The position numbers and the translations under genes were made by a program. The notes beneath the pieces are model-generated. The model had not been told where the DNA came from and did not search any database. It saw nothing but the letters and a program-made list of their open reading frames with translations. From the NCBI RefSeq assembly GCF_003070885.1, contig NZ_CP028913.1, forward strand, positions 682,001-746,000: a stretch of 64,000 nt of DNA, given 5' to 3'. Origin of the DNA: Agromyces badenianii (GTDB lineage: Bacteria > Actinomycetota > Actinomycetes > Actinomycetales > Microbacteriaceae). Of the stretch, positions 1 to 64,000 are shown in pieces (the stretch's first letter is position 1; every line of letters begins with the position of its first letter).

Positions 1-40
1 AGCACTGCCCCTCCTCGGCTCGTGTCGCCCACTCGGCGAC

Positions 41-418
41 CTATGCCACGCTAGCCGACGAACTTCCGCCGGCTGAGGAACCGCCGCCGGATGATCCCGA
101 ACCGGAGGACTTCGACGACCCGGTGCTCGACGACCCCGAGCTCGACGACCCGGAGCTCGACGACCCGGAGCTCGACGACCCGGAGCTCGACGACCCGGAG
201 GAGGAGCCCGAGTCGCTCGACTTCTTCGACTCCGGCGAGCCGCCGCGCGAGTCGGTGCGGTAGAAGCCGGAGCCGTTGAAGGTCACGCCGATCGTGTTGA
301 AGAGCTTGCGCAGCTTGCCGCCGCACACCTCGCAGACCGTCAACGTGTCGTCGGTGAATGCCTGGTGGATGTCGAAGGCGTTGTCGCACTCGGTGCAACG
401 GTACGAATAGGTGGGCAT
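41..418 (-). CDS. FmdB-family zinc ribbon protein with Ser/Gly repeat tail
   Basis: The first 55 residues match the FmdB/CxxC_CxxC_SSSS regulatory zinc ribbon family. The start is MPTYSYRCTEC, and the two zinc knuckles are C8/C11 and C29/C32. From about residue 60 to the end the protein is almost only Ser and Gly, built from five-residue GSSSS-like units encoded by a 15-bp tandem repeat (111-200). Family members are usually 70-115 aa, so the 125 aa length comes from repeat expansion. FmdB proteins have been linked to amide and formamide gene regulation, but the general role is unclear. It lies 42 bp downstream of the 5-formyl-THF cyclo-ligase gene on the same strand and is probably cotranscribed. 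Family assignment is firm; function is not. Confidence 0.88.
   Translation of the reverse strand: MPTYSYRCTECDNAFDIHQAFTDDTLTVCEVCGGKLRKLFNTIGVTFNGSGFYRTDSRGGSPESKKSSDSGSSSGSSSSGSSSSGSSSSGSSSSGSSSTGSSKSSGSGSSGGGSSAGGSSSASVA
111..200. repeat. 15-bp tandem repeat inside the FmdB-like gene
   Basis: Six contiguous 15-bp units (consensus ctcgacgacccggag, plus strand) start at 111, 126, 141, 156, 171 and 186. The last three-and-a-half are essentially identical. Read on the minus strand they encode the Ser-rich GSSSS tail. Because the unit is a multiple of three, copy number can change without a frameshift. Confidence 0.92.
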
Positions 419-460
419 GGAGCTTCTTCCGATTTCGGGCGACGCGCCGGCAGGAGCCGG

Positions 461-1039
461 TCAGAACGCGATGATGCGCGTGGGTGTCACGACGCCGTTG
501 ACGGGCTGATCGTGCACCTCACGCGGCACGGTCTCGACGAACTCGCTGTCGAAGACCACGGCGTACACCGGAGGACATTTTCCCATCGAACCGAGGGTCT
601 TGTCGAAATAGCCCCGTCCCCAGCCGAGCCGCATGCCCGTCGCGTCGATGGCCGCGGCCGGCACGACGATGAGGTCGACGTCGTTGATCGCCATCGGCCC
701 GAGCAGCTCGCCCACCGCTTCGGGGGCGCCGAAGAGGCCGAGGGTCTCGGTCTCCTCTTCGCCGACGGTCCAGTCGAGCAGGCCGTCTTCACGCGTGACC
801 GGGAACAGCACGCGGATGCCGCGGGCCTCCGCCCAGCTCACGAACGGCCGCGTGTCGGGCTCCGTCGGCATCGAGAGGTAGCACGACAGGCTCGTCGCCT
901 CGGTCGAACCGATGAGCTCTTCAAGACGGGCTGTGATGCCCTCGGTCGCCAGTTCCCGTTCACGGGCCGACATGTTCTGCCGACGCTCGCGGAGCTCGGC
1001 GCGGAGCACGCGCTTCTGGACATCCGGATCCTCGGGCAT
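461..1039 (-). CDS. 5-formyltetrahydrofolate cyclo-ligase
   Basis: The enzyme converts 5-formyl-THF to 5,10-methenyl-THF with ATP, a salvage step of one-carbon metabolism in the cytoplasm. The N-terminal basic helix (KRVLRAELRERRQNMS) and the C-terminal glycine-rich nucleotide site (LGWGRGYFDKTL) are those of the MTHFS family. The length of 192 aa is normal. I start it at the ATG at 1039: an AGGA sits 8 nt upstream, and an in-frame ATG at 1048 is less well placed. A longer open frame up to 1099 runs into the divergent promoter region and is unlikely. It faces galU divergently and precedes the FmdB-like gene in a two-gene unit. Confidence 0.93.
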   Translation of the reverse strand: MPEDPDVQKRVLRAELRERRQNMSARERELATEGITARLEELIGSTEATSLSCYLSMPTEPDTRPFVSWAEARGIRVLFPVTREDGLLDWTVGEEETETLGLFGAPEAVGELLGPMAINDVDLIVVPAAAIDATGMRLGWGRGYFDKTLGSMGKCPPVYAVVFDSEFVETVPREVHDQPVNGVVTPTRIIAF

Positions 1040-1119
1040 GGCACACATCCTAGGCGGATGCGGCACCGCGCGTTCCGGCCTCCGCGTGCTCGGCCGCATC
1101 GACCGTTACGCTGAATCTC

Positions 1120-2019
<900 letters not shown>

Positions 2020-2021
2020 GC

Positions 2022-2684
2022 ATGCCCGCAGTCGCCGTTCCCACCCTGCGCGACGGCGACGTCACGCTGCGACCGATCCGAGTGCGCGACGCGAAACCCC
2101 TCGAGCGCGTGCTGCTCGCCAATCGCGGCTGGCTCCGCCAGTGGGAGGCGACGTATCCGGGCGGCGGGTCGGTCATCGACACCCGTTCCAGCATCCGCAA
2201 CCTGCTGGCGCACGCCCGCACCGGCCATGCCCTTCCCTTCATCGTCGAGGTCGACGGTCGGCTCGTCGGTCAGCTGAACGTCTCGTCGATCACCTTCGGT
2301 TCGCTCTCCTCGGCGACGATCGGCTACTGGGTCGCGCACGACGTCGCGGGGCGAGGCATCATCCCGACCGCCGTCGCGCTCGCGACCGACTACTGCTTCG
2401 GCGTGCTGCGGTTGCACCGCATGGAGATCTGCATCCGTCCCGAGAACGGACCGTCGCTTCGGGTGGTCGAGAAGCTCGGCTTCCGGTACGAGGGGCTCCG
2501 GCGGCGCTTCATCCACATCAACGGTGCGTGGAGCGACCACTTCGCGTTCGCGCTGGTGTCCGAAGAGGTGCCTCAGGGGGTGCTCCGACGGTGGCAGGAC
2601 GGCCGCGTGCCCGAGGGGCTCGCACGGGTCAACGCCGAAGACCGTGCGGCATCCGCGCACCCTCTCCCGCTGCCCGATCGGTGA
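2022..2684 (+). CDS. GNAT acetyltransferase, RimJ/RimL-like
   Basis: This is a 220 aa GCN5-related N-acetyltransferase of the RimJ/RimL type (N-terminal acetylation of ribosomal proteins, or a related protein or small-molecule substrate). Visible elements are the N-terminal VTLRPIRVRDAKPLERVL, the central IGYWVAHDVAGRGIIPTAV (acetyl-CoA binding strand and loop) and RPENGPSLRVVEKLGFRYEG, which is typical of RimJ. I use the ATG at 2022, two bases after the galU stop, rather than the upstream in-frame ATG inside galU. The true substrate cannot be read from sequence. Confidence 0.88.
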   Translation: MPAVAVPTLRDGDVTLRPIRVRDAKPLERVLLANRGWLRQWEATYPGGGSVIDTRSSIRNLLAHARTGHALPFIVEVDGRLVGQLNVSSITFGSLSSATIGYWVAHDVAGRGIIPTAVALATDYCFGVLRLHRMEICIRPENGPSLRVVEKLGFRYEGLRRRFIHINGAWSDHFAFALVSEEVPQGVLRRWQDGRVPEGLARVNAEDRAASAHPLPLPDR

Positions 2685-2736
2685 ACACGCGGGCGTCGAG
2701 CACGGCCAATGGCGGGCAGTGACCTAGCGTTGTCCC

Positions 2737-3777
2737 ATGGACGTGATCGGTGGGGGGCTGCTGGTGGCTGTGGCCGCCGCGCTGTGGATCGCGTACCTCC
2801 TGCCGAACTGGCTGCGACGTCGTCAGTACCTCGCGACCGAGCGCAACGCCGTGCGACTCCAGCAGACCCTCCGCATCCTCGCGGAGACCGCCGAGACGCC
2901 CGAGCCGGTGCGGGTCGAGGCGACGGCTCGCGAGGTGGCCGCGCAGCAGCGCATCCTCCAGCAGCGCGAGGCGACGGCCCGCTTGGCGGCAGAGGCGGCC
3001 GAGCAGGAGGCGTACGCCGAGCGTCGCGCCGCTGAACATGCAGCGGATGCCGCACGCCAACGCGTGGCCGCGGTGCGCGCCACCGTCACCGAACCGATCG
3101 CCGTCGTGCACGGGGCCGCGGTCGGAGCGACCCGCCCTGCGGCTCGCACGGGCACCGCGGCATCCGCCACGTCGCGGCGCACCCTTCGACGCAAGCGCGC
3201 CCTCTGCTCGCTCGTGCTGCTCGTCTCACTGATCGCGGTCATCGCGGGTGGCATCGCCGCCGCGTTCGGCGCGCCGCTCATCGTGCCGGTGGCCGGGGCC
3301 CTCGGTGTCGTGGTGGCGATCGCCGGCGTGGCCAGGCTCGCTCGGGTGCGCCCGGTCGTGGCCTCGGCGGCGCTGCCCGCAGCTCCGGTCGAGGAGCGTC
3401 CGCTCGAGCCGATCGAGCTCGCCGAGGCCGACTCGCCGGCCGATGGCTGGATGCCGCGACCGCTGCCTCGGCCGCTGCACCTCTCGCGCGGCACGATCGC
3501 CGCCACGGCGATGGCCTCCATCGAAGCGGCGGCAGAGCTGAAGCGAGCCGAGATCGGCGACGACATCGCGCGACGGGCGGCTGAGCTCGAGCCCGAGGTG
3601 CCCGCCATCACACCGGCGGTGGCGACCGTGGCATCCGGCTACCGAGCTCGGCAGCCCGCGGCAGAGCGCGGTACCGCCGCTGCGAGCCCGTATTCCAGCA
3701 TGGGGATCATCGACGATGCTCAGCCAGGCTTCGAGGATCTCGACGCCGTGCTGCGCCGTCGCCGCCAGGCCGGCTGA
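2737..3777 (+). CDS. Membrane protein with N-terminal anchor, coiled coil and two central TM segments
   Basis: The function is not recognised. The 346 aa protein starts with a hydrophobic helix (residues 4-22, GGGLLVAVAAALWIAYLLP). An Arg/Ala/Glu-rich segment (about 30-125) with coiled-coil character follows. A pair of membrane helices lies around residues 155-205, and then there is a long Ala/Pro/Glu-rich cytoplasmic tail. Similar proteins are common in Microbacteriaceae next to galU and RimJ-like genes, so position may be conserved, but I cannot give a role. It follows the acetyltransferase after 52 bp and precedes a tRNA gene. Confidence 0.75.
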   Translation: MDVIGGGLLVAVAAALWIAYLLPNWLRRRQYLATERNAVRLQQTLRILAETAETPEPVRVEATAREVAAQQRILQQREATARLAAEAAEQEAYAERRAAEHAADAARQRVAAVRATVTEPIAVVHGAAVGATRPAARTGTAASATSRRTLRRKRALCSLVLLVSLIAVIAGGIAAAFGAPLIVPVAGALGVVVAIAGVARLARVRPVVASAALPAAPVEERPLEPIELAEADSPADGWMPRPLPRPLHLSRGTIAATAMASIEAAAELKRAEIGDDIARRAAELEPEVPAITPAVATVASGYRARQPAAERGTAAASPYSSMGIIDDAQPGFEDLDAVLRRRRQAG

Positions 3778-3830
3778 CGGCGGCGCTGGTCTGAGCCACC
3801 GTTCGCGAGATGATAGGCTCGTTCTCGCTC

Positions 3831-3906
3831 GGGCCCATGGCGCAGTTGGTAGCGCGTCTCGTTCGCAATGAGAAGGTCGGGGGTTCGAATCCCCCTGGGT
3901 CCACCA
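3831..3906 (+). tRNA. tRNA-Ala (anticodon CGC)
   Basis: It folds as a normal cloverleaf. The 7-bp acceptor stem is GGGCCCA/TGGGTCC, and the D-arm is GCGC...GCGC. The anticodon loop TTCGCAA reads CGC and so decodes GCG (Ala). The T-arm is GGGGG-TTCGAAT-CCCCC, and CCA is encoded at the 3' end. It lies 53 bp after the membrane protein gene. Confidence 0.96.
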
Positions 3907-3992
3907 AACGGTTCACGATCTCGCCGTGCCCGATGCGCGAAGCTTGATTCCCCCGCGCGGAGTCGCCTCGCTCGTCTCGCGCCGAAAACGAC

Positions 3993-4031
3993 AGCGTCGA
4001 GTCGGGCGATCTCATCGCCCAACTCGACGCT
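3993..4031. terminator. Inverted repeat between convergent tRNA-Ala and DUF981-like gene
   Basis: Eighteen-base arms (3993-4010 and 4014-4031) are complementary except for one position, with a 3-nt loop CTC. On the minus strand a T-rich stretch (GTCGTTTTC) follows. This fits a rho-independent terminator for the DUF981-like gene that may work in both directions. Confidence 0.6.
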
Positions 4032-4084
4032 CCTGAGGGTCCCGGCAGTGACTCGATTCCTCGGTCGCAGCCGGGTGCCGCGGG

Positions 4085-4816
4085 TCACCCCATGGTGTTG
4101 ATGATGAGCCCGATGTGCGTGAAGAAGTTGAGGGCGCCGAAGAGCAGGAAGGCGAGGCCCGTGAGCGCCCAGACGAGTGCCACGACCCGCTGGAGCAGCG
4201 TGGTCGGGCGGCGGTCTTCGACCGAGCGGAGGGTGAAGGGGAACAGCACGGCACCGAGACCGACGCCCGCGAACAACGCCGACATGAACAACGTCTCGAT
4301 CCACGGGTAGTTCGAGAGCGAACCCGAGATGGGCTCCTCCGGCGGGGCGGCGAAGAGCTGGAAGATGACGCCCGCGAACGCGATCGCGATCAGCGACAGA
4401 CCCATTCCGATGATGAAGATCGAGAGGGGCCGGAACGCCGCCGCGACGGTACCCGCCGCGTTCCCGGAGTCGGCGATCTCGTCTCGCCGGCGCCAGAGGT
4501 AGAACGCCGCCGCGAGAAGGAGGACACCGAAGCCGAGGCTCGTCTCACCGAAGATGATGTTGTCGAAGGGGAAGTACGTCGCGAACGGCCACGTGAGCGT
4601 CATGTGGAGGCCGGTTGCGAACAGGATCACGCCCGGAACGGCGAACGAGAGCGACCATGCATCAGCCCGAATGGGTGCAGCGGTCCGGGTGAGGGACCAG
4701 CCGAACCAGACGATCGTCAGCAGGCCGGCACCCGCAGCGACCGACATGATGGTGTTGTAGGTGATCATGTGCGTCCAGTCGATCTGGAGCCCTGCCGGGA
4801 CAGTGTTTGCCAGCAT
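4085..4816 (-). CDS. DUF981-like integral membrane protein
   Basis: This is a 243 aa protein with about six to seven hydrophobic helices. The block WPFATYFPFDNIIFGE followed by a Leu-rich helix resembles DUF981 membrane proteins, whose function is unknown. The ATG at 4816 has the purine-rich AAAGGCAAGGA just upstream; an in-frame TTG at 4831 is the alternative. It lies 86 bp downstream of the ACMSD-type hydrolase on the same strand, so it may be the last gene of the catabolic operon, for example with a transport or tolerance role. That link is inference from position only. Confidence 0.72.
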   Translation of the reverse strand: MLANTVPAGLQIDWTHMITYNTIMSVAAGAGLLTIVWFGWSLTRTAAPIRADAWSLSFAVPGVILFATGLHMTLTWPFATYFPFDNIIFGETSLGFGVLLLAAAFYLWRRRDEIADSGNAAGTVAAAFRPLSIFIIGMGLSLIAIAFAGVIFQLFAAPPEEPISGSLSNYPWIETLFMSALFAGVGLGAVLFPFTLRSVEDRRPTTLLQRVVALVWALTGLAFLLFGALNFFTHIGLIINTMG

Positions 4817-4902
4817 TTCCTTGCCTTTCAATTTGCTTGCCTTTCGGCGTTGGATCGCGCGCGGACACGCCCACCATCAGGTGGACGTGTTCGTGGCCCG
4901 GC

Positions 4903-5868
4903 TTACGCCGAGCCGCGCGACAGTCGGTGGCCGAGGTAGTCGTCGGCATTCGTCCCCGCGATGCGCGAGGCGTGCTCGGGGATCGCATCCCGAGCATGGG
5001 CGAGTGGATCGTCGTACCCCATCGGAAACGGCCAATCCGAACCCAGGAGCAGGTGGTCCGTTCCGAACACTCCGGCAGCCAGCCTGAGTGCGCCTTCGTC
5101 GTGCGTGAGGCAGTCGCTCCACAGCCCGCGCGCCTGCGCGCGGAGGTCGATGTCCTCGGGCACCCCCGGCCTGCGGGAGCGCACACCCTGCTGAAGCCTG
5201 CCGAGCAGCGCGGGCAGGGTGCCGCCGCCGTGGACGAGTGCGATCCGAAGTCCGGGGTACGACGAGAGCACCTCACCCAGAAGGAGCTGCGAGGCGGCGA
5301 TGGCGGTCTCGTGGGGATTGCCGATGAGATTGTGAAGGTACGCGTCGTCCAACCGCGTGTCGGGGCTTCCTCCCGGGTGCAGCAGCAACGGAATGTCGAG
5401 CTCCACCAGTCGACTCCAGACGGGTCGCAGCCGAGGATCCGCGAGCGAGACCGACCTTCCGCCGGCGGCCGCGGTGAACCCGACAGGGTGTTCCGACGCC
5501 GCGAGGCGGTCGAGCTCTTCTCGAGCGACCTCGGGGTGCTCGAAGGGAAGGTATCCGAGTGCGTCCAGTCGCGGGTGTTCCACGAGTTGCGCGAAGAGGG
5601 CATCGTTCACCGATCGAGCCCACGAACGGGCCGAGGGTTCGTCGAGCCCCTGCCGGTAGAGGGGAGGCGGGATGGAGACGAGCGCACGATCCAGGCCGGC
5701 GGTGTCGAGCCACGCCGCGAGGGCGTCGGGCCGGTAGATGACGGCGGGCCCCGCGGCATGATCCGCCACGAGCAGACGGCCGTTCGCGTCGACCGAGAGC
5801 CCCGCCGCAGCGGCGTCCGCGGCGCCGACCGTGGGAACGAGGTGCGTGTGGACGTCGGTGCCCGTCAC
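4903..5868 (-). CDS. Amidohydrolase-2 family protein, ACMSD-like metal-dependent decarboxylase
   Basis: The 321 aa TIM-barrel metalloenzyme belongs to the family of 2-amino-3-carboxymuconate-6-semialdehyde decarboxylase (ACMSD) and related aromatic acid decarboxylases. Metal ligands can be seen in order: DVHTHL at the N-terminus, the His in LLLHPGG mid-protein, VHGGGTLPALLGR, and the Asp in LLGSDWPFPMG near the C-terminus. The HGGG and SDWPFPMG blocks are especially ACMSD-like. The start is a GTG at 5868 that overlaps the stop of the upstream hydrolase (GTGA), so translation is coupled. It probably acts late in the ring-cleavage route encoded by this cluster. The substrate is unknown. Confidence 0.85.
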   Translation of the reverse strand: MTGTDVHTHLVPTVGAADAAAAGLSVDANGRLLVADHAAGPAVIYRPDALAAWLDTAGLDRALVSIPPPLYRQGLDEPSARSWARSVNDALFAQLVEHPRLDALGYLPFEHPEVAREELDRLAASEHPVGFTAAAGGRSVSLADPRLRPVWSRLVELDIPLLLHPGGSPDTRLDDAYLHNLIGNPHETAIAASQLLLGEVLSSYPGLRIALVHGGGTLPALLGRLQQGVRSRRPGVPEDIDLRAQARGLWSDCLTHDEGALRLAAGVFGTDHLLLGSDWPFPMGYDDPLAHARDAIPEHASRIAGTNADDYLGHRLSRGSA

Positions 5869-6767
5869 TGCACACCGCCCGTCACGTACTCGGTGAGCGA
5901 CGCACGGGTGATCACGTTTCGCAGGGCGCCCAGTCCGCTCACCGACGACACGAGCACGTCGCCGTCCTTGAGGAAGATCTGGGGTTCGCGAGCGTTCCCG
6001 ATTCCGGACGGCGTCCCGGTGAGGATGACGTCCCCGGCGCGGAGCGTCATGCCGCGGCTGAGCTCGCTGATGATCCGAGGAATGGAGAATGCCATCTGGC
6101 TCGTGCTCGCGGCCTGCAACCGCTCGCCGTTCAGCGAGAACTCGAGCTCCAGCCCTGCGTCGAGGTCGACTTCGTCGACCGTCGTCAGCCACGGCCCGAG
6201 GGGGAGCGAGCCGTCGATGCTCTTGCCCTTCAGCCACTGCCCGCCGTGCGCCCGCTGCAGGTCGCGCTGCGAGACGTCGTTGGCGACCAGGAGTCCCGCG
6301 ATGTGATCGAGCGCGCGATCCTCGGGGATCGAGCGGCCGTCCGTGCCGATGACGAGGGCGAGTTCGACCTCGTAGTCCCACTTCTCGGAGAGCTCGGGAT
6401 CCCACGGCACCGGATCCACCGGCCCGAGGACCGTGCCGGGTCCCTTCGTGAAGAAGGTCGGATGGAGCGGACGGTCGGCAGGGTCCTGTCCCTCGCGTTT
6501 GCCCTTCGATTCCTCGAAGTGGTCCCAGTAGTTCCATCCGGTGCAGAGGATGTCCCGGTTGAACCTGGTGATCGGGCTGAGGATCTCGAGGTCGTCCGAG
6601 TCGACCGGAACGCCCGCGGCGATCGCCTCGTCGAGCGCGGTGCGCACAGCAGGCAGACGCACGAGGTCGTCGGGTGTCGGCGCGCCGAGCGGCAGCAGGA
6701 CGTACCCGTCCTCGGTGACGGCGAAGGTGCGCACGACGCCGTCGTGCCGCGCTCGACCGATTCTCAT
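5865..6767 (-). CDS. Fumarylacetoacetate hydrolase family protein
   Basis: The 300 aa FAH-fold enzyme belongs to a family that includes fumarylpyruvate hydrolase, 2-keto-4-pentenoate hydratase and oxaloacetate or oxalocrotonate decarboxylases. The N-terminal lid region holds ILCTGWNYWDHFEES. The metal-binding Glu residues lie in YEVELALVIG, the Asp in VANDVSQRDLQ, and the catalytic Lys in WLKGKSIDG. The GTPSGIG turn near residue 255 is also typical. The ATG at 6767 overlaps the TGA of the Rid gene (ATGA). The likely reaction is C-C hydrolysis, hydration or decarboxylation of a ring-cleavage product; which one cannot be told from sequence. Confidence 0.88.
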   Translation of the reverse strand: MRIGRARHDGVVRTFAVTEDGYVLLPLGAPTPDDLVRLPAVRTALDEAIAAGVPVDSDDLEILSPITRFNRDILCTGWNYWDHFEESKGKREGQDPADRPLHPTFFTKGPGTVLGPVDPVPWDPELSEKWDYEVELALVIGTDGRSIPEDRALDHIAGLLVANDVSQRDLQRAHGGQWLKGKSIDGSLPLGPWLTTVDEVDLDAGLELEFSLNGERLQAASTSQMAFSIPRIISELSRGMTLRAGDVILTGTPSGIGNAREPQIFLKDGDVLVSSVSGLGALRNVITRASLTEYVTGGVQ

Positions 6768-7171
6768 GCGCGGTTCTCTGAGATGACGGCGATCGCGTTG
6801 ATCTCGATCAGATAGTCCTTGTTGACGAACTTCGAGACCTCGACCATCGTCGACGCCGGTGCCACACCCGTGAAGTACTGGCGACGCACGGCGTGGATCG
6901 CCTCGAAGTCCTCCATGTTGCGAACGTAGACGTCGACCCGTGCGATGTCGTCGAGCGTTCCGCCCGCGGCCTCGACGGCAGCCGAGAGGTTCTGGCACAC
7001 CTGGTGCGTCTGGGCGGTGATGTCGCCGACCCCGGTGACGCCGCCGTGCACGTTGCGCGCCGTCATGCCCGAGATGAAGACGAGGGTTCCTTCGGCTCGT
7101 GCGCTCGTCGCCTGTGCGAAATGACCGTTGGGCTGCGCCAGTGCGGCTGAGCGGACTTCTGACTTCGACAT
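6764..7171 (-). CDS. RidA-like (YjgF/YER057c/UK114) family protein lacking the RidA arginine
   Basis: This is a 135 aa Rid-superfamily protein (trimeric chorismate-mutase-like fold). The ATG at 7171 has GGAG about 8 nt upstream. Canonical RidA imine deaminases carry a catalytic Arg in a PARS motif and a Glu in the final VEIEAIA strand. Here the same places read PASTMVEVS and LIEINAIAV, so both residues are missing. It therefore belongs to a divergent Rid subgroup. Such proteins occur in aromatic and amino-acid catabolic operons, and 2-aminomuconate deaminase is a distant relative. It overlaps the FAH gene by 4 nt and follows the short cupin gene. Confidence 0.85.
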   Translation of the reverse strand: MSKSEVRSAALAQPNGHFAQATSARAEGTLVFISGMTARNVHGGVTGVGDITAQTHQVCQNLSAAVEAAGGTLDDIARVDVYVRNMEDFEAIHAVRRQYFTGVAPASTMVEVSKFVNKDYLIEINAIAVISENRA

Positions 7172-7194
7172 GAGTGATCTCCTCTCGCTCGCGA

Positions 7195-7737
7195 TCAGCG
7201 AGCGTCTTGTGGGTCGGTGTACCAGCTGGGCTGCGTCGGGTAGTGCGGCCCGTCGTAGACCTCGAGAAGCACGGTGTCCTCTTCCGCGAAGGTCGGTCCG
7301 TGCAGGCTGCCGCGGGGGTTCCAGTAGAAGGACCCGGGCGTCAGCGTGATGTCGGTCGGCAGGTACGTGTACCGCCCCGCCAGGCAGAACATGAACTGGT
7401 TCGATGCGTGCGAGTGCCGCGACGGGATGCCCGACCCCTTGAGGAACCGGACGAGCGTGATCGACGCGCCCGTGTCTTCGTTGCGCCAGAGCGCCTTCTG
7501 GCTGAGGCCTTCGAGCGTCTTGTCGACCCAGTCGAGGTCCCCGGTCTGAACGAGGATCTCGCGGAAGCGGTGGGCTGCCTCGCCATCGTCGGTCTGGGCT
7601 GTCCGCTCCCGTGAGCGGTCGGGCGCCTCGCCGCCGTAGCGGGCGGGCTCCGAGAGGTTCTCCTGCCATTCCGCCGCGTCGATCGACGGCGGTCGCGGCG
7701 GTGTCGGCACGAGCTGGTCGCCGGCGTCGTCGGTCAT
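7195..7737 (-). CDS. Single-domain cupin protein with Glu-to-Gln metal ligand change
   Basis: This is a 180 aa cupin. Motif 1 is GIPSRHSHASNQFMFCLAG and motif 2 is GSFYWNPRGSLHG. They give two His from HSH and one His from motif 2 as metal ligands, while the usual Glu of motif 1 is Gln. The family relatives I would expect are ChrR-like or acetylacetone-dioxygenase-like cupins. It starts 4 nt inside the upstream cupin gene, and the two may form a heteromeric or sequential pair. A dioxygenase or isomerase role on a hydroxylated aromatic intermediate is plausible but unproven. Confidence 0.82.
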   Translation of the reverse strand: MTDDAGDQLVPTPPRPPSIDAAEWQENLSEPARYGGEAPDRSRERTAQTDDGEAAHRFREILVQTGDLDWVDKTLEGLSQKALWRNEDTGASITLVRFLKGSGIPSRHSHASNQFMFCLAGRYTYLPTDITLTPGSFYWNPRGSLHGPTFAEEDTVLLEVYDGPHYPTQPSWYTDPQDAR

Positions 7738-8450
7738 GACTGCTGCTCCTCCTGGGCCGGGATGTCACGGGTGGACGAGTCCGCCGCGAGATAGTCGAGC
7801 GCGACGACGAACCACGCGCGCGGGCGCGCGGCCTCGTTGACGATCGAGAACGTGCCGCTCTCCACCTCGCGGATCGACGTGGTGAGTGCGTCGTCCTCCA
7901 GGTCGCCGTCGAATTCCACGACCAGGTGCGGCGCGTCGTCGCCCGAGATCTGCGCGGTGTCGCCTCCTGCGATCTCGATCGTCCACACGCGAACGAAGTC
8001 GGTGACGAGCACCGGGCGGCGACCGTCGGTCGTCTCCGGCGCGTTCTCGGGGAGCACTCCCTCGACGCTGCGAGCACCGTCGCCGACGTCGACCAGGCCG
8101 GTCGCCGACGCCTCGCCGAGCGATTTCAGCTCGATGAGCCGGTTTCGATACCGTCCCGACCCGGTGTTGGTCAGGCAGTGCACCGGCGAGACCGGCCGGA
8201 ACACCGCTCCACCGTCGTACTCCGAGATGTTCCGCGACGGACTGCCGTCGAGCCAGTCCATGCGGCCGGTGGATCCGATGATCGACAGGACCACATAGGG
8301 GTTGCGGTGCAGATGCCACGGGTGATGCCCCCCGGGCCCGAGACGCACGTCCCAGACGCGCAGGCGATCGGAATCGCGCAGCATGTGCGTGCCGATGCCG
8401 ACGAGCGTCACTTCGGTGCCGTCGGGCGCCACGACTCTCTCTCCGTGCAT
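7734..8450 (-). CDS. Bicupin-like protein, putative ring-cleavage or accessory enzyme
   Basis: The 238 aa protein shows a clear N-terminal cupin: GGHHPWHLHRNPYVVLSIIG (motif 1 with HLH but no Glu) and GGAVFRPVSPVHCLTNTG (motif 2). A second, degenerate cupin half begins near residue 150 (VRVWTIEIAGGDTAQ). It starts three bases after the stop of the flavoprotein gene; the flavoprotein's last codons supply the GGAGGAA ribosome binding site. Bicupins include gentisate-type dioxygenases, but this protein is shorter and lacks the usual ligand pattern, so I leave the reaction open. Confidence 0.75.
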   Translation of the reverse strand: MHGERVVAPDGTEVTLVGIGTHMLRDSDRLRVWDVRLGPGGHHPWHLHRNPYVVLSIIGSTGRMDWLDGSPSRNISEYDGGAVFRPVSPVHCLTNTGSGRYRNRLIELKSLGEASATGLVDVGDGARSVEGVLPENAPETTDGRRPVLVTDFVRVWTIEIAGGDTAQISGDDAPHLVVEFDGDLEDDALTTSIREVESGTFSIVNEAARPRAWFVVALDYLAADSSTRDIPAQEEQQS

Positions 8451-8453
8451 GGT

Positions 8454-10181
8454 CTATTCCTCCTCGGTTCCGTTTCCGCTGTCGTCGTCGCCGCGGAGCG
8501 ATCCCGGGCGCACGATGCTCCGATAGACGCGCTCGACCGAGCTGTCGCGCGGAAGGATCGCCGCGACGTGGCCGTCGGGTCGAACGAGCACGACGGTGTC
8601 GTTCGAGACGCCGAGGCGGTCGCGGTACGCGTCTCCCGGGTCGAACAGCGAACGGCCGCGGAGGCCGGAGTCGTGAGGGGCGTCCCAACGGCTGACGATC
8701 CAGTGCTTGAGCCCCGGTGTCGTCGGGGCGGGCAGCGTCGGGCGTCGCCGGGCGTCGGTGAAGGTCAGGGCGACGAAGGAGTCCGCCGCGAGGTCGTGCA
8801 CGTAGACGTGTCCGCCTTCCGGGCCGAAGACCGTGCCGTCGGGGATGCGGTCGCCCACCCGGATCGGCGAGGGCTCCTCGCTGTCGGGTGACATCGACCA
8901 TTCGCCGGTGCCGTTCACGTCGAGCCGAACCCCGAGCAGGGTCCGAGTCATCGCGTGGCCCCAATCGGCGCGAGTCCTCACGCCGTCGTCGGACCCTTCC
9001 ATCGCTGCGCGGGCGAGCTCGGCCATCTGGGCGGATCCGCTCGAGGCGACGATCGACTGTTCGCGTTCGTAGGCGTCCAGCAGGCCCGGATCCGCCCATC
9101 CGCGCAGCACCCAGGCGAGGCGCCAGGCCATGTTCGACGCGTCGAGCACTCCGGTGTTCAGACCCAGTGCCCACATGGGCGTGATGAGGTGGGCGGCATC
9201 TCCCATGAGGAACACGCGGTCTTCACGCCAGCGCTGCGCCATGCGCAGGTGCACCGAGTAGATGTTCGTCCCGACCACGTCCACCTTGTCGACATCCCCG
9301 ATGAAGTGCAGGGCCTTCTCGCGCAGCTCCTCGAGCGTCGGTTCGGTCTCGTCCTGCGGCAGCGGGAAGAGGAAGCGCCAGCAGTGCGGTTGACGAACCA
9401 GGATCATCCATTCCTGCGGATCCGAGAAGTAGGCCAGGTAGGGGTAGTCCCGGGGGTTGTCGACATCGAGGTCGACCTTCAGGTCGACGAGCATGTAGCG
9501 CACCTCGAGCGTCTTGCCCTCGACGGGGATGCCGAGGAGCGAGCGGATCGTCGAGCGTCCGCCGTCGCACGCGAGCACGTACCGCGCCTCCATCTCGTAC
9601 GTGCCGCCGGGGCTCTCGATCTGCAGCGTGACGCTGTCCGCGTGCTGGTCGAATCCGACGACTCGGTGCCGCAGGCGAACCGCGTCGGGCACTCGCGAGC
9701 GGAGCTCCCCGTACAGCTGCTCTTCGAGCGCGTTCTGGGGGATGTTGATGACGAAGGGGAACCGCGTGTCCGCAGCGAGGGTGTCGGTTCGCACCGAGAA
9801 TCGCGCGTCGCCGGTGGATCGCTCGATGTCGCCGATCTCGTCGATCCGCATGGACTCGCGCAGCACCGGAGTGAGGGCATCGTATCGATGCAGCACCTCG
9901 AGCGTACGGGTCAGCACGGTGCCGGCCTTGGTCTGGCGCGAGAGCTCGGCATCGTCCTCGAGCACCACGACGGGGATGCCGTGCGAGATCAGTCCGAGGG
10001 CCGTGATGAGCCCGACCGGCCCGGCACCCACGATGACGACGGGCTGGGCGGTGGGGGCGTCATCGAGAGGGGACGAGTCAGCGGAAGCGTGTGTGGGCAT
10101 GTCAACTCCTTGAGTACGAAGGGTCACGGGACTGGAGGAGCCCGTCAGAGTGGTTGCATCGGATGCAGGAGCGGTGCTCAT
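8454..10181 (-). CDS. FAD-dependent aromatic monooxygenase, PheA/TfdB/MhpA type
   Basis: The 575 aa flavoprotein hydroxylase has the Rossmann FAD motif VVIVGAGPVGLITALGL, the DG motif (VLACDGGRSTIR) and the GD motif (VFLMGDAAHLITPMWALG). A thioredoxin-like C-terminal domain ends with LVRPDGHVAAIL, as in MhpA-type 3-(3-hydroxyphenyl)propionate hydroxylases. These enzymes use NAD(P)H and O2 to hydroxylate phenolic rings. The start at 10181 has a strong GGAGG 7 nt upstream and overlaps the Ldh-family gene by 4 nt. It is probably the first ring-attacking enzyme of the cluster. The substrate is unknown. Confidence 0.9.
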   Translation of the reverse strand: MSTAPASDATTLTGSSSPVTLRTQGVDMPTHASADSSPLDDAPTAQPVVIVGAGPVGLITALGLISHGIPVVVLEDDAELSRQTKAGTVLTRTLEVLHRYDALTPVLRESMRIDEIGDIERSTGDARFSVRTDTLAADTRFPFVINIPQNALEEQLYGELRSRVPDAVRLRHRVVGFDQHADSVTLQIESPGGTYEMEARYVLACDGGRSTIRSLLGIPVEGKTLEVRYMLVDLKVDLDVDNPRDYPYLAYFSDPQEWMILVRQPHCWRFLFPLPQDETEPTLEELREKALHFIGDVDKVDVVGTNIYSVHLRMAQRWREDRVFLMGDAAHLITPMWALGLNTGVLDASNMAWRLAWVLRGWADPGLLDAYEREQSIVASSGSAQMAELARAAMEGSDDGVRTRADWGHAMTRTLLGVRLDVNGTGEWSMSPDSEEPSPIRVGDRIPDGTVFGPEGGHVYVHDLAADSFVALTFTDARRRPTLPAPTTPGLKHWIVSRWDAPHDSGLRGRSLFDPGDAYRDRLGVSNDTVVLVRPDGHVAAILPRDSSVERVYRSIVRPGSLRGDDDSGNGTEEE

Positions 10182-11245
10182 GCTCGTCCTCCTGACGGAG
10201 GGGCTGGGACGGTCGCCCCGACGGCGGTGGCGGTGGCGATGAGGTCATCGAGCACCCGGGCGCTCACGGCCACCCCGGCACCGTTGGCCCGACGGGCCGC
10301 AGCCCGTGCACCGTGGCCCGGCAGACGGGGCGGCGCGTCGGTGTGCACGCCGGCCGCCAGGATCGGATCGACGAGCCGGCTCAGGCCGTCGGTGAAGCTC
10401 GCGGCCGGGAGGAACCGGTTCACGTCGATGGCGAGGAAGAACTGCGCGGAGTCGTTCGGCGCGGCGGTGTCGGCGTACAACCCCCGCACCTCGTGGCTGA
10501 CAGCGCCCCCCGAGAGCACCCCCGTGAGGATCTCCACGACCAGGGCGAGGCCGAAGCCCTTCGGGCCGCCTGCGGGCAGCAGCATCCCATCGATCGCCGC
10601 ATGTGCGTCGGTGGTCGGATTGCCGTCGCGATCGGTGGCCCAATGTTCCGGGATGGCGGAACCAGAGGAGGCAGCCATCCGGATCTTGCCGAGTGCGACC
10701 TCGGAGAGCGCCATGTCGAGCGTGAAGCTCCGCTCGTCGTCACCCGGAACGGCGACGGCGAACGGGTTGTTTCCGACGACGGGTTCTGCGCCGCCGGGAG
10801 CCGGCATCATCGGGCGGGTGTTCGATGCGGCGATGCCGATCATCCCGCGTGCCGCAGCGCGATCCGCGTACTGCGACGCTCGGCCGAAATGGAACGCGTG
10901 GCGCACGGTGACCACGCCGATGCCGAAGCGCTCGGCCTTCTCGATGGCGAGGTCCATCGCGCGCCGGGCGCTGAGCTGCCCGAGCGAGTGACCGGCATCC
11001 AGCACCGCCGTGGCGCCGTCGTCGGCGACGACCGCGGTCACGTCGGTCGCCGCCACCGACCCCCGCCGCAGGCGGTCGACGTACATCGGAACGAGCATCA
11101 CCCCGTGCGATGGCACGCCTGCTTCGTCGGCGGCGACGAGCGAGTCCGCGACGAACCGGGCGTCGTCGGGGGCGACTCCGGCCGCCTCGAAGACGGCCGC
11201 GGTCGTCTCCCGAAGCCAGATCGGATCTTGCGTAGAGGAAATCAT
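10178..11245 (-). CDS. Malate/L-lactate/ureidoglycolate dehydrogenase (Ldh2) family oxidoreductase
   Basis: The 355 aa NAD(P)-dependent 2-hydroxyacid/2-oxoacid oxidoreductase is of the Ldh2 (MDH/LDH type 2) family. It shows AADEAGVPSHGVMLVPMYV near residue 50, VTVRHAFHFGRASQYADRAA near 120 and NTRPMMPAPGG near 145. It is the first gene of the catabolic operon; an operator-like 17-bp site lies 10-26 nt upstream of the ATG at 11245. An upstream TTG (11254) is in frame but would start at the edge of that site. It may reduce a keto acid released by the pathway or oxidise the incoming substrate. Confidence 0.87.
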   Translation of the reverse strand: MISSTQDPIWLRETTAAVFEAAGVAPDDARFVADSLVAADEAGVPSHGVMLVPMYVDRLRRGSVAATDVTAVVADDGATAVLDAGHSLGQLSARRAMDLAIEKAERFGIGVVTVRHAFHFGRASQYADRAAARGMIGIAASNTRPMMPAPGGAEPVVGNNPFAVAVPGDDERSFTLDMALSEVALGKIRMAASSGSAIPEHWATDRDGNPTTDAHAAIDGMLLPAGGPKGFGLALVVEILTGVLSGGAVSHEVRGLYADTAAPNDSAQFFLAIDVNRFLPAASFTDGLSRLVDPILAAGVHTDAPPRLPGHGARAAARRANGAGVAVSARVLDDLIATATAVGATVPAPPSGGRA

Positions 11246-11254
11246 GGTCACCAA

Positions 11255-11271
11255 ATCTGATATGTGATCAC
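11255..11271 (-). promoter_or_regulatory. Candidate GntR operator A, upstream of the catabolic operon
   Basis: The plus strand reads ATCTGATATGTGATCAC, an imperfect dyad (ATC...GAT around GATAT). It matches site B at 14646-14662 in 15 of 17 positions. On the minus strand a possible -10 (TATCAG, 11262-11257) lies inside it. A possible -35 (TTCGAC, 11284-11279) stands 16 bp upstream, the same spacing and register as at site B. Binding here would block the promoter. The likely ligand-responsive protein is the GntR encoded at 11308-12006. Confidence 0.68.
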
Positions 11272-11307
11272 GGAGGTGGTCGAAGCGGAGCCGGACTCGC
11301 GCTCGTG

Positions 11308-12006
11308 TCAGGAGCTCATCGCGGTGTTGATGCGCTGCATCGCCGCGTTGAGGTGCACCTGTACGGCCTGCTGTGCTCGCTCGACATCGTGCGAGGAACA
11401 GGCTTGAAGGATCTCGTCATGTTCTTCATGGGTCCGGCGGCGTGCGCCGGGATCGGTCGGAGACGCGAAGCGATACCGCTCGCTGTTCTGCCAGACCGGC
11501 TCGAGTGATCTCAGCAGCCACCGAGCTCCGGACGCGCGATAGATGGCGAAGTGGAAGGCCGTGTGCGCGCGTCTCGCCGCATCGACGTTGCCGGCTTCGA
11601 TGAACCGTTCATGCTCTTCGAGCGCCTGCGCGGCCTCCTTCTCATGCGCGGCCGAGAACGTCTTGGCGGCTTCGGCCACCAGAGCCCTCTCGAGCACGAG
11701 ACGGGTGCGGTAGGTGTCTTCGAGGTCGCTGACGGAGAGCTCGACGACGCGTGCCCCGCGATGCGGGACGACTTCGACCAGACCGAGGGCCGCGACCCGT
11801 CGAAGCGCCTCGCGAACCGGCATCGAACTCGTCTCGTAGGTCGAGGCGAGGTCTTGGATGCGAAGCCACGTGCCTGCTGGGTACTCTCCTCGGAGGATGG
11901 CCAGGTGAATGGCCTCGGCGACGGTATCGGCGAGCGTGCGGTGGCCGATCAGGTTCGATCCCGGAGGAGCGAAGCCGGGCGGTGTCGCACCAGGGAAGGT
12001 CGTCAT
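11308..12006 (-). CDS. GntR-family transcriptional regulator (FCD/VanR-type)
   Basis: The 232 aa regulator has an N-terminal winged helix (about residues 15-80; LADTVAEAIHLAILRGEYP and SSMPVREALRRVAALGLVEV). An all-helical FCD-type ligand domain follows, with the metal- or ligand-binding pattern around RRAHTAFHFAIYRASGARWL and HLNAAMQRINTA at the end. The ATG at 12006 overlaps the permease stop (ATGA), so it is the fourth gene of the transporter operon. It sits between the importer and the enzymes, with matching operator-like sites before each. It is therefore the obvious local repressor, probably released by the substrate or an intermediate. Confidence 0.92.
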   Translation of the reverse strand: MTTFPGATPPGFAPPGSNLIGHRTLADTVAEAIHLAILRGEYPAGTWLRIQDLASTYETSSMPVREALRRVAALGLVEVVPHRGARVVELSVSDLEDTYRTRLVLERALVAEAAKTFSAAHEKEAAQALEEHERFIEAGNVDAARRAHTAFHFAIYRASGARWLLRSLEPVWQNSERYRFASPTDPGARRRTHEEHDEILQACSSHDVERAQQAVQVHLNAAMQRINTAMSS

Positions 12007-12812
12007 CGGTTCTCCTCCGCCCACGGCAACAAGCGCTTCTCGATGAGCACCAAGATATAGAACAACGCGATGCTGATGATAGCGAGCAGCAGGATGGCCG
12101 AGAAGGCGAGCGCCATGTTCGCGCTCGCACCGGACTGCACGATGACGAATCCGAGACCCGACGACGCCCCGACGAACTCGCCGATCACCGCACCGATGAC
12201 GGCGAGCGTGATCGCGTTCTTCAGGCCGACGAAGATCTGCGGCATCGCCCACCACAGGCGCACCTTGGTGAACTCCTGGATCGGTCGCGCCGAGAGCGAT
12301 GCGGTCAACTCCACCAGGTCCGACGGGGTGGACCGAAGTCCCGAAACCGTCGAGAGCACGATCGGGAAGAAGCACAGGAGGACGACCATGACGATCTTCG
12401 GCGTGATGCCGAACCCCATCCAGACGAGCAGGATCGGGGCGATCGCCACCTTCGGCACGGAGTTGACCGCGAGCAGCAGGGGGTACAGCATCTGCTCGAG
12501 CACCTTGGAGCGCGCGATCGCCATGGCAAGCGGAACGCCGATCACGATCGCGATCAGGAAGCCGAGGACCGTCTCGAGGAGCGTCACCAGCGTCTGCTGC
12601 ATCAAGAACGCGAAGTTCTCGAACAGCGTCTCGATGACGAGCTGCGGGCCGGGGACGATGAACGCCGGTACCGCGAAGATCTCGGTGGCGGCCCACCAGA
12701 GGCCGATCGCGATCACCACGGCGGCCAGCGGCAGGAGCACCGCCCGCACCGCGGCGCCGCGGTTGGGGACGACACGGCTGGGGACGACGGGGGTACGAGC
12801 TGTCACAGTCAT
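12003..12812 (-). CDS. ABC transporter permease, SsuC/TauC-like
   Basis: This is a 269 aa inner-membrane permease of the nitrate/sulfonate/taurine class with about six TM helices. The EAA loop is near residues 175-200 (ALIxSTPKVAIAPILLVWMGFGITPK-like region earlier, WWAMPQIFVGLKNAITLAVIG later). It overlaps the ATPase gene by 4 nt upstream and the GntR gene by 4 nt downstream. Together with the ATPase and lipoprotein it forms a complete importer for a small organic anion, presumably the substrate of the adjacent enzymes. Confidence 0.9.
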   Translation of the reverse strand: MTVTARTPVVPSRVVPNRGAAVRAVLLPLAAVVIAIGLWWAATEIFAVPAFIVPGPQLVIETLFENFAFLMQQTLVTLLETVLGFLIAIVIGVPLAMAIARSKVLEQMLYPLLLAVNSVPKVAIAPILLVWMGFGITPKIVMVVLLCFFPIVLSTVSGLRSTPSDLVELTASLSARPIQEFTKVRLWWAMPQIFVGLKNAITLAVIGAVIGEFVGASSGLGFVIVQSGASANMALAFSAILLLAIISIALFYILVLIEKRLLPWAEENR

Positions 12813-13579
12813 GCTGCGGCCGTTTCATTCGTGGGGTGGAGCAGGTCGTGCAAGCGGGCGCTGATCCGAGCGACATCCTCGATGTGCGCGCCCTGCCCGA
12901 GTGTGCGGGGGCGCGGGATGTCGACCTTCACGATCTCCCGGATGCGCCCGGGACGCGGCGTCATGACGACGACGCGATCCGCGAGCAGCACGGCCTCGTC
13001 GATGGAGTGGGTGACGAACACGATGGTGGTGCTCTCGTCCGCGACGATGCGCTGCAACTCATTGGAGAGTTCGGCGCGCGTCAAGGCGTCGAGCGCCGAG
13101 AACGGCTCGTCCATCAGCAGCACCTGGGGGCGCTGCAGCAAGGACCGGCACAGCGAGACCCGCTGCTGCATTCCGCCCGAGAGCTCGTGCGGGAGCTTCT
13201 TCTCGAAGCCCGCCAGGCCGGCGAGCGTGAGCAGTTCCTCTGCGCGCACGCGGCTTTGACGCCGGTCGAGCTTCAAGATCTCGGCCGGCAGCAGCACGTT
13301 GTCGATGACGGAGCGCCACGGGAGAAGGGCGGGGCGCTGGAACATGAAGCTGACGTCGCGTCGCGGTCCGGAGACCGGGTCGCCGGCGACGGCGACCCTG
13401 CCTCCGGTTGGGGGGACCAGCCCCGAGATCGCCCTCAGCAGTGTCGACTTTCCGCAACCGGAACGGCCGACGAGGGTGACGAACTCGTTCTCCTCGACCG
13501 TGAGGTCGATCCCCTCGAGCGCGTGCACGGTGCCCGTGCGGGTCTCGAAGATCTGAGTGAGGTCGTGGATGTCAATCAT
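12809..13579 (-). CDS. ABC transporter ATPase, SsuB/TauB-like
   Basis: The 256 aa nucleotide-binding subunit has Walker A GRSGCGKSTLL (about residue 37), the Q-loop (FMFQRPALLPW), signature LSGGMQQRVSL and Walker B VLLMDEPFSALD, and the H-loop in VFVTHSIDEAV. These are typical of nitrate/sulfonate/taurine importers. The start overlaps the stop of the lipoprotein gene (ATGA), and its own stop overlaps the permease start. Translational coupling of all four genes indicates fixed stoichiometry. Confidence 0.93.
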   Translation of the reverse strand: MIDIHDLTQIFETRTGTVHALEGIDLTVEENEFVTLVGRSGCGKSTLLRAISGLVPPTGGRVAVAGDPVSGPRRDVSFMFQRPALLPWRSVIDNVLLPAEILKLDRRQSRVRAEELLTLAGLAGFEKKLPHELSGGMQQRVSLCRSLLQRPQVLLMDEPFSALDALTRAELSNELQRIVADESTTIVFVTHSIDEAVLLADRVVVMTPRPGRIREIVKVDIPRPRTLGQGAHIEDVARISARLHDLLHPTNETAAA

Positions 13580-14589
13580 GACCCGGCTCCTGGAAGCAGA
13601 TCGAACGAGACCAGCTCCTCGGCCGTCACGTCGCCGGTGATCGCAGCGCTCAGGGTCTCGATGACCACGTCGACGCGGGCCGGATCCATGGATCCGAGCT
13701 CGCCCTCACCCGGTACGAACGGCGCCATGAGCTCGATCTCGGCTGCTGCCGCCTTCGCATCCTGGGTGGGGTGGTACTTCTTGAGGATCTCGCCGCTCTC
13801 TTCGGGGTGCTCGATGGAGTACTCGAGGCCCTTCAGCAGCGCCGTCCGGAAGCGCTCGACGAGTTCGGGGTTGGTGGTGGCGATCTCGTCGGACGTCATG
13901 AGCACGGTGCCGTAGAGGTCGGGCAGCTCGTCGCCGTACGGGAGGACCACGACGTCGCGTCCCTGTGCGACCGAGGCGATGAGCGGCTCACCGACGACGA
14001 ACTGTCCGATCGCGTCCGCCTGGTGCGTCGCCAGCACCTGGGGAAGGGTCGGCGGCGCCGCCGGGACGTGCGAGACGGTGGAGGCGTCGATTCCCGCCTT
14101 CTCGGCGTACGCCGGGAAGATGACCTCGTTCGTCGAACCGGGCTGGTCGGCGATCGTCTTGCCCTCGAGGTCTTTCGGAGATTCGATGCCATAGCCCTCG
14201 AGCGTCACGATCGCGGCGAGCGTGCGCTGCTGGATCGCCGCGACGGCAGTGACGGGCAGATCTTCGTTGGCCACCGTCACGACGGCGGCCGAGAAGTCGA
14301 CGGGACCGAAATCGGCGCTCCCGCTGGCGATGAGTTTCATGACGTCGACGGAGCCCGACCCGGGCTCGATCGTGATGTCGATGCCGACCTCGTCGAAGTA
14401 CCCGAGCTCCTCGGCGACGTACACGTAGGCGTCACGGCCGAACGTGTTGAAGCCGGTGAGGTAGCGGACGGACTCTCGCTCACCTTCGAATGACGACGAT
14501 TCGGCGGGCGCCGGCGCCTCTGAGGAGCACGCGGCGAGACCCAGGACGAGGGGGATGGACAGGGCGGCGAAGCACTTGCGGTACGACAT
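13576..14589 (-). CDS. ABC transporter substrate-binding lipoprotein, SsuA/THI5-like (NMT1 fold)
   Basis: The 337 aa secreted lipoprotein starts with MSYRKCFAALSIPLVLGLAAC; the lipobox LAAC is followed by SSEAP. The mature part is an NMT1/SsuA-type type-2 periplasmic-binding fold (GYFDEVGIDITIEPGSGSV, GSADFGPVDFSAAVV). It binds the imported compound outside the membrane. The ATG at 14589 has AGGAGG at ideal spacing; a longer frame to 14634 has no such site. It is the first gene of the transporter operon, and a GntR-type site lies 57 bp upstream. The family is used for sulfonates, nitrate, pyrimidine precursors and aromatic acids, so the ligand stays open. Confidence 0.9.
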   Translation of the reverse strand: MSYRKCFAALSIPLVLGLAACSSEAPAPAESSSFEGERESVRYLTGFNTFGRDAYVYVAEELGYFDEVGIDITIEPGSGSVDVMKLIASGSADFGPVDFSAAVVTVANEDLPVTAVAAIQQRTLAAIVTLEGYGIESPKDLEGKTIADQPGSTNEVIFPAYAEKAGIDASTVSHVPAAPPTLPQVLATHQADAIGQFVVGEPLIASVAQGRDVVVLPYGDELPDLYGTVLMTSDEIATTNPELVERFRTALLKGLEYSIEHPEESGEILKKYHPTQDAKAAAAEIELMAPFVPGEGELGSMDPARVDVVIETLSAAITGDVTAEELVSFDLLPGAGS

Positions 14590-14645
14590 TAGGCCTCCTA
14601 GGCGGTGGGCTGCTCGCCTATGAGCAGCTGCCACGAGTGAGTCTA

Positions 14646-14662
14646 ATCAGATATTTGATCAC
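14646..14662 (-). promoter_or_regulatory. Candidate GntR operator B, upstream of the ABC transporter operon
   Basis: The plus strand reads ATCAGATATTTGATCAC, a near twin of site A at 11255-11271. On the minus strand a -10-like TATCTG (14653-14648) lies inside it, and a -35-like TTGCAC (14675-14670) stands 16 bp away. The site is also about 80 bp upstream of the divergent MFS gene, so that gene might share the control. Confidence 0.68.
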
Positions 14663-14698
14663 ATCTCAAGTGCAATTCGTCCCTGATTCATGGATCGT

Positions 14699-14713
14699 TG
14701 CACGGTCCGTGCA
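14699..14713. promoter_or_regulatory. Perfect 7+1+7 palindrome upstream of the MFS gene
   Basis: TGCACGG-T-CCGTGCA is a perfect inverted repeat with a single central base. It lies 29-43 bp before the MFS start codon at 14742 and is distinct from the GntR-like site. It looks like an operator for a dimeric regulator, but no regulator gene is adjacent. Confidence 0.5.
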
Positions 14714-14741
14714 TTCCGCGACCGGGCATAGGGTTGAACGG

Positions 14742-16235
14742 ATGTCGCACGCGCCTGAGACCCGGTCGATCACCCTGCCCGAAGGCCACCGATGGCGCGC
14801 CTACTGGGTGTGTGTCGCCGTGGCCGCACTCACCATCCTCGACCTCTCGAAGGTCAATGTGGGGCTGCCCGCCATCGAGGACGCCTTCGGGGCCGGCTCG
14901 ACCGAGCTGCAGCTCATCGTCGCCGGATACGTGCTGACCTTCGGCCTGACGCTCGTGCCGGCCGGGCGCATCGGCGACCAGCGCTCGCGCAAGACGCTCT
15001 TCATCGTCGGCCTCAGCCTCTTCGCGCTCACGAGCCTCGCGGCCGCACTCGCACCGAACGTCGGCGTCCTGCTCGTCGCCCGCCTGTTGCAGGGCGTCGC
15101 AGCCGGCATCCAGATGCCGCAGGTGCTCGGCATCATCCAGGAGCTCTTCACCGGCAAGGAGCGCGGCAAGGCCTTCGGGCTCTTCGGCGCGACGATCGGC
15201 CTGGCGACGGCCTTCGGGCCGACGCTCGGCGGGCTGATGATCGCGATCGGCGGCCCCGAAGACGGCTGGCGCGGGATCTTCTGGATGAACGTGCCGCTCG
15301 CCCTCGCCGCGATCGCACTCGCGATCTGGCTGCTGCCCGTGACGAGGCGTCCGTCGAAGAAGCCGCTCTCGCTCGACCCCGTCGGCGTCGGGCTCTTCGC
15401 GGTCACGGTGATCTCGCTCATGTGGCCCTTCCTCTTCACGACGGGCTCGCCGAGCGACAATCCCGCGCGCTGGTGGGTGCTCGTCGTCTTCGTGTTCGCG
15501 ATCACCGCGTTCATCGCGTGGGAGCGGCGGTACGCGGCATCCGGAAAGCACCCGCTCGTGCCGATCGGCCTCTTCGGCGTGAGCTCGTTCCGCAACGGCA
15601 CGGCCCTCGCGAGCGTGTACTTCGCCGCGATGCCCTCGATGTTTTTGCTCACGACCCTGTACCTGCAGCACGGCCTCGGCCTCGAGGCCGTCTTCGCCGG
15701 CATGGTGGGCATCGGCTTCGCGCTCATGAGCGCGGTCGGCTCGTGGGTCGGTGGCACGCTCGTGAACCGCATCGGCCGGCCGCTCGTCGTCTGGGGCCTC
15801 GCCTTGCTGCTCGTCGGCATCGGGCTGCTCGTGCTGTTCGCCCTCGTGACGCCGCCCGAGGTGACGCCGTGGGCGATGGCGGGCGCAATGGTGATCGGCG
15901 GTGCCGGCGGCGGTCTCGTCGTCTCGCCGAACCAGACGCTGACGCTCATGGACATCCCGGTGAAGCAGGGCGGGCTGGCCGGTTCCGTCGGGCAGCTCGG
16001 CCAGCGCATCGGCACCGCGATCGGCACGGCGGTCACGCTCTCCCTCTTCTACTCGACGATCTTCCGGGAATCCGACGGCAACCCCGATCTCGCGGTGTAC
16101 CACCACGCGTACGGGATCGGCATGCTCGCCGTCGCAATCCTCGTCGCGATCGCCTTCGCGATCGGCGTGGCCGACCTCGGGCTGCGGCGCCGCCAGCGGA
16201 GCGCGCTCGGCGGCGCCGAGCCGGCGGTCGGCTGA
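14742..16235 (+). CDS. MFS transporter, DHA2 (EmrB/QacA) family
   Basis: The 497 aa drug:H+ antiporter-like permease has about 14 hydrophobic helices. Typical motifs are LDLSKVNVGLPAIEDAFG at TM1 (the D/N-V-A/G-LP-I signature), the loop 2-3 motif RIGDQRSRKTLF, and motif C in TM5 (GATIGLATAFGPTLGGLM). The start at 14742 follows a short leader containing a perfect palindrome. Divergent from the catabolic transporter operon, it may export a toxic substrate or intermediate of that pathway, or be unrelated. Confidence 0.88.
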   Translation: MSHAPETRSITLPEGHRWRAYWVCVAVAALTILDLSKVNVGLPAIEDAFGAGSTELQLIVAGYVLTFGLTLVPAGRIGDQRSRKTLFIVGLSLFALTSLAAALAPNVGVLLVARLLQGVAAGIQMPQVLGIIQELFTGKERGKAFGLFGATIGLATAFGPTLGGLMIAIGGPEDGWRGIFWMNVPLALAAIALAIWLLPVTRRPSKKPLSLDPVGVGLFAVTVISLMWPFLFTTGSPSDNPARWWVLVVFVFAITAFIAWERRYAASGKHPLVPIGLFGVSSFRNGTALASVYFAAMPSMFLLTTLYLQHGLGLEAVFAGMVGIGFALMSAVGSWVGGTLVNRIGRPLVVWGLALLLVGIGLLVLFALVTPPEVTPWAMAGAMVIGGAGGGLVVSPNQTLTLMDIPVKQGGLAGSVGQLGQRIGTAIGTAVTLSLFYSTIFRESDGNPDLAVYHHAYGIGMLAVAILVAIAFAIGVADLGLRRRQRSALGGAEPAVG

Positions 16236-16247
16236 GACGCCGCCGGG

Positions 16248-16943
16248 TCAGCGGATCGCGAGGATCCTCGCGCGCTCGGGCTTGTCGTAGTGTTCGATCG
16301 CCGCGCGCAGCGCGACCCGCGGCATCGTGGCGGCGTGCCGTTCGACGTACGCCGTGAGCCGCACGCGGTCGAGATCGCCCGCGGCGCGGAGCACCCAGCC
16401 GAGCGCCTTCTGCACGAACGGCTCGGGGTCGTCGGCGAGGGTTTCGGCGAGCTCGAACGCGTCGTCGAGCTCACCGCGACGAAGGAAGGCGAAGGTCGCC
16501 ACGAGCGCGGTGCGCCGCTCGGGCCAGAACGAGGATGCCGCGAGCCGGGCGAGCGGGGAGCGATCACGGTCGAGCAGGTGACCGCCGACGACGTCGCGCG
16601 CGGCGAGGTCGACGAGGTCCCACTGGTCGATGCGGTCGTGCCGGCGGAGGTAGAGCTCGTAGAGTTCGGTGCGCCGGGTCTCGGCGGTCTTCGGCCGTGC
16701 GGCGCACTTGCCCATGATGCTGCAGGCGAGGGCGCGCACCTCGTGGGTGGGCTGAGCGAGCAGCACCTCGAGTTCGGCTGCCGGCAGTTCCAGCGCGGTC
16801 TTCGCGAGGTCGAAGACCGCGCCCATGCGCACCCCGATGAAGGGAGCATCGGGGTCGGTCGGGAAGTACTTCGTGTACTTCTCGCGCTCCTCATCGCTCG
16901 CGAGCCCTTCGAGCGTCGCGATCAGCCCCGCGGCATCCGTCAT
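16248..16943 (-). CDS. AlkD-like DNA alkylation repair protein (HEAT-like repeats)
   Basis: The 231 aa all-helical protein is of the DNA alkylation repair (AlkD/AlkC) superfamily. The core ALACSIMGKCAA, HDRIDQWDLVDLAA and DPEPFVQKALGWVLRAAG are the recurring family blocks; Trp and Asp of the DQWDLVD region match the alkylbase-binding cleft. AlkD excises positively charged alkylpurines without base flipping. It starts 4 bp after the stop of the F420/NADP oxidoreductase gene and so is probably the second gene of that pair. Its 3' end faces the MFS gene 12 bp away. Confidence 0.82.
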   Translation of the reverse strand: MTDAAGLIATLEGLASDEEREKYTKYFPTDPDAPFIGVRMGAVFDLAKTALELPAAELEVLLAQPTHEVRALACSIMGKCAARPKTAETRRTELYELYLRRHDRIDQWDLVDLAARDVVGGHLLDRDRSPLARLAASSFWPERRTALVATFAFLRRGELDDAFELAETLADDPEPFVQKALGWVLRAAGDLDRVRLTAYVERHAATMPRVALRAAIEHYDKPERARILAIR

Positions 16944-16947
16944 CGGC

Positions 16948-17601
16948 TCATGCGGCGAGGTGGGCGGCCGGGGTCAGGAGCGCCGCGAGCTCGGCGGCGG
17001 AGAGTTCGCGGCCGAAGGCGGGGTGACCTGGCTCGAGGGCGAGGCCGTGCCCGAGTTCGCCGCCGTCGACCGGGTCGAACCCGATGTCGTCGATGATCTC
17101 GGCCACCACGGCGCGGGCGTCGGGGTCGTCGCCCACGACGGCGAGCGCCCGGCGCAAGGGCGAACCGGCGACCATGCTGTCGTCTTCCATCTCGTGGTAG
17201 CCGAGGTGGTTGAGCGACTTCACGACGCGGGCGCGCGGGTTGCGCGCGGCGTTGATCTCGCTCGTGGTGCGCGGGTCGTCGTCGACCTCGGCGATGTTGC
17301 CGTCGACGGGTGGCCAGTAGTTCATCGCGTCGACGACGATGCGGCCGTCGAACGCGGGCCACGGCACCGTGCCGGCCTTGCCGAACGGCACGGCCACGAC
17401 GATGACGTCGGCGGTGCTCGCGAGTGCGTCGGGCGAGGTCACCTCGGCGCCGGGGGCGACGACCCTGACGAGCAGGTCGAGGGCGGTCTGGCGCGGTGAG
17501 CCCGAGATGAGCACACGGTGCCCGGATGCGACGAGCAGCCGGGCGAGGGCCGTGCCCACCTTGCCCGCTCCGTAGATTCCGATGACCGGCCGATCCGTCA
17601 C
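16948..17601 (-). CDS. NADPH-dependent F420 reductase-like / NAD(P)-binding oxidoreductase
   Basis: The 217 aa single Rossmann-domain protein starts VIGIYGAGKVGTALARLLVA (GxGxxG) with ISGSPRQ after the second strand, which fits NADP(H) binding as in F420:NADP oxidoreductases. It also shows VVAVPFGKAGTVPW, DAMNYWPPVDG and KSLNHLGYHEME, as in family members. The GTG at 17601 is preceded by GGGAG at about 9 nt; the frame stays open far upstream but that part overlaps the divergent gene. The neighbouring LLM flavin enzyme may use the same cofactor pool. Confidence 0.82.
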   Translation of the reverse strand: MTDRPVIGIYGAGKVGTALARLLVASGHRVLISGSPRQTALDLLVRVVAPGAEVTSPDALASTADVIVVAVPFGKAGTVPWPAFDGRIVVDAMNYWPPVDGNIAEVDDDPRTTSEINAARNPRARVVKSLNHLGYHEMEDDSMVAGSPLRRALAVVGDDPDARAVVAEIIDDIGFDPVDGGELGHGLALEPGHPAFGRELSAAELAALLTPAAHLAA

Positions 17602-17745
17602 GCTTCGATTCTCCCATTCATCGGCGCATTCGATCGATGCGTCGTCATGCAGGGGAACGCGGGGCGCGGCGCGGGCATTCCCCGGATGCAGGTGACCGCG
17701 GGGCGGCGGGGGAATAGTCTCGATCTCACGGGGGTTCCGCCTTGT

Positions 17746-17785
17746 GCATGCAGACGCATGGAGTCGCATGCAGTCGCATGGTGTC
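17746..17785. repeat. Four tandem 10-bp repeats just upstream of the LLM oxidoreductase
   Basis: GCATGCAGAC, GCATGGAGTC, GCATGCAGTC and GCATGGTGTC lie head to tail (consensus GCATGSAGTC), ending 17 nt before the ATG at 17803. The unit equals one helical turn, so a protein could bind all copies on one face. The unit length is not a multiple of three and no coding frame fits, so this is leader or promoter DNA. Confidence 0.8.
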
Positions 17786-17802
17786 GCGAGAGGGAAGCAA
17801 AG

Positions 17803-18933
17803 ATGGCTGAGCGCTACGAATTCGGGCTCGACACGTTCGGCGACGTGACGATCGGGCCCGACGGCAGCCCGTTGTCTCACGCCCAGGTGCTGCGGAACGT
17901 CGTCGAGGAGGCGGTGCTCGCCGACCGGCTCGGCATCGACTTCTTCGGCATCGGCGAGCATCACCGCGAGGACTTCGCCGTCTCGGCGCCCGAGGTCGTG
18001 CTCGGCGCGATCGCCGGCCGCACCGAGCGCATCCATCTCGGATCCGCGGTCACCGTGCTGAGCTCCGACGACCCGGTGCGGGTCTTCCAGCGCTTCGCGA
18101 CCCTCGACGCCCTCTCGAACGGGCGCGCAGAGGTCATCCTCGGACGCGGCTCGTTCATCGAGTCCTTCCCGCTCTTCGGCTTCGAACTGAACCAGTACCA
18201 GGAGCTGTTCGAGGAGAAGCTCGGCCTCTTCTCCGCCCTGCTCCCGCAGGAACCGGTCACCTGGACCGGTGCCCTCCGAGCCCCGCTCACCGATCAGCTC
18301 GTGTTCCCGCCGGTCGAACACGGCCGGCTGAAGACGTGGGTCGGTGTCGGCGGCAGCCCGGAATCCGTCGTGCGCGCCGCCCGCCACGGCCTGCCGCTCG
18401 TGCTCGCGATCATCGGCGGGAGCCCGGCCAGGTTCGCCCCGCTCGCCGACCTCTACCGCCGTGCGCTCGAGCAGTTCGGAAACCCGGTGCAGCCCATCGC
18501 CATCCACTCGCCCGGATTCATCGCCGACGACGATGCCGAGGCGCTCGACACGCTCTGGCCGCACTACAAGATCATCATCGACCGCATCGGACGCGAACGC
18601 GGCTGGGGCCCGGTCAGCAGGGAGCACTTCGAAGACGAGGCCGGCCCGAACGGCGCGCTCTACGCGGGCTCTCCCGACAAGGTCGCCGTGAAGATCGCGG
18701 CCGCGATGCGCTCGATCGGGGCGAGCCGTTTCGACCTCAAGTACTCGAACGGCGGGCTGCCGCACGAGGCGATGATGCGTTCGATCGAGCTGTACGCCAC
18801 AGAGGTCGTGCCCCGGGTGCGCGAGCTGCTCGCAGAGGCCGACGCGGCAGACGCCGAGCTCGGGGCTGTCGCCGACCTCGGCGCCGCCGATCGAGCGGAT
18901 GCCGCGGCATCCGCCGACCGATCGCTCGACTGA
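17803..18933 (+). CDS. LLM-class flavin-dependent oxidoreductase
   Basis: The 376 aa luciferase-like monooxygenase has a TIM-barrel fold and FMN or F420 as cofactor. It shows DFFGIGEHHREDFAVSAPEV near residue 45, GSAVTVLSSDDPVRVFQRFATLDALSNGRAE near 75-110 and GSPESVVRAARHGLPLVLAI near 185. These blocks match the alkanal monooxygenase-like group found in many actinobacteria. An AGAGGGAAG element precedes the ATG by 5-13 nt. The C-terminus is an Ala/Asp-rich tail ending next to a GGATGCCGCGGCATCC palindrome. The substrate is unknown. Confidence 0.88.
   Translation: MAERYEFGLDTFGDVTIGPDGSPLSHAQVLRNVVEEAVLADRLGIDFFGIGEHHREDFAVSAPEVVLGAIAGRTERIHLGSAVTVLSSDDPVRVFQRFATLDALSNGRAEVILGRGSFIESFPLFGFELNQYQELFEEKLGLFSALLPQEPVTWTGALRAPLTDQLVFPPVEHGRLKTWVGVGGSPESVVRAARHGLPLVLAIIGGSPARFAPLADLYRRALEQFGNPVQPIAIHSPGFIADDDAEALDTLWPHYKIIIDRIGRERGWGPVSREHFEDEAGPNGALYAGSPDKVAVKIAAAMRSIGASRFDLKYSNGGLPHEAMMRSIELYATEVVPRVRELLAEADAADAELGAVADLGAADRADAAASADRSLD
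18897..18912. repeat. GGATGCCGCGGCATCC palindrome, copy 1
   Basis: A perfect 16-bp palindrome (18 bp with flanks) inside the 3' end of the LLM gene. Identical copies lie at 23141, 43018, 55175 and 57600. Confidence 0.9.
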
Positions 18934-18948
18934 ACCGCTCGCGCGCGA

Positions 18949-20151
18949 TCACACGGCGGGCGGCGCCACACTCGTGTCGGCGACCGCCCGCCGTCTGCGC
19001 ACGGCGGCGCGGAACCATGGCGCGTCGGGCAGGCGGGCGAGGAACGTGCCGGCGATGATCGTGGTGAGCACGTAGCCCGTTGCGAGCGGCGCGAGCTGCG
19101 GTGCGACTCCCGCGCCGACGGCGAGACCGGCGATGACGATCGAGAACTCGCCGCGCGGAGCGAGCGAGAGCCCCGCGCGCCACTGGCCGAGGGTGCCCAC
19201 ACCGGCCCGCCTCGCCGCGTAGGCGCCGGTGAGGAGCTTCGTGAAGATCGTCACGAGGGCGAGGGCGAGGGCGGCCGGCAGCATCGACAGGAGTTCCGAG
19301 GAGTCGGTCGTCAGCCCGAAGAACACGAAGAAGATCGCGGCGAAGAGGTCGCGCAGGGGAGTGAGCACCTGGCTCGCGTTCACGGCGACCCGGCCCGAGA
19401 GCGCGATGCCGACGAGGAACGCACCGACTGCCGCCGAGACGCTCACCTCGGCGGCGAGACCGGCGACGAGCATGGTCAGCCCCAGCACGCCGAGCAGCAA
19501 CGGCTCGTGCTGGTCGGCTGGGAAGAGTCGCGAGACGAGGTGTCCGTGCCGCAGCGCGATGTAGAGGATCAGGGCGACGACGCCGACCGCGATCGCGACT
19601 CCGATGGCGCCCTGCCAGAGGCTGACCCCGACCACGAGGGCCGACAGCACCGGCAGGTAGAAGGCCATGGCGAGGTCTTCGATGACCAGCAGGGCGAGGA
19701 TCGCCGGCGTCTCGCGGTTCGAGAGACGACCGAGGTCTCGCAGCAGCTTGGCGATCACCCCCGACGACGACACCCAGGTCACGCCCGCCAACGCGACGGC
19801 GGCGACCGGCCCCCAGCCGAGCAGCAGTGCGAGGGCGGCACCGGGCACGGCGTTCAGTGCGGCGTCGATGAGGCCGGCCATGCGCGCCGACTTCAGGCTC
19901 CCGAAGAGCTCGGACGCCGTGTACTCGAGGCCGAGCAGCGCGAGCAGGAGGATGACGCCGATCTCGGCGCCGGTCTGGAAGAACTCCTCGCTCGCGTCGA
20001 GCGCGATGAGGCCGCCGTCGCCGAACGCGAGGCCGAGTACGAGGTAGAACGGGATCGGCGAGATGCCGAGCACGAGCGCGAGGCGCCCGAGCAGACTCAT
20101 ACCGAGAAGCAGCGCGCCGACTTCGATGAGGAGCAGCGTGGTCTCGTGCAT
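18949..20151 (-). CDS. CPA2 cation/proton antiporter, KhtU-like
   Basis: The 400 aa membrane antiporter has about 12 TM helices. It shows GISPIPFYLVLGLAFGDGG near the N-terminus, LLLALLGLEYTASEL, and LAGVTWVSSSGVIAKLLRDL with the conserved transmembrane ion site region. APRGEFSIVIAGLAVGAGV near residue 335 is the classic Kef/CPA2 motif. It lies 10 bp after a TrkA-C regulatory protein of exactly KhtT size, so the pair matches the K+(NH4+)/H+ antiporter KhtTU of Bacillus. The role would be potassium and pH homeostasis. Confidence 0.87.
   Translation of the reverse strand: MHETTLLLIEVGALLLGMSLLGRLALVLGISPIPFYLVLGLAFGDGGLIALDASEEFFQTGAEIGVILLLALLGLEYTASELFGSLKSARMAGLIDAALNAVPGAALALLLGWGPVAAVALAGVTWVSSSGVIAKLLRDLGRLSNRETPAILALLVIEDLAMAFYLPVLSALVVGVSLWQGAIGVAIAVGVVALILYIALRHGHLVSRLFPADQHEPLLLGVLGLTMLVAGLAAEVSVSAAVGAFLVGIALSGRVAVNASQVLTPLRDLFAAIFFVFFGLTTDSSELLSMLPAALALALVTIFTKLLTGAYAARRAGVGTLGQWRAGLSLAPRGEFSIVIAGLAVGAGVAPQLAPLATGYVLTTIIAGTFLARLPDAPWFRAAVRRRRAVADTSVAPPAV
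18954..18993. terminator. GC-rich hairpin between convergent LLM and KhtU-like genes
   Basis: Arms CGGCGGGCGG (18954-18963) and CCGCCCGCCG (18984-18993) are fully complementary with a 20-nt loop. The hairpin lies in the last codons of the antiporter gene. There is no clear T-tract, so termination is only a possibility. Confidence 0.35.
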
Positions 20152-20161
20152 ACGCCCGGCC

Positions 20162-20656
20162 TCAGTCGGGGCCGTTGGCGAGCAGCCGGGCTACTCCGTC
20201 GAGTCCTTCACGAGTGCCGACGACGACGATGACGTCACCCGCGCGCAGCGCCTCCGCCGGCGTGGGCGAGGGGATGATCGTGCCGTCGCGAACGATGGCG
20301 ACGATCGAGGCGTGGGTGCGGGTGCGGGCCTTCGTCGCCCCGAGGGTGCGGTTGAGGAACGGCGAGTCGGTCGGCAGCGCGATCTGCTCGGTGTAGAGCC
20401 CCGCCGTCTCGTCGCTCAGGCTCGTGAGCCGGCTCAGCATGACGGAGGCGCCGAGCACATCGGCGAGCGCCGCAGCCTCGTCGTCGTTCAGCGGAATGGA
20501 GTCACGGCACGCATCGGGGTCGTCTTCGTCGAAGACGCCCAGGTCGCGCTCGCCGTCACGGTGCGAGACGACGCTGATGCGCCGGCCGCTCTCGGTGATG
20601 AGGTCGTGTCGAATGCCGATGCCCGGCAGGTCGACCTTCTCGATGCGAATTCCCAC
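20162..20656 (-). CDS. TrkA-C (RCK_C) domain regulatory protein, KhtT-like
   Basis: The 164 aa soluble protein has an N-terminal region (about 1-70) typical of KhtT and a C-terminal TrkA_C domain. The TrkA_C domain includes SPFLNRTLGATKARTRTHAS, VAIVRDGTIIPSP and GDVIVVVGTREGLDGVARLL. In Bacillus, KhtT binds c-di-AMP and gates KhtU. The GTG at 20656 is the first usable start in this frame; the frame upstream is shadow of the neighbouring gene. Its stop is 10 bp before the antiporter start, one operon of two genes. Confidence 0.85.
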   Translation of the reverse strand: MGIRIEKVDLPGIGIRHDLITESGRRISVVSHRDGERDLGVFDEDDPDACRDSIPLNDDEAAALADVLGASVMLSRLTSLSDETAGLYTEQIALPTDSPFLNRTLGATKARTRTHASIVAIVRDGTIIPSPTPAEALRAGDVIVVVGTREGLDGVARLLANGPD

Positions 20657-20700
20657 GTCGCCATCGTAACCCCGCCCGGGGGCGTCGCGGCCCGTCGGTC

Positions 20701-21516
20701 TCAGCGGGGCGGCGTCGCGTGGGTGCGCATCGTGAGCACAGGCGTGCCGGCGTCCTCGCCGGCCTCGAATTCGACCCGCACCGAACCCAGCTCGCCGAGC
20801 GAACCGGCGTGCGTACCGCCGCAGGGGATGCGGGCGGTGCCACCGGGCAGCTCGGCCACCCAGTATCGCCGATCGGTGAGCCCATCGCCGTCGCGATCGA
20901 TGCGCACCTCGGCCTCGGCGGCCGCCCACTCGGCGATCGTGGCGGTCACGGATGCCGCGAGCTCGTCGAGTCGCTCGGCCGCGACCGCCGCCGTGTCGAA
21001 CCCGGCGCGGCGCAGCGACTTGTTGAGTCGGTACACGTCGACCGAAGCGTTCGGCAGGATGCGACTCGAGGTGATGGCGATGCCGTCGAAGTCGGGGGCG
21101 CCGAGGGCGTCTTGCCTCGCCGGCTTCGACCAGTCGCCGGCAAGTGCCCGGTTCAATGCGAGCGAGGCGGCGTGGCACGCCGTGTGCCCGATAGAGAGGG
21201 CACGCCGCGCCGCGGCATCCGCTCGCACCGTGACCGGATCGCCCTCGGCGATGCCGGCGCCGTCGCGCACGAGGTGGGCGACGAGGAAGGCCCAGCCCTC
21301 GGTTCCCTTGCGCACCGGAACGTCTGCACCGAGATGGAGTGCCGAGCCGTCGCTCGCCGCGACCACCGCGTCGACGATCGGGTACTCGGTGCCGCCGACG
21401 AACAGGGAACCCGAATCGGCGGGCTGGTCGGGCCAGGCGGCGTCGACCGGGTGGAAGCTCGTGGTGTCGGTGATGACCGCGACGAGGCCGTCGCCGGCGC
21501 TCGCCGTGTGGAGCAC
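20701..21516 (-). CDS. AlaX-like alanyl-tRNA editing / metal-dependent hydrolase
   Basis: It is homologous to the editing domain of alanyl-tRNA synthetase, which removes mis-charged amino acids from tRNA-Ala. The zinc ligands are visible in IGHTACHAASLALN (HxxxH) and RIPCGGTHAGSLGEL (CxxxH). The first standard start codon is the GTG at 21516 (271 aa), but neither it nor any upstream codon has a good Shine-Dalgarno site. The frame continues with protein-like sequence (THPGHDTRVTYPDGALEAD) back to a TGA at 21591-21589, so the true N-terminus may lie further upstream, for example a rare ATC at 21582. The small membrane protein upstream ends with that TGA in the same frame. Confidence 0.82.
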   Translation of the reverse strand: MLHTASAGDGLVAVITDTTSFHPVDAAWPDQPADSGSLFVGGTEYPIVDAVVAASDGSALHLGADVPVRKGTEGWAFLVAHLVRDGAGIAEGDPVTVRADAAARRALSIGHTACHAASLALNRALAGDWSKPARQDALGAPDFDGIAITSSRILPNASVDVYRLNKSLRRAGFDTAAVAAERLDELAASVTATIAEWAAAEAEVRIDRDGDGLTDRRYWVAELPGGTARIPCGGTHAGSLGELGSVRVEFEAGEDAGTPVLTMRTHATPPR

Positions 21517-21588
21517 GAGGCCGTCGGCTTCGAGGGCGCCGTCAGGGTAGGTGACGCGCGTGTCGTGCCCGGGATGCGTGATCGACGC

Positions 21589-21765
21589 TCAGACGCCGTC
21601 GCTGCGGCCCAGCAGGTGGAACGGGATCGCGAGGGAGACCGCGACGCTCACGATGCCGCCGAAGAACAACGGGGCCTGGAACGCGGCGGCCTCGGGTGCC
21701 GTGCCCATGAGCCACATGCCGAAGACGAAGAGCCCCATCGAGATGAAGAAAGCGACGACGTTCAC
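21589..21765 (-). CDS. Small two-helix membrane protein (58 aa)
   Basis: The short gene runs from a GTG at 21765 to TGA. Its Shine-Dalgarno site GGAGG is 6 nt upstream (revcomp of 21772-21777). The protein begins MNVVAFFISMGLFVFGMWL, then a polar link GTAPEAAAFQ, then LFFGGIVSVAVSLAIPFHLL, and ends GRSDGV: two membrane helices. I do not recognise a family beyond small actinobacterial membrane proteins. It lies directly upstream of, and in the same frame as, the AlaX-like gene and is probably cotranscribed with it. Confidence 0.78.
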   Translation of the reverse strand: MNVVAFFISMGLFVFGMWLMGTAPEAAAFQAPLFFGGIVSVAVSLAIPFHLLGRSDGV

Positions 21766-21831
21766 AACGACCTCCAGTATTCCGGTGGCGGTCCGCGCCG
21801 CCCGGCCAAGTCTACCGTTCGAGCAGCGGCT

Positions 21832-21890
21832 CGCCCGGGTTCGTGATTCGCCCGGGTTCGTGATTCGAGCGGGTTCAGGATTCGAGCGGG
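21832..21890. repeat. 17-bp tandem repeat spanning the stop codon of the acyl-CoA dehydrogenase gene
   Basis: Three and a half 17-bp units start at 21832, 21849, 21866 and 21883. The first two are identical (CGCCCGGGTTCGTGATT); the third is CGAGCGGGTTCAGGATT. The third unit holds the stop codon (TCA on plus, 21875-21877), so the array is made of decayed copies of the gene's 3' end. Confidence 0.88.
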
Positions 21891-23053
21891 CCGAGCCACG
21901 CGTTCGCGACCGTCGAGTGGGCGGACTCGTCGTCGGAGGGGTGGAAGATCCCCGCGAGCACGTCGCGATAGAGCCGGCCGAGCTCGGAGCCGGCGAAGTA
22001 GCTCGAGCCGCCCGACACCCGCACCGCCTGGTCGACGACGTGCTTCGCGGTCTCGGTGGCGCGCACCTTGACGCCGACGAGCTTCGCGAACCAGAAGGAG
22101 CCGTGGTCGACGAGCTCGTCGAGGTCGCGGGCGATCGCGAGCAGCTGCGGGGTGATGGCCTCCTGCGCGAGCGCCGCGTCGGCGATGCGCCAGCGGATGT
22201 CGGGATCCTGCGACAGGGCGGCCCCGCCGTTCTTCATCGAGGTGCGCCGGTGCGCCGCCGCGACGGCGAGCTCGAGTGCCCGGTCGCCGATGCCGGCGTA
22301 GACCGAGGCGAGCAGCAGCTCGAAGTTCGCGAAGATCCCGAAGATCAGGGGGTCGGCGTTCGGACCCGGGTCGAGCCGTCGCACGATGCGGTCGGCGGCC
22401 GCGAACGCCCCGTCGAGCACGGTCGTGCGGCTCTGGCTGGCCCGCATGCCCATGGTGTCCCAGTCGTCGAGGGAGCGCACGTCGGGGTCTTCACGATCGA
22501 TGAAGCCGTAGACGATCTTCGGCGCATCGTCCGAGGCGGTGTCGAGCCCCATCGTGCCGAGCCTCGTCCACGCCGGCGACAGCGAGGTGAAGATCTTGCG
22601 TCCGGTGTACCGGTAGCCGCCGCCGGCCTGCGGCTCCGCGACCGTGCGCGAACCGAAGAGCATGAGGTCGTTGCCGGCCTCGCTGATGCCGAAACCGAAG
22701 ATCTCGCCCGCACCCGCCTCGCGCAGCACGAAGTCGAGGGTGTCGTCGCCGCGGTCGCGCAGCACCTTCGCGACACCGGTCCACACGAGGTGCATGTTGA
22801 CGGCGAGCGCGGTCGCGGGCGCCGCGGCCGCGAGGCGCATCTGCCCCCGCACGGCGTCTGCGAAGCTCCACCCGAGGCCGCCCAGCTCGGTCGGCACGAG
22901 CGCCCTCAGGTAGCCGGCCTCGCTGAGCTCGGCGAGGTCCTCGGTGAAGAACGCGTTGTCGCGGTCGTACCCGCAGGCCCGCTCCCGGATGCGTTCGAGC
23001 AGCTGATCGTGCAGGAGGGTCTCTGGCGTCGGATTCTCAGGCGTCGTGCTCAC
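21875..23053 (-). CDS. Acyl-CoA dehydrogenase family protein
   Basis: The 392 aa flavoprotein has the acyl-CoA dehydrogenase fold. It shows an N-terminal helical domain (LVPTELGGLGWSFADAVRGQ), the FAD-binding middle domain (FGFGISEAGNDLML, GYRYTGRKIFTSLSPAW) and a C-terminal helical domain (VDQAVRVSGGSSYFAGSELGRLYRDVLAG). In the last block the usual catalytic Glu region is altered, so the substrate may not be a simple acyl-CoA; flavin monooxygenases of the DszC/HpaH group share this fold. It follows the DUF4349 gene by 9 bp. Its 3' end carries a tandem repeat. Confidence 0.87.
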   Translation of the reverse strand: MSTTPENPTPETLLHDQLLERIRERACGYDRDNAFFTEDLAELSEAGYLRALVPTELGGLGWSFADAVRGQMRLAAAAPATALAVNMHLVWTGVAKVLRDRGDDTLDFVLREAGAGEIFGFGISEAGNDLMLFGSRTVAEPQAGGGYRYTGRKIFTSLSPAWTRLGTMGLDTASDDAPKIVYGFIDREDPDVRSLDDWDTMGMRASQSRTTVLDGAFAAADRIVRRLDPGPNADPLIFGIFANFELLLASVYAGIGDRALELAVAAAHRRTSMKNGGAALSQDPDIRWRIADAALAQEAITPQLLAIARDLDELVDHGSFWFAKLVGVKVRATETAKHVVDQAVRVSGGSSYFAGSELGRLYRDVLAGIFHPSDDESAHSTVANAWLGPLES

Positions 23054-23062
23054 GCCGCCAGA

Positions 23063-24058
23063 CTACGCCCGAGGGGAGCCGTCCTGCGGGGGCGAGGGCG
23101 GCGAGGCCGAGTCGCTCGGCGAGGGTTCCGACGCGTCGACGGATGCCGCGGCATCCAGTTGCCCTTCGCGGCGGCTTCGGCTCGCCAGCACGACGATCGT
23201 GACGACGATAGCGGCGACCACGAGCACGGCGACCAGCCAGGGCAGCAGCACGCCGAAGGCGACCCCGAGCCATCCGGCGAACGCGACGAGCGCCCCCCAA
23301 CCGGCGATCAGTCCGCTCCAGAAATCGTCGGGTGCGGCGTCGGGGGCGACTTCTTCGGTGATGAGGTCGAGCGTGATCGACGAGTAGTCGACCTGGTCGA
23401 CGAGCCAGTCGCGCTGCTGCGTGAGGCTGTCGAGCTCGGCCTGCCGGGTGGTGAGCTCCGATTCGATCGCGATGAGATCGGTGATCGATGTCGCGGTGGC
23501 GAGGAGTTCGCGCAGCCGGTCGACCGAGGCGGTGAGCGCGTCGATGCGGGCATCGAGGTCTTGGCGCTGCTGCGTGACGTCGGAGGCGTTCATCGACACG
23601 GAGTTCACGGTGCCGAGCTCCCGGAGCTTCGCGACCACAGCGTCGAGTTCGTCGGCGGGGACTCGCACGGTGAGGGAGGCGCTCGGCGGCTGCGAGTCGG
23701 TGCCCGGTGTCTCGTTTCGACTGTCGACCCGCCCGCCCGACTCCTCGACGAGGTCGGCGGCGTCCTCGGCCGTCGCGATGGGGTCGTCGACGGTGATCGA
23801 GATCCAGCCGGTCGTGATGACGCTGCGGTCGGCGTCGGCCTCCGCCTTGAACGCACCGTCGGACGCAGCACCGCCTTCGATCGACTGCGGCGCGTCGGGC
23901 GCGGGCACGTCGGGCGCGGGGGCGGGCGCGGGTGCCACCTCGCCGGTGGCGATGCCCGGCTGGCTCGAGGAGGTCTGATTGCCTGCCGTGCAACCGGCGA
24001 GGAGGAGAGCGGTGAGCGCGGCCGTTGCGGCCGCCGCCGGTGCGAGTCGTCGTCTCAT
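23063..24058 (-). CDS. DUF4349 domain lipoprotein
   Basis: The 331 aa protein is a lipoprotein with signal peptide and lipobox (ALLLAGC). The linker is rich in Ala and Pro (about 30-65). A DUF4349 domain follows, including a coiled coil (about 160-215: QQRQDLDARIDALTASVDRL) and YSSITLDLITEE. It ends with one or two membrane helices near residues 240-285 and a Ser/Pro-rich cytoplasmic tail. The function of DUF4349 is unknown; a role in envelope organisation is often guessed. It lies just upstream of the acyl-CoA dehydrogenase gene. Confidence 0.85.
   Translation of the reverse strand: MRRRLAPAAAATAALTALLLAGCTAGNQTSSSQPGIATGEVAPAPAPAPDVPAPDAPQSIEGGAASDGAFKAEADADRSVITTGWISITVDDPIATAEDAADLVEESGGRVDSRNETPGTDSQPPSASLTVRVPADELDAVVAKLRELGTVNSVSMNASDVTQQRQDLDARIDALTASVDRLRELLATATSITDLIAIESELTTRQAELDSLTQQRDWLVDQVDYSSITLDLITEEVAPDAAPDDFWSGLIAGWGALVAFAGWLGVAFGVLLPWLVAVLVVAAIVVTIVVLASRSRREGQLDAAASVDASEPSPSDSASPPSPPQDGSPRA
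23141..23156. repeat. GGATGCCGCGGCATCC palindrome, copy 2
   Basis: An identical 16-bp palindrome within the DUF4349 gene. Confidence 0.9.
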
Positions 24059-24231
24059 GCGCTCACTGTATTCCGCGGCCGGAACCCGATGTCTGGAACC
24101 TCGCTGGGAGTCGGGTCACGATCGGATTGCGCTTCGCTGTGAGTCGTCGCGCGGCCACAACGTTCGGCCGCTCCCGCACGTTCAGTGCGAGGATCCAGTG
24201 CGAGGGTTCGGGCCGGGGAGGGTCGTCGACG

Positions 24232-25065
24232 TCAGTCGTCGTCGGGGTCGCGCCCGGTGCGTTCTCCGGTCTCGAGCGTCGCGATCGCGGCGAGGTCGGC
24301 GGCGTCGAGCTCGAAGCCGAACGCGTCGAGGTTCTCACGGATGCGCTGCGGCGACGAGGCCTTCGGAATCACGAGGTTGCCGAGCTGCACATGCCAGCGC
24401 AGCACGATCTGCGCGCTGCTGCGGCCGTGCTTGGCGGCGAGGGCCTCGAGCAGCGGCGTGCCGAGCACCCGCCCGCGCGCGAGCGGCGACCACGCCTCGG
24501 TGCGGATGCCGCGCGCCGCGTCGAACTCGCGCAGCGCCGTCTGCGGCAGCCACGGGTGCAGCTCGACCTGGTTCACGACGGGCGTCTCGCCGGTCTCATC
24601 GACGAGCCGCTCGATGTGGTGCGCGTGGAAGTTCGAGACGCCGATCGAGCGCACGCGGCCCTCGTCGCGCAGCCGCACCAGGGCACGCCACGTGTCGACA
24701 TAACGGTCGGTGGAGGGCACCGGCCAGTGGATGAGGTACAGGTCGAGCCGTTCGAGGGCGAGCCGGCGCATCGATGCGTCGAAGGCGCGCAACGCCGAGT
24801 CGAAGCCGTTGTCGTCCTTCCAGACCTTGCTTGTCACGAAGAGCTCGTCGCGGGGCAGGCCCGAGGCGCGCACCGCCTCGCCGACCTCGCGCTCGTTGCC
24901 GTAGAAGGCGGCGGTGTCGAGGTGCCGGTAGCCCGCCCCGATCGCGTCGAGGCAGAGGCGGGCGGCATCCGCTGCAGGCACCTTGTAGAGCCCGTAGCCG
25001 AGCTGCGGGATGCTCGCGCCGTCGGCGAGCGGCACGCGGGGTGCGGGAGCGATCGGTTGCGGCAT
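24232..25065 (-). CDS. Aldo/keto reductase (AKR5-like)
   Basis: This is a 277 aa NADPH-dependent (alpha/beta)8-barrel reductase. It shows the AKR signatures GYRHLDTAAFYGNEREVG (Asp and Tyr of the tetrad), the catalytic Lys in LFVTSKVWKDD, and LYLIHWPVP with the tetrad His. IGVSNFHAHHIERLV and the C-terminal NADPH-binding IPKASSPQRIRENL complete the pattern. It resembles 2,5-diketo-D-gluconate reductases, which in practice reduce many small aldehydes and ketones. A second member of the same family lies at 31314. Confidence 0.93.
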   Translation of the reverse strand: MPQPIAPAPRVPLADGASIPQLGYGLYKVPAADAARLCLDAIGAGYRHLDTAAFYGNEREVGEAVRASGLPRDELFVTSKVWKDDNGFDSALRAFDASMRRLALERLDLYLIHWPVPSTDRYVDTWRALVRLRDEGRVRSIGVSNFHAHHIERLVDETGETPVVNQVELHPWLPQTALREFDAARGIRTEAWSPLARGRVLGTPLLEALAAKHGRSSAQIVLRWHVQLGNLVIPKASSPQRIRENLDAFGFELDAADLAAIATLETGERTGRDPDDD

Positions 25066-25074
25066 CCTGGCCTC

Positions 25075-25102
25075 TTCTCTTGCGGCGGATTCTCTTGCGG
25101 CG
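25075..25102. repeat. Two 13-bp direct repeats upstream of the aldo/keto reductase
   Basis: TTCTCTTGCGGCG occurs at 25075-25087 and 25090-25102 (15-bp period), 10 bp before the start codon of the minus-strand reductase gene. Confidence 0.8.
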
Positions 25103-25115
25103 CGGTCGGCCGGGC

Positions 25116-26324
25116 TCAGCTGGGTTGCATCGGCACCGGTTCGGTGTCGGGAATGGGGCTCGCGTCACGGCCGCGCAGGTCGGGGTGCCAGCGCCGGCCG
25201 ATCACCGGAACGATGAATCCGAAGAGGGCGAGCACCGCGGCGGCCCAGAACGCGCCCTGCGCGCCGTATCCGTCGATGAGGAAGCCTGCGAGCGCCGAGC
25301 CGAGCGCGGCGCCGATGAGCTGGCCCGTGCCCACCCAGCCGTACGCCTCGGCCGTGTCGGAGAACTTCACGCTCGCCGAGACGATCGCGAAGAGCACGGC
25401 GAGCGCCGGGGCGATGCCGATGCCCGCGATGAAGAGGGTGGCGGAGAGCCACCAGAAGTCCATGAGGCCGGCCGCGAGCGCCGTGCCGGCGAACACGATG
25501 AACATGCGGCGCGCGGTCGACCATGGCCCGATCGGCACGTGTCCGAGGAAGAGGCCGCCCGCGAGCGATCCCACCGAGAAGATCGCGAGCACGATGCCGG
25601 CCTCGGCCCCGTCGTGCCCGAACACGGCGACGACGCCCGCCTCGATCGCGGCGCACGCGCCGATCAGCAGGAAGCCGACGATGGTCGCGAGCAGCACCGG
25701 CGGCCGGCCGAGCACGACGCCGAGCCGTCGCTTCGACCGCGGGATGCGGACGCGCCCGAGCTCGGGCGAGGAGATGAACCAGATGCCGCCGATGACCATG
25801 AGCACGGCGGCGAGGAGGATCGCCCAGACGGTGCCGATCTGCGTCGCGACGAAGGTCGTGACGACGGGGCCGACGACCCAGATGATCTCCTGCGCCGAGG
25901 CGTCGAGCGAGAAGAGCGGGGTGAGCTGGCGCGAGTTCACCATCTTCGGATAGATCGTGCGCACGGCCGGCTGCACCGGCGGGGTCGAGAGTCCGGCGAC
26001 GAGCCCGATCACCATGTAGAGGGGAACGGTCAGCGGCAGCACCGCGATCGCCACGATCGCCGCGACGCAGACGACGAGCGTCGTGATGAGCACGGGGCGC
26101 ATGCCGAAGCGCCCCATGAGCCGGCTCGTCAAGGGGCCGGCGACGGCCTGGCCGATCGAGGTGGCCGCCAGCACGAGCCCCGCCGAACCGTATGAGCCCG
26201 TCTGCTGCTCGACGTGCAGCAGGAACGCGAGCGAGAGCATTCCCGAGGGGAACCGTGCCGTCAGTTGCGCGGCGATGATACGGGCGACGCCAGAGGTCTT
26301 GAGCAGATCGGAGTAGCTTGCCAC
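25116..26324 (-). CDS. MFS transporter
   Basis: The 402 aa permease has about 12 hydrophobic helices. The loop after TM2 reads SRLMGRFGMRPVLITTLV, a variant of the MFS loop 2-3 motif, and AEAYGWVGTGQLIGAALGSALAGF lies near TM10-11. It looks like the YfcJ/arabinose-efflux-like group of uncharacterised exporters. It begins 7 bp after the hrpA stop, so it may be the downstream gene of a two-gene unit with hrpA. The substrate is unknown. Confidence 0.85.
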   Translation of the reverse strand: MASYSDLLKTSGVARIIAAQLTARFPSGMLSLAFLLHVEQQTGSYGSAGLVLAATSIGQAVAGPLTSRLMGRFGMRPVLITTLVVCVAAIVAIAVLPLTVPLYMVIGLVAGLSTPPVQPAVRTIYPKMVNSRQLTPLFSLDASAQEIIWVVGPVVTTFVATQIGTVWAILLAAVLMVIGGIWFISSPELGRVRIPRSKRRLGVVLGRPPVLLATIVGFLLIGACAAIEAGVVAVFGHDGAEAGIVLAIFSVGSLAGGLFLGHVPIGPWSTARRMFIVFAGTALAAGLMDFWWLSATLFIAGIGIAPALAVLFAIVSASVKFSDTAEAYGWVGTGQLIGAALGSALAGFLIDGYGAQGAFWAAAVLALFGFIVPVIGRRWHPDLRGRDASPIPDTEPVPMQPS

Positions 26325-26331
26325 GGTGGGT

Positions 26332-29300
26332 TCAGCCTATCGAGGCGGTCGGCTGCGCGAGAAGCTTCGTGATGCGCTGCAGCGACACGCTCTCTGCGGC
26401 GCGCAGCTCTTGGGCGAAGAGGCTGATGCGCAGCTCCTCGATCAGCCAGCGCGCGCGAACGAGGTTCGCCGGGGCATCCGGTGCCAGCGGAATCGTGCCG
26501 CCCGCATCGGCGAACCGCGAGAGCGCCGTCTGCACCTCGTTCATCCACACCCGGTCGCGCCCCGGGTTGTCGACGAGCTTGCCCACGCGCATTGTGACGC
26601 CCTCGAGGTAGCGCGGCACGTGCCGCAGTCGCTCGAGGCCGGTTCGCGAGACGAAGCCGGGGAAGACGAGCCCGGCGATCTGCTCCTTCGCGTCGCTGAG
26701 CGCGGGCAGCAGGGCCATGCTCGTCGCCGACTTGACCGCCTTCTCTGCCGCCCGCAACGCGGTGAGCGTGCGGGCCACGAGGCCGACGGTCTCGAACATC
26801 GTGTCCATCACGACGCCCGAGACACGGTCGCGAACGGTGTCGAACTCCAGCTTCGTGAAGAGCATGCCGTCGGCGGCGACGCGGTAGAGCACGTCGTTGA
26901 TGCAGGCCACCAGGCAGTCGGCGAAGAGAGCCGTCGTGCTCGGGTACGGGCTCGTCGCGAGGATGAGCTTCTCATTGCCGGTCAGGTGCTGCTGCACGTA
27001 GTTGACGGGCGAGGGCGTTGCGAGCATGAGCAGGCGACGGATGCCCCCGGGCATCGCCCGCGCCTGCTCCTCGGGGGTCGCGAGCAGCCTGATGCTCACG
27101 GCCGTGCCGTCGTCGATGAGCGCGGGGTAGGCGCGCACCCGGTTGCCGCCGACGGTCGTGTCGACGAAGCGCGGCAGCTCGGCGAAGTCCCAGCTCGTGA
27201 GCCCGCTGCGCTCGATGCCGGCCCCTGGGCGTTCGCCCGACGCGGCGACCGCGCCGGGGGTGGGAGCTCCCGCGGCGTCGACCGACCGCGGGCCGCGGGG
27301 TCCGCGCTCGCCGCGGGCGGGCTTCGCGAAGGTGTCGGCGACGGCGTCGCGCGCCCGATCGGCGAGCTGTGCCTGCAGCGACCGCAGGTCCTTGCCCACC
27401 GCGAGCTGCTTGCCGCGGCCGTCGACGACACGGAACGACATCTGCAGGTGCGGCGGGATCCGATCCATCGCGAAGTCGGCGCCCGTCACGGGGGTGTGCG
27501 TCAGGCGCTTGATGACGGCGGCGACCTCGTCGGCGAACGACGCTCCCGCCGGGGCATCCGACTCGCCCAGCTCGGCCACGATCTTCGCGGCCCAGTCCGC
27601 CGCGGGAACGACGTTACGCCGGATCACCTTCGGCAGGGCCTTGATCATCGCGGTGACGAGTTCGGTGCGCAGGCCCGGCACCTGCCGGTCGAACCCCTCC
27701 GGGCGGAGCCGCGCGAGCAGCACGAGCGGCACCTGCACCGTGACGCCGTCGTCGGCTGCGCCGGGCTCGAAGCGGTAGCGCAGCGCGAGCGTCTGGTCGT
27801 CCTGCTGCCAGCTCGGCGGGAAGGCGTCCTCGTCGATCCCGGGGGCGTCCTCGGGACTGAGCGCCTCGGCGGTCATCGTGAGCAGTTCGGGCGACTGCTG
27901 CTTCGTCGCCCGCCACCAGGTCTCGAAGAGCCGGGTCGAGGTGACGTCGGCCGGGATGCGCGCATCGTAGAACTCGAAGACGGCCTCGTCGTCGAAGAGG
28001 ATGTCGCGTCGCCGGCTCCGCTCCTCGACCGCCTCGAGCTCGGCGCGGAGCGCGCGGTTCCTGCGGTCGAAGTCGAAGAGCCGGTCGCGGCGGATGTCGT
28101 TCGGCCAGTCGCCGTCGACGAGCGCGTGCCGGATGAAGAGCTCGCGGGCGTACGCCTGGTCGATGCGGGCGAGCTGGATGCGCCGACGGGCGACGATCGG
28201 CACGCCGTAGAGCGTGACCTTCTCGTAGGCGACGGCGGAGCCCTGCCGCTTCTCCCAGTGGGGCTCGCTGTGGCTGCGCTTGACGAGGGATCCGGCGAGC
28301 GGTTCCGCCCAGGCCGGGTCGATCGCGGCGTTCATGCGGGCGAAGAGGCGACTCGTCTCGACGAGCTCGGCGCTCATGATCGCGTCGGGCTGCTTCTTCG
28401 CGAGCGCAGAGCCGGGGAAGATCAGGAATCGGGACTGCCGGGCGCCGAGGTACTCGCCCTTGGGCTTCCGGCCGCCGGATGCCCCGCTGCCGCCGCGTGC
28501 GGCCGGCTGTTGCGAGCTCGCCGGGGCGTCCTTCAGGCCGATGTGGCTGAGCAGGCCCGCGAGGAGCGATTTGTGGATGCGGTCGGCATCGGGCGCGGTC
28601 CCGCCGCCGGGCGCCTGGTCGTCGACCGTGAGGCCGAGCGGCCGCGCCATCTGCCGCAGCTGGCGGTACACGTCGTTCCACTCGCGCACGCGCAGGTAGT
28701 TCAGGAACTCGTTCTTGCACATGCGCCGGAATGCGCTCGAGCCGAGTTCGCGCTGCTGCGTCTCGAGGTGGTTCCAGAGGTTCAGGAGCGTGATGAAGTC
28801 GCTCGTCGGGTCGACGAAACGGGCATGCCGCTCGTCGGCCTGCTGGCGTCGCTCGAGCGGTCGCTCGCGCGGATCCTGGATCGTGAGCCCCGCGACGATC
28901 GCGAGCACCTCCCGGCTGACGCCGTGCTGCTTCGACTCGACGACCATGCGGCCGAATCGGGGTTCGATCGGCAGTTTCGCGAGCGCCCGCCCGACTCTCG
29001 TCAAGCGGTTGCCGGCTGCTGCGCCCGCAGCAGCGTCGACGGCGCCGAGTTCGCGCAGCAGCTCGACGCCGTCCTTCACGCCGCGCGCGTCAGGCGGCGT
29101 GAGGAACGGGAACGCCTCGATGTCGCCGAGACCGAGGGAGATCATCTGCAGGATGACGGCGGCGAGGTTGGTGCGCAGCACCTCGGGCTCGGTGAACTCG
29201 GGGCGCCGGGCGAAGTCGTCTTCGGAGTAGAGGCGGATCGCGATGCCGTCGCTCGTGCGGCCCGAGCGACCGGAGCGCTGGTTCGCCGAGGCCTGCGAGA

Positions 29301-30348
29301 TCGCCTCGATCGGCAGCCGCTGCACCTTCGATCGCACCGAGTAGCGGCTGATGCGCGCGGTGCCCGCATCGATCACGTACTTGATGCCCGGCACCGTGAG
29401 GCTCGTCTCGGCGACGTTCGTCGCGAGCACGACGCGGCGGCGCACGCCGGCCACCTTCGACGGCTGGAACACCCGGTGCTGATCGGCTGCCGAGAGGCGG
29501 CCGTAGAGGGGCAGCACCTCGGTGACGGATGCCCCGCGGCCGGCGTAGTGGCCGCGCACCGCCTCTTCGGCGTCGCGGATCTCGTTCTCGCCCGAGAGGA
29601 AGACGAGCACGTCGCCGCGGGACTCGCGGTCGAGTTCGTCGAGCGCCTCGATGATGCCCTGCAGGTAGTCCTTGTCGTCGGCCGCGGCCCGGCCGCCCGC
29701 GGCCGATCCGGTCGGCTCATCTGGATCGTCGCTCGCCGATTCCTCCGCGACGAGCGGTCGGTACCGGATCTCGACCGGGTAGGTGCGCCCCGAGACCTCG
29801 ATGATCGGGGCCGGCGCGCCGGTGGCATCCGCGAAGTGCCGCGCGAAGCTCTCGGGGTCGATCGTCGCACTCGTGACGATGACCTTGAGGTCGGGGCGCT
29901 TCGGCAGCAGCTGCTTGAGGTAGCCGAGGAGGAAGTCGATGTTGAGGCTGCGTTCGTGCGCCTCGTCGATGATGATCGTGTCGTACCGACGCAGCATCCG
30001 GTCGTGGTGCATCTCGTTCAGCAGGATGCCGTCGGTCATCAGCTTGATGCGCGTCGACGCCGTGGCCTTGTCGGTGAAGCGCACCTGGTAGCCGACGAGC
30101 CCGCCGACCTCCTCGCCGAGTTCCTCGGCGATGCGCTCGGCGATCGTGCGTGCGGCGAGCCGCCGCGGCTGGGTGTGGCCGATGGACTCCCGGCCGAGCT
30201 CGAGGCAGATCTTCGGCAGCTGCGTGGTCTTGCCGGAGCCCGTCGCCCCGGCGACGATCACGACCTGGTTCTCGCGGATGGCGCGCGCGATCTCCTCTCG
30301 CTGCCGGGAGACCGGCAGCTCGGCGGGGTAGGTGATCGCGTCAGGCAC
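26332..30348 (-). CDS. hrpA: ATP-dependent RNA helicase HrpA (DEAH box)
   Basis: The 1338 aa protein matches the full HrpA length. The helicase core holds motif I GATGSGKTTQLPK, motif II DEAHERSLNID, motif III TSATID and motif VI QRSGRSGRTSDG. Helicase-associated and OB-fold regions follow, then the long HrpA-specific C-terminal DUF3418-type domain (about 740-1330). HrpA in bacteria rescues stalled or collided ribosomes and affects mRNA processing. The GTG at 30348 has GGAGG close upstream. A 1385-codon open frame on the opposite strand is only a GC-skew shadow. Confidence 0.95.
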   Translation of the reverse strand: MPDAITYPAELPVSRQREEIARAIRENQVVIVAGATGSGKTTQLPKICLELGRESIGHTQPRRLAARTIAERIAEELGEEVGGLVGYQVRFTDKATASTRIKLMTDGILLNEMHHDRMLRRYDTIIIDEAHERSLNIDFLLGYLKQLLPKRPDLKVIVTSATIDPESFARHFADATGAPAPIIEVSGRTYPVEIRYRPLVAEESASDDPDEPTGSAAGGRAAADDKDYLQGIIEALDELDRESRGDVLVFLSGENEIRDAEEAVRGHYAGRGASVTEVLPLYGRLSAADQHRVFQPSKVAGVRRRVVLATNVAETSLTVPGIKYVIDAGTARISRYSVRSKVQRLPIEAISQASANQRSGRSGRTSDGIAIRLYSEDDFARRPEFTEPEVLRTNLAAVILQMISLGLGDIEAFPFLTPPDARGVKDGVELLRELGAVDAAAGAAAGNRLTRVGRALAKLPIEPRFGRMVVESKQHGVSREVLAIVAGLTIQDPRERPLERRQQADERHARFVDPTSDFITLLNLWNHLETQQRELGSSAFRRMCKNEFLNYLRVREWNDVYRQLRQMARPLGLTVDDQAPGGGTAPDADRIHKSLLAGLLSHIGLKDAPASSQQPAARGGSGASGGRKPKGEYLGARQSRFLIFPGSALAKKQPDAIMSAELVETSRLFARMNAAIDPAWAEPLAGSLVKRSHSEPHWEKRQGSAVAYEKVTLYGVPIVARRRIQLARIDQAYARELFIRHALVDGDWPNDIRRDRLFDFDRRNRALRAELEAVEERSRRRDILFDDEAVFEFYDARIPADVTSTRLFETWWRATKQQSPELLTMTAEALSPEDAPGIDEDAFPPSWQQDDQTLALRYRFEPGAADDGVTVQVPLVLLARLRPEGFDRQVPGLRTELVTAMIKALPKVIRRNVVPAADWAAKIVAELGESDAPAGASFADEVAAVIKRLTHTPVTGADFAMDRIPPHLQMSFRVVDGRGKQLAVGKDLRSLQAQLADRARDAVADTFAKPARGERGPRGPRSVDAAGAPTPGAVAASGERPGAGIERSGLTSWDFAELPRFVDTTVGGNRVRAYPALIDDGTAVSIRLLATPEEQARAMPGGIRRLLMLATPSPVNYVQQHLTGNEKLILATSPYPSTTALFADCLVACINDVLYRVAADGMLFTKLEFDTVRDRVSGVVMDTMFETVGLVARTLTALRAAEKAVKSATSMALLPALSDAKEQIAGLVFPGFVSRTGLERLRHVPRYLEGVTMRVGKLVDNPGRDRVWMNEVQTALSRFADAGGTIPLAPDAPANLVRARWLIEELRISLFAQELRAAESVSLQRITKLLAQPTASIG

Positions 30349-30469
30349 AGCCCTCCATCGTATGCGCCGCGAGCCCGATCACGGGAGGGCTCTGCGTCCG
30401 CTCCGACATGTCGCGCCTCACGGCGTCACGCGACGACGACCGGCCGAAACCGGTGGATACGGTGTCGGT

Positions 30470-31258
30470 ATGAGCGAGAGTGACTTCGAGACCGAGTGGC
30501 GGCAGTGGCAAGAGACGCGTTGGCAGGCGGCGTCGGCGCCGCACGGCACGGCCGCCCTCCTGCACACCCACTGGCTCGCCGCGGAGGCGACCGAGTTCGA
30601 TGGCGCACCCGGTCGATGGCGGGCCGACGGCGCCCGGATCATCGGGGACTCGCTGCCCGATCGCGACACCGTGCACCTCGCCCCTGGTGAGGAGGTCGAG
30701 ATCGACGGCGTCCGCCTGCGCGGGTTGGATCGCGACGGTTCCCTCGCCCTTCGCGTGATCGATCCGGATGCCCCGAGCCGCGCGAGCCTCGCCGGCATCG
30801 AGGCCTACCCGCCCTCCCTCGACCGTGTCGTGAGCGGCCGGTTCACACCGGCCGCAGCCGGATCGACGCTCGACGTCACCTCCGTCGACGGACACGAGTC
30901 GAGCGCCGAGTTGGGCGGAACGATCGACCTCGAGATCGACGGCGTCGCGGTCGCCCTGACCGTCACTCGCGATGCGTTCGGCCTCTCGGCGGTGCTCGCA
31001 GATGCCACGAGCGGTGACGAGAGCTACCGATTCCGGTTCCTCCGAGTGCCGGAGCCCGATGCCGACGGCCTCGTCGCCGTCGACTTCAACCGCGCCTTCC
31101 TGCCTCCCTGCGCCTTTTCCGACCAGTACGTCTGCCCGTTGCCGCCCGTCGGCAACCGCTGGCCGGTCGCGCTGCGCGCGGGGGAGCGGCGCGCCACGCG
31201 GCATCCCGTGGCCGGTACCGGTGCTGGCGCCGACGAACTCGGCGAGAGCGCGGCATGA
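30470..31258 (+). CDS. DUF1684 domain protein
   Basis: The 262 aa soluble protein carries the characteristic C-terminal block VDFNRAFLPPCAFSDQYVCP, followed by LPPVGNRWPVALRAGERR. This identifies the DUF1684 family found in many bacteria and archaea. The Cys residues in that block (PPC and CPLPP) are conserved and could bind metal. The function is unknown. Divergent from hrpA with a 121-bp gap; the aldo/keto reductase follows 55 bp later. The Ala/Gly tail ends GESAA. Confidence 0.9.
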   Translation: MSESDFETEWRQWQETRWQAASAPHGTAALLHTHWLAAEATEFDGAPGRWRADGARIIGDSLPDRDTVHLAPGEEVEIDGVRLRGLDRDGSLALRVIDPDAPSRASLAGIEAYPPSLDRVVSGRFTPAAAGSTLDVTSVDGHESSAELGGTIDLEIDGVAVALTVTRDAFGLSAVLADATSGDESYRFRFLRVPEPDADGLVAVDFNRAFLPPCAFSDQYVCPLPPVGNRWPVALRAGERRATRHPVAGTGAGADELGESAA

Positions 31259-31310
31259 TTCGCGTGCAGCGAACGGTCTGCCGCAGCACGCGAACGACAT
31301 GGTGGGATGA

Positions 31311-32144
<834 letters not shown>

Positions 32145-32196
32145 GCCGACCGGATCCCCGTGTTTCGGCGCGACACGCCCGGGATGCACGGCTGAT

Positions 32197-32225
32197 TTGC
32201 CGGGGTGCGGGGATCCGCGTAAATT
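32197..32225 (+). promoter_or_regulatory. Candidate rrn promoter P1
   Basis: TTGCCG (32197-32202), a 17-bp spacer and TAAATT (32220-32225) give a near-consensus housekeeping promoter about 460 bp upstream of the 16S gene. Confidence 0.6.
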
Positions 32226-32321
32226 CTTACTCATCGCCACGGCGGTGCGGGAAGCGGCTGAGAGATCAGAGCTTCCCGGCCGAGACGGCGAGATTCTTAG
32301 CCAAATAGCCTCGAAGTCGCA

Positions 32322-32350
32322 TTGCGACTCGGTGATTTCAAGCCTAAGAT
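32322..32350 (+). promoter_or_regulatory. Candidate rrn promoter P2
   Basis: TTGCGA (32322-32327), a 17-bp spacer and TAAGAT (32345-32350) form a second well-spaced promoter 125 bp after P1. The rest of the 32145-32681 region is rRNA leader without a gene. Confidence 0.65.
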
Positions 32351-32513
32351 GAAACCCCCACTTCAGAACGAACATGACTCTCGGGTCGTGTTCTTGTTGT
32401 GTGAACGACAGCCGTGTGACACCGAGTGATCGGGTCCGGCGCAATGAAGTGGTACGGTAGGTAGGTTGCCCTGAGGGCAGGCCGCGAGGCTGAAACTCGG
32501 GTGCGTCCGTTCC

Positions 32514-32530
32514 TTGAGAACTCAACAGCG
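32514..32530 (+). promoter_or_regulatory. rRNA leader box (TTGAGAACT), antitermination/boxA-like
   Basis: TTGAGAACTCAACAGCG in the leader shares TTGAGAACT with the 16S-23S spacer (34518-34526). This element is widely conserved in actinobacterial rrn leaders and is thought to take part in antitermination or processing. The role is from family knowledge; the duplication is seen directly. Confidence 0.55.
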
Positions 32531-32681
32531 TGCACTATGTTCAATGCCAATTTTTGAACCCTGTCCTGGTCTTTTGGCCGGGTGGGATTCCTTTGATTGA
32601 TGGACAATTTGATTCTAAGTAGTCAGTTGTTTCTCTGTCAGTGATTGATACTCTCAATGCCTTCGGGTGTTGGAACCAGTT

Positions 32682-37786
<5,105 letters not shown>

Positions 37787-37996
37787 ACTACACTCACACG
37801 ATTTGAACTCATTCAAGTAAAGGCCGTGTGTGTGGCCCAAGATACGCTCGCGTCCACTCTGTGGTTCCCTTCAGACGGAAACCCAACACAACACAACACA
37901 GACACCTGTGCACCCCCAACCCGTGTGGTTGGTGGTGTCAGGCAACCGAGACCACACACCCACCCCACAACATGTGGCGGGCGAGGTGTGGCAAGA
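37787..37996 (+). other. 23S-5S spacer with 23S processing stem strand
   Basis: This 210-bp spacer carries GCTCGCGTCCACT (37846-37858), the partner of the pre-23S strand at 34531-34543, and an unusual CA-rich stretch (37890-37910). No gene is visible. Confidence 0.8.
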
Positions 37997-38116
37997 GTTT
38001 CGGCGGCCATAGCGCGAGGGAAACGCCCGGACACATTCCGAACCCGGAAGCTAAGACTCGCAGCGCCGATGGTACTGCAGGGGCGACCCTGTGGGAGAGT
38101 AGGACACCGCCGGACA
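37997..38116 (+). rRNA. 5S ribosomal RNA
   Basis: The region of about 118 nt has complementary ends (TTTCGGCGG / CCGCCGGA) and the conserved CCCGGACACATTCCGAACCC and GGTACTGCAGGGGCGACCCT blocks. It closes the rRNA operon. Confidence 0.95.
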
Positions 38117-38124
38117 TAAATTCG

Positions 38125-38160
38125 AAGAGAGCCGCCCAAGGTTGGGCGGCTCTCTTTGGT
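38125..38160 (+). terminator. Rho-independent terminator 1 after the rRNA operon
   Basis: AAGAGAGCCGCCC pairs fully with GGGCGGCTCTCTT around an AAGGTT loop, followed by TTTGGTTT. It lies 10 bp after the 5S gene. Confidence 0.93.
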
Positions 38161-38197
38161 TTAACGCTCCATTCCGATCGCAGAGCCGCAAGCCCTG

Positions 38198-38220
38198 AGC
38201 CGCCCCACGGGGCGGCTTTT
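38198..38220 (+). terminator. Rho-independent terminator 2
   Basis: AGCCGCCCC-AC-GGGGCGGCT followed by TTTT. A second hairpin 40 bp after the first makes a tandem stop before the next gene. Confidence 0.85.
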
Positions 38221-38263
38221 CGCGTTTCGGGAGGGGCGCGACGCGGCGAACTAGTCTGGGGAG

Positions 38264-40153
38264 ATGGCCAGCCGTCTCGCCGAAGCCGTGAGCCCGTATC
38301 TGCGCGCTCATGCGGGCAATCCGGTCGATTGGTACCCATGGGGCGAGGAGGCGTTCGCGGCGGCCCGCGAGCGCGATGTGCCAGTACTCATCTCGATCGG
38401 CTACGCCACGTGCCATTGGTGTCACGTCATGGCCCGCGAGAGTTTCAGCGACCCGGCGATCGCCCGCGTGCTGAACGAGGGCTTCGTCGCGATCAAGGTC
38501 GATCGCGAGGAGCACCCCGACGTCGACTCGAGCTACCTCGCAGCCGCCTCGGCGTTCACCCGTCAGCTGGGCTGGCCGCTGACCGTGTTCGCGACCTCCG
38601 ACGGCCGCACCTTCTATGCCGGCACCTACTTTCCTCCCCGAGAGATGCAGGGGATGCCCTCGTTCGGGCAGGTCCTGGCGGCGGTGACGGACGCCTGGCG
38701 AGAGCGCCGGGTGCAGCTCGACGAAACGGCCGATGCCGTCGCAGCAGCATTGGCCGCGGCATCCACCGCCCAGACCGCCGGTGCGTTGCCGAGCCGCGAA
38801 CAGTTGCATGGCGCCGTCGCCGAGCTCGCGGCCGAGGAGGATCGGCTGCACGGCGGTTTCGGGGGCGCGCCGAAGTTCCCGGTCGCGCCGGTGCTCGCCT
38901 TCCTCGTCGCAGCCGGCGAACCGGGGCGATCGCTCGCGGCGCGCACCATGCGACTCATGGGCGCCTCGCCGCTCCGCGACCCGGTGGACGGCGGGTTCTT
39001 CCGTTACGCGACGAAGGCGGACTGGAGCGACCCTCACTACGAGCGGATGCTGACCGACAACGCCCTGCTCCTCCGCGTCGCCGCAGAACTCGCACGGGCC
39101 GAACCCGCCGACACGGCAGCGGCGGCGATCTCCGACGGCGTTGCGAAGTTCCTCGTCGGGCGGATGCAACTGCCCGACGGCGGCTTCGCCAGCGCGCAGG
39201 ACTCGGAGAGCGACATCGACGGTGAGCGCAACGAAGGCGGGTACTACCGGCGGGATGCCGGGGCCCGCGTGTCACTCGATCCGCCCGCTCTCGATCAGAA
39301 GGTGCTCACGGGGTGGAACGGGCTCGCCATCGGGGCGTTGGCCAGACGCGGCTTCATCGACGGCGACGAGGTGTCGTTCGCTGCCGCGAGGCGGGCTGCC
39401 GAGCTGCTATTGGCCCAGCATGTGCGTTGCGACGGTTCGCTCGTGCGCGCGTCGCTCGGCGGGCGGGCCTCGGCGGCCGTCGCGACACTCGAGGACACCG
39501 GCATGTTCGCCGGAGGGCTGCTCGAGCTCGCCGCCGCGTCCGGCGAGTCGAAGTACGCCGTGGCGGCGCGTTCCCTCATCGATGCGGCGATGGCGGCATC
39601 GAGCGATGAGCCGGTTCCCTTCGCTGCGCCGGGCGGCGGTGATCCGGTGCTGCGTGCCAGCGGCCTCGAACTGCCCGACGACCCCGCAGAGGGTGCCACG
39701 CCGTCGGGCGTCACGGCGTGCGCGGATGCCGCCTGGCGGCTGTACCTGCTGGGGGCGGGCGAGGGGTACCGCACAGCCGCCGAGCAGGCGATGTCGTCGG
39801 TCGCCGGTCTCGCGCTGGCCAGGCCTCTCGCCTTCGGCGGGGCGCTCGAGCTGATGGCTCGGCTCGCCGCGCCCGTCGTGCAACTCGTCACCGTCATCGC
39901 GCGTCGCAGTGCACAGGGCGATTCGGATGACGCGGAGCCAGGTCTCATCGCGGCGACGCGTCTGCACGAGGCATCCCTCATCGCGGTCGTCGACGACCGG
40001 CAGGCCCAGGAGTTCGCCGATGCCGGATTCATGCTGTTCGAGGGGCGCACCACGCGCGCCGGCGCTGCGGCGGCCTATCGGTGCGAGGCGTTCGTCTGCG
40101 CGCTGCCCGTTCACGATGCCTCATCACTTCGTGCGCTCGGCGAGCAGGCGTGA
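38264..40153 (+). CDS. Thioredoxin-fold / glycosidase-like protein, YyaL (DUF255) family
   Basis: The 629 aa protein is of the YyaL/spermatogenesis-associated-20 family. The N-terminal thioredoxin-like domain holds the signature [20 protein letters not shown] and the motif [16 protein letters not shown]. The rest is an (alpha/alpha)6-barrel-like domain with [20 protein letters not shown] and [15 protein letters not shown]. The family is widespread but has no firm function. The ATG at 38264 is 45 bp after the second rrn terminator, so it needs its own promoter. A DUF3054 gene follows. Confidence 0.92.
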
Positions 40154-40207
40154 GCCCCGTCGGGCGTTCGATTCCGAGCTGCGCCGGCAGATCCGTACGA
40201 TGAGAGC

Positions 40208-40627
40208 ATGAGCGGTCGAGCACGAAGCGGAGCGGGCGTCGTCGCGACCGCGGCCATCCTCGACGCGGTGCTCGTGGTGCTCTTCGTCTCGATCGGCCGA
40301 CGAAGCCACGCCGAGGGACTGGACGTCGTGGGCATCGCCGGCACCGCATGGCCGTTCCTCATCGCACTCGCGGCGGGCTGGGCCGCGGCGCGCGCCTGGC
40401 GGCACCCACTCGACGTGTGGCCGAGCGGCGTCGTCGTGTGGGCGGTGACAGTGGCCGGCGGCATGCTGCTGCGGGTCGTGAGCGGCCAGGGCACGGCCTT
40501 CGCGTTCGTGGTGGTTGCGACGCTGACGCTCGCCGCGCTCCTTCTCGGCTGGCGACTCATCGCGCGGCTCGTGACGCGCCGTTCCCGTGCGCGCAGCGGC
40601 CACACGGCCGGGGCCGACTCGGCATGA
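40208..40627 (+). CDS. DUF3054 membrane protein
   Basis: The 139 aa protein has four hydrophobic helices. DAVLVVLFVSIGRRSHAEGL, AWPFLIALAAGWAAARAW and GMLLRVVSGQGTAFAFVVVA match the DUF3054 family, which is common in actinobacteria and of unknown function. A basic tail ends the protein. Its TGA overlaps the ATG of pnuC (ATGA), so the two are translationally coupled and may work together in the membrane. Confidence 0.88.
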   Translation: MSGRARSGAGVVATAAILDAVLVVLFVSIGRRSHAEGLDVVGIAGTAWPFLIALAAGWAAARAWRHPLDVWPSGVVVWAVTVAGGMLLRVVSGQGTAFAFVVVATLTLAALLLGWRLIARLVTRRSRARSGHTAGADSA

Positions 40628-41307
40628 ATCCGATCGAGTGGCTGTTCGACGCCCAGCTCGTGATCGGCGACCAGGTGATCCTGTGGCGCGAGATCGTCGG
40701 CAACCTCTTCGGACTCGCGAGCGCGCTCGGCGGACTGCGGCGCAAGGTCTGGGCGTGGCCCGTCGGCATCGTGGGCAATGCGCTGCTCTTCACGGTCTTC
40801 CTCGGAGCGGTCTTCGACACCCCGAACCCCGTGAACCTGCTCGGCCAGGCCGGGCGGCAGCTGATGTTCATCGGCGTCTCGATCTACGGCTGGGTGCGAT
40901 GGTCGCAGCACCGTCACGTGAGCTCGTCGGCGGTCGAACCGCGGTGGGCGAGCGCCCGGGCCCGCATCCTGCTCGGCGTCGCACTGCTCGGCGGCACGGT
41001 CGTCTTGACCCCCGTCTTCCGCGCTCTCGGCTCGTTCGAACCGGTGTGGGCCGACGCGTGGATCTTCATGGGCTCGTTGCTCGCCACCTGGGGCATGGCG
41101 AAGGGGTGGACCGAGTTCTGGCTCATCTGGGTCGCCGTCGACATCGTGGGGGTGCCGCTGCTCGTCAGCGCGGGCTACTACGCGTCTGCCCTGCTCTACG
41201 TCTTCTACGGCATCTTCACGATCTTCGGCTTCATCACCTGGATGCGCGTGCAACGTCTCACCAGCGAGACGGGACCCGATCGAGTACCGACCACACCGCC
41301 GAGCTGA
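40624..41307 (+). CDS. pnuC: PnuC-family nicotinamide riboside/mononucleotide transporter
   Basis: The 227 aa facilitator has seven hydrophobic helices. It shows IVGNLFGLASALGGLRRKVWAWPVGIVGN at the N-terminus and GRQLMFIGVSIYGWVRW and SALLYVFYGIFTIFGFITW later, typical of PnuC-type vitamin transporters. It takes up nicotinamide riboside for NAD salvage. The ATG at 40624 overlaps the DUF3054 stop. The last 50 bp overlap the end of a convergent small gene (41258). Confidence 0.9.
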   Translation: MNPIEWLFDAQLVIGDQVILWREIVGNLFGLASALGGLRRKVWAWPVGIVGNALLFTVFLGAVFDTPNPVNLLGQAGRQLMFIGVSIYGWVRWSQHRHVSSSAVEPRWASARARILLGVALLGGTVVLTPVFRALGSFEPVWADAWIFMGSLLATWGMAKGWTEFWLIWVAVDIVGVPLLVSAGYYASALLYVFYGIFTIFGFITWMRVQRLTSETGPDRVPTTPPS

Positions 41308-41590
41308 GCTCGGGATGGTCGAGCGCGATCTCGCGCAGCACCTCGAACTCGAACTTCGCGACGTCGCCGTCGCGTGCTGCCGGGTGGTAGGCGCGAGCAC
41401 GCGCGGAGCGCCAGCGCTCGGTGTGCAACCGATCTTCACGGAGGGTCGCAACGACCTGTTCATCGACCGACGGAAGGTCGGGGAGAAACACCCAAGGGTC
41501 TTCGCCGAGGCGGCACCGCAGCTCGATGAGGGCCGAAAGCTCGTCGCGCGCGTCTCGACGCAGACGCTCGAGCGTCGTCGACTCCGCCAT
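41258..41590 (-). CDS. Hypothetical protein (110 aa)
   Basis: I do not recognise this protein. It begins MAESTTLERLRRDARDEL, is mostly helical and acidic/basic mixed, has no signal or TM segment, and ends DRVPSRW. The ATG at 41590 has a strong GGGGAGG about 7 nt upstream, and third-position GC matches a real gene. Its 3' end overlaps pnuC by 50 bp in convergent orientation, which is unusual and slightly lowers confidence. Confidence 0.62.
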   Translation of the reverse strand: MAESTTLERLRRDARDELSALIELRCRLGEDPWVFLPDLPSVDEQVVATLREDRLHTERWRSARARAYHPAARDGDVAKFEFEVLREIALDHPELSSAVWSVLDRVPSRW

Positions 41591-41827
41591 GCGCGCCTCC
41601 CCTCGCCTCAACTTGAATCGTCATCAACGCTAAACGCAAAGTGTGACGTTCGGGTTACAAATGCCGATCTGGCGTGTACGTCAGATGACGGCTCGATGTC
41701 AGTCCGGCTCGTCTCCTGCGCAATCGGTTCACCGTGCCCGCGCTGTCGGCCGGCCCGCTCGGCCCGGTCAGCACCATAGCGCGCGCACGGTCATCCGACC
41801 ACCGCGGCGGTGCGCTTGAATGGTCGG

Positions 41828-43489
41828 ATGAGCACCGAACCCGCACAGGGGCCCATCGCCGCCGTCGACCTCGTCCGAACGGCCGAGCTGCTCGGTCGGC
41901 TCCGCGCCGACCTCGGCGCCGCCGAGTTCACGGTCTCGGCGCTGGATGGGCTGTGGGGTCCGGATGCCGCGGCAGCACTCCACCGCGGTGAGCGGGTGCC
42001 CGCGCGGCGGGCGCTCGCGGCGCGACGGGCCGGGCGCGGGACATCCGGGGGGCACGGGGCATCTGCCGGCCCTGCCGTGCTCGCGGAGCTCTTCGTGCTC
42101 GGCGACGCCGTGCCGCGATCCGACCTCGACCGAGTGCTTCCGGCCCTCGGCGTCGCCGGTGCGGTGGAACTGGGGCTCGTGGGCGACGCGGGCGAGGTGG
42201 GCGCCGGGGGCGATGGGGCATCCGTTCGGGCGCGGCTCGACCTGCGGCCCTACGCGTTCACCGACGCGCTCGGCGGCGGCGAATGGTGGGTCCTCTCCGA
42301 CCTCGGCGAGCTTGCACTCGGTCATGCGCTCGGCGAACACCACGTGCTCGGCGTGGGCGGAGCGTCGATGACCCTGTCTGGGCTCATGCTCCCGACGCCG
42401 GCGGCGAGCGTACTCGACCTCGGCACCGGGTGCGGCATTCAGGCGATGCACGCCTCGCGCTTCGCGGAACGCGTCGTGGCGACCGACATCTCAGAGCGCG
42501 CGCTCGAGATCGCCGGGATGAATTTCACCCTGAACGGCATCGAGGGCGTCGAGCTGCGGCTCGGGAGCCTGTTCGACCCGGTCGCGGGGGAGCGCTTCGA
42601 TCGCATCGTCTCGAACCCGCCGTTCGTGATCACCCCCCGCGTCGAGGGCGTGCCCGAATACGACTACCGCGACGGCGGCATGGTCGGCGACGCGCTCGTC
42701 GAAGCGGTCATCAGTGGCGCCCGCGACCATCTCGAGCCGGGCGGGGTCGCCCAGCTGCTCGGCAACTGGGAGTATCGCGACGGCGACGGCGACGGCGACG
42801 GACTCGATCGGGTCGGACGATGGGCCGGCGACCTCGAGCACTGGGTCATCGAGCGCGAGGTGCAGCATGTCACCGAGTACGCCGAGACGTGGATCCGCGA
42901 CGGCGGCACGAGGCCGGGCACGGCCGAGTTCGACCGGCTCTACGACGCCTGGCTCGACGACTTCGCCGCGCGCGGGGTCGACCGCGTGGGCTTCGGCTAC
43001 GTGCTGCTTCGCCGGGCGGATGCCGCGGCATCCGGGAACGCGGCGGGCGGTGCCGCAGCCCGTGGGAGTGGGCGCCTCGCCCGCCTCGAACGGCTGCACG
43101 GCGCGCTCGGATCGAACGGCGCCGGGCTCGGCGCCCACCTCGCCGAGTGCCTCGCCGAGCACGACCGCCAGGCGGCGCTCGATGACGCCGCACTCTCAGC
43201 GGCTCGGCTCGTGACGGCCGGCGATGTCACCGAGGAGCGCCACTACTGGCCGGGTGACGAGGATCCCACTGCGATGCTGTTGCGCCAGGGCGGCGGCTTC
43301 GGTCGGGCGATCAGTCTCGACACGAGCCTCGCGGCGCTCGTCGGCGCGAGCGACGGCGAGCTCGCCGTCGGTGCGATCGTCGCGGCCCTCGCCCAGCTGC
43401 TCGAGGTCGACGAGTCGGCACTCGCCGCAGAGCTGCTGCCCGCGGTGCGCACGCTCGTCGACGACGGGATGCTGAGCTTCGCCGAGTAG
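41828..43489 (+). CDS. SAM-dependent methyltransferase, PrmC/HemK-like, with flanking domains
   Basis: The 553 aa protein has a central class I methyltransferase. SAM motif I is SVLDLGTGCGIQAMHASRFA (about residue 200), the acidic strand end is VVATDISERALEIA, and the catalytic loop is RIVSNPPFVITP. The NPPF motif is typical of N5-glutamine and N6-adenine methyltransferases. An N-terminal helical domain (about 1-150) and a C-terminal winged-helix-like region (about 420-553) fit the actinobacterial DUF7059-type fusions. It may modify a protein or rRNA. The N-terminal Ala/Gly-rich stretch is probably a linker. Confidence 0.85.
   Translation: MSTEPAQGPIAAVDLVRTAELLGRLRADLGAAEFTVSALDGLWGPDAAAALHRGERVPARRALAARRAGRGTSGGHGASAGPAVLAELFVLGDAVPRSDLDRVLPALGVAGAVELGLVGDAGEVGAGGDGASVRARLDLRPYAFTDALGGGEWWVLSDLGELALGHALGEHHVLGVGGASMTLSGLMLPTPAASVLDLGTGCGIQAMHASRFAERVVATDISERALEIAGMNFTLNGIEGVELRLGSLFDPVAGERFDRIVSNPPFVITPRVEGVPEYDYRDGGMVGDALVEAVISGARDHLEPGGVAQLLGNWEYRDGDGDGDGLDRVGRWAGDLEHWVIEREVQHVTEYAETWIRDGGTRPGTAEFDRLYDAWLDDFAARGVDRVGFGYVLLRRADAAASGNAAGGAAARGSGRLARLERLHGALGSNGAGLGAHLAECLAEHDRQAALDDAALSAARLVTAGDVTEERHYWPGDEDPTAMLLRQGGGFGRAISLDTSLAALVGASDGELAVGAIVAALAQLLEVDESALAAELLPAVRTLVDDGMLSFAE
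43018..43033. repeat. GGATGCCGCGGCATCC palindrome, copy 3
   Basis: An identical 16-bp palindrome in the methyltransferase gene, encoding an Asp-Ala-Ala-Ala-Ser linker. Confidence 0.9.
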
Positions 43490-43512
43490 GAGGTCTCGGC
43501 GATGCCGGAAGC

Positions 43513-43941
43513 TCAGACGGTGCCGGCGGGCGGCCACGCCCCGATGATGAGCGCCATGACCAGCACGGTCACGAACTCGTGCGCGATGTTCAGGATGGTG
43601 AGACCGGGCGGGCGGCCCTCGAACGCGTCGTGCGTGATGAAGCGTGCTGCGGTGAAGCCGGCCCAGAGCATGAGGCCCGTCGTGATCGCCATGAGCAGGT
43701 AGTTTCCGCCGAGCGCCGTCCACGCGACCTGGGTGGCGATCGCCAGCACCCACGCCGAGATGAAGCTCACGATGAGTGTCGTGACGATCGGCCCGACCGC
43801 TCCGCGATCGCCGGAGTCGTCGACCTTCGCGACCCGCATCCAGTAGTTGCCGAACACCTTGGGCGTGTACCAGATCGAGCCGACCAGCATCGTCGACAAC
43901 GTCGCGACGACAACGGCCCAGTAGTTCACGTCGACGAGCAT
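43513..43941 (-). CDS. DUF1761 membrane protein
   Basis: The 142 aa protein has four hydrophobic helices. The N-terminal NYWAVVVATLSTMLVGSIWY, then TPKVFGNYWMRVA, is the DUF1761 signature, and FTAARFITHDAFEGR is typical of the third-fourth helix loop. The function is unknown. The gene converges with the methyltransferase gene 24 bp away and is divergent from the J-domain gene. Confidence 0.9.
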   Translation of the reverse strand: MLVDVNYWAVVVATLSTMLVGSIWYTPKVFGNYWMRVAKVDDSGDRGAVGPIVTTLIVSFISAWVLAIATQVAWTALGGNYLLMAITTGLMLWAGFTAARFITHDAFEGRPPGLTILNIAHEFVTVLVMALIIGAWPPAGTV

Positions 43942-44045
43942 GCCAGCCTCCCGTGCGGGCCCGCGCGGGCCTCTCTGATCCGCAGTCTAATCCCGCGTTC
44001 AGCCGGGCCGCGGTATTCTCGTGGTCGCATATCGAAAGCGAGCCC

Positions 44046-44984
44046 ATGCCCGACAGTCCGCTCTCCGCATCCCCCTACGAGGTGCTCGGCGTCGCCTCCG
44101 ATGCAGACGAGGCGACGCTTCGGCTCGCCTACCGTCGGGCGCTTCGAAGCGCCCACCCCGACACCGGCGGCGACGTGGCGCAGTTCCATGCCGTGCAGCT
44201 CGCCTGGGAGCTCGTCGGCACGCCCGATGCACGCGCCCTGTTCGACCGGGGTGCCCGCGGTGGAGCATCGGCAGCGAGCCAGAGCCACGAGGCGTGGGCG
44301 CCCGCGGCACCGAAGCCGAGGCGCGATTCACGGCCGCTTGCGCGCACCTACGGTCATCCGGGCGGCCTGTCGCGTGAGCGCTACCTCGGACTGATCCGCG
44401 AATGGGCCGGGCGGGGCGTCGAACTCGCCGACCCCTACGATCCAGCCCTCGTGCGGAGTGCGCCGCGCGACATCCGGCACGTGCTCGCCGATGCGCTCGC
44501 CGAGGAGGAGAGCGCCCGGGCGCTCTCGACGCTCGGCATCGCCTACACGGTGTGGCACGACCTGGCGACGGATGCCGCGGGGCGAGGCCTGCCGCCGAAG
44601 CTCGACCACCTCGTGCTCGGCCCCACGGGACTCTTCGCGATCCAGTCGGAGGACTGGGGCGGCCCCGTCGAGATGAAGCGCGGCGAACTCGTCGGCGAAG
44701 TGCTCGACGGTGAACGCCCGGTGCGTGCGCTCGCCGCACGGGCGAAGGCGATCGGACGTGCTGCCAGGGTCAAGCCGACGGCTCTGCTCATCGTCGTGCC
44801 CGACGAGCACGCGGCCGAATCGCTCGAACTCGGCGGAAGCAATCGCGGCGCGGTCGTCGCGCTCGTTCGTCGGTCGCGCCTTGCCAGCGCCATCCGTGAA
44901 GGGCTCGCGGGTTCGGCCCACCTCGGCGGCACCGAGGTCATGGAGGTGCGTTCGCGCCTGCAGGCGGTCGTGCGTTTCGCCTGA
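44046..44984 (+). CDS. J-domain protein fused to a degenerate NERD-like nuclease domain
   Basis: The 312 aa protein starts with a J domain (about residues 9-67: SPYEVLGVASDADEATLRLA and the HPD triad in RSAHPDTGG). After a linker (about 70-110), the second half (about 150-310) resembles NERD domains: KLDHLVLGPTGLFAIQSEDW followed by GGPVEMKRGELVGE. In active NERD proteins this strand carries an E-x-K motif; here it reads Q-S-E, so nuclease activity is doubtful. J domains recruit DnaK. The gene is monocistronic in appearance. Confidence 0.82.
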   Translation: MPDSPLSASPYEVLGVASDADEATLRLAYRRALRSAHPDTGGDVAQFHAVQLAWELVGTPDARALFDRGARGGASAASQSHEAWAPAAPKPRRDSRPLARTYGHPGGLSRERYLGLIREWAGRGVELADPYDPALVRSAPRDIRHVLADALAEEESARALSTLGIAYTVWHDLATDAAGRGLPPKLDHLVLGPTGLFAIQSEDWGGPVEMKRGELVGEVLDGERPVRALAARAKAIGRAARVKPTALLIVVPDEHAAESLELGGSNRGAVVALVRRSRLASAIREGLAGSAHLGGTEVMEVRSRLQAVVRFA

Positions 44985-45034
44985 CTCGGTCGGGTGAATT
45001 CGACCCGCGGTCGCGCGCGGTGTTGGATGGTGGC

Positions 45035-46306
45035 ATGCCCGCTTCCAGCACCGACGCCTACATCACCGACTTCGCCGAGTTCGTCCAGGCGTCTCCGTCG
45101 TCGTACCATGCGGCCGCCGAGGTCGCTCGACGACTCGAAGCGGCGGGGTTCGCGCGGCTCGACGAGCGCGACGAATGGCCGGCCGGTGGGCGCCACGTGG
45201 TCGTGCGCGACGGCGCCGTCATCGCCTGGGCGGCTCCCGAGGGTGCCGGGCCTGCGACGCCGTACCGCATCGTTGGTGCGCACACGGATTCACCGTCGTT
45301 CAAGCTGAAGCCGCGAGCGACCTCGAGCTCCGAGGGACTGCTGCAGGCCGGTGTCGAGGTCTACGGCGGACCGCTCCTGAACTCCTGGCTCGACCGCGAA
45401 CTCGAGCTCGCCGGCCGAATCGTCACCGACGACGGAGGGGAGCACCTCGTGCGCACCGGTCCGATGCTGCGCATTCCGCAGCTCGCGATCCACCTCGACC
45501 GCGAGGTGAACAAGGGGCTCACGCTCGACAAGCAACGCCACCTGCAGCCGATCTGGGGCGCGGGCGGCGACGGCGAGATCCTCGGCGAGCTCGCCGCGTC
45601 GGCGGGAGTGCCGGCCGAGCACGTCGTGGGGCACGACGTGCTGGTGGCCGACACCCAGGCGCCGGCCCGCTTCGGACTCGACGGCGCCCTGTTCGCGTCG
45701 GGCCGCATGGACAACCTGAGCTCCGTGTACGCGGGGCTCATGGCCCTGCTCGGCGCTCCGAACGATGCCGAGCACATCAGCGTGCTCGCCGCGTTCGACC
45801 ACGAGGAGCTCGGCTCGGAGTCGCGGTCGGGTGCGAGCGGTCCCTTCCTCGACGACGTGCTCGTGCGCATCGGCGCGGGCCTCGGCGCAGGCGACGTCGA
45901 GCGCCGGCGTGCGTTCGCGGCTTCATGGGTCGTGTCGTCAGATGCTGGCCACGCCGTGCATCCGAACTACCCCGACCGGCACGACCCGGCGAACCGGCCC
46001 GTGCTCGGCGGCGGGCCGCTGTTGAAGCTGAACGCCAACCAGCGCTACGCGAGCGACGCGGCGGGTGCCGGCTTCTGGGCGGCGGTCTGCCGTCAGGCCG
46101 GGGTGCCGAGCCAGCCGTTCGTCTCGAACAACTCGATTCCCTGCGGCACGACGATCGGACCGCTGACTGCGACGCGCCTCGGCATCCGCACCGTCGATGT
46201 CGGGGTGCCCCTGCTGTCGATGCACTCCGCCCGTGAACTGGCCCATGTCGACGACCTCGCCGCCCTCGGGGCCGCGATGGCGGCGTTCCTCACGCCCGAG
46301 GTGTAA
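45035..46306 (+). CDS. M18 family aminopeptidase
   Basis: The 423 aa zinc-dependent aspartyl-type aminopeptidase is close to PepC/ApeB. Metal-binding and catalytic blocks in order are RIVGAHTDSPSFKLKP, LFASGRMDNLSSVYAGLMAL, AAFDHEELGSESRSGA, VSSDAGHAVHPNYPDRHD and the C-terminal LLSMHSARELAHVDD. The length is standard. It trims N-terminal residues from peptides in the cytoplasm. The ATG at 45035 is preferred to an in-frame ATG at 45020 because the protein start matches relatives better. Confidence 0.93.
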   Translation: MPASSTDAYITDFAEFVQASPSSYHAAAEVARRLEAAGFARLDERDEWPAGGRHVVVRDGAVIAWAAPEGAGPATPYRIVGAHTDSPSFKLKPRATSSSEGLLQAGVEVYGGPLLNSWLDRELELAGRIVTDDGGEHLVRTGPMLRIPQLAIHLDREVNKGLTLDKQRHLQPIWGAGGDGEILGELAASAGVPAEHVVGHDVLVADTQAPARFGLDGALFASGRMDNLSSVYAGLMALLGAPNDAEHISVLAAFDHEELGSESRSGASGPFLDDVLVRIGAGLGAGDVERRRAFAASWVVSSDAGHAVHPNYPDRHDPANRPVLGGGPLLKLNANQRYASDAAGAGFWAAVCRQAGVPSQPFVSNNSIPCGTTIGPLTATRLGIRTVDVGVPLLSMHSARELAHVDDLAALGAAMAAFLTPEV

Positions 46307-46333
46307 CCGGGCCAAGACGGGCCGGTCGGGCGC

Positions 46334-47998
46334 TCACGGCAGTTCGCCGCGAGCGTCCGACCGCACCGCGGTGCGCGAATCCAGGGCGAGTTCCTCAGCG
46401 TCGAGGGCGAAGAAGAGCTCGCGCATGACCTCTTCGTTCAAGTTGCCGGCATCGCGTTCCTCGAGCACCACCGCGCGCCGCGCGGCGATCCACTGGCGCG
46501 AGAGCTCGGCGAGCTCGGCGTGCGACGCGGTGGTCGGGGCATCCTCGTCGCTCTCGAGTCGGCCGCTCTTCGCGGCATCCGCTCTGATGCGCTTCTCGAA
46601 ACGATCGATGACGCCGTCGGCGAGCTCGGCGCCGAAGCGTTCGCGCCACTCCTCGCGACGGCTCTCGATGTACTCGAAGCCGGCCTCGTTGCTGCGCCGC
46701 AGCACCGCCTGGATCTCTTTTCGGTCCTGCTCCCGCTCGTCGTCGGCGACGACGCCGAGGCGGCGGATGAGCGCCGGCAGGGTGGTCGATTGCAGCAGGA
46801 GCGTGCCGATGGTGACCACGAAGGCGATCAGGAACACCGTGCTGCCCGCCGACGGGTCGCCCGCCATCGTCGGGATCGCGGTCGCCGTGGCCAAGGTGAC
46901 GACGCCGCGCATGCCCGCCCACGAGATGACGGCGAGCTCCTTCGGCGCGAGGCGAGGCTCGACGCGATACCGTCGGCCCCGCCTCGCCCAGATCGGCGCG
47001 AGCCAGGTGCCGATGCGACGTGAGAGGGCGTAGCCGCCGAAGACCCAGACGATGCGCACGAGGATGACGGTCGCGAGCGCCGCCAGGGCGAGCGCGACGT
47101 TCACCCAGAGGCCGAGCGGACTCGATAGCACGTCGATGACCGCCGGGCTCAGCTGCAGCCCGATGAGCGCGAACACGAGGCCCTCGAGCATCACGTCGAT
47201 CGACTGCCACAGCGGGCGCTCCTGCTGCCGCGTGGCGTAGCTCGTCTTCGGCGCGTTGTAGCCGATCAGGATGCCCGCGGCGACGACCGCGAGCACGCCC
47301 GAGCCGCCCAGTCGCTCGGCGATCGCGTACGCCGCGAATGGCACGAGCAGGCCGATCGTGCCGAGCACGACCGGATCGTCGAGGCGGGTGCGCACGATGG
47401 TCACGAGCCATCCGATGACGAGGCCGAGGCCGGTGCCGACCGCTACGGCGATGATGAAGGAGCCGATGCCGTCGAGCCAGGTGACCGTCGCACCGGCGAC
47501 GATCGCGGCGAAGGTGCGGAAGAGGGTGATCGAGGTGGCGTCGTTGACGAGGCTCTCACCCGAGATCACCGTCATCACGCGGCGGGGCAGGCCCAGCTTG
47601 CGGCCGACGGCCGCCGCGGAGACGGCATCGGACGGCGCCACGATGGCGCCGATGAGCAGCGCCAGCGGCAGCCCGAGCGACGGGGCGATGAGCCACACCA
47701 CGAGCCCGACGGCGACGGCCGTCGCGATCGGCAGGGAGATGCCGAGACGGCGGATCTGGCGGATGCTGCGCCGGAAGTTCAGGTAGGTCACGTCGAGCGC
47801 GGCCGAGTAGAGCAGCGGCGGCAGCACGACGGTGAGCACGAGCTCGCCGTCGACCTCGATCTCGGGCACCACCGGCACGACCGAGACGATGAACGCGACC
47901 CCCATGACGAGGAGCGGTGCCGGCCAGCCTCGCCATCTCGCGAAAGCGGTGACCGCGAGCGAGCCGCCGAGCAACAGGAAGACCTCGCCGATGTGCAT
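46334..47998 (-). CDS. Na+/H+ antiporter, CPA1 (NhaP/YjcE) family
   Basis: The 554 aa membrane antiporter has about 12 TM helices followed by a long soluble C-terminal domain (about 410-554). It shows VLPPLLYSAALDV near residue 60, GAIVAPSDAVSAAAVGRKLGL with the essential Asp near 115, and SGESLVNDATSITLF near 145, all typical of CPA1. ISWAGMRGVVTLATATAIP near 355 also fits. The start MHIGEVFLL at 47998 is inferred from the hydrophobic N-terminus; a longer frame to 48148 overlaps the divergent rhodanese gene and is unlikely. Confidence 0.9.
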   Translation of the reverse strand: MHIGEVFLLLGGSLAVTAFARWRGWPAPLLVMGVAFIVSVVPVVPEIEVDGELVLTVVLPPLLYSAALDVTYLNFRRSIRQIRRLGISLPIATAVAVGLVVWLIAPSLGLPLALLIGAIVAPSDAVSAAAVGRKLGLPRRVMTVISGESLVNDATSITLFRTFAAIVAGATVTWLDGIGSFIIAVAVGTGLGLVIGWLVTIVRTRLDDPVVLGTIGLLVPFAAYAIAERLGGSGVLAVVAAGILIGYNAPKTSYATRQQERPLWQSIDVMLEGLVFALIGLQLSPAVIDVLSSPLGLWVNVALALAALATVILVRIVWVFGGYALSRRIGTWLAPIWARRGRRYRVEPRLAPKELAVISWAGMRGVVTLATATAIPTMAGDPSAGSTVFLIAFVVTIGTLLLQSTTLPALIRRLGVVADDEREQDRKEIQAVLRRSNEAGFEYIESRREEWRERFGAELADGVIDRFEKRIRADAAKSGRLESDEDAPTTASHAELAELSRQWIAARRAVVLEERDAGNLNEEVMRELFFALDAEELALDSRTAVRSDARGELP

Positions 47999-48123
47999 GG
48001 GACTCAGGCTAGGCGGCGACGCACCGGAGCGAAACGGCGCCACTCTGAACCCTGTCCGGATGTCGCGCCACGACGGCGTGATTTCACCGGCGTCGCCGCG
48101 ACCGTCGATGACAGGGTGAGTCC

Positions 48124-48648
48124 ATGACCGAGACGATCTCCAGCACACCGCCCGCCGTCGTTTCCGCGCTCTTCGAGCACGTCGCGGACCGTGACGCGGC
48201 GATCGCTCACTTCCGGGGCCGGCTCGGCTTCGAGTCCGACGTCTCCGATGTCGCCGCCGCGCTCGCCGAGGCCGACCACGGGTTCGTGCTCGTCGACACC
48301 CGCAGCGACGCCGCGTGGGCGCAGGGCCATGTGCCGGGTGCGGTGCACCTGCCCGGCCGGCGCATCGCGGTCGAGGCGGCGGCGCGGATCCCCGCCGGCA
48401 CGCCGGTCGTCGTGTACTGCTGGGGTCCGGGATGCAACGGCGCGACTCGTGCCGCCCTCGAATTCGCGCTGCTCGGACACCCCGTGAAGGAGATGCTCGG
48501 CGGGTTCGAGTACTGGGTGCGCGAAGGCTTCGCCTACGATACCGCCGACGGTGGGGCCGAGCTCGCGCCCGACGCGCTCACGAACGTCGCCGCGGCCGGA
48601 CTCGGCGGCGGGGCCGTCGCCGACGGCGCCATCACCTGCGCCTGCTGA
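48124..48648 (+). CDS. Rhodanese-like domain protein
   Basis: The 174 aa protein has one rhodanese domain (about residues 35-140). FVLVDTRSDAAWAQGHVPGA is the substrate-side signature, and VVVYCWGPGCNGATRAA is the active-site loop with the persulfide Cys. The N-terminal extension (residues 1-35) is helical, and a Gly/Ala-rich tail ends in CAC, giving two more Cys. Likely a sulfur transfer protein or thiosulfate sulfurtransferase; partner unknown. Divergent from the CPA1 antiporter. Confidence 0.9.
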   Translation: MTETISSTPPAVVSALFEHVADRDAAIAHFRGRLGFESDVSDVAAALAEADHGFVLVDTRSDAAWAQGHVPGAVHLPGRRIAVEAAARIPAGTPVVVYCWGPGCNGATRAALEFALLGHPVKEMLGGFEYWVREGFAYDTADGGAELAPDALTNVAAAGLGGGAVADGAITCAC

Positions 48649-48712
48649 CCCCGGCGCCTCCAGCTCGGGTGGGCGCCGGCAGGGACACCGGCGCTCATTC
48701 GGCCCGGCGGGA

Positions 48713-48780
48713 GTTCAGGACGATTCAGCCTGGTTCAGGCGGTTCAAGCGGTTCAGGCGGTTCAGGGCGCTTCAGGACTC
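48713..48780. repeat. 9-10 bp tandem array (TTCAGG...) spanning the sulfurtransferase stop
   Basis: TTCA recurs seven times at 48714, 48724, 48734, 48743, 48752, 48761 and 48771, mostly in units of GGTTCAGGC. The last copy supplies the stop codon (TCA at 48772-48774) of the sulfurtransferase on the minus strand. The array fills the gap to the rhodanese gene. Confidence 0.88.
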
Positions 48781-49659
48781 GAGGGTGACGAGCGGCGCCT
48801 CGGGGTCGGCCGTCCACTCTTCGAGCGAGCCGTCGTAGACCGCGACATCCGTGTGGCCGGCGCGCCGGAGCGCGAACCCGGTGCCCGCCGCCGCGATGCC
48901 GGCGCCGCAGTAGACGACCACGCGGGCAGCGCCCGACGCGGTGGCCGGCGCGAGCCGCTCGGTCAGCGCGGGCCCGTGCAACTGGGTGCGCGAGTCCCGA
49001 TCGACCACCGAGCCGACGGGCACGTTGACGCTGCGCGGGATGTGCCCTCGCCGTGCACGACGACCGGTCTCCCCGCTGAAGTCGCTCGGCGGAAGCGCGC
49101 AGACGAGCGCGGCCTCCGACTCGCCCTCGACGATGCGCCGCACCTCGTCGATGTCGGCCCAGTAGCCCTCGATCGGTGCCAGGGTGTTGACGCCGGCGGC
49201 TCGAGGCTCCTGGAAGCCCGTCTCGAGCGCCCCGCCGGCGGCACGCCATGCGGTGAGGCCGCCGTCGAGCACCGCGACGCGCGCGAACCCGGCGGAGGAC
49301 AGCAGCCACCAGAGCCGTGCGGCCCAGTGGCCGATCGCGGTGTCGTAGACCACGACGGTCGCGGCGTCGTCGATGCCGACCGCCCGCGCGGCCTGCTCGA
49401 GCCGTTCGAGGTCGGGCCTCGTGAACGTGAACCGGCCCGCCGTGTCGGAGAACTCCTCGAGCAGCTCGGCGAAGACGGCACCCGGCACATGGCCGTCGAT
49501 CAGGTAGTCGTCGAGCCCCGAGAGCCAGCTGAAGCCCGCCGGGGTCTCGACGCCGAGCACGCTCGCATCGACGACGACGAGGCGTTCATCGCCGAGGTGC
49601 TCGGCCAGCCAGGCCGCCGTGACGAGAGGCCCGGGCAGCTGCAGTGCGGGTGCGGTCAT
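48772..49659 (-). CDS. Thiosulfate/3-mercaptopyruvate sulfurtransferase (two rhodanese domains)
   Basis: The 295 aa sulfurtransferase has tandem rhodanese domains. The N-terminal, inactive copy contains LVVVDASVLGVETPAG and DGHVPGAVFAELLEEFSD. The C-terminal active copy holds VVVYCGAGIAAAGTGFALRRAG, where Cys is the persulfide carrier; CGAGIAA differs from the usual CGSGVTA/CGTGVTA loop, so substrate preference is uncertain. It lies head-to-head with nothing; the serine dehydratase gene ends 99 bp upstream on the same strand. Its 3' end carries a tandem repeat. Confidence 0.9.
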   Translation of the reverse strand: MTAPALQLPGPLVTAAWLAEHLGDERLVVVDASVLGVETPAGFSWLSGLDDYLIDGHVPGAVFAELLEEFSDTAGRFTFTRPDLERLEQAARAVGIDDAATVVVYDTAIGHWAARLWWLLSSAGFARVAVLDGGLTAWRAAGGALETGFQEPRAAGVNTLAPIEGYWADIDEVRRIVEGESEAALVCALPPSDFSGETGRRARRGHIPRSVNVPVGSVVDRDSRTQLHGPALTERLAPATASGAARVVVYCGAGIAAAGTGFALRRAGHTDVAVYDGSLEEWTADPEAPLVTLES

Positions 49660-49758
49660 GGCGAAACGCTAGCCGCGGGCGGCCGAGCAACGCGCACGGT
49701 GCGACACACGCCGAAGCACGCCGCAATACGCGGTAACCGGCGCAGGTGGTTCGCGCGT

Positions 49759-51132
49759 TCAGCACTCGACGACGTTGACGGCGAGGCCGCCCTCGCTCGT
49801 CTCCTTGTACTTCGTCATCATGTCGAGCCCCGTCTGCCGCATCGTCTCGATGACGGTGTCGAGCGAGACGAGGTGAGTGCCGTCGCCGTGCAACGCGAGT
49901 CGTGCGGCCGACACGGCGGTCGACGAGGCGATCGCGTTGCGCTCGATGCAGGGCACCTGCACGAGACCGGCGACGGGATCGCAGGTGAGCCCGAGGTGGT
50001 GCTCCATGGCGATCTCGGCGGCGTTCTCGATCTGCCGGGGCGTTCCGCCGAGCACCGCGCAGAGCGCGCCGGCGGCCATCGCGCACGCGGAGCCGACCTC
50101 GGCCTGGCAGCCGCCCTCGGCGCCCGAGATCGAGGCGTTCTTCTTCACGAGCGACGCGATCGCCGCCGCGGTGAGCAGGTAGCGACGGATGCCGGCGGCA
50201 TCCGCCCCCGGCACGAACTTCAGGTAGTAGTGGCCGACCGCCGGGATGATGCCCGCCGCGCCGTTCGTCGGCGCCGTGACGACCCGCCCGCCCGAGGCGT
50301 TCTCCTCGTTCACGGCGAGCGCGAACGCGTGCAGCCACTCGGTCGAGGTGTCGCGGAGGTGCTCGTCGCGGTCGTACTCCTCGAGGCGCCGGCGCACCTG
50401 CGGGGCGCGGCGCTTCACGCCGAGACCGCCGGGCAGCGTGCCCTCGGTCGACAGGCCGTGCGACACGCAGTCGGCCATCGCCGCCCAGATCGCGTCGAGT
50501 CCGGCGTCGATGCCCCGCTCGCCGTGCACGGCGACCTCGTTGTGCCGCGCGACGTCGCAGAACGAGACGCCATGCTCCTCGCAGAGCGCGAGCAGTTCGT
50601 CGGCGCTCGAATAGGGCAGCGGATGCAGCAGCGCCCCCGACTCCGACGCCGTCTCGCCCTCGCGGCGGATGAAGCCGCCGCCGACCGAGTAGTAGGTCTC
50701 CTCGGCGAGAGGGAGCGGGCCGTCGCCCCAGGCCTGCAGCGTCATGGCGTTGGGGTGGCCCGGCAGACGCGTGCGGGGTTCGAGTGCGACATCGCTGCGG
50801 TGCATCCGCACCGCCTGGCCGCCGGCGATGCGAACCTCGGCGCCCTCGTCGCCGAGGCGCGACCACGCTCCGCGCACCTGGTCGGGGTCGCAGCTCTGCG
50901 GCTCGAGGCCCGCGAGGCCGGCGACGACCGCATCGGGGGTGCCGTGCCCGAGACCCGTCGCGCCGAGCGATCCGTAGAGGGCGCAGCTGATGCGGGTCAC
51001 CCGATCGAGCACGCCGTCGCTCGCGAGTCGTTCGGCGAACGCACGTGCCGCCCGCATCGGGCCGACGGTGTGCGAACTCGAGGGGCCGATCCCGATCGAG
51101 AAGAGATCGAGGGCTGAGACGAACGCTGTCAC
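49759..51132 (-). CDS. sdaA: L-serine ammonia-lyase (iron-sulfur, single chain)
   Basis: The 457 aa enzyme deaminates L-serine to pyruvate. It starts with SALDLFSIGIGPSSSHTVGP, the strongest family signature, and the C-terminal alpha domain includes GAEGGCQAEVGSACAMAAGA and LTCDPVAGLVQVPCIERN. The Cys residues in these two blocks bind the 4Fe-4S cluster. The length matches fused SdaA proteins. GTG at 51132 is the start; GAGGG lies very close to it, so expression may be modest. Confidence 0.94.
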   Translation of the reverse strand: MTAFVSALDLFSIGIGPSSSHTVGPMRAARAFAERLASDGVLDRVTRISCALYGSLGATGLGHGTPDAVVAGLAGLEPQSCDPDQVRGAWSRLGDEGAEVRIAGGQAVRMHRSDVALEPRTRLPGHPNAMTLQAWGDGPLPLAEETYYSVGGGFIRREGETASESGALLHPLPYSSADELLALCEEHGVSFCDVARHNEVAVHGERGIDAGLDAIWAAMADCVSHGLSTEGTLPGGLGVKRRAPQVRRRLEEYDRDEHLRDTSTEWLHAFALAVNEENASGGRVVTAPTNGAAGIIPAVGHYYLKFVPGADAAGIRRYLLTAAAIASLVKKNASISGAEGGCQAEVGSACAMAAGALCAVLGGTPRQIENAAEIAMEHHLGLTCDPVAGLVQVPCIERNAIASSTAVSAARLALHGDGTHLVSLDTVIETMRQTGLDMMTKYKETSEGGLAVNVVEC

Positions 51133-51305
51133 CCCTCAAGGCTACGCCGAGTGCCGCGCAGCGTTCTGGCGCTCACCTGCAGATTCGTGCGCCGGCGGCG
51201 GTCGTCGCGCGTGTTCGTCGCACGATCAGCGGCGCCCGCGCTCGATGCGGTGAACGGCCCGGCGCCCCGGCCGCGCGTGGGCGGCGTCTCCTAGGCTGGA
51301 CGGCG

Positions 51306-52358
51306 ATGAAGCAGACGGTCAGCGCCCCGGTCACCATTCGTGCGATCCGTGAGAGCGAGGCTGCCGCAGAACCCGCGCTCATCGAGCGAGCATTCGCCTC
51401 CGGGCCCTACGGCCACCTCCCCGTGAGTGCCGGGCGACGTGCCTTCGAACGGGACGTGCGCGGCCGCACGGCATCCGGAGCGGTGCTCGTCGCCGTCGAC
51501 GGCGAGCGGCTGCTCGGAACGGCGAGCGTGTTGCGAGCAGGCACGCCGTACGCGCGCGTCGCGGTGCCCGGCGAGGCCGAGGTACGGCTCGTCGCCGTCG
51601 AACCCTCGGCACAGGGGGCCGGCGTGGGGGAGGCGCTCGTGCGGGCGAGCACGGAGGAGGCGCTCACCTGGGGCGTCGATGCACTGGTGCTCGACACCGG
51701 CGATCGCAATCTGCGGGCGCAGGCGCTCTACTCGAGGCTCGGGTTCGATCGGCGCCCCGAGCGCGACGTACCCGGCGATGACGTCGTCGCCCTCGCCTAC
51801 CGTTTCGCGCTCCAGACACGCGACGACGTGCGCGTGCGGCTCATCCGCCCCGAGGAGGCCGACGCGGTCGCCGAACTCGTCGTGGGCGCCTACGCGAGCG
51901 ACTTCGAGCTGAACGCCGCGTACCGGGCCGACATCGTCGCCGTCGCCGAGCGCGCCCGCGAGCACCAGGTCTGGGTGGCGGCGGATGCCTCGACCGGCGA
52001 GCTGCTCGGCACCGCATCGACGCCCGTGGCGGGGGCGGCGATCTCGCCGCTCGCGCGCGACGGCGAACTCGACTTCCGGTTTCTGGGGGTGGCTGCGGAG
52101 GCGCGCCGCCGCGGTGTCGGCGAGCTGCTCGTCGAGCACGTGCTGCGGCTCGCGCGCATCCGCGGGCTCGATCGCGTGGTGCTGAACACCGGCCCCGACA
52201 TGGTGGCCGCCCAGCGGCTCTACGAACGGCTCGGCTTCGAGCGGCTGCACGAGCGGGAGTTCACGTTCGAGCGGCCAGACGGCTCGAGCTTCCTCATGCT
52301 GGCGTACGGGCGGGACGCAGGCCTCGAAGCCGTGCGGCGAGAGCCCGGCGCGGCCTGA
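51306..52358 (+). CDS. Double-GNAT acetyltransferase
   Basis: The 350 aa protein consists of two GNAT domains in tandem. The first (about 8-170) shows VRLVAVEPSAQGAGVGEALV and DTGDRNLRAQALYSRLGF. The second (about 180-340) shows FRFLGVAAEARRRGVGELLV and NTGPDMVAAQRLYERLGFER. Both keep the acetyl-CoA loop (Q/RxxGxG/A), so both may be active. Tandem GNATs in actinobacteria include mycothiol synthase, but the length and motifs here do not prove that. The substrate is unknown. Its stop is 4 bp from the stop of the convergent GH9 gene. Confidence 0.87.
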   Translation: MKQTVSAPVTIRAIRESEAAAEPALIERAFASGPYGHLPVSAGRRAFERDVRGRTASGAVLVAVDGERLLGTASVLRAGTPYARVAVPGEAEVRLVAVEPSAQGAGVGEALVRASTEEALTWGVDALVLDTGDRNLRAQALYSRLGFDRRPERDVPGDDVVALAYRFALQTRDDVRVRLIRPEEADAVAELVVGAYASDFELNAAYRADIVAVAERAREHQVWVAADASTGELLGTASTPVAGAAISPLARDGELDFRFLGVAAEARRRGVGELLVEHVLRLARIRGLDRVVLNTGPDMVAAQRLYERLGFERLHEREFTFERPDGSSFLMLAYGRDAGLEAVRREPGAA

Positions 52359-52362
52359 CGGG

Positions 52363-54465
52363 TCACGCCGCGTCGTCGACGCGCGAGGCGACGTTCTCGG
52401 AAGGTGCGCTCGCGTCGGCCGTCGCCTCGAGCGACAGTGCGAGCAGCGCGCTCGCCGTGAAGTCGATTGCGGGCTCAGAGGTCGACCACACCCCGCTCCA
52501 GTCGAGGAACCGGGTGCCGCGGTAGCCGTCGGACGGCCCGCGCTCGCCGTCGGCCGCGGGTGAGTGGAACGCGGCGAGCCGGTCGACACGGCCGGCGGGG
52601 CAGTCGTCGACGAAACCGGGGTTCCACCACTCCGGGTCCGCCGGGTCGGTCCATTCGCTCCCGTTCGGGCCGTTCACCACCGCGCCCTCGAGCGTCAGTC
52701 CGGCCTCGGGCCGGGCGAGCAGGTTGCCGATCTGGTGGTGCGGACACTGCGGGAAGTCCGCGCCGGTGCCGATCACGAAGGAGAGCCCCCACGCGTTCGC
52801 ACCGAGCGCCCAGTTGCGCGCACCGCTCGCCACATCGGCGTAGCTCCGATCGCCCGTGAGCTGCTCGGCGAGGCGCACGACCGCGATGGAGCCGAAGGTG
52901 TGCGACACGACATCCCACTCGGCCGGGTCGGAGACTGCCGAGAACGGGTCGGAGCGGGCGAAGCTCTCGGCAGCGGCGAGCCCGCTGGCCTCCAGCTGCG
53001 CGAGGAGTTCCGCCTCGATCTCCGCTCCGCCCTCGACCGGTCGCCCGGCGGACTCGAGGGCGCGGATCGCGGTGACGAGTTCCGCGTTCGCGAGTGCCGA
53101 GGTGTCGTACAGGTTCAGCAGCGAGCCTTCGGCGGCGGCCGCATATCCGGCGGCCTCGACGACGAGTTCAGCCGCCAGATCGAGGTCGCCGAGCAGGATC
53201 GCGGCGCGAGCGAGCTCGGCTCCACCGAGTGCGAGGTCGTCGAGGTAGCTGTCTTCGGGGTAGTAGCTGCGTGGCTCGGTCGTGACGAGCGGTCGCTCCT
53301 CGACCGGCCAGTCGGAGTCGGCGAGTTCGTAGACGTGCTTGGCCTTCTCGAACCAGCCGGCCGCGGACTCGTGGAGACCGGCGTCGCTGTCGCGCTGCGC
53401 GGCGAGGGCGAAGCTCGCCGCCACGCGGCCCGCGAGGTTCGGGCTCAAGGGTTCGCCCGCCGTGTTCGCCGCGAACACGGGCCGGTACTTGAGGAAGTAG
53501 GACGCGGCACCCTCGGAGCCCGGCACGGCGTCGCGAGGGATGTCGAGTGCGTCGTCGGCTTCGGGGAGGCGCCACTCGTCGTGATCGCCGGTGAACTCGC
53601 CGTTGCCGGTGCCGAGGCCGACCTGGTGGTACAGCACGCGCTCGTCGTCATCCCACATCTTGTCGAGCCAGGTGAGCCCGTGGGCGATCTCGCCAGAGAC
53701 CACCGGGGTGCGGCCGGCTCGCTGCTCGGCGATCGCGAGCATCGTCACCGCGTAGCTCGTCGTCTGGACGAACTTCAGGTAGTCGCCGGCATCGAACCAG
53801 CCGCCCTCGACATCTCGCCGCAGCTCGGCGCCGTTCGCATTGAGGCGGGGAATCAGCTCGCCGGGAACCTCGCTGTCGGGGTCGGGGAAGAGCCCGGCGG
53901 TCTCGTAGACCGTGGCGTCAACGTCGTCGAGGTGCGAGGGCCGGCGATCGAGATTGCCGGCGATGACGTCGCGGCCGTCGCGTTGCGAGGAGAAGAACGT
54001 CGCGACGCTGTCGAGCACCGGGGTGAAGAGCGTGGCGGCGGTCGCGATCGCGAACGGCACGCTCGCGACGGTATCGACACCGTCGTCGAGTTCCACCGTG
54101 TAACTGCCGCCCTGGGTCAGCCGGCTGAAATCGAGCTCGAAGACGTGGCCGTAGCTCGGGCTCCATCGGCCGCGGTCGTCGCCGGCGGCGATCGTGCCGC
54201 GATAGACGGCGCGGCCGCCGTCGTCGCGAACGACGAAGGCGCGGCCCGCGAGGTCGTGAGCCGTGAGGGCGTAGGCGCGTTTGGTCTCGGAGAGCGAGTA
54301 GCCGACCTGATCGACCCGGAGCACCGTCTTGGGTGCTGTCGATGCCGTCGAGGCGCCCGCGGAGCTGTTCGTGGCCGCAGCCCATGCGGCGCCGGCGAGC
54401 GCCGCAGCGGCGAGGAGCGAGCTCCCGGCCGCGACCGCGACCAGGGCACGTGTCATCGATCTCAT
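52363..54465 (-). CDS. Secreted glycoside hydrolase family 9 protein (endoglucanase-like)
   Basis: The 700 aa exported enzyme has a signal peptide at residues 1-35 (TRALVAVAAGSSLLAAAAL, then AGAAWAA). An Ig-like CelD_N domain follows (about 50-135). The GH9 (alpha/alpha)6 barrel includes GGWFDAGDYLKFVQTTSYAV with the two catalytic-site Asp, GTGADFPQCPHHQIGN, and the C-terminal catalytic Glu in STSEPAIDFTASALLAL. GH9 enzymes cut beta-1,4-glucans, and some cut other beta-glucans. A promoter with an internal inverted repeat lies upstream. The start ATG at 54465 precedes the signal peptide. Confidence 0.9.
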   Translation of the reverse strand: MRSMTRALVAVAAGSSLLAAAALAGAAWAAATNSSAGASTASTAPKTVLRVDQVGYSLSETKRAYALTAHDLAGRAFVVRDDGGRAVYRGTIAAGDDRGRWSPSYGHVFELDFSRLTQGGSYTVELDDGVDTVASVPFAIATAATLFTPVLDSVATFFSSQRDGRDVIAGNLDRRPSHLDDVDATVYETAGLFPDPDSEVPGELIPRLNANGAELRRDVEGGWFDAGDYLKFVQTTSYAVTMLAIAEQRAGRTPVVSGEIAHGLTWLDKMWDDDERVLYHQVGLGTGNGEFTGDHDEWRLPEADDALDIPRDAVPGSEGAASYFLKYRPVFAANTAGEPLSPNLAGRVAASFALAAQRDSDAGLHESAAGWFEKAKHVYELADSDWPVEERPLVTTEPRSYYPEDSYLDDLALGGAELARAAILLGDLDLAAELVVEAAGYAAAAEGSLLNLYDTSALANAELVTAIRALESAGRPVEGGAEIEAELLAQLEASGLAAAESFARSDPFSAVSDPAEWDVVSHTFGSIAVVRLAEQLTGDRSYADVASGARNWALGANAWGLSFVIGTGADFPQCPHHQIGNLLARPEAGLTLEGAVVNGPNGSEWTDPADPEWWNPGFVDDCPAGRVDRLAAFHSPAADGERGPSDGYRGTRFLDWSGVWSTSEPAIDFTASALLALSLEATADASAPSENVASRVDDAA

Positions 54466-54493
54466 GGGGTGATCCGTCCTCGCATCATGGACC

Positions 54494-54521
54494 CGCATAC
54501 TGAAAGAAAGTTTCTAGTCAA
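54494..54521 (-). promoter_or_regulatory. Promoter of the GH9 gene with inverted repeat in its spacer
   Basis: On the minus strand TTGACT (54521-54516), a 16-bp spacer and TATGCG (54499-54494) form a promoter 28 bp before the start codon. The spacer contains AGAAA-C-TTTCT, an inverted repeat with a single central base (54515-54505). This looks like an operator for a sugar-responsive repressor (ROK- or LacI-type), which fits a glycosidase gene. Confidence 0.6.
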
Positions 54522-54569
54522 TATACGGCGTGGTGACGAGGTGAGGGAAGACTTCGAGGCGATCTCGCT

Positions 54570-54620
54570 TCAGCGCAGCGGCTCGCCGCGCAGGTCAGCG
54601 CCCGCGCAGGTCAGCGCAGC
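54570..54620. repeat. 16-bp tandem duplication at the 3' end of the CoA-binding protein gene
   Basis: CCGCGCAGGTCAGCGC occurs twice in a row (54586-54601, 54602-54617). The second copy includes the stop codon of the downstream-reading gene (TCA, 54611-54613). TCAGCGCAGCG also occurs at 54570-54580, copying the same gene end. Confidence 0.88.
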
Positions 54621-55231
54621 GTCTTGCGCGCCGTGATCTGCCCGGTGTCGAAGCCGAGCAGGTGCAGGCCGCCGTGGAAGCGGGCGTGCTCGACCTTGAT
54701 GCAGCGATCCATGACGACCGTGAGCCCCTGCTCTTCGCCGGAGTAGGCGGCGTCTTGATTCCAGATGCCGAGCTGCACCCAGATGGTCTTCGCGCCCGAC
54801 GCCACGACCTCGTCGATGACCTGCGGGATGTCGGAGCCGCGACGGAACACCACGACGATGTCGGGCACCTCGGGAAGGTCGGCGAGGCTCGCGTAGGCGG
54901 GCTGGCCGAGGATCTCGGTCTCCATGGGGTTCACGAAGTAGAGCCGGTAGTCGCTCGACTGCTGCAGGTAGGTGCCGACGAAATAGCTGGAGCGCTGCGG
55001 TTTCGGCGAGGCGCCGACGATCGCGACCGACTTCGCGGCGCGCAGGATCGCGAGCCGCTGCTTCGCATCGGGGCCGGTCCACGTGCGCTGCGACTTCAGG
55101 AGCTTCGCGAGCGGCGAGCTCGCGGGCAGCTCGCACGAGAGGCCGTTGACGAGGCGTACGGTCTCGAGGTCGGCGGATGCCGCGGCATCCGACTCGGGGG
55201 CCGTCGCCGCGGTCGTGGCGTTCGTCGTCAT
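54611..55231 (-). CDS. CoA-binding domain protein (YccU-like)
   Basis: The 206 aa protein has a single Rossmann-type CoA_binding domain (about residues 65-185): VAIVGASPKPQRSSYFVGTY, FVNPMETEILGQPAYASLAD, and TIWVQLGIWNQDAA. Relatives are proteins of unknown role that bind CoA or nucleotides. Its ATG overlaps the stop of the O-acetylhomoserine sulfhydrylase gene by 4 nt, so the pair is coupled; a link to sulfur assimilation is likely but undefined. Confidence 0.92.
   Translation of the reverse strand: MTTNATTAATAPESDAAASADLETVRLVNGLSCELPASSPLAKLLKSQRTWTGPDAKQRLAILRAAKSVAIVGASPKPQRSSYFVGTYLQQSSDYRLYFVNPMETEILGQPAYASLADLPEVPDIVVVFRRGSDIPQVIDEVVASGAKTIWVQLGIWNQDAAYSGEEQGLTVVMDRCIKVEHARFHGGLHLLGFDTGQITARKTLR
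55175..55190. repeat. GGATGCCGCGGCATCC palindrome, copy 4
   Basis: An identical 16-bp palindrome in the N-terminal coding part of the CoA-binding protein. Confidence 0.9.
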
Positions 55232-56523
55232 CGTGCTGCTCCCGTCGCGATCGTGAGGGCCTGGTCGAGGTCGTCGATGATGTCTTCAACATCTTCGATG
55301 CCCACCGAGAGCCGCACAACCCCCGGCAAGACGCCCGCGTCGACGAGCTGCTGCTCGGTGAGCTGTGCGTGCGTCGTTGAGGCGGGGTGGATGATGAGGG
55401 TCTTGGCATCGCCGATGTTGGCGAGGTGGCTCGCGAGGTTGACGTTCTCGATGAGCGCCTGGCCGACGCTCCGGCCGCCCTTGACCTCGAAGCTGAAGAC
55501 CGAGCCGGGGCCCTTCGGCAGGTACTTCAGGGCGCGGTCATGGTGGGGGTGGCCGGGCAGGCCCGCCCAGAGCACGCGCTCGATGCGCGGGTCTGCGTCG
55601 AGCCATTCGGCGACGGCTCGCGCATTGTCGATGTGCGCCTGGATGCGGTACGGCAGGGTCTCGACGCCCTGCGCGAGGAGGAACGCCGAGTGCGGGGCCA
55701 GGGCGGGGCCGATGTCGCGCAGCTGCTCGGCACGGAGCCGGGTGAGGAACGCGTACTCGCCGAAGTTGCCCGACCACTGGAGTCCGCCGTAGCTCGGCAC
55801 GGGCTGGCCGAAGAGCGGGAACTTCTCGGAGTGCCAGTCGAAGCGGCCGGACTCGACGACCACGCCGCCGAGGGTCGTGCCGTGCCCGCCGAGGAACTTC
55901 GTCGCCGAATGGGTGACGATGTCGGCGCCCCACTCGATCGGGCGGTTCAGGTAGGGGGTCGCGATCGTCGAGTCGACGATGAACGGGATGCCGTGGGCGT
56001 GCGCGACGTCGGCGAGGGCCTCGAGGTCGGCGATCTCACCCGAGGGGTTCGCGATCGTCTCGACGAAGAGCGCCTTGGTCTGCTCGGTGATGGCGGCGGC
56101 GTAGTCGTCGGCGTCGGCGGACTGCACGAAGGTGGTCTCGATGCCGAAGCGGCGGAGCGTGACATCCAGCTGCGTGATCGACCCGCCGTAGAGGTTCGCC
56201 GATGCCACGATGTGGTCGCCGCTGCCGGCGAGGCTCGCGAAGGTGATGTACTGCGCCGAGAGTCCGCTCGCAGTGGCGACGGCGCCGAGTCCGCCCTCGA
56301 GGCTCGCGACGCGCTCTTCGAAGCTCGCCACCGTCGGGTTCGCGAGGCGCGAGTAGATGTTGCCGTACTTCTGCAGGGCGAAGCGGGCGGCCGCGTCGGC
56401 GGTGTCGTCGAAGACGAACGCGCTCGACTGGTAGATCGGCAGGGCACGGGCGCCCGTCACCGGGTCGGGGATGTTGCCCGCGTGGATGGCGCGGGTCTTG
56501 AAGCCGTATTCGCGGTCTGCCAT
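55228..56523 (-). CDS. metY: O-acetylhomoserine sulfhydrylase (PLP-dependent)
   Basis: The 431 aa enzyme belongs to the Cys/Met metabolism PLP family and makes homocysteine from O-acetylhomoserine and sulfide. It shows the start FKTRAIHAGNIPDPVTGARA, ARFALQKYGNIYSRLANPTV, and the PLP-Lys strand IVTHSATKFLGGHGTTLGG. The C-terminus has KTLIIHPASTTHAQLTEQQL, typical of MetY/Met17. The length fits MetY rather than cystathionine gamma-synthase. The CoA-binding gene is coupled downstream. I looked for a SAM riboswitch upstream and saw none. Confidence 0.94.
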   Translation of the reverse strand: MADREYGFKTRAIHAGNIPDPVTGARALPIYQSSAFVFDDTADAAARFALQKYGNIYSRLANPTVASFEERVASLEGGLGAVATASGLSAQYITFASLAGSGDHIVASANLYGGSITQLDVTLRRFGIETTFVQSADADDYAAAITEQTKALFVETIANPSGEIADLEALADVAHAHGIPFIVDSTIATPYLNRPIEWGADIVTHSATKFLGGHGTTLGGVVVESGRFDWHSEKFPLFGQPVPSYGGLQWSGNFGEYAFLTRLRAEQLRDIGPALAPHSAFLLAQGVETLPYRIQAHIDNARAVAEWLDADPRIERVLWAGLPGHPHHDRALKYLPKGPGSVFSFEVKGGRSVGQALIENVNLASHLANIGDAKTLIIHPASTTHAQLTEQQLVDAGVLPGVVRLSVGIEDVEDIIDDLDQALTIATGAAR

Positions 56524-56619
56524 GCCGGCAACGCTACTGCGGGCCCCTGAGACATCCCCCCGGCGACGTAACGCGGGGCAACGGATGTCGCCCGGCGCCC
56601 GGCGCCTCGAGGCGAGGAT

Positions 56620-57183
56620 TCACGCCGCCCCGATGACCTCGTCGGTCGTCAGCACCGCGGCGAAGCCGCCGCCCGCGAGGTTCACCGCGGTCGCGCGCGC
56701 GAGCTCGTCGGCGGTGAGCCGGATGCCGCCCGGGCCGTCGAGGTCGAAGGTGTGCGTGGCATCGAGCGGCACGGTCACGTCGTAGCCCAGGTTGCCGGCC
56801 ATGCGCGCGGTCGTCTCGACGCACATGTTCGTCTGGATGCCGCAGATGACGAGCTGCCGGATGCCGCGGGCCTCGAGCCACGCGCCGAGGTCGGGTTCGC
56901 CGTAGAACGCCGAGTTCACGTGCTTCGTGACGAACAGCTCGTGCGGGGCGTCGGCCACGACGGGCTTCAGCGCGTTGCCGGGGGAGCCCGCGGCGAGCGG
57001 CGACCCCGGTGACACGGAGTCGTGGCGCACGAGCACGATCGGCCGCGAGGCATCCGACCAGGCCGCGACGAGGCGGCCGATGTTCGCCTCAGCGTCGGGG
57101 GTGTTGCGCTCGCCCCAGACGGGGTCGTCGAAGCCCTGTTGCACGTCGATGATGATGAGGGCGGCGTCGTCGTGGAGGTCCAT
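56620..57183 (-). CDS. Isochorismatase-family cysteine hydrolase
   Basis: The 187 aa hydrolase carries the catalytic triad of the family: Asp in LIIIDVQQGFDDP, Lys in LFVTKHVNSAFYG, and Cys in VICGIQTNMCVETTARMAG. Members hydrolyse amides such as nicotinamide, N-carbamoylsarcosine or other amides. The start at 57183 gives the usual N-terminus, although the purine-rich GAGGGA touches the ATG; an upstream in-frame ATG at 57255 is possible. Substrate unknown. Confidence 0.88.
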   Translation of the reverse strand: MDLHDDAALIIIDVQQGFDDPVWGERNTPDAEANIGRLVAAWSDASRPIVLVRHDSVSPGSPLAAGSPGNALKPVVADAPHELFVTKHVNSAFYGEPDLGAWLEARGIRQLVICGIQTNMCVETTARMAGNLGYDVTVPLDATHTFDLDGPGGIRLTADELARATAVNLAGGGFAAVLTTDEVIGAA

Positions 57184-57292
57184 TCCCTCATGATGCCGCG
57201 CGGCACGGAGCGCACCGACCGCTGCGGCTGCCAATTCCGGGCGAAGCGCTGCCATCGCCGGATGGCGCGGCGCGAGCCGCTACGGTGATGAC

Positions 57293-57592
57293 GTGATCCT
57301 CGAACACGCGCTCCTGCCCGTCATCCCCGGCCGAGAGGCCGAGTTCGAAGCGGCCTTCGCCGAGGCGAAGGCGATCATCGCGAGCATGCCCGGCTTCGTC
57401 GACCTGCGGCTCTCGCGGTCGATCGAGACGCCCAACGCGTATCTGCTGCTCGTGCACTGGGAGAGCGTCGAGGCGCATGCCGTCGGGTTCCGCGGCTCGC
57501 CCGAGTACGAGCGGTGGCGCGAACTGCTGCACCGGTTCTACGAGCCGTTCCCGGTCGTCGAGCATTTCGCCGAGGTCGCCCGCGTCGAGTGA
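57293..57592 (+). CDS. Antibiotic biosynthesis monooxygenase (ABM) domain protein
   Basis: The 99 aa ferredoxin-like dimeric protein of the ABM family starts ILEHALLPVIPGREAEFEAA with FVDLRLSRSIETPNAYLLLV and HWESVEAHAVGFRGSPEYE. Family members are cofactor-free monooxygenases or heme-degrading enzymes; many small ones have no known role. GTG at 57293 is the start. It is divergent from the isochorismatase-type gene. Confidence 0.88.
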   Translation: MILEHALLPVIPGREAEFEAAFAEAKAIIASMPGFVDLRLSRSIETPNAYLLLVHWESVEAHAVGFRGSPEYERWRELLHRFYEPFPVVEHFAEVARVE

Positions 57593-57599
57593 GGCGAGC

Positions 57600-57615
57600 G
57601 GATGCCGCGGCATCC
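57600..57615. repeat. GGATGCCGCGGCATCC palindrome, copy 5
   Basis: An identical 16-bp palindrome, here intergenic, 8 bp after the ABM gene. As an RNA hairpin it could also act as a weak terminator, but there is no T-tract. Confidence 0.88.
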
Positions 57616-57703
57616 GCAGCCCTGCGCCCGGCGTGCACAGGGCCTGCCCAGACCGCGTTGCTAGCCTGTCGACAGGTCGCCGCGGAGTTCGAATCGCGAG
57701 GCC

Positions 57704-57744
57704 CCGGACGAGGGATCAGTACCCGGAACGCGACAAGACTGGCC
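57704..57744 (+). ncRNA. Guanidine-III (ykkC-III) riboswitch
   Basis: The 41-nt segment holds the conserved blocks of the guanidine-III aptamer in order and at the right spacing: CCGGACGAGG (57704-57713), AGTACCCGG (57718-57726) and CGACAAGAC (57731-57739). P1 forms between CCGG 57704-57707 and CCGG 57723-57726. The pseudoknot helix forms between TCAGT (57716-57720) and ACTGG (57738-57742); its bases differ from the known aptamer sequence but still pair. The Shine-Dalgarno GGGAG (57747-57751) and the exporter start follow at once, so translation control is likely. Confidence 0.88.
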
Positions 57745-57760
57745 ACGGGAGTGAACAGTC

Positions 57761-58087
57761 ATGGCATGGGTCATCCTCATCGTCTCCGGCGTGCTCGAGG
57801 CCGTCTGGGCCACCGCGCTCGGCAAGTCCGAGGGCTTCACGAAGCTCTGGCCGTCGGTGATCTTCTTCGGCGCACTCGCCCTCTCGATGGGCGGCCTGGC
57901 GTGGGCGATGCGCGACATCTCGACCGGCACCGCCTATGCGGTGTGGGTCGGCATCGGCGCGGCGCTCACGGTCGTCTGGGCGATGATCTCGGGTGACACG
58001 GATGTCTCGTGGGTGAAGATCGCACTGCTCATCGGTCTCATCGGCTGCGTCATCGGCCTCAAGTTCGTCGACGGCGGCAGCCACTAG
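57761..58087 (+). CDS. SMR-family guanidinium exporter (Gdx/SugE-like)
   Basis: The 108 aa small multidrug resistance protein has four TM helices. It starts MAWVILIVSGVLEAVWATAL with the essential Glu at position 13; AMRDISTGTAYAVWVGIGAA is the central helix region. The W-A-T sequence after the Glu and the guanidine-III riboswitch upstream both point to Gdx-type guanidinium/H+ exchange rather than a broad drug exporter. It works as an antiparallel dimer in the cytoplasmic membrane. The gene appears to be a single-gene transcription unit. Confidence 0.92.
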   Translation: MAWVILIVSGVLEAVWATALGKSEGFTKLWPSVIFFGALALSMGGLAWAMRDISTGTAYAVWVGIGAALTVVWAMISGDTDVSWVKIALLIGLIGCVIGLKFVDGGSH

Positions 58088-58131
58088 CCGCAGCGGCCCG
58101 TTCGCATCCGGCGATCGCCGCGATCGAGAAT

Positions 58132-58147
58132 GTCAAGAATTCTTGAC
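58132..58147. promoter_or_regulatory. Palindrome O1 over the -35 region of the XRE operon
   Basis: GTCAAGAATTCTTGAC is a perfect 16-bp palindrome. Its right half contains most of the -35 TTGACT. A third half-site GTCAAGAA follows at 58153-58160. Confidence 0.75.
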
Positions 58148-58171
58148 TTGGGGTCAAGAATGCCTTACCTT
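58143..58171 (+). promoter_or_regulatory. Promoter of the XRE/MDR operon
   Basis: TTGACT (58143-58148), a 17-bp spacer and TACCTT (58166-58171) form a strong promoter. The expected start site near 58178 falls in palindrome O2. Confidence 0.72.
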
Positions 58172-58176
58172 GACTG

Positions 58177-58194
58177 TGTCAAAGGTTTTTGACA
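58177..58194. promoter_or_regulatory. Palindrome O2 at the transcription start of the XRE operon
   Basis: TGTCAAA-GGTT-TTTGACA is a perfect 7+4+7 inverted repeat. It shares the TGTCAA half-site with O1; the centres are 46 bp apart. TTGAC-TGT-GTCAA (58170-58182) overlaps it. Together they look like a cooperative operator for the XRE protein of this operon. Confidence 0.72.
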
Positions 58195-58218
58195 TCGATT
58201 CGACGCAACGGAGTGGTC

Positions 58219-58650
58219 ATGTCATATGAGGAGAAGGGCACGTGGGTCTATCTCGTCGTCGCAGTCGCGGGGTACGGGGTCTACCTCTTCCTCGTGCTGC
58301 CGCAACTGCTGGGCGAGACCCCGGTCGGCGCGATCGACTACGTGCCGGCCATGCTCTGGACCATCGGCGGTGCGATCGTCGCGGCGATCGTGCTGCGCAT
58401 CCTCGTCGAGATCGTGGCGCCGAGCGGCAGCACCCGCGGCGACGTGCGCGACAAGGAGATCGACCGGCTCGGTGAACGCGTCGGCAACGCGTTCCTCGTG
58501 ATCGGCGCGCTCGCCGCGCTCGTGCTCGCGATGCTGCAGGGCGGCTACTTCTGGATCGCGAACGTGATCTACCTCTGCTTCGTGCTCTCGGCGATCCTGT
58601 CGAGCGTCACGAAGGTCATCGTCTATCGCAGGGGCGTGCCGACGTGGTGA
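58219..58650 (+). CDS. Small membrane protein, first gene of XRE operon
   Basis: The 143 aa protein has four hydrophobic helices (VYLVVAVAGYGVYLFLVLPQ; AMLWTIGGAIVAAIVLRILV; VGNAFLVIGALAALVLAMLQ; ANVIYLCFVLSAILSSVTKV) and a basic loop in the middle. Small membrane proteins of this layout are often paired with small XRE regulators in Gram-positives. The ATG at 58219 has GGAG 7 nt upstream. Its stop overlaps the GTG start of the XRE gene. A sensing or anti-regulator role is possible. Confidence 0.82.
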   Translation: MSYEEKGTWVYLVVAVAGYGVYLFLVLPQLLGETPVGAIDYVPAMLWTIGGAIVAAIVLRILVEIVAPSGSTRGDVRDKEIDRLGERVGNAFLVIGALAALVLAMLQGGYFWIANVIYLCFVLSAILSSVTKVIVYRRGVPTW

Positions 58651-58883
58651 AGCCGACGAGGGTCACGAACGACATCCGCGCACTGCGCTTCCGCCACGGC
58701 GAGATGACCCAGGCCGAACTCGCCGAGCGTCTGGGCGTGACCCGCCAGACCGTCATCGCCATCGAACAGGGCCGCTATTCGCCCTCGCTCGAGATGGCAT
58801 TCCAGATCGCCGGGGTGTTCGGGGTGCCTCTCGACGACGTCTTCCAGTACCCCGAATCCCACTCGGAGGCATCGGCATCATGA
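58647..58883 (+). CDS. Small XRE-family transcriptional regulator
   Basis: The 78 aa protein is a single helix-turn-helix domain: TQAELAERLGVTRQTVIAIE with the usual QGRYSPSLEMAFQIAGVFGV and the C-terminal LDDVFQYPE. This is the group of short XRE repressors that pair with a membrane protein. I choose the GTG at 58647, which overlaps the upstream stop (GTGA), over the GTG at 58644. The following reductase overlaps its stop (ATGA). It is likely to bind the palindromes upstream of the operon. Confidence 0.88.
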   Translation: MKPTRVTNDIRALRFRHGEMTQAELAERLGVTRQTVIAIEQGRYSPSLEMAFQIAGVFGVPLDDVFQYPESHSEASAS

Positions 58884-59944
58884 GAACTGCAGTGTACGAA
58901 CGGTACGGCCCGCCCGAGGTGATGCGCCTGCAGCAGGCCGCAGATCCCGTGGCCGGCGAGGGCGAGGTGCTCGTGCGCGTCGAGGCGAGCACGGTCGGCG
59001 CCTCAGACAGCGCCGGGCGCAGCGGCACCCCGCGCTTCGCCCGGCTCTTCTTCGGGCTCACGAAGCCGAAGCATCCCGTGCTCGGCTCCGACTTCGCCGG
59101 TGTCGTCGAGCGCATCGGCCCGGGAGCGAGCCGGTTCGCGCCGGGCGACCGGGTCTTCGGCACCCTGGCGCCCGCCATGGGCGCGCACGCCGAACTCGTG
59201 ACGATCGCGGAGCACGGGCCGATCGCGCACCTGCCCGACAGGCTCGACGCCGCAGGCGCGGTCGCGACGGTCGACGGGTTCCTCACCGCGCTGCCCTTCC
59301 TCCGCGACGTGGGCCGGGTGCGGCCGGGCCAGCGGGTGCTCGTCAACGGGGCGTCCGGCACTGTGGGCTCGGCCGCGGTGCAGCTCGCGCGGCACTTCGG
59401 TGCGCACGTCGTCGGCGTGTGCAGTGCGGTGCACGAGCCCCTGGTGCGCTCGCTCGGCGCCGAGCACGTGATCGACTACACGCACGACGACTTCACCGAC
59501 GCGCGGAACACCTACGACGTGATCTTCGACGCGGTCGGCAAGCGCTCGTTCGGCGCATGCCGCGCGGCCCTCACGCCGCACGGCATCTACCTCACGACCG
59601 TGCCGTCGGCCGCCATCATGCTGCAGTGGCCGCTCACTCGCTGGTTCAGCCGCGGGCGGCGAGCGGCGATCACCTTCACGGGCCTCCGCGACATCCGGCT
59701 CAAGGCCGCAGACCTGCCGTTGCTCGTCGAGCTCATCGAATCGGGGGCGTTCGTGCCGGTCATCGATCGCGTCGTGGCCTTCGACGACATCGCCGAGGCG
59801 CACCGCAGGGTCGACTCCGGCCACAAGGCGGGCAGCGTCGTCGTCGCCATCTCGCAGGTCCCGTCGGCGAAGCCCGCGTCGAGGCAGGTCGCTCCGGGCG
59901 ATTTCGCCCCGAGCGATTCCGCCCCCGGCGAGGTGGCACCGTGA
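58880..59944 (+). CDS. NAD(P)-dependent MDR oxidoreductase (quinone oxidoreductase-like)
   Basis: The 354 aa medium-chain dehydrogenase/reductase has no zinc ligands. It shows the GroES-like N-domain (RYGPPEVMRLQQAADPVAGE, HPVLGSDFAGVVERIG) and the Rossmann motif VNGASGTVGSAAVQLARHFG, then GAEHVIDYTHDDFTD, typical of NAD(P)H quinone reductases. The last 20 residues are three five-residue repeats (APGDF, APSDS, APGEV) encoded by a 15-bp tandem repeat. Third gene of the XRE operon and a paralogue of the next gene. Confidence 0.9.
   Translation: MRTAVYERYGPPEVMRLQQAADPVAGEGEVLVRVEASTVGASDSAGRSGTPRFARLFFGLTKPKHPVLGSDFAGVVERIGPGASRFAPGDRVFGTLAPAMGAHAELVTIAEHGPIAHLPDRLDAAGAVATVDGFLTALPFLRDVGRVRPGQRVLVNGASGTVGSAAVQLARHFGAHVVGVCSAVHEPLVRSLGAEHVIDYTHDDFTDARNTYDVIFDAVGKRSFGACRAALTPHGIYLTTVPSAAIMLQWPLTRWFSRGRRAAITFTGLRDIRLKAADLPLLVELIESGAFVPVIDRVVAFDDIAEAHRRVDSGHKAGSVVVAISQVPSAKPASRQVAPGDFAPSDSAPGEVAP
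59887..59937. repeat. 15-bp in-frame tandem repeat at the 3' end of the first MDR gene
   Basis: Three degenerate 15-bp units (GCTCCGGGCGATTTC, GCCCCGAGCGATTCC, GCCCCCGGCGAGGTG) begin at 59890 and run to the stop codon. Confidence 0.8.
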
Positions 59945-60906
59945 GAGCCGTCGTGCAGCACCGCTACGGCGGGCCCGAGACGCTCTCGCTCGCCGAGGTC
60001 GAGGCGCCCGTGCCGGCCGACGACGAGGTGCTCATCCGGGTTCACGCCGTCGCGGTCAGCAAGGGCGACGCCCTCGTGATGCGCGGCACGCCCCGCGCCG
60101 TGCGGCTCGCATTCGGGCTGCGACGGCCGAAGCGGCAGATCCTCGGTCGGGATGTCGCGGGCGAGGTCGCGTCCGTGGGCGCGAGGGTGACCCGCTTCCG
60201 CGTCGGCGACGCCGTCTACGCGGAGTCCGACCAGGGCGGGTACGCCGAGTTCGTCGCCGTGCAGGAGCGATTCGTCGCCCGGCGCCCGGCAACGGTCGAC
60301 GCGGTCCATGCGGCCGCGGTTCCCGTGTCGGGCACGACCGCACTGCAGGGTCTGCGCCTCGCCGGCATCGGGCCGGGTGCGCACTTGCTCGTGAACGGGG
60401 CATCGGGCGGGGTCGGCGGGTTCGTCGTGCAGCTCGCGAAGGCGATGGGCGCCGAGGTGACGGGAGTGTGCAGCACGGCGAAAGCCGAGCACGTGCGCGC
60501 GATCGGTGCAGACCACATCGTCGACTACACGCGCGAGGACTTCACCGCGGGGGCCGCCCGGTACGACGCGATCTTCGACCTCGTCGCCGATCACCCGCTC
60601 GGCCGGGTGCGACGCGCCCTCGCACCGCGCGGCACGCTCGTGCTCTCGTCGGGCACGGGCGGCGCGGTGTTCGGCCCGTTCGGCCGCATCATCCGCGCCT
60701 CGGTCATGTCGGTGTTCGTCTCCCAACGGCTGCGCCCGCTGGCCGCCACGCGCAACGGCGACGACCTCGCCGAGCTCGCGCGCCGCATCGACGCGGGCGA
60801 GATCGTCCCCTTCGTCGACGAGGTGTTCCCGCTCGAACGCGCCGCCGAGGCCGTCGCGCGACTGGAATCGGGCGAGGTGCGCGGCAAGGTGGTCATCGAG
60901 GTCTGA
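59941..60906 (+). CDS. NAD(P)-dependent MDR oxidoreductase (second copy)
   Basis: The 321 aa reductase resembles the preceding gene: RYGGPETLSLAEVEAPVPAD, RQILGRDVAGEVASVGARVT, VNGASGGVGGFVVQLAKAMG and GADHIVDYTREDFTAG. It again lacks zinc-binding Cys. The GTG at 59941 overlaps the stop of the first copy, so the two are coupled. The pair probably arose by tandem duplication and may form one enzyme or two with separate substrates, such as quinones or enones. Confidence 0.9.
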   Translation: MRAVVQHRYGGPETLSLAEVEAPVPADDEVLIRVHAVAVSKGDALVMRGTPRAVRLAFGLRRPKRQILGRDVAGEVASVGARVTRFRVGDAVYAESDQGGYAEFVAVQERFVARRPATVDAVHAAAVPVSGTTALQGLRLAGIGPGAHLLVNGASGGVGGFVVQLAKAMGAEVTGVCSTAKAEHVRAIGADHIVDYTREDFTAGAARYDAIFDLVADHPLGRVRRALAPRGTLVLSSGTGGAVFGPFGRIIRASVMSVFVSQRLRPLAATRNGDDLAELARRIDAGEIVPFVDEVFPLERAAEAVARLESGEVRGKVVIEV

Positions 60907-60913
60907 GCGGGGC

Positions 60914-60990
60914 TCAGCCGAGCAGCGCAGCACTCAGCCGAGCAGCGCAGCCGTCAGCCGAGCAGCTCAGCAATCAGCCGAGCAGCACGG
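60914..60990. repeat. 20-bp tandem array copying the YeiH gene end, each with a stop
   Basis: Four copies of a 20-bp unit start at 60914, 60934, 60954 and 60974. Each begins TCAGCCGAGCAGC. The copy at 60974 is the true 3' end of the minus-strand YeiH gene (TCA is its stop), so the three others are downstream duplicates of the last codons plus stop. Confidence 0.93.
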
Positions 60991-61954
60991 CGCCGTACGC
61001 GAGGGCTGCGACGAGCACCCACGAGGTGAGGCCGACGACGAGCGCCCGCCACCCGGTGCTCGCGAGCTCACCGAGCCGGATCGACGCGCCGAGCGCGAAG
61101 AGCGCCATCGTCAGCAGCACGGTCTGCAGCTGGTCGGCGCCGGTCAGCAGCCATTCGGGCAGCGGCACGAGCGTGTTCAGCAGCACCGCGGCGAGGAAGC
61201 CCGCCACGAAGAGCGGCACGATCGCAGGGTGCGGGCCCGCGGCATCGGTCGGCTTGCGACGCTCGACGGCCGCGGTGATCGCGACCATCGGCGCGAGCAT
61301 GAGCACCCGGGTGAGCTTCACCACGACGGCGACGGCGAGGGCCGTGGTGCCCGCGATCTGGGCGGTCGCCACGACCTGGCCCACGTCGTGCACGCCGGCC
61401 CCGACCCAATGCCCGAACCCCGTGCTCGAGAGGCCGAGCGGACGCCACAGCGCCGGCAGCACCGCGATCGCGAGGGTGCCGCACAGGGTGACGAGGGCGA
61501 CCGGCACGGCCTGCTCCTCGTCGCGTGCGCGCACGGCGGCGCCCATCGCGCCGATCGCCGAAGCCCCGCAGATCGAGAAGCCGCTCGCGATGAGGAGCGG
61601 CTGGTGACCGGGCAGCCCGAAGGCGCGGCCGAGCCCGATCGTGCCGACGAAGGTGAGCACGACGACGCCGATCGTGGTCGCGATCGACACCCAGCCGAGC
61701 GCGGCGATGTCGACGAGGCTGAGCTTCAGGCCGAGCAGCACGATGCCGAGTCGCAGCAGCCGGCGTGCGGCGATGCGCAGGCCCGGCGCGAGGCTGCCGG
61801 CGAGCGCCGGCCGCAGCGCCGGGATCTGCCCGACCACGATGCCGAGGGCGACCGCCGCGGTGAGCATCGGCACGGCCGGCAGCGCAAGGTGCGCGAGCCA
61901 CGCGATGAGGGCCGCGGATGCCGCGACGAGCAGTCCCGGCATCCGTACACGCAC
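60974..61954 (-). CDS. YeiH-family putative sulfate exporter
   Basis: The 326 aa protein has 9-10 hydrophobic helices. LRLGIVLLGLKLSLVDIAAL near residue 70, IASGFSICGASAIGAMGAAV near 125, and GAGVHDVGQVVATAQIAG near 190 are the classic YeiH/UPF0324 blocks. These proteins are described as putative sulfate or sulfite-related exporters, and LysR-type regulators often sit beside them; none does here. The gene's 3' end is expanded in a tandem array. Divergent neighbour: none; the PMT-type gene ends 44 bp upstream. Confidence 0.93.
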   Translation of the reverse strand: MRVRMPGLLVAASAALIAWLAHLALPAVPMLTAAVALGIVVGQIPALRPALAGSLAPGLRIAARRLLRLGIVLLGLKLSLVDIAALGWVSIATTIGVVVLTFVGTIGLGRAFGLPGHQPLLIASGFSICGASAIGAMGAAVRARDEEQAVPVALVTLCGTLAIAVLPALWRPLGLSSTGFGHWVGAGVHDVGQVVATAQIAGTTALAVAVVVKLTRVLMLAPMVAITAAVERRKPTDAAGPHPAIVPLFVAGFLAAVLLNTLVPLPEWLLTGADQLQTVLLTMALFALGASIRLGELASTGWRALVVGLTSWVLVAALAYGAVLLG

Positions 61955-61997
61955 CTCTCAACGCTAGCCGAAAGGCCGCCCGCCTGTTTCGGGCGCG

Positions 61998-63677
61998 CTA
62001 GCCCCAGCTCGGCAACCAGAAGTGGAGTTGCCGGAACGTCGGAGTGACCGGCACGCCCGACCAGATCGGGAAGAAGAAGGCCGAGACGAGCAGCACGAAT
62101 CCGAGGAAGATGGCGACGACGGCGATGCCCCGCTCACGCCGCCACGTCGGATCGTCGCGCCGGCCGAGCACGAGGCCGACCACGAAGACGAGCGCGAGCA
62201 CGGTGAACGGTTCGAAGGCGATCGAGTAGAACTGGAAGACCGTGCGGTTCAGGTACATGAGCCACGGCAGGTAGCCGGCCGCGAGCCCCATGAGGATCGC
62301 GCCGACCTGCCACTCGCGGTAGCGCACCAGCCGGTAGACGAGGTAGATGGATGCCGCGGCCGCCGCCCACCAGATGAGCGGGTTGCCCACCTCGATGATC
62401 GACGACCAGCAGGTGTCGGCGCCGCACCCGCCCGAGCCGTCGTCGCTCGCGGAGTAGTACATGTTCGTCGGGCGGATCATGAAGAGCCAGGTGAGCGGAT
62501 TCGACTGCCACGGGTGGGGGTTGGCGACGCCCACGTGATAGCCGTAGGCCGCCTCGTGGTAGTGCCAGAGGTTCTGCAGGGCCAGCGGGATCCACGAGAA
62601 CAGGCCGGTCGCGGCGTTGCCGGCCTCCTCGGCCCAGTGCCGGTAGTACCCGCCGTCGGTCACGAGCCAGCCCGTCCATGAGGCGAGGTAGACGACGGCG
62701 GCGACGGGCACGAGCAGCACGAAGGTGACCGGCCCCTGTTTCAGGAGCGCCGCGGTGAGCCAGAACGGCACGCCGGCGCGGCGACGGGCGACCGCATCGA
62801 CGACGACGAGGTAGATGCCGAACGCGGCGAGGAACCAGAGTCCCGACCACTTCACCGCGCAGGCGGCGCCGAACGCGACACCGGCGGCGGCGACCCAGGG
62901 GCGCGCCCAGAGCGCCGGGCCGTAGTGCGGCTCGCGGCCCGCGGCGCGCGCCTCGCCGATCGCCGAGTCGAGCATTCGCCGCGTTCGCTCGCGATCGAGC
63001 AGCACGAACCAGAACCCGAGGAGGGCGAAGAGCATGAGCCAGTTGTCGAGCAGGGCGACGCGGGACATCACGATCGCGTTGCCGTCGACGGCGAACAGCA
63101 GGCCGGCGATGACCGCGAGGATCGTCGAGGCGAAGAGCCGGCGTGCGACGAGGGTCATCAGGAAGACCGCGATCGTGCCGGCGAGCGCCGTGGACGCGCG
63201 CCACCAGAACGCGTCGCCGGCGCCGAAGGCGGCCATGCCCAGCGAGATCATCCACTTGCCGAGCGGCGGGTGCACGACGTACGCGGGGGAGTCCTGGTAG
63301 ATGCCCGTGTCGCCCTCGGCGAAGTCGGCGTCGGCGCCCTCGGGCCAGCTCGACTCGTAGCCGTTCTGCAGTAGCGTCCACGCGTCTTTCACGTAGTACG
63401 TCTCGTCGAAGACGATCGTGCTCGGATGACCCAGATTCCAGAACCGCAGCACCGCCGCGATGAGGGTGACGATGATCGGGCCGCCCCAGTACCAGAGCGC
63501 GCGTCGACGGGGGGTCGAGAGCACCCGCGCCCACCGGTCGTCGAGCCGGGTGCCCCGGCGCTCCTCGACGGGCGCGTGGGTTCGCTCATCGCTCGGCGCG
63601 TCGGTGCGCTCGTCGCGGGCGGATGCCCCGTCGGCGTGCTCCTCGCGCGTCTCGGCGGCGCCCGGCTCCACTCCCAT
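61998..63677 (-). CDS. PMT-type phospholipid-carrier mannosyltransferase
   Basis: The 559 aa integral membrane glycosyltransferase belongs to GT39/PMT. A charged N-terminal tail (about 1-60) is followed by a first TM helix and the catalytic luminal loop with LRFWNLGHPSTIVFDETYYV (the DE motif). VVHPPLGKWMISLGM, and later VALLDNWLMLFALLGFW, are PMT hallmarks. It transfers mannose from polyprenyl-phosphate-mannose to secreted proteins at the membrane. The divergent neighbour is rsmI, the usual arrangement in actinobacteria. Confidence 0.94.
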   Translation of the reverse strand: MGVEPGAAETREEHADGASARDERTDAPSDERTHAPVEERRGTRLDDRWARVLSTPRRRALWYWGGPIIVTLIAAVLRFWNLGHPSTIVFDETYYVKDAWTLLQNGYESSWPEGADADFAEGDTGIYQDSPAYVVHPPLGKWMISLGMAAFGAGDAFWWRASTALAGTIAVFLMTLVARRLFASTILAVIAGLLFAVDGNAIVMSRVALLDNWLMLFALLGFWFVLLDRERTRRMLDSAIGEARAAGREPHYGPALWARPWVAAAGVAFGAACAVKWSGLWFLAAFGIYLVVVDAVARRRAGVPFWLTAALLKQGPVTFVLLVPVAAVVYLASWTGWLVTDGGYYRHWAEEAGNAATGLFSWIPLALQNLWHYHEAAYGYHVGVANPHPWQSNPLTWLFMIRPTNMYYSASDDGSGGCGADTCWSSIIEVGNPLIWWAAAAASIYLVYRLVRYREWQVGAILMGLAAGYLPWLMYLNRTVFQFYSIAFEPFTVLALVFVVGLVLGRRDDPTWRRERGIAVVAIFLGFVLLVSAFFFPIWSGVPVTPTFRQLHFWLPSWG

Positions 63678-63728
63678 GGGCCAACCCTAAACGAGTCGAG
63701 CCGACCGGCGGATGTCATGCTTGGGGCC

Positions 63729-64000
63729 ATGATCATCCTCGCGGCGACGCCCATCGGCAACCTCGGCGACGCTTCAGCCCGGCTTCGAGACGCCCTCGAG
63801 ACGGCCCCCGTCATCGCCTCGGAGGACACGAGGGTGACGCAGCGTCTGCTCGCGGGGCTCGGCATCGCCAATCGCCCGCGACTCATCGCGCTGCACGAGC
63901 ACAACGAGCGGCAGAAGGCGGCCGAGCTCGTCGCTCTCGCCCGCGACGCCGACCTGCTCGTACTGAGCGACGCGGGAATGCCGACCGTCTCCGACCCGGG
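63729..64000 (+). CDS. rsmI: 16S rRNA (cytidine-1402-2'-O)-methyltransferase, partial
   Basis: The gene is cut by the end of the window after 90 codons. The visible part begins IILAATPIGNLGDASARLRD and contains VIASEDTRVTQRLLAGLGI, ALHEHNERQKAAELV and LLVLSDAGMPTVSDPG. This is the tetrapyrrole-methylase fold of RsmI, which methylates C1402 of 16S rRNA near the decoding site. The ATG at 63729 has TTGGGG just upstream. Confidence 0.95.
   Translation, partial: MIILAATPIGNLGDASARLRDALETAPVIASEDTRVTQRLLAGLGIANRPRLIALHEHNERQKAAELVALARDADLLVLSDAGMPTVSDP

Follow-up and report, generated by a model that had tools for sequence, protein, structure and literature searches.

A conserved actinobacterial and rhizobial gene module predicted to import and break down an aromatic acid, possibly of the anthranilate type

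Genes and regulatory features of the locus

Within the window, the 64,000-nucleotide stretch of the Agromyces badenianii genome analyzed here, twelve genes follow one another on the minus strand. The first three encode an ABC importer, comprising a substrate-binding protein (SBP) of the NMT1/SsuA type (13576..14589; PF09084, 3.4e-45; start set by the ribosome-binding site AGGAGG), an ATPase (12809..13579; PF00005, 3.7e-33), and a permease (12003..12812; PF00528, 8.2e-27). A GntR-family regulator of the FCD type (11308..12006; PF00392 and PF07729) precedes the enzyme genes, which run from Ldh2, an oxidoreductase of the malate/L-lactate dehydrogenase family (10178..11254; PF02615, 4.9e-109, under the NCBIfam cut-offs), through FMO, a group-A flavoprotein monooxygenase (8454..10100; PF01494, 8.3e-65), the two-domain cupin Cup1 (7734..8450), the Cupin_7 cupin Cup2 (7195..7737; PF12973, 4.3e-14), a Rid-family protein (6764..7171; PF01042, 3.2e-25), and an FAH-family hydrolase (5865..6767; PF01557, 1.2e-65), to AmH, an ACMSD-like amidohydrolase-2 protein (4903..5868; PF04909, 1.3e-19). 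Last comes a DUF981 protein (4085..4831; PF06168, 1e-34), 3' of which lies a terminator-like hairpin with an 18-pair stem (3993..4031, minus strand); the three such hairpins found in the region equal the chance level (shuffle mean 3.0). Six junctions are 4-nt overlaps, and the remaining gaps measure 3, 23, 53, 71, and 77 nt, the largest being the value after the FMO start correction described below. Gene content, order, and tight spacing are thus as the initial annotation had given them, and the absences that it reported were borne out by a domain search, which found neither an extradiol dioxygenase nor an aldehyde dehydrogenase among the twelve genes.

A promoter-like hexamer pair lies at 14669-14640, ahead of the importer genes, with a candidate regulator site between its -35- and -10-like hexamers (14645..14660, minus strand, GATCAAATATCTGATT). 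A second copy is located at the start of Ldh2, in the 53-nt gap (11254..11269, minus strand, GATCACATATCAGATT), and its position suggests that the locus probably consists of two transcription units rather than one. These two sites are the sole exact matches to their shared pattern across the 3.05-Mb genome. The site was rejected as a conserved feature, being weak in relatives: with up to 2 mismatches allowed, it recurs in two of the 11 checked, upstream of the importer genes in L009 and, in L048, upstream of AmH, there the first gene of the cluster. DUF981 was likewise rejected as a pathway member, since none of 47 related loci gave a tblastn match at E <= 1e-8; it lies outside the conserved module and is perhaps co-transcribed with it.

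Conservation of the module and loss of the SDR gene

A core of Ldh2, FMO, Cup1, Cup2, Rid, and FAH is present in 22 of the 50 loci examined, spanning several actinobacterial families and two rhizobial plasmids (Agrobacterium and Mesorhizobium). AmH is linked to the core in 19 of these 22 loci, in 15 within the fetched stretch and in four just beyond it (L031, L004, L030, and L032), and is found elsewhere in the genome in the other 3. Because the 47 genome loci were retrieved via Cup1, clusters lacking it are under-counted; a second Kribbella cluster (L065), in which Cup1 was not found, was met by chance. The neighborhood is strongly conserved, and no characterized homologous cluster of known substrate, nor any described cluster with the same gene set, was found in the open-access literature. 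Both results uphold the earlier description of a regulated uptake-and-catabolism system for an aromatic, probably nitrogen-bearing, acid without a named pathway.

The same relatives reveal a deletion in the window. We correct the start of FMO, initially placed at 10181, to the ATG at 10100, which is preceded by the ribosome-binding site AAGGAG and yields a protein of 548 aa. Upstream of it lies a scar (10101..10181, minus strand), made up of a start codon that shares nucleotides with the Ldh2 stop and then ~65 nt of the 3' end of an SDR gene that is present in 21 of the 22 related core clusters. Local alignment of the scar with L003 scores 63, compared with a maximum of 32 in 300 shuffles. The window's genome holds no SDR orthologue elsewhere (best identity 35%). 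Hence, the route can no longer be called complete, as it had been; it either is rerouted via another dehydrogenase or is now incomplete.

Some loci retain just part of the module. Cup1 is the only core gene in 17 of the 50, and the Lentzea and Saccharothrix loci keep the importer, FMO, and Cup1 with the lower part missing, indicating that what FMO makes can be put to a different use; in Lentzea these genes are accompanied by a luciferase-like monooxygenase. Such loci, together with the rifampin monooxygenase and polyketide oxygenases among the relatives of FMO, would fit modification or detoxification of an antibiotic-like or plant compound that is not a growth substrate. We consider this highly improbable for the full module, however, given that a complete lower set ending in FAH, with one regulator and one importer, has the layout of a growth pathway.

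Active-site residues of the cupins and accompanying enzymes

Both cupins retain three histidines and lack the Glu of the cupin motif, so that the metal ligands are indeed altered, as had been noticed from the single sequence. In Cup1, H46, H48, and H91 are invariant in 50/50 loci, and Tyr52, Val/Leu53, and Val54 occupy the place of the Glu. In Cup2, H108, H110, Q114, and H146 are invariant in 22/22 loci. The nearest solved chain to Cup2, at a profile E of only 0.0017, is 2,4'-dihydroxyacetophenone dioxygenase, whose motif reads His-x-His-x-x-Glu ... His; Cup2 keeps the three His, but Asn113 aligns with the Glu. In VIA-align, Cup1 matches AzcA (PDB: 9u8n, 9u8o), a single-domain protein that is triazine-forming according to the entry title, whereas Cup1 has a second cupin domain; a search for AzcA by name found nothing in the open-access literature. 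The VIA-align matches of Cup1 below AzcA (BacB, AerE, and seed storage proteins) were set aside as reflecting the common bicupin fold and nothing more.

The ring-opening enzymes of the 3-hydroxyanthranilate and gentisate routes are themselves cupins, 3-HAO in the former, and finding one in this position is therefore unsurprising per se. The earlier suggestion that ring opening here could be new is thereby weakened: judged by sequence, the novelty lies in the ligand sets, which differ, and in the failure of either cupin to fit those families. Cup1 has no Pfam match, and the Pfam matches of Cup2 are Cupin_7, Cupin_2, and DUF4437; neither matches PF06052, the 3-HAO family. A PF06052 search of the window's own genome gave zero matches, as did the control queries. 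Against NCBIfam, no model matched either cupin at 1e-3, which places both outside the gentisate 1,2-dioxygenase family. Among the loci examined, Cup1 goes together with FMO, and Cup2 co-occurs with Rid, FAH, and Ldh2, including in the second Kribbella cluster.

The other enzymes combine familiar folds with some departures. FMO covers positions 3-342 of the 349 in PF01494 (FAD_binding_3), as expected for group A, and its best solved chain is PnpA, with phenol hydroxylases among the others; the FMO of the Agrobacterium cluster has 869 relatives. AmH has ACMSD as its best solved relatives (4e-28), and its metal-site-type residues H7, H9, H164, H213, and D278, as well as R224 and R233, are invariant in 15/15 loci; its sequence suggests an ACMSD-like protein, predicted to be a decarboxylase. 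The Rid protein has a serine (S107, in 22/22 loci) where five aligned solved relatives have Arg. The PAR-motif Arg, the catalytic residue of RidA-type imine deaminases, is thus absent in the window and in all 22 loci. A match to 2-aminomuconate deaminase (chain 6izh, 1.2e-9) is surpassed by 20 other Rid chains. For FAH, the best NCBIfam model, under its cut-off, is 2,4-didehydro-3-deoxy-L-rhamnonate hydrolase, and the nearest chain is named 5-oxopent-3-ene-1,2,5-tricarboxylate decarboxylase; acylpyruvase and maleylpyruvate hydrolase chains also match.

FMO, cupin, and FAH together form the layout of the gentisate and homogentisate routes. On this model, a nitrogen-free phenolic acid would be converted by FMO to a hydroquinone or catechol and cleaved by a three-His cupin, FAH would hydrolyze the acylpyruvate, and Rid would be a tautomerase or scavenger. 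The FMO and FAH matches above agree with such a gentisate- or flavonoid-like route, but it offers no role for Rid or for the ACMSD-like enzyme, found in 22/22 genomes or records, and would have to accommodate cupins that match no NCBIfam model; flavonoid clusters, as far as the extract of PMC11069340 describes them, moreover rely on the extradiol FdeC, which is missing here. We regard it as rather unlikely.

Variable front ends and the proposed pathway

The front ends of the module vary, featuring an NMT1 importer, molybdenum-hydroxylase/StyA-type genes, a Rieske gene, or a PrnB-like gene with a kynureninase-like one. The last pair is found, with an amino-acid permease, in the modules of Kribbella, Crossiella, Fodinicola, and Kutzneria, and in Crossiella the PLP gene, the kynureninase-like one, has a 4-nt overlap with the FAH stop. 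PrnB, a member of the tryptophan-dioxygenase superfamily, occurs in 1/198 Actinomycetota genomes versus 4/20 actinobacterial core loci (Fisher p 2.5e-4, with kin loci counted as independent draws). On an FMO tree of 33 rows (L053 left out), the four PrnB/KynU loci require at least 3 label changes and do not form one group; shuffled labels give a mean of 3.9 changes, with 62 of 500 as low as 3, so these rows are scattered rather than clustered. In a separate, module-free genome (L059, 19 kb read), PrnB has a kynureninase-like neighbor at 29% identity, and no module gene is present there.

Six loci carry an AraC regulator. Five of these regulators were scanned, and their top-scoring family is AndR, of anthranilate dioxygenase, at 148-204 bits (next family <=75), all below the AndR cut-off of 350. 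The PrnB/KynU loci, the AndR-like regulators, the ACMSD-like AmH, and Rid together suggest an ortho-aminoaromatic intermediate of the anthranilate type. Varied front ends would fit this, since tryptophan, indole, and quinaldine breakdown all pass through anthranilate according to the extract of PMC4539516.

Several observations weigh against such an intermediate. Neither the window nor its nearest relatives gave a PrnB or kynureninase-like match, and the kynureninase-like protein itself reaches Pfam KYNU_C at just 5.7e-7 and matched no kynureninase model. The window's own regulator is a GntR protein instead of an AraC one, and no AndR-like AraC gene was seen at the Crossiella locus, which has PrnB. 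A linked isatin hydrolase or kynurenine formamidase (PF04199, Cyclase family) was sought and rejected: none is linked and none lies on the two plasmids, the nearest are >80 kb off in the chromosome-scale L031 and L049, and among other genomes three have matches (positions unmapped) and one has zero. Rid without its RidA Arg, the missing aldehyde dehydrogenase for aminomuconate semialdehyde, the Lentzea and Saccharothrix loci without a lower part, and the poorly kept regulator site also count against it.

The molybdenum-hydroxylase genes could point elsewhere, namely to an N-heteroaromatic acid (a pyridine or quinoline carboxylate) broken down without passing through anthranilate. Molybdenum hydroxylases or FMO would then hydroxylate, AmH would decarboxylate a hydroxypyridine carboxylate, a cupin would open the ring, and Rid would remove the nitrogen. 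Such genes lie beside the module in two Georgenia, one Conexibacter, and three Pseudonocardiaceae loci and, in two sets, on the Mesorhizobium plasmid. In the Saccharothrix assembly they sit on another contig, with StyA-like and AmH genes. Planar heteroaromatics, thiamine pyrimidines for example, are ligands of NMT1-type binding proteins. The PrnB/KynU and AndR-like loci argue instead for a benzenoid amino acid, however, and the molybdenum-hydroxylase queries matched nothing in the fetched stretch of five of the seven NMT1-importer core loci, leaving this alternative unlikely in our view.

Comparison with described systems, each in the extract of the paper cited, suggests that the module matches no pathway found in the open-access literature. 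Later steps of the 3-hydroxyanthranilate pathway use FAH-superfamily enzymes. That pathway (Geobacillus NG80-2, PMC4539516; Aspergillus terreus cluster, PMC7842363) has an FAD hydroxylase and an ACMSD-type decarboxylase, to which FMO and the predicted decarboxylase AmH would correspond, whereas the window cluster lacks a 3-HAO family cupin and an aminomuconate semialdehyde dehydrogenase, and the module has extra Ldh2 and SDR genes, a Rid that is Arg-less, and a second cupin. The route of Nocardia opaca via 5-hydroxyanthranilate and gentisate (Cain 1968, told in PMC4539516) is actinobacterial, and its ring hydroxylation, gentisate-type cleavage, and pyruvate formation would call for an FMO, a cupin, and an FAH-type hydrolase; the extract names no genes, and the route offers no place for AmH, Ldh2, or Rid. 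A Rieske large-subunit gene, BenA-like but below cut-off, lies beside the Agrobacterium cluster; the window cluster has none, which sets it apart from the AntABC/AndA catechol route. The fde/ifc flavonoid clusters of Herbaspirillum and Variovorax (PMC11069340) combine a group-A FMO with cupins in plant-compound catabolism, but their ring dioxygenation is by the glyoxalase-type FdeC, and no such gene is among the twelve. The lum lumichrome cluster of Nocardioides simplex (PMC12746152), an actinobacterial heteroaromatic pathway, has the cupin LumY and a putative FAH, LumV, but differs in gene set, with the extradiol LumE, a P450, and Rieske and thiamin enzymes. LumY acts on a hydrolyzed pyrone, after ring opening (PMC12746152), and a cupin hence need not be a dioxygenase. 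The fde/ifc, lum, and auxin (iad) clusters were rejected as matches, each needing a ring-opening or front-end enzyme missing from the window.

We tentatively favor, at a probability of roughly 40%, a model in which an anthranilate-type ortho-aminoaromatic acid is taken up and degraded by the products of two co-regulated transcription units; the substrate, step order, and individual reactions are proposed from family and linkage. The NMT1-type importer would take up the acid, and the FCD-GntR protein would repress both promoters via the shared candidate site until released by binding the substrate or an intermediate. FMO would hydroxylate the ring and a three-His cupin would open it, Cup2 being the likelier candidate because in the loci examined it accompanies Rid, FAH, and Ldh2, including in the second Kribbella cluster, where no Cup1 was found; Cup1, which goes with FMO, may use the FMO product as its substrate. 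AmH would decarboxylate the ring-opened amino-dicarboxylate, as ACMSD does, Rid would handle the enamine, Ldh2 and SDR would adjust the oxidation state, and FAH would split a dioxo acid into pyruvate and a second acid.

The broader proposition is more doubtful: an undescribed oxidative anthranilate-type route whose lower module, exchangeable and with at most eight enzymes (Ldh2, SDR, FMO, Cup1, Cup2, Rid, FAH, and AmH), would have spread among actinobacteria and rhizobia and would be fed by tryptophan-, indole-, or heteroaromatic-type front ends. In either case, a catabolic module that recurs in soil bacteria and whose parts annotation names singly ("cupin," "RidA family," "FAH family," "amidohydrolase") now has a boundary and a concrete, testable substrate class, and a view of one genome would have hidden that this strain's copy is missing one member by deletion. 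If the proposition is true, the route would join the four aerobic anthranilate routes counted in the extract of PMC4539516, with two active sites that depart from their families; ring opening by a Glu-less three-His cupin and nitrogen removal by an Arg-less Rid would be two new enzyme types, and the module could supply the genes so far missing from the anthranilate route of actinobacteria that was reported on biochemical grounds in 1968.

Gene content and a candidate regulator site

The cluster comprises eleven minus-strand genes running from 14589 to 4903, with a DUF981 gene as the twelfth, reaching 4085. A family scan identifies an NMT1-type binding protein, an ABC ATPase and an ABC permease as the importer; the regulator and enzyme families are FCD-type GntR, Ldh2, a group-A flavoprotein (FMO), Rid, FAH, an ACMSD-like amidohydrolase-2 protein (AmH) and DUF981. 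The two cupins are Cup1, which has no Pfam match at all, and Cup2, a Cupin_7 protein. Among the matches listed, none of the ten window proteins scanned reaches an NCBIfam cut-off, so family membership gives no functional name to any of them. Composition does not mark the cluster off (G+C 0.68 versus 0.69 for the window).

An MFS transporter gene (PF07690, 6.6e-52; 14790-16235) lies divergent from the importer genes, and a tRNA-Ala (CGC; 3831-3906) just past the operon end. Elsewhere, the window carries a plus-strand 16S-23S-5S rRNA operon (32682-38115) and a Guanidine-III riboswitch (52.5 bits) immediately preceding a gene of the small multidrug-resistance family (PF00893, 8.2e-19; 57682-58087), a layout like that of guanidinium exporters.

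A 16-nt sequence, GATCAnATATCnGATT, is present twice: one copy (14645-14660) sits within a weak -35/-10 pair that precedes the importer genes, the other (11254-11269) where Ldh2 starts. The pattern, derived from the same two copies that it matches, finds no further exact match in the 3.05-Mb genome; two other sites elsewhere differ from it at two positions. We read it as a candidate GntR-protein site at two promoters. Two of 11 relatives checked have a match within two mismatches, each preceding the first gene of an operon (the importer in locus L009, AmH in locus L048); the remainder have none at that tolerance, and this absence either counts against the GntR-site reading or reflects site drift.

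Apparent loss of an SDR gene

In most arrangements among relatives, an SDR gene separates Ldh2 from FMO. In the window, an ATG that overlaps the stop codon of Ldh2 opens a short reading frame into FMO, and after the first codons of this frame about 65 nt align to the 3' end of the M. radiodurans SDR gene plus the FMO ribosome site. The local score of this alignment is 63, versus at most 32 in 300 shuffles; five other relatives give 49, 49, 37, 43 and 31 versus shuffle maxima of 28, 35, 31, 33 and 32, the fifth being not above chance. From these alignments, the segment at 10101-10181 in front of FMO appears to be the scar of an SDR gene, most of which has been deleted. The listed FMO frame accordingly begins 27 codons early, its N-terminal 27 residues being SDR scar, and FMO starts at 10100. 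No SDR orthologue was found in the window's own genome, which holds just two SDRs at 32-35% identity. The apparent loss could alternatively be an assembly error. Of the 22 loci holding the core (Ldh2, FMO, Cup1, Cup2, Rid and FAH), 21 have an SDR; only the Mesorhizobium stretch lacks one.

Distribution of the core and its front ends

A Cup1 alignment run against a species-genome collection picked out 47 loci, to which two plasmid loci (found via FMO and Cup2) and a short locus, L053, were added, yielding a set of 50 that is biased because the search began from Cup1. All six core genes occur together in 22 of the 50; ten (Lentzea, one Saccharothrix, Kineosporia) have FMO and Cup1 without Cup2; in 17 Cup1 is the sole core gene, two of these also having the importer; and L053, counted in the 50, is too short for classing. 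The module is rare: FMO occurs at E <= 1e-120 in 2/396 Actinomycetota genomes, the window's own included, and Cup1 in 2/60 relatives, namely the own genome and one weak partial match. Three Microbacterium genomes with the module have 16S sequences 93-94% identical to that of the window, and in the FMO tree their loci do not group, the window being sister to only one. This disagreement between the FMO tree and 16S closeness indicates that module genes move between lineages.

Of the 22 core loci, 15 have AmH inside the fetched stretch, and in L031, L004, L030 and L032 it lies just past it (the last three on the same contigs, sequence-checked). L027 has it on another contig, 12 kb long, together with genes for SDR2, a StyA-like protein, a flavin reductase and a molybdenum hydroxylase; in L011 it is part of a second module copy, and in L049 it is about 130 kb distant. 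The second copy just mentioned, from Kribbella (L065, 1-8749), encodes importer permease, Ldh2, Rid, FAH, GntR, SDR, FMO, Cup2 and AmH; since no Cup1 match was found within the 12 kb read but Cup2 is present, Cup1 is dispensable in some versions.

In eight Lentzea loci (L028, L033, L035, L039-L043), a luciferase-like monooxygenase of the CE1758 family accompanies importer, FMO and Cup1; L028, the sole one scanned, also has the FMN reductase of that monooxygenase and a MarR regulator. All ten Paractinoplanes/Actinoplanes Cup1-only loci (L016-L025) have a nearby match to the PIG-L-type deacetylase and/or WYL regulator of L018.

The accompanying front ends vary. The NMT1 importer is found in 7/22 core loci, plus the window, a CrtI-like flavoprotein in 9/22, a StyA-like monooxygenase in 4/22, plus the L027 genome, and a molybdenum-hydroxylase subunit in 6/22, plus Mesorhizobium and the L027 genome. 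The Agrobacterium copy is adjoined by a Rieske dioxygenase and an isochorismatase-like hydrolase, and four of the 22 carry PrnB-like, kynureninase-like and amino-acid permease genes. In L059 (9724-11966) a PrnB-like gene adjoins a kynureninase-like gene, with no module found in the 19 kb read, which suggests that these two genes form a unit of their own, with an aromatic amino acid as its substrate.

Substrate class and novelty

Four observations suggest an anthranilate-type substrate. The pairing of AmH and Rid is reminiscent of two steps in the 3-hydroxyanthranilate route, those of ACMSD and 2-aminomuconate deaminase. PrnB-like genes occur in 1/198 Actinomycetota genomes versus 4/20 actinobacterial core loci (Fisher p 2.5e-4, the core loci not being independent draws). 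All four PrnB-bearing loci also have the kynureninase-like gene; in Crossiella this gene and FAH share a 4-nt overlap. Placing the four on the FMO tree takes three or more label changes, so either this front end and this module came together repeatedly or FMO was exchanged. Six loci have an AraC regulator, half of them alongside the PrnB/kynureninase pair and half alongside StyA-like genes; for the five scanned (all but that of L032) the best family is AndR, regulator of anthranilate dioxygenase, at 148-204 bits against a cut-off of 350, and other AraC models, FeaR included, score at most 75 bits. The AndR score may come partly from shared architecture. According to a review (PMC4539516), tryptophan, indole and quinaldine are broken down through anthranilate, for which four aerobic routes are listed.

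Four observations count against an anthranilate-type reading: neither the PrnB/kynureninase pair nor the AraC regulator was found in the window and its nearest relatives, the kynureninase-like protein matches no kynureninase model, the cluster has no aldehyde dehydrogenase to serve an aminomuconate semialdehyde, and the stretch read in Lentzea shows FMO and Cup1 but not the lower part. The substrate could instead be an N-heteroaromatic acid or a phenolic acid lacking nitrogen. On gene families and linkage, an anthranilate-type acid is the favoured candidate.

No description of the module gene set was found in the open-licence literature consulted (PMC11069340, PMC11303751, PMC12633357, PMC7842363, PMC4539516, PMC12746152). 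The cluster is a regulated aromatic catabolic operon, an ordinary kind of system, of which the window's own copy carries a deletion; its enzyme core is conserved, exchangeable and, within that literature, undescribed, and both cupins and the Rid are unusual.
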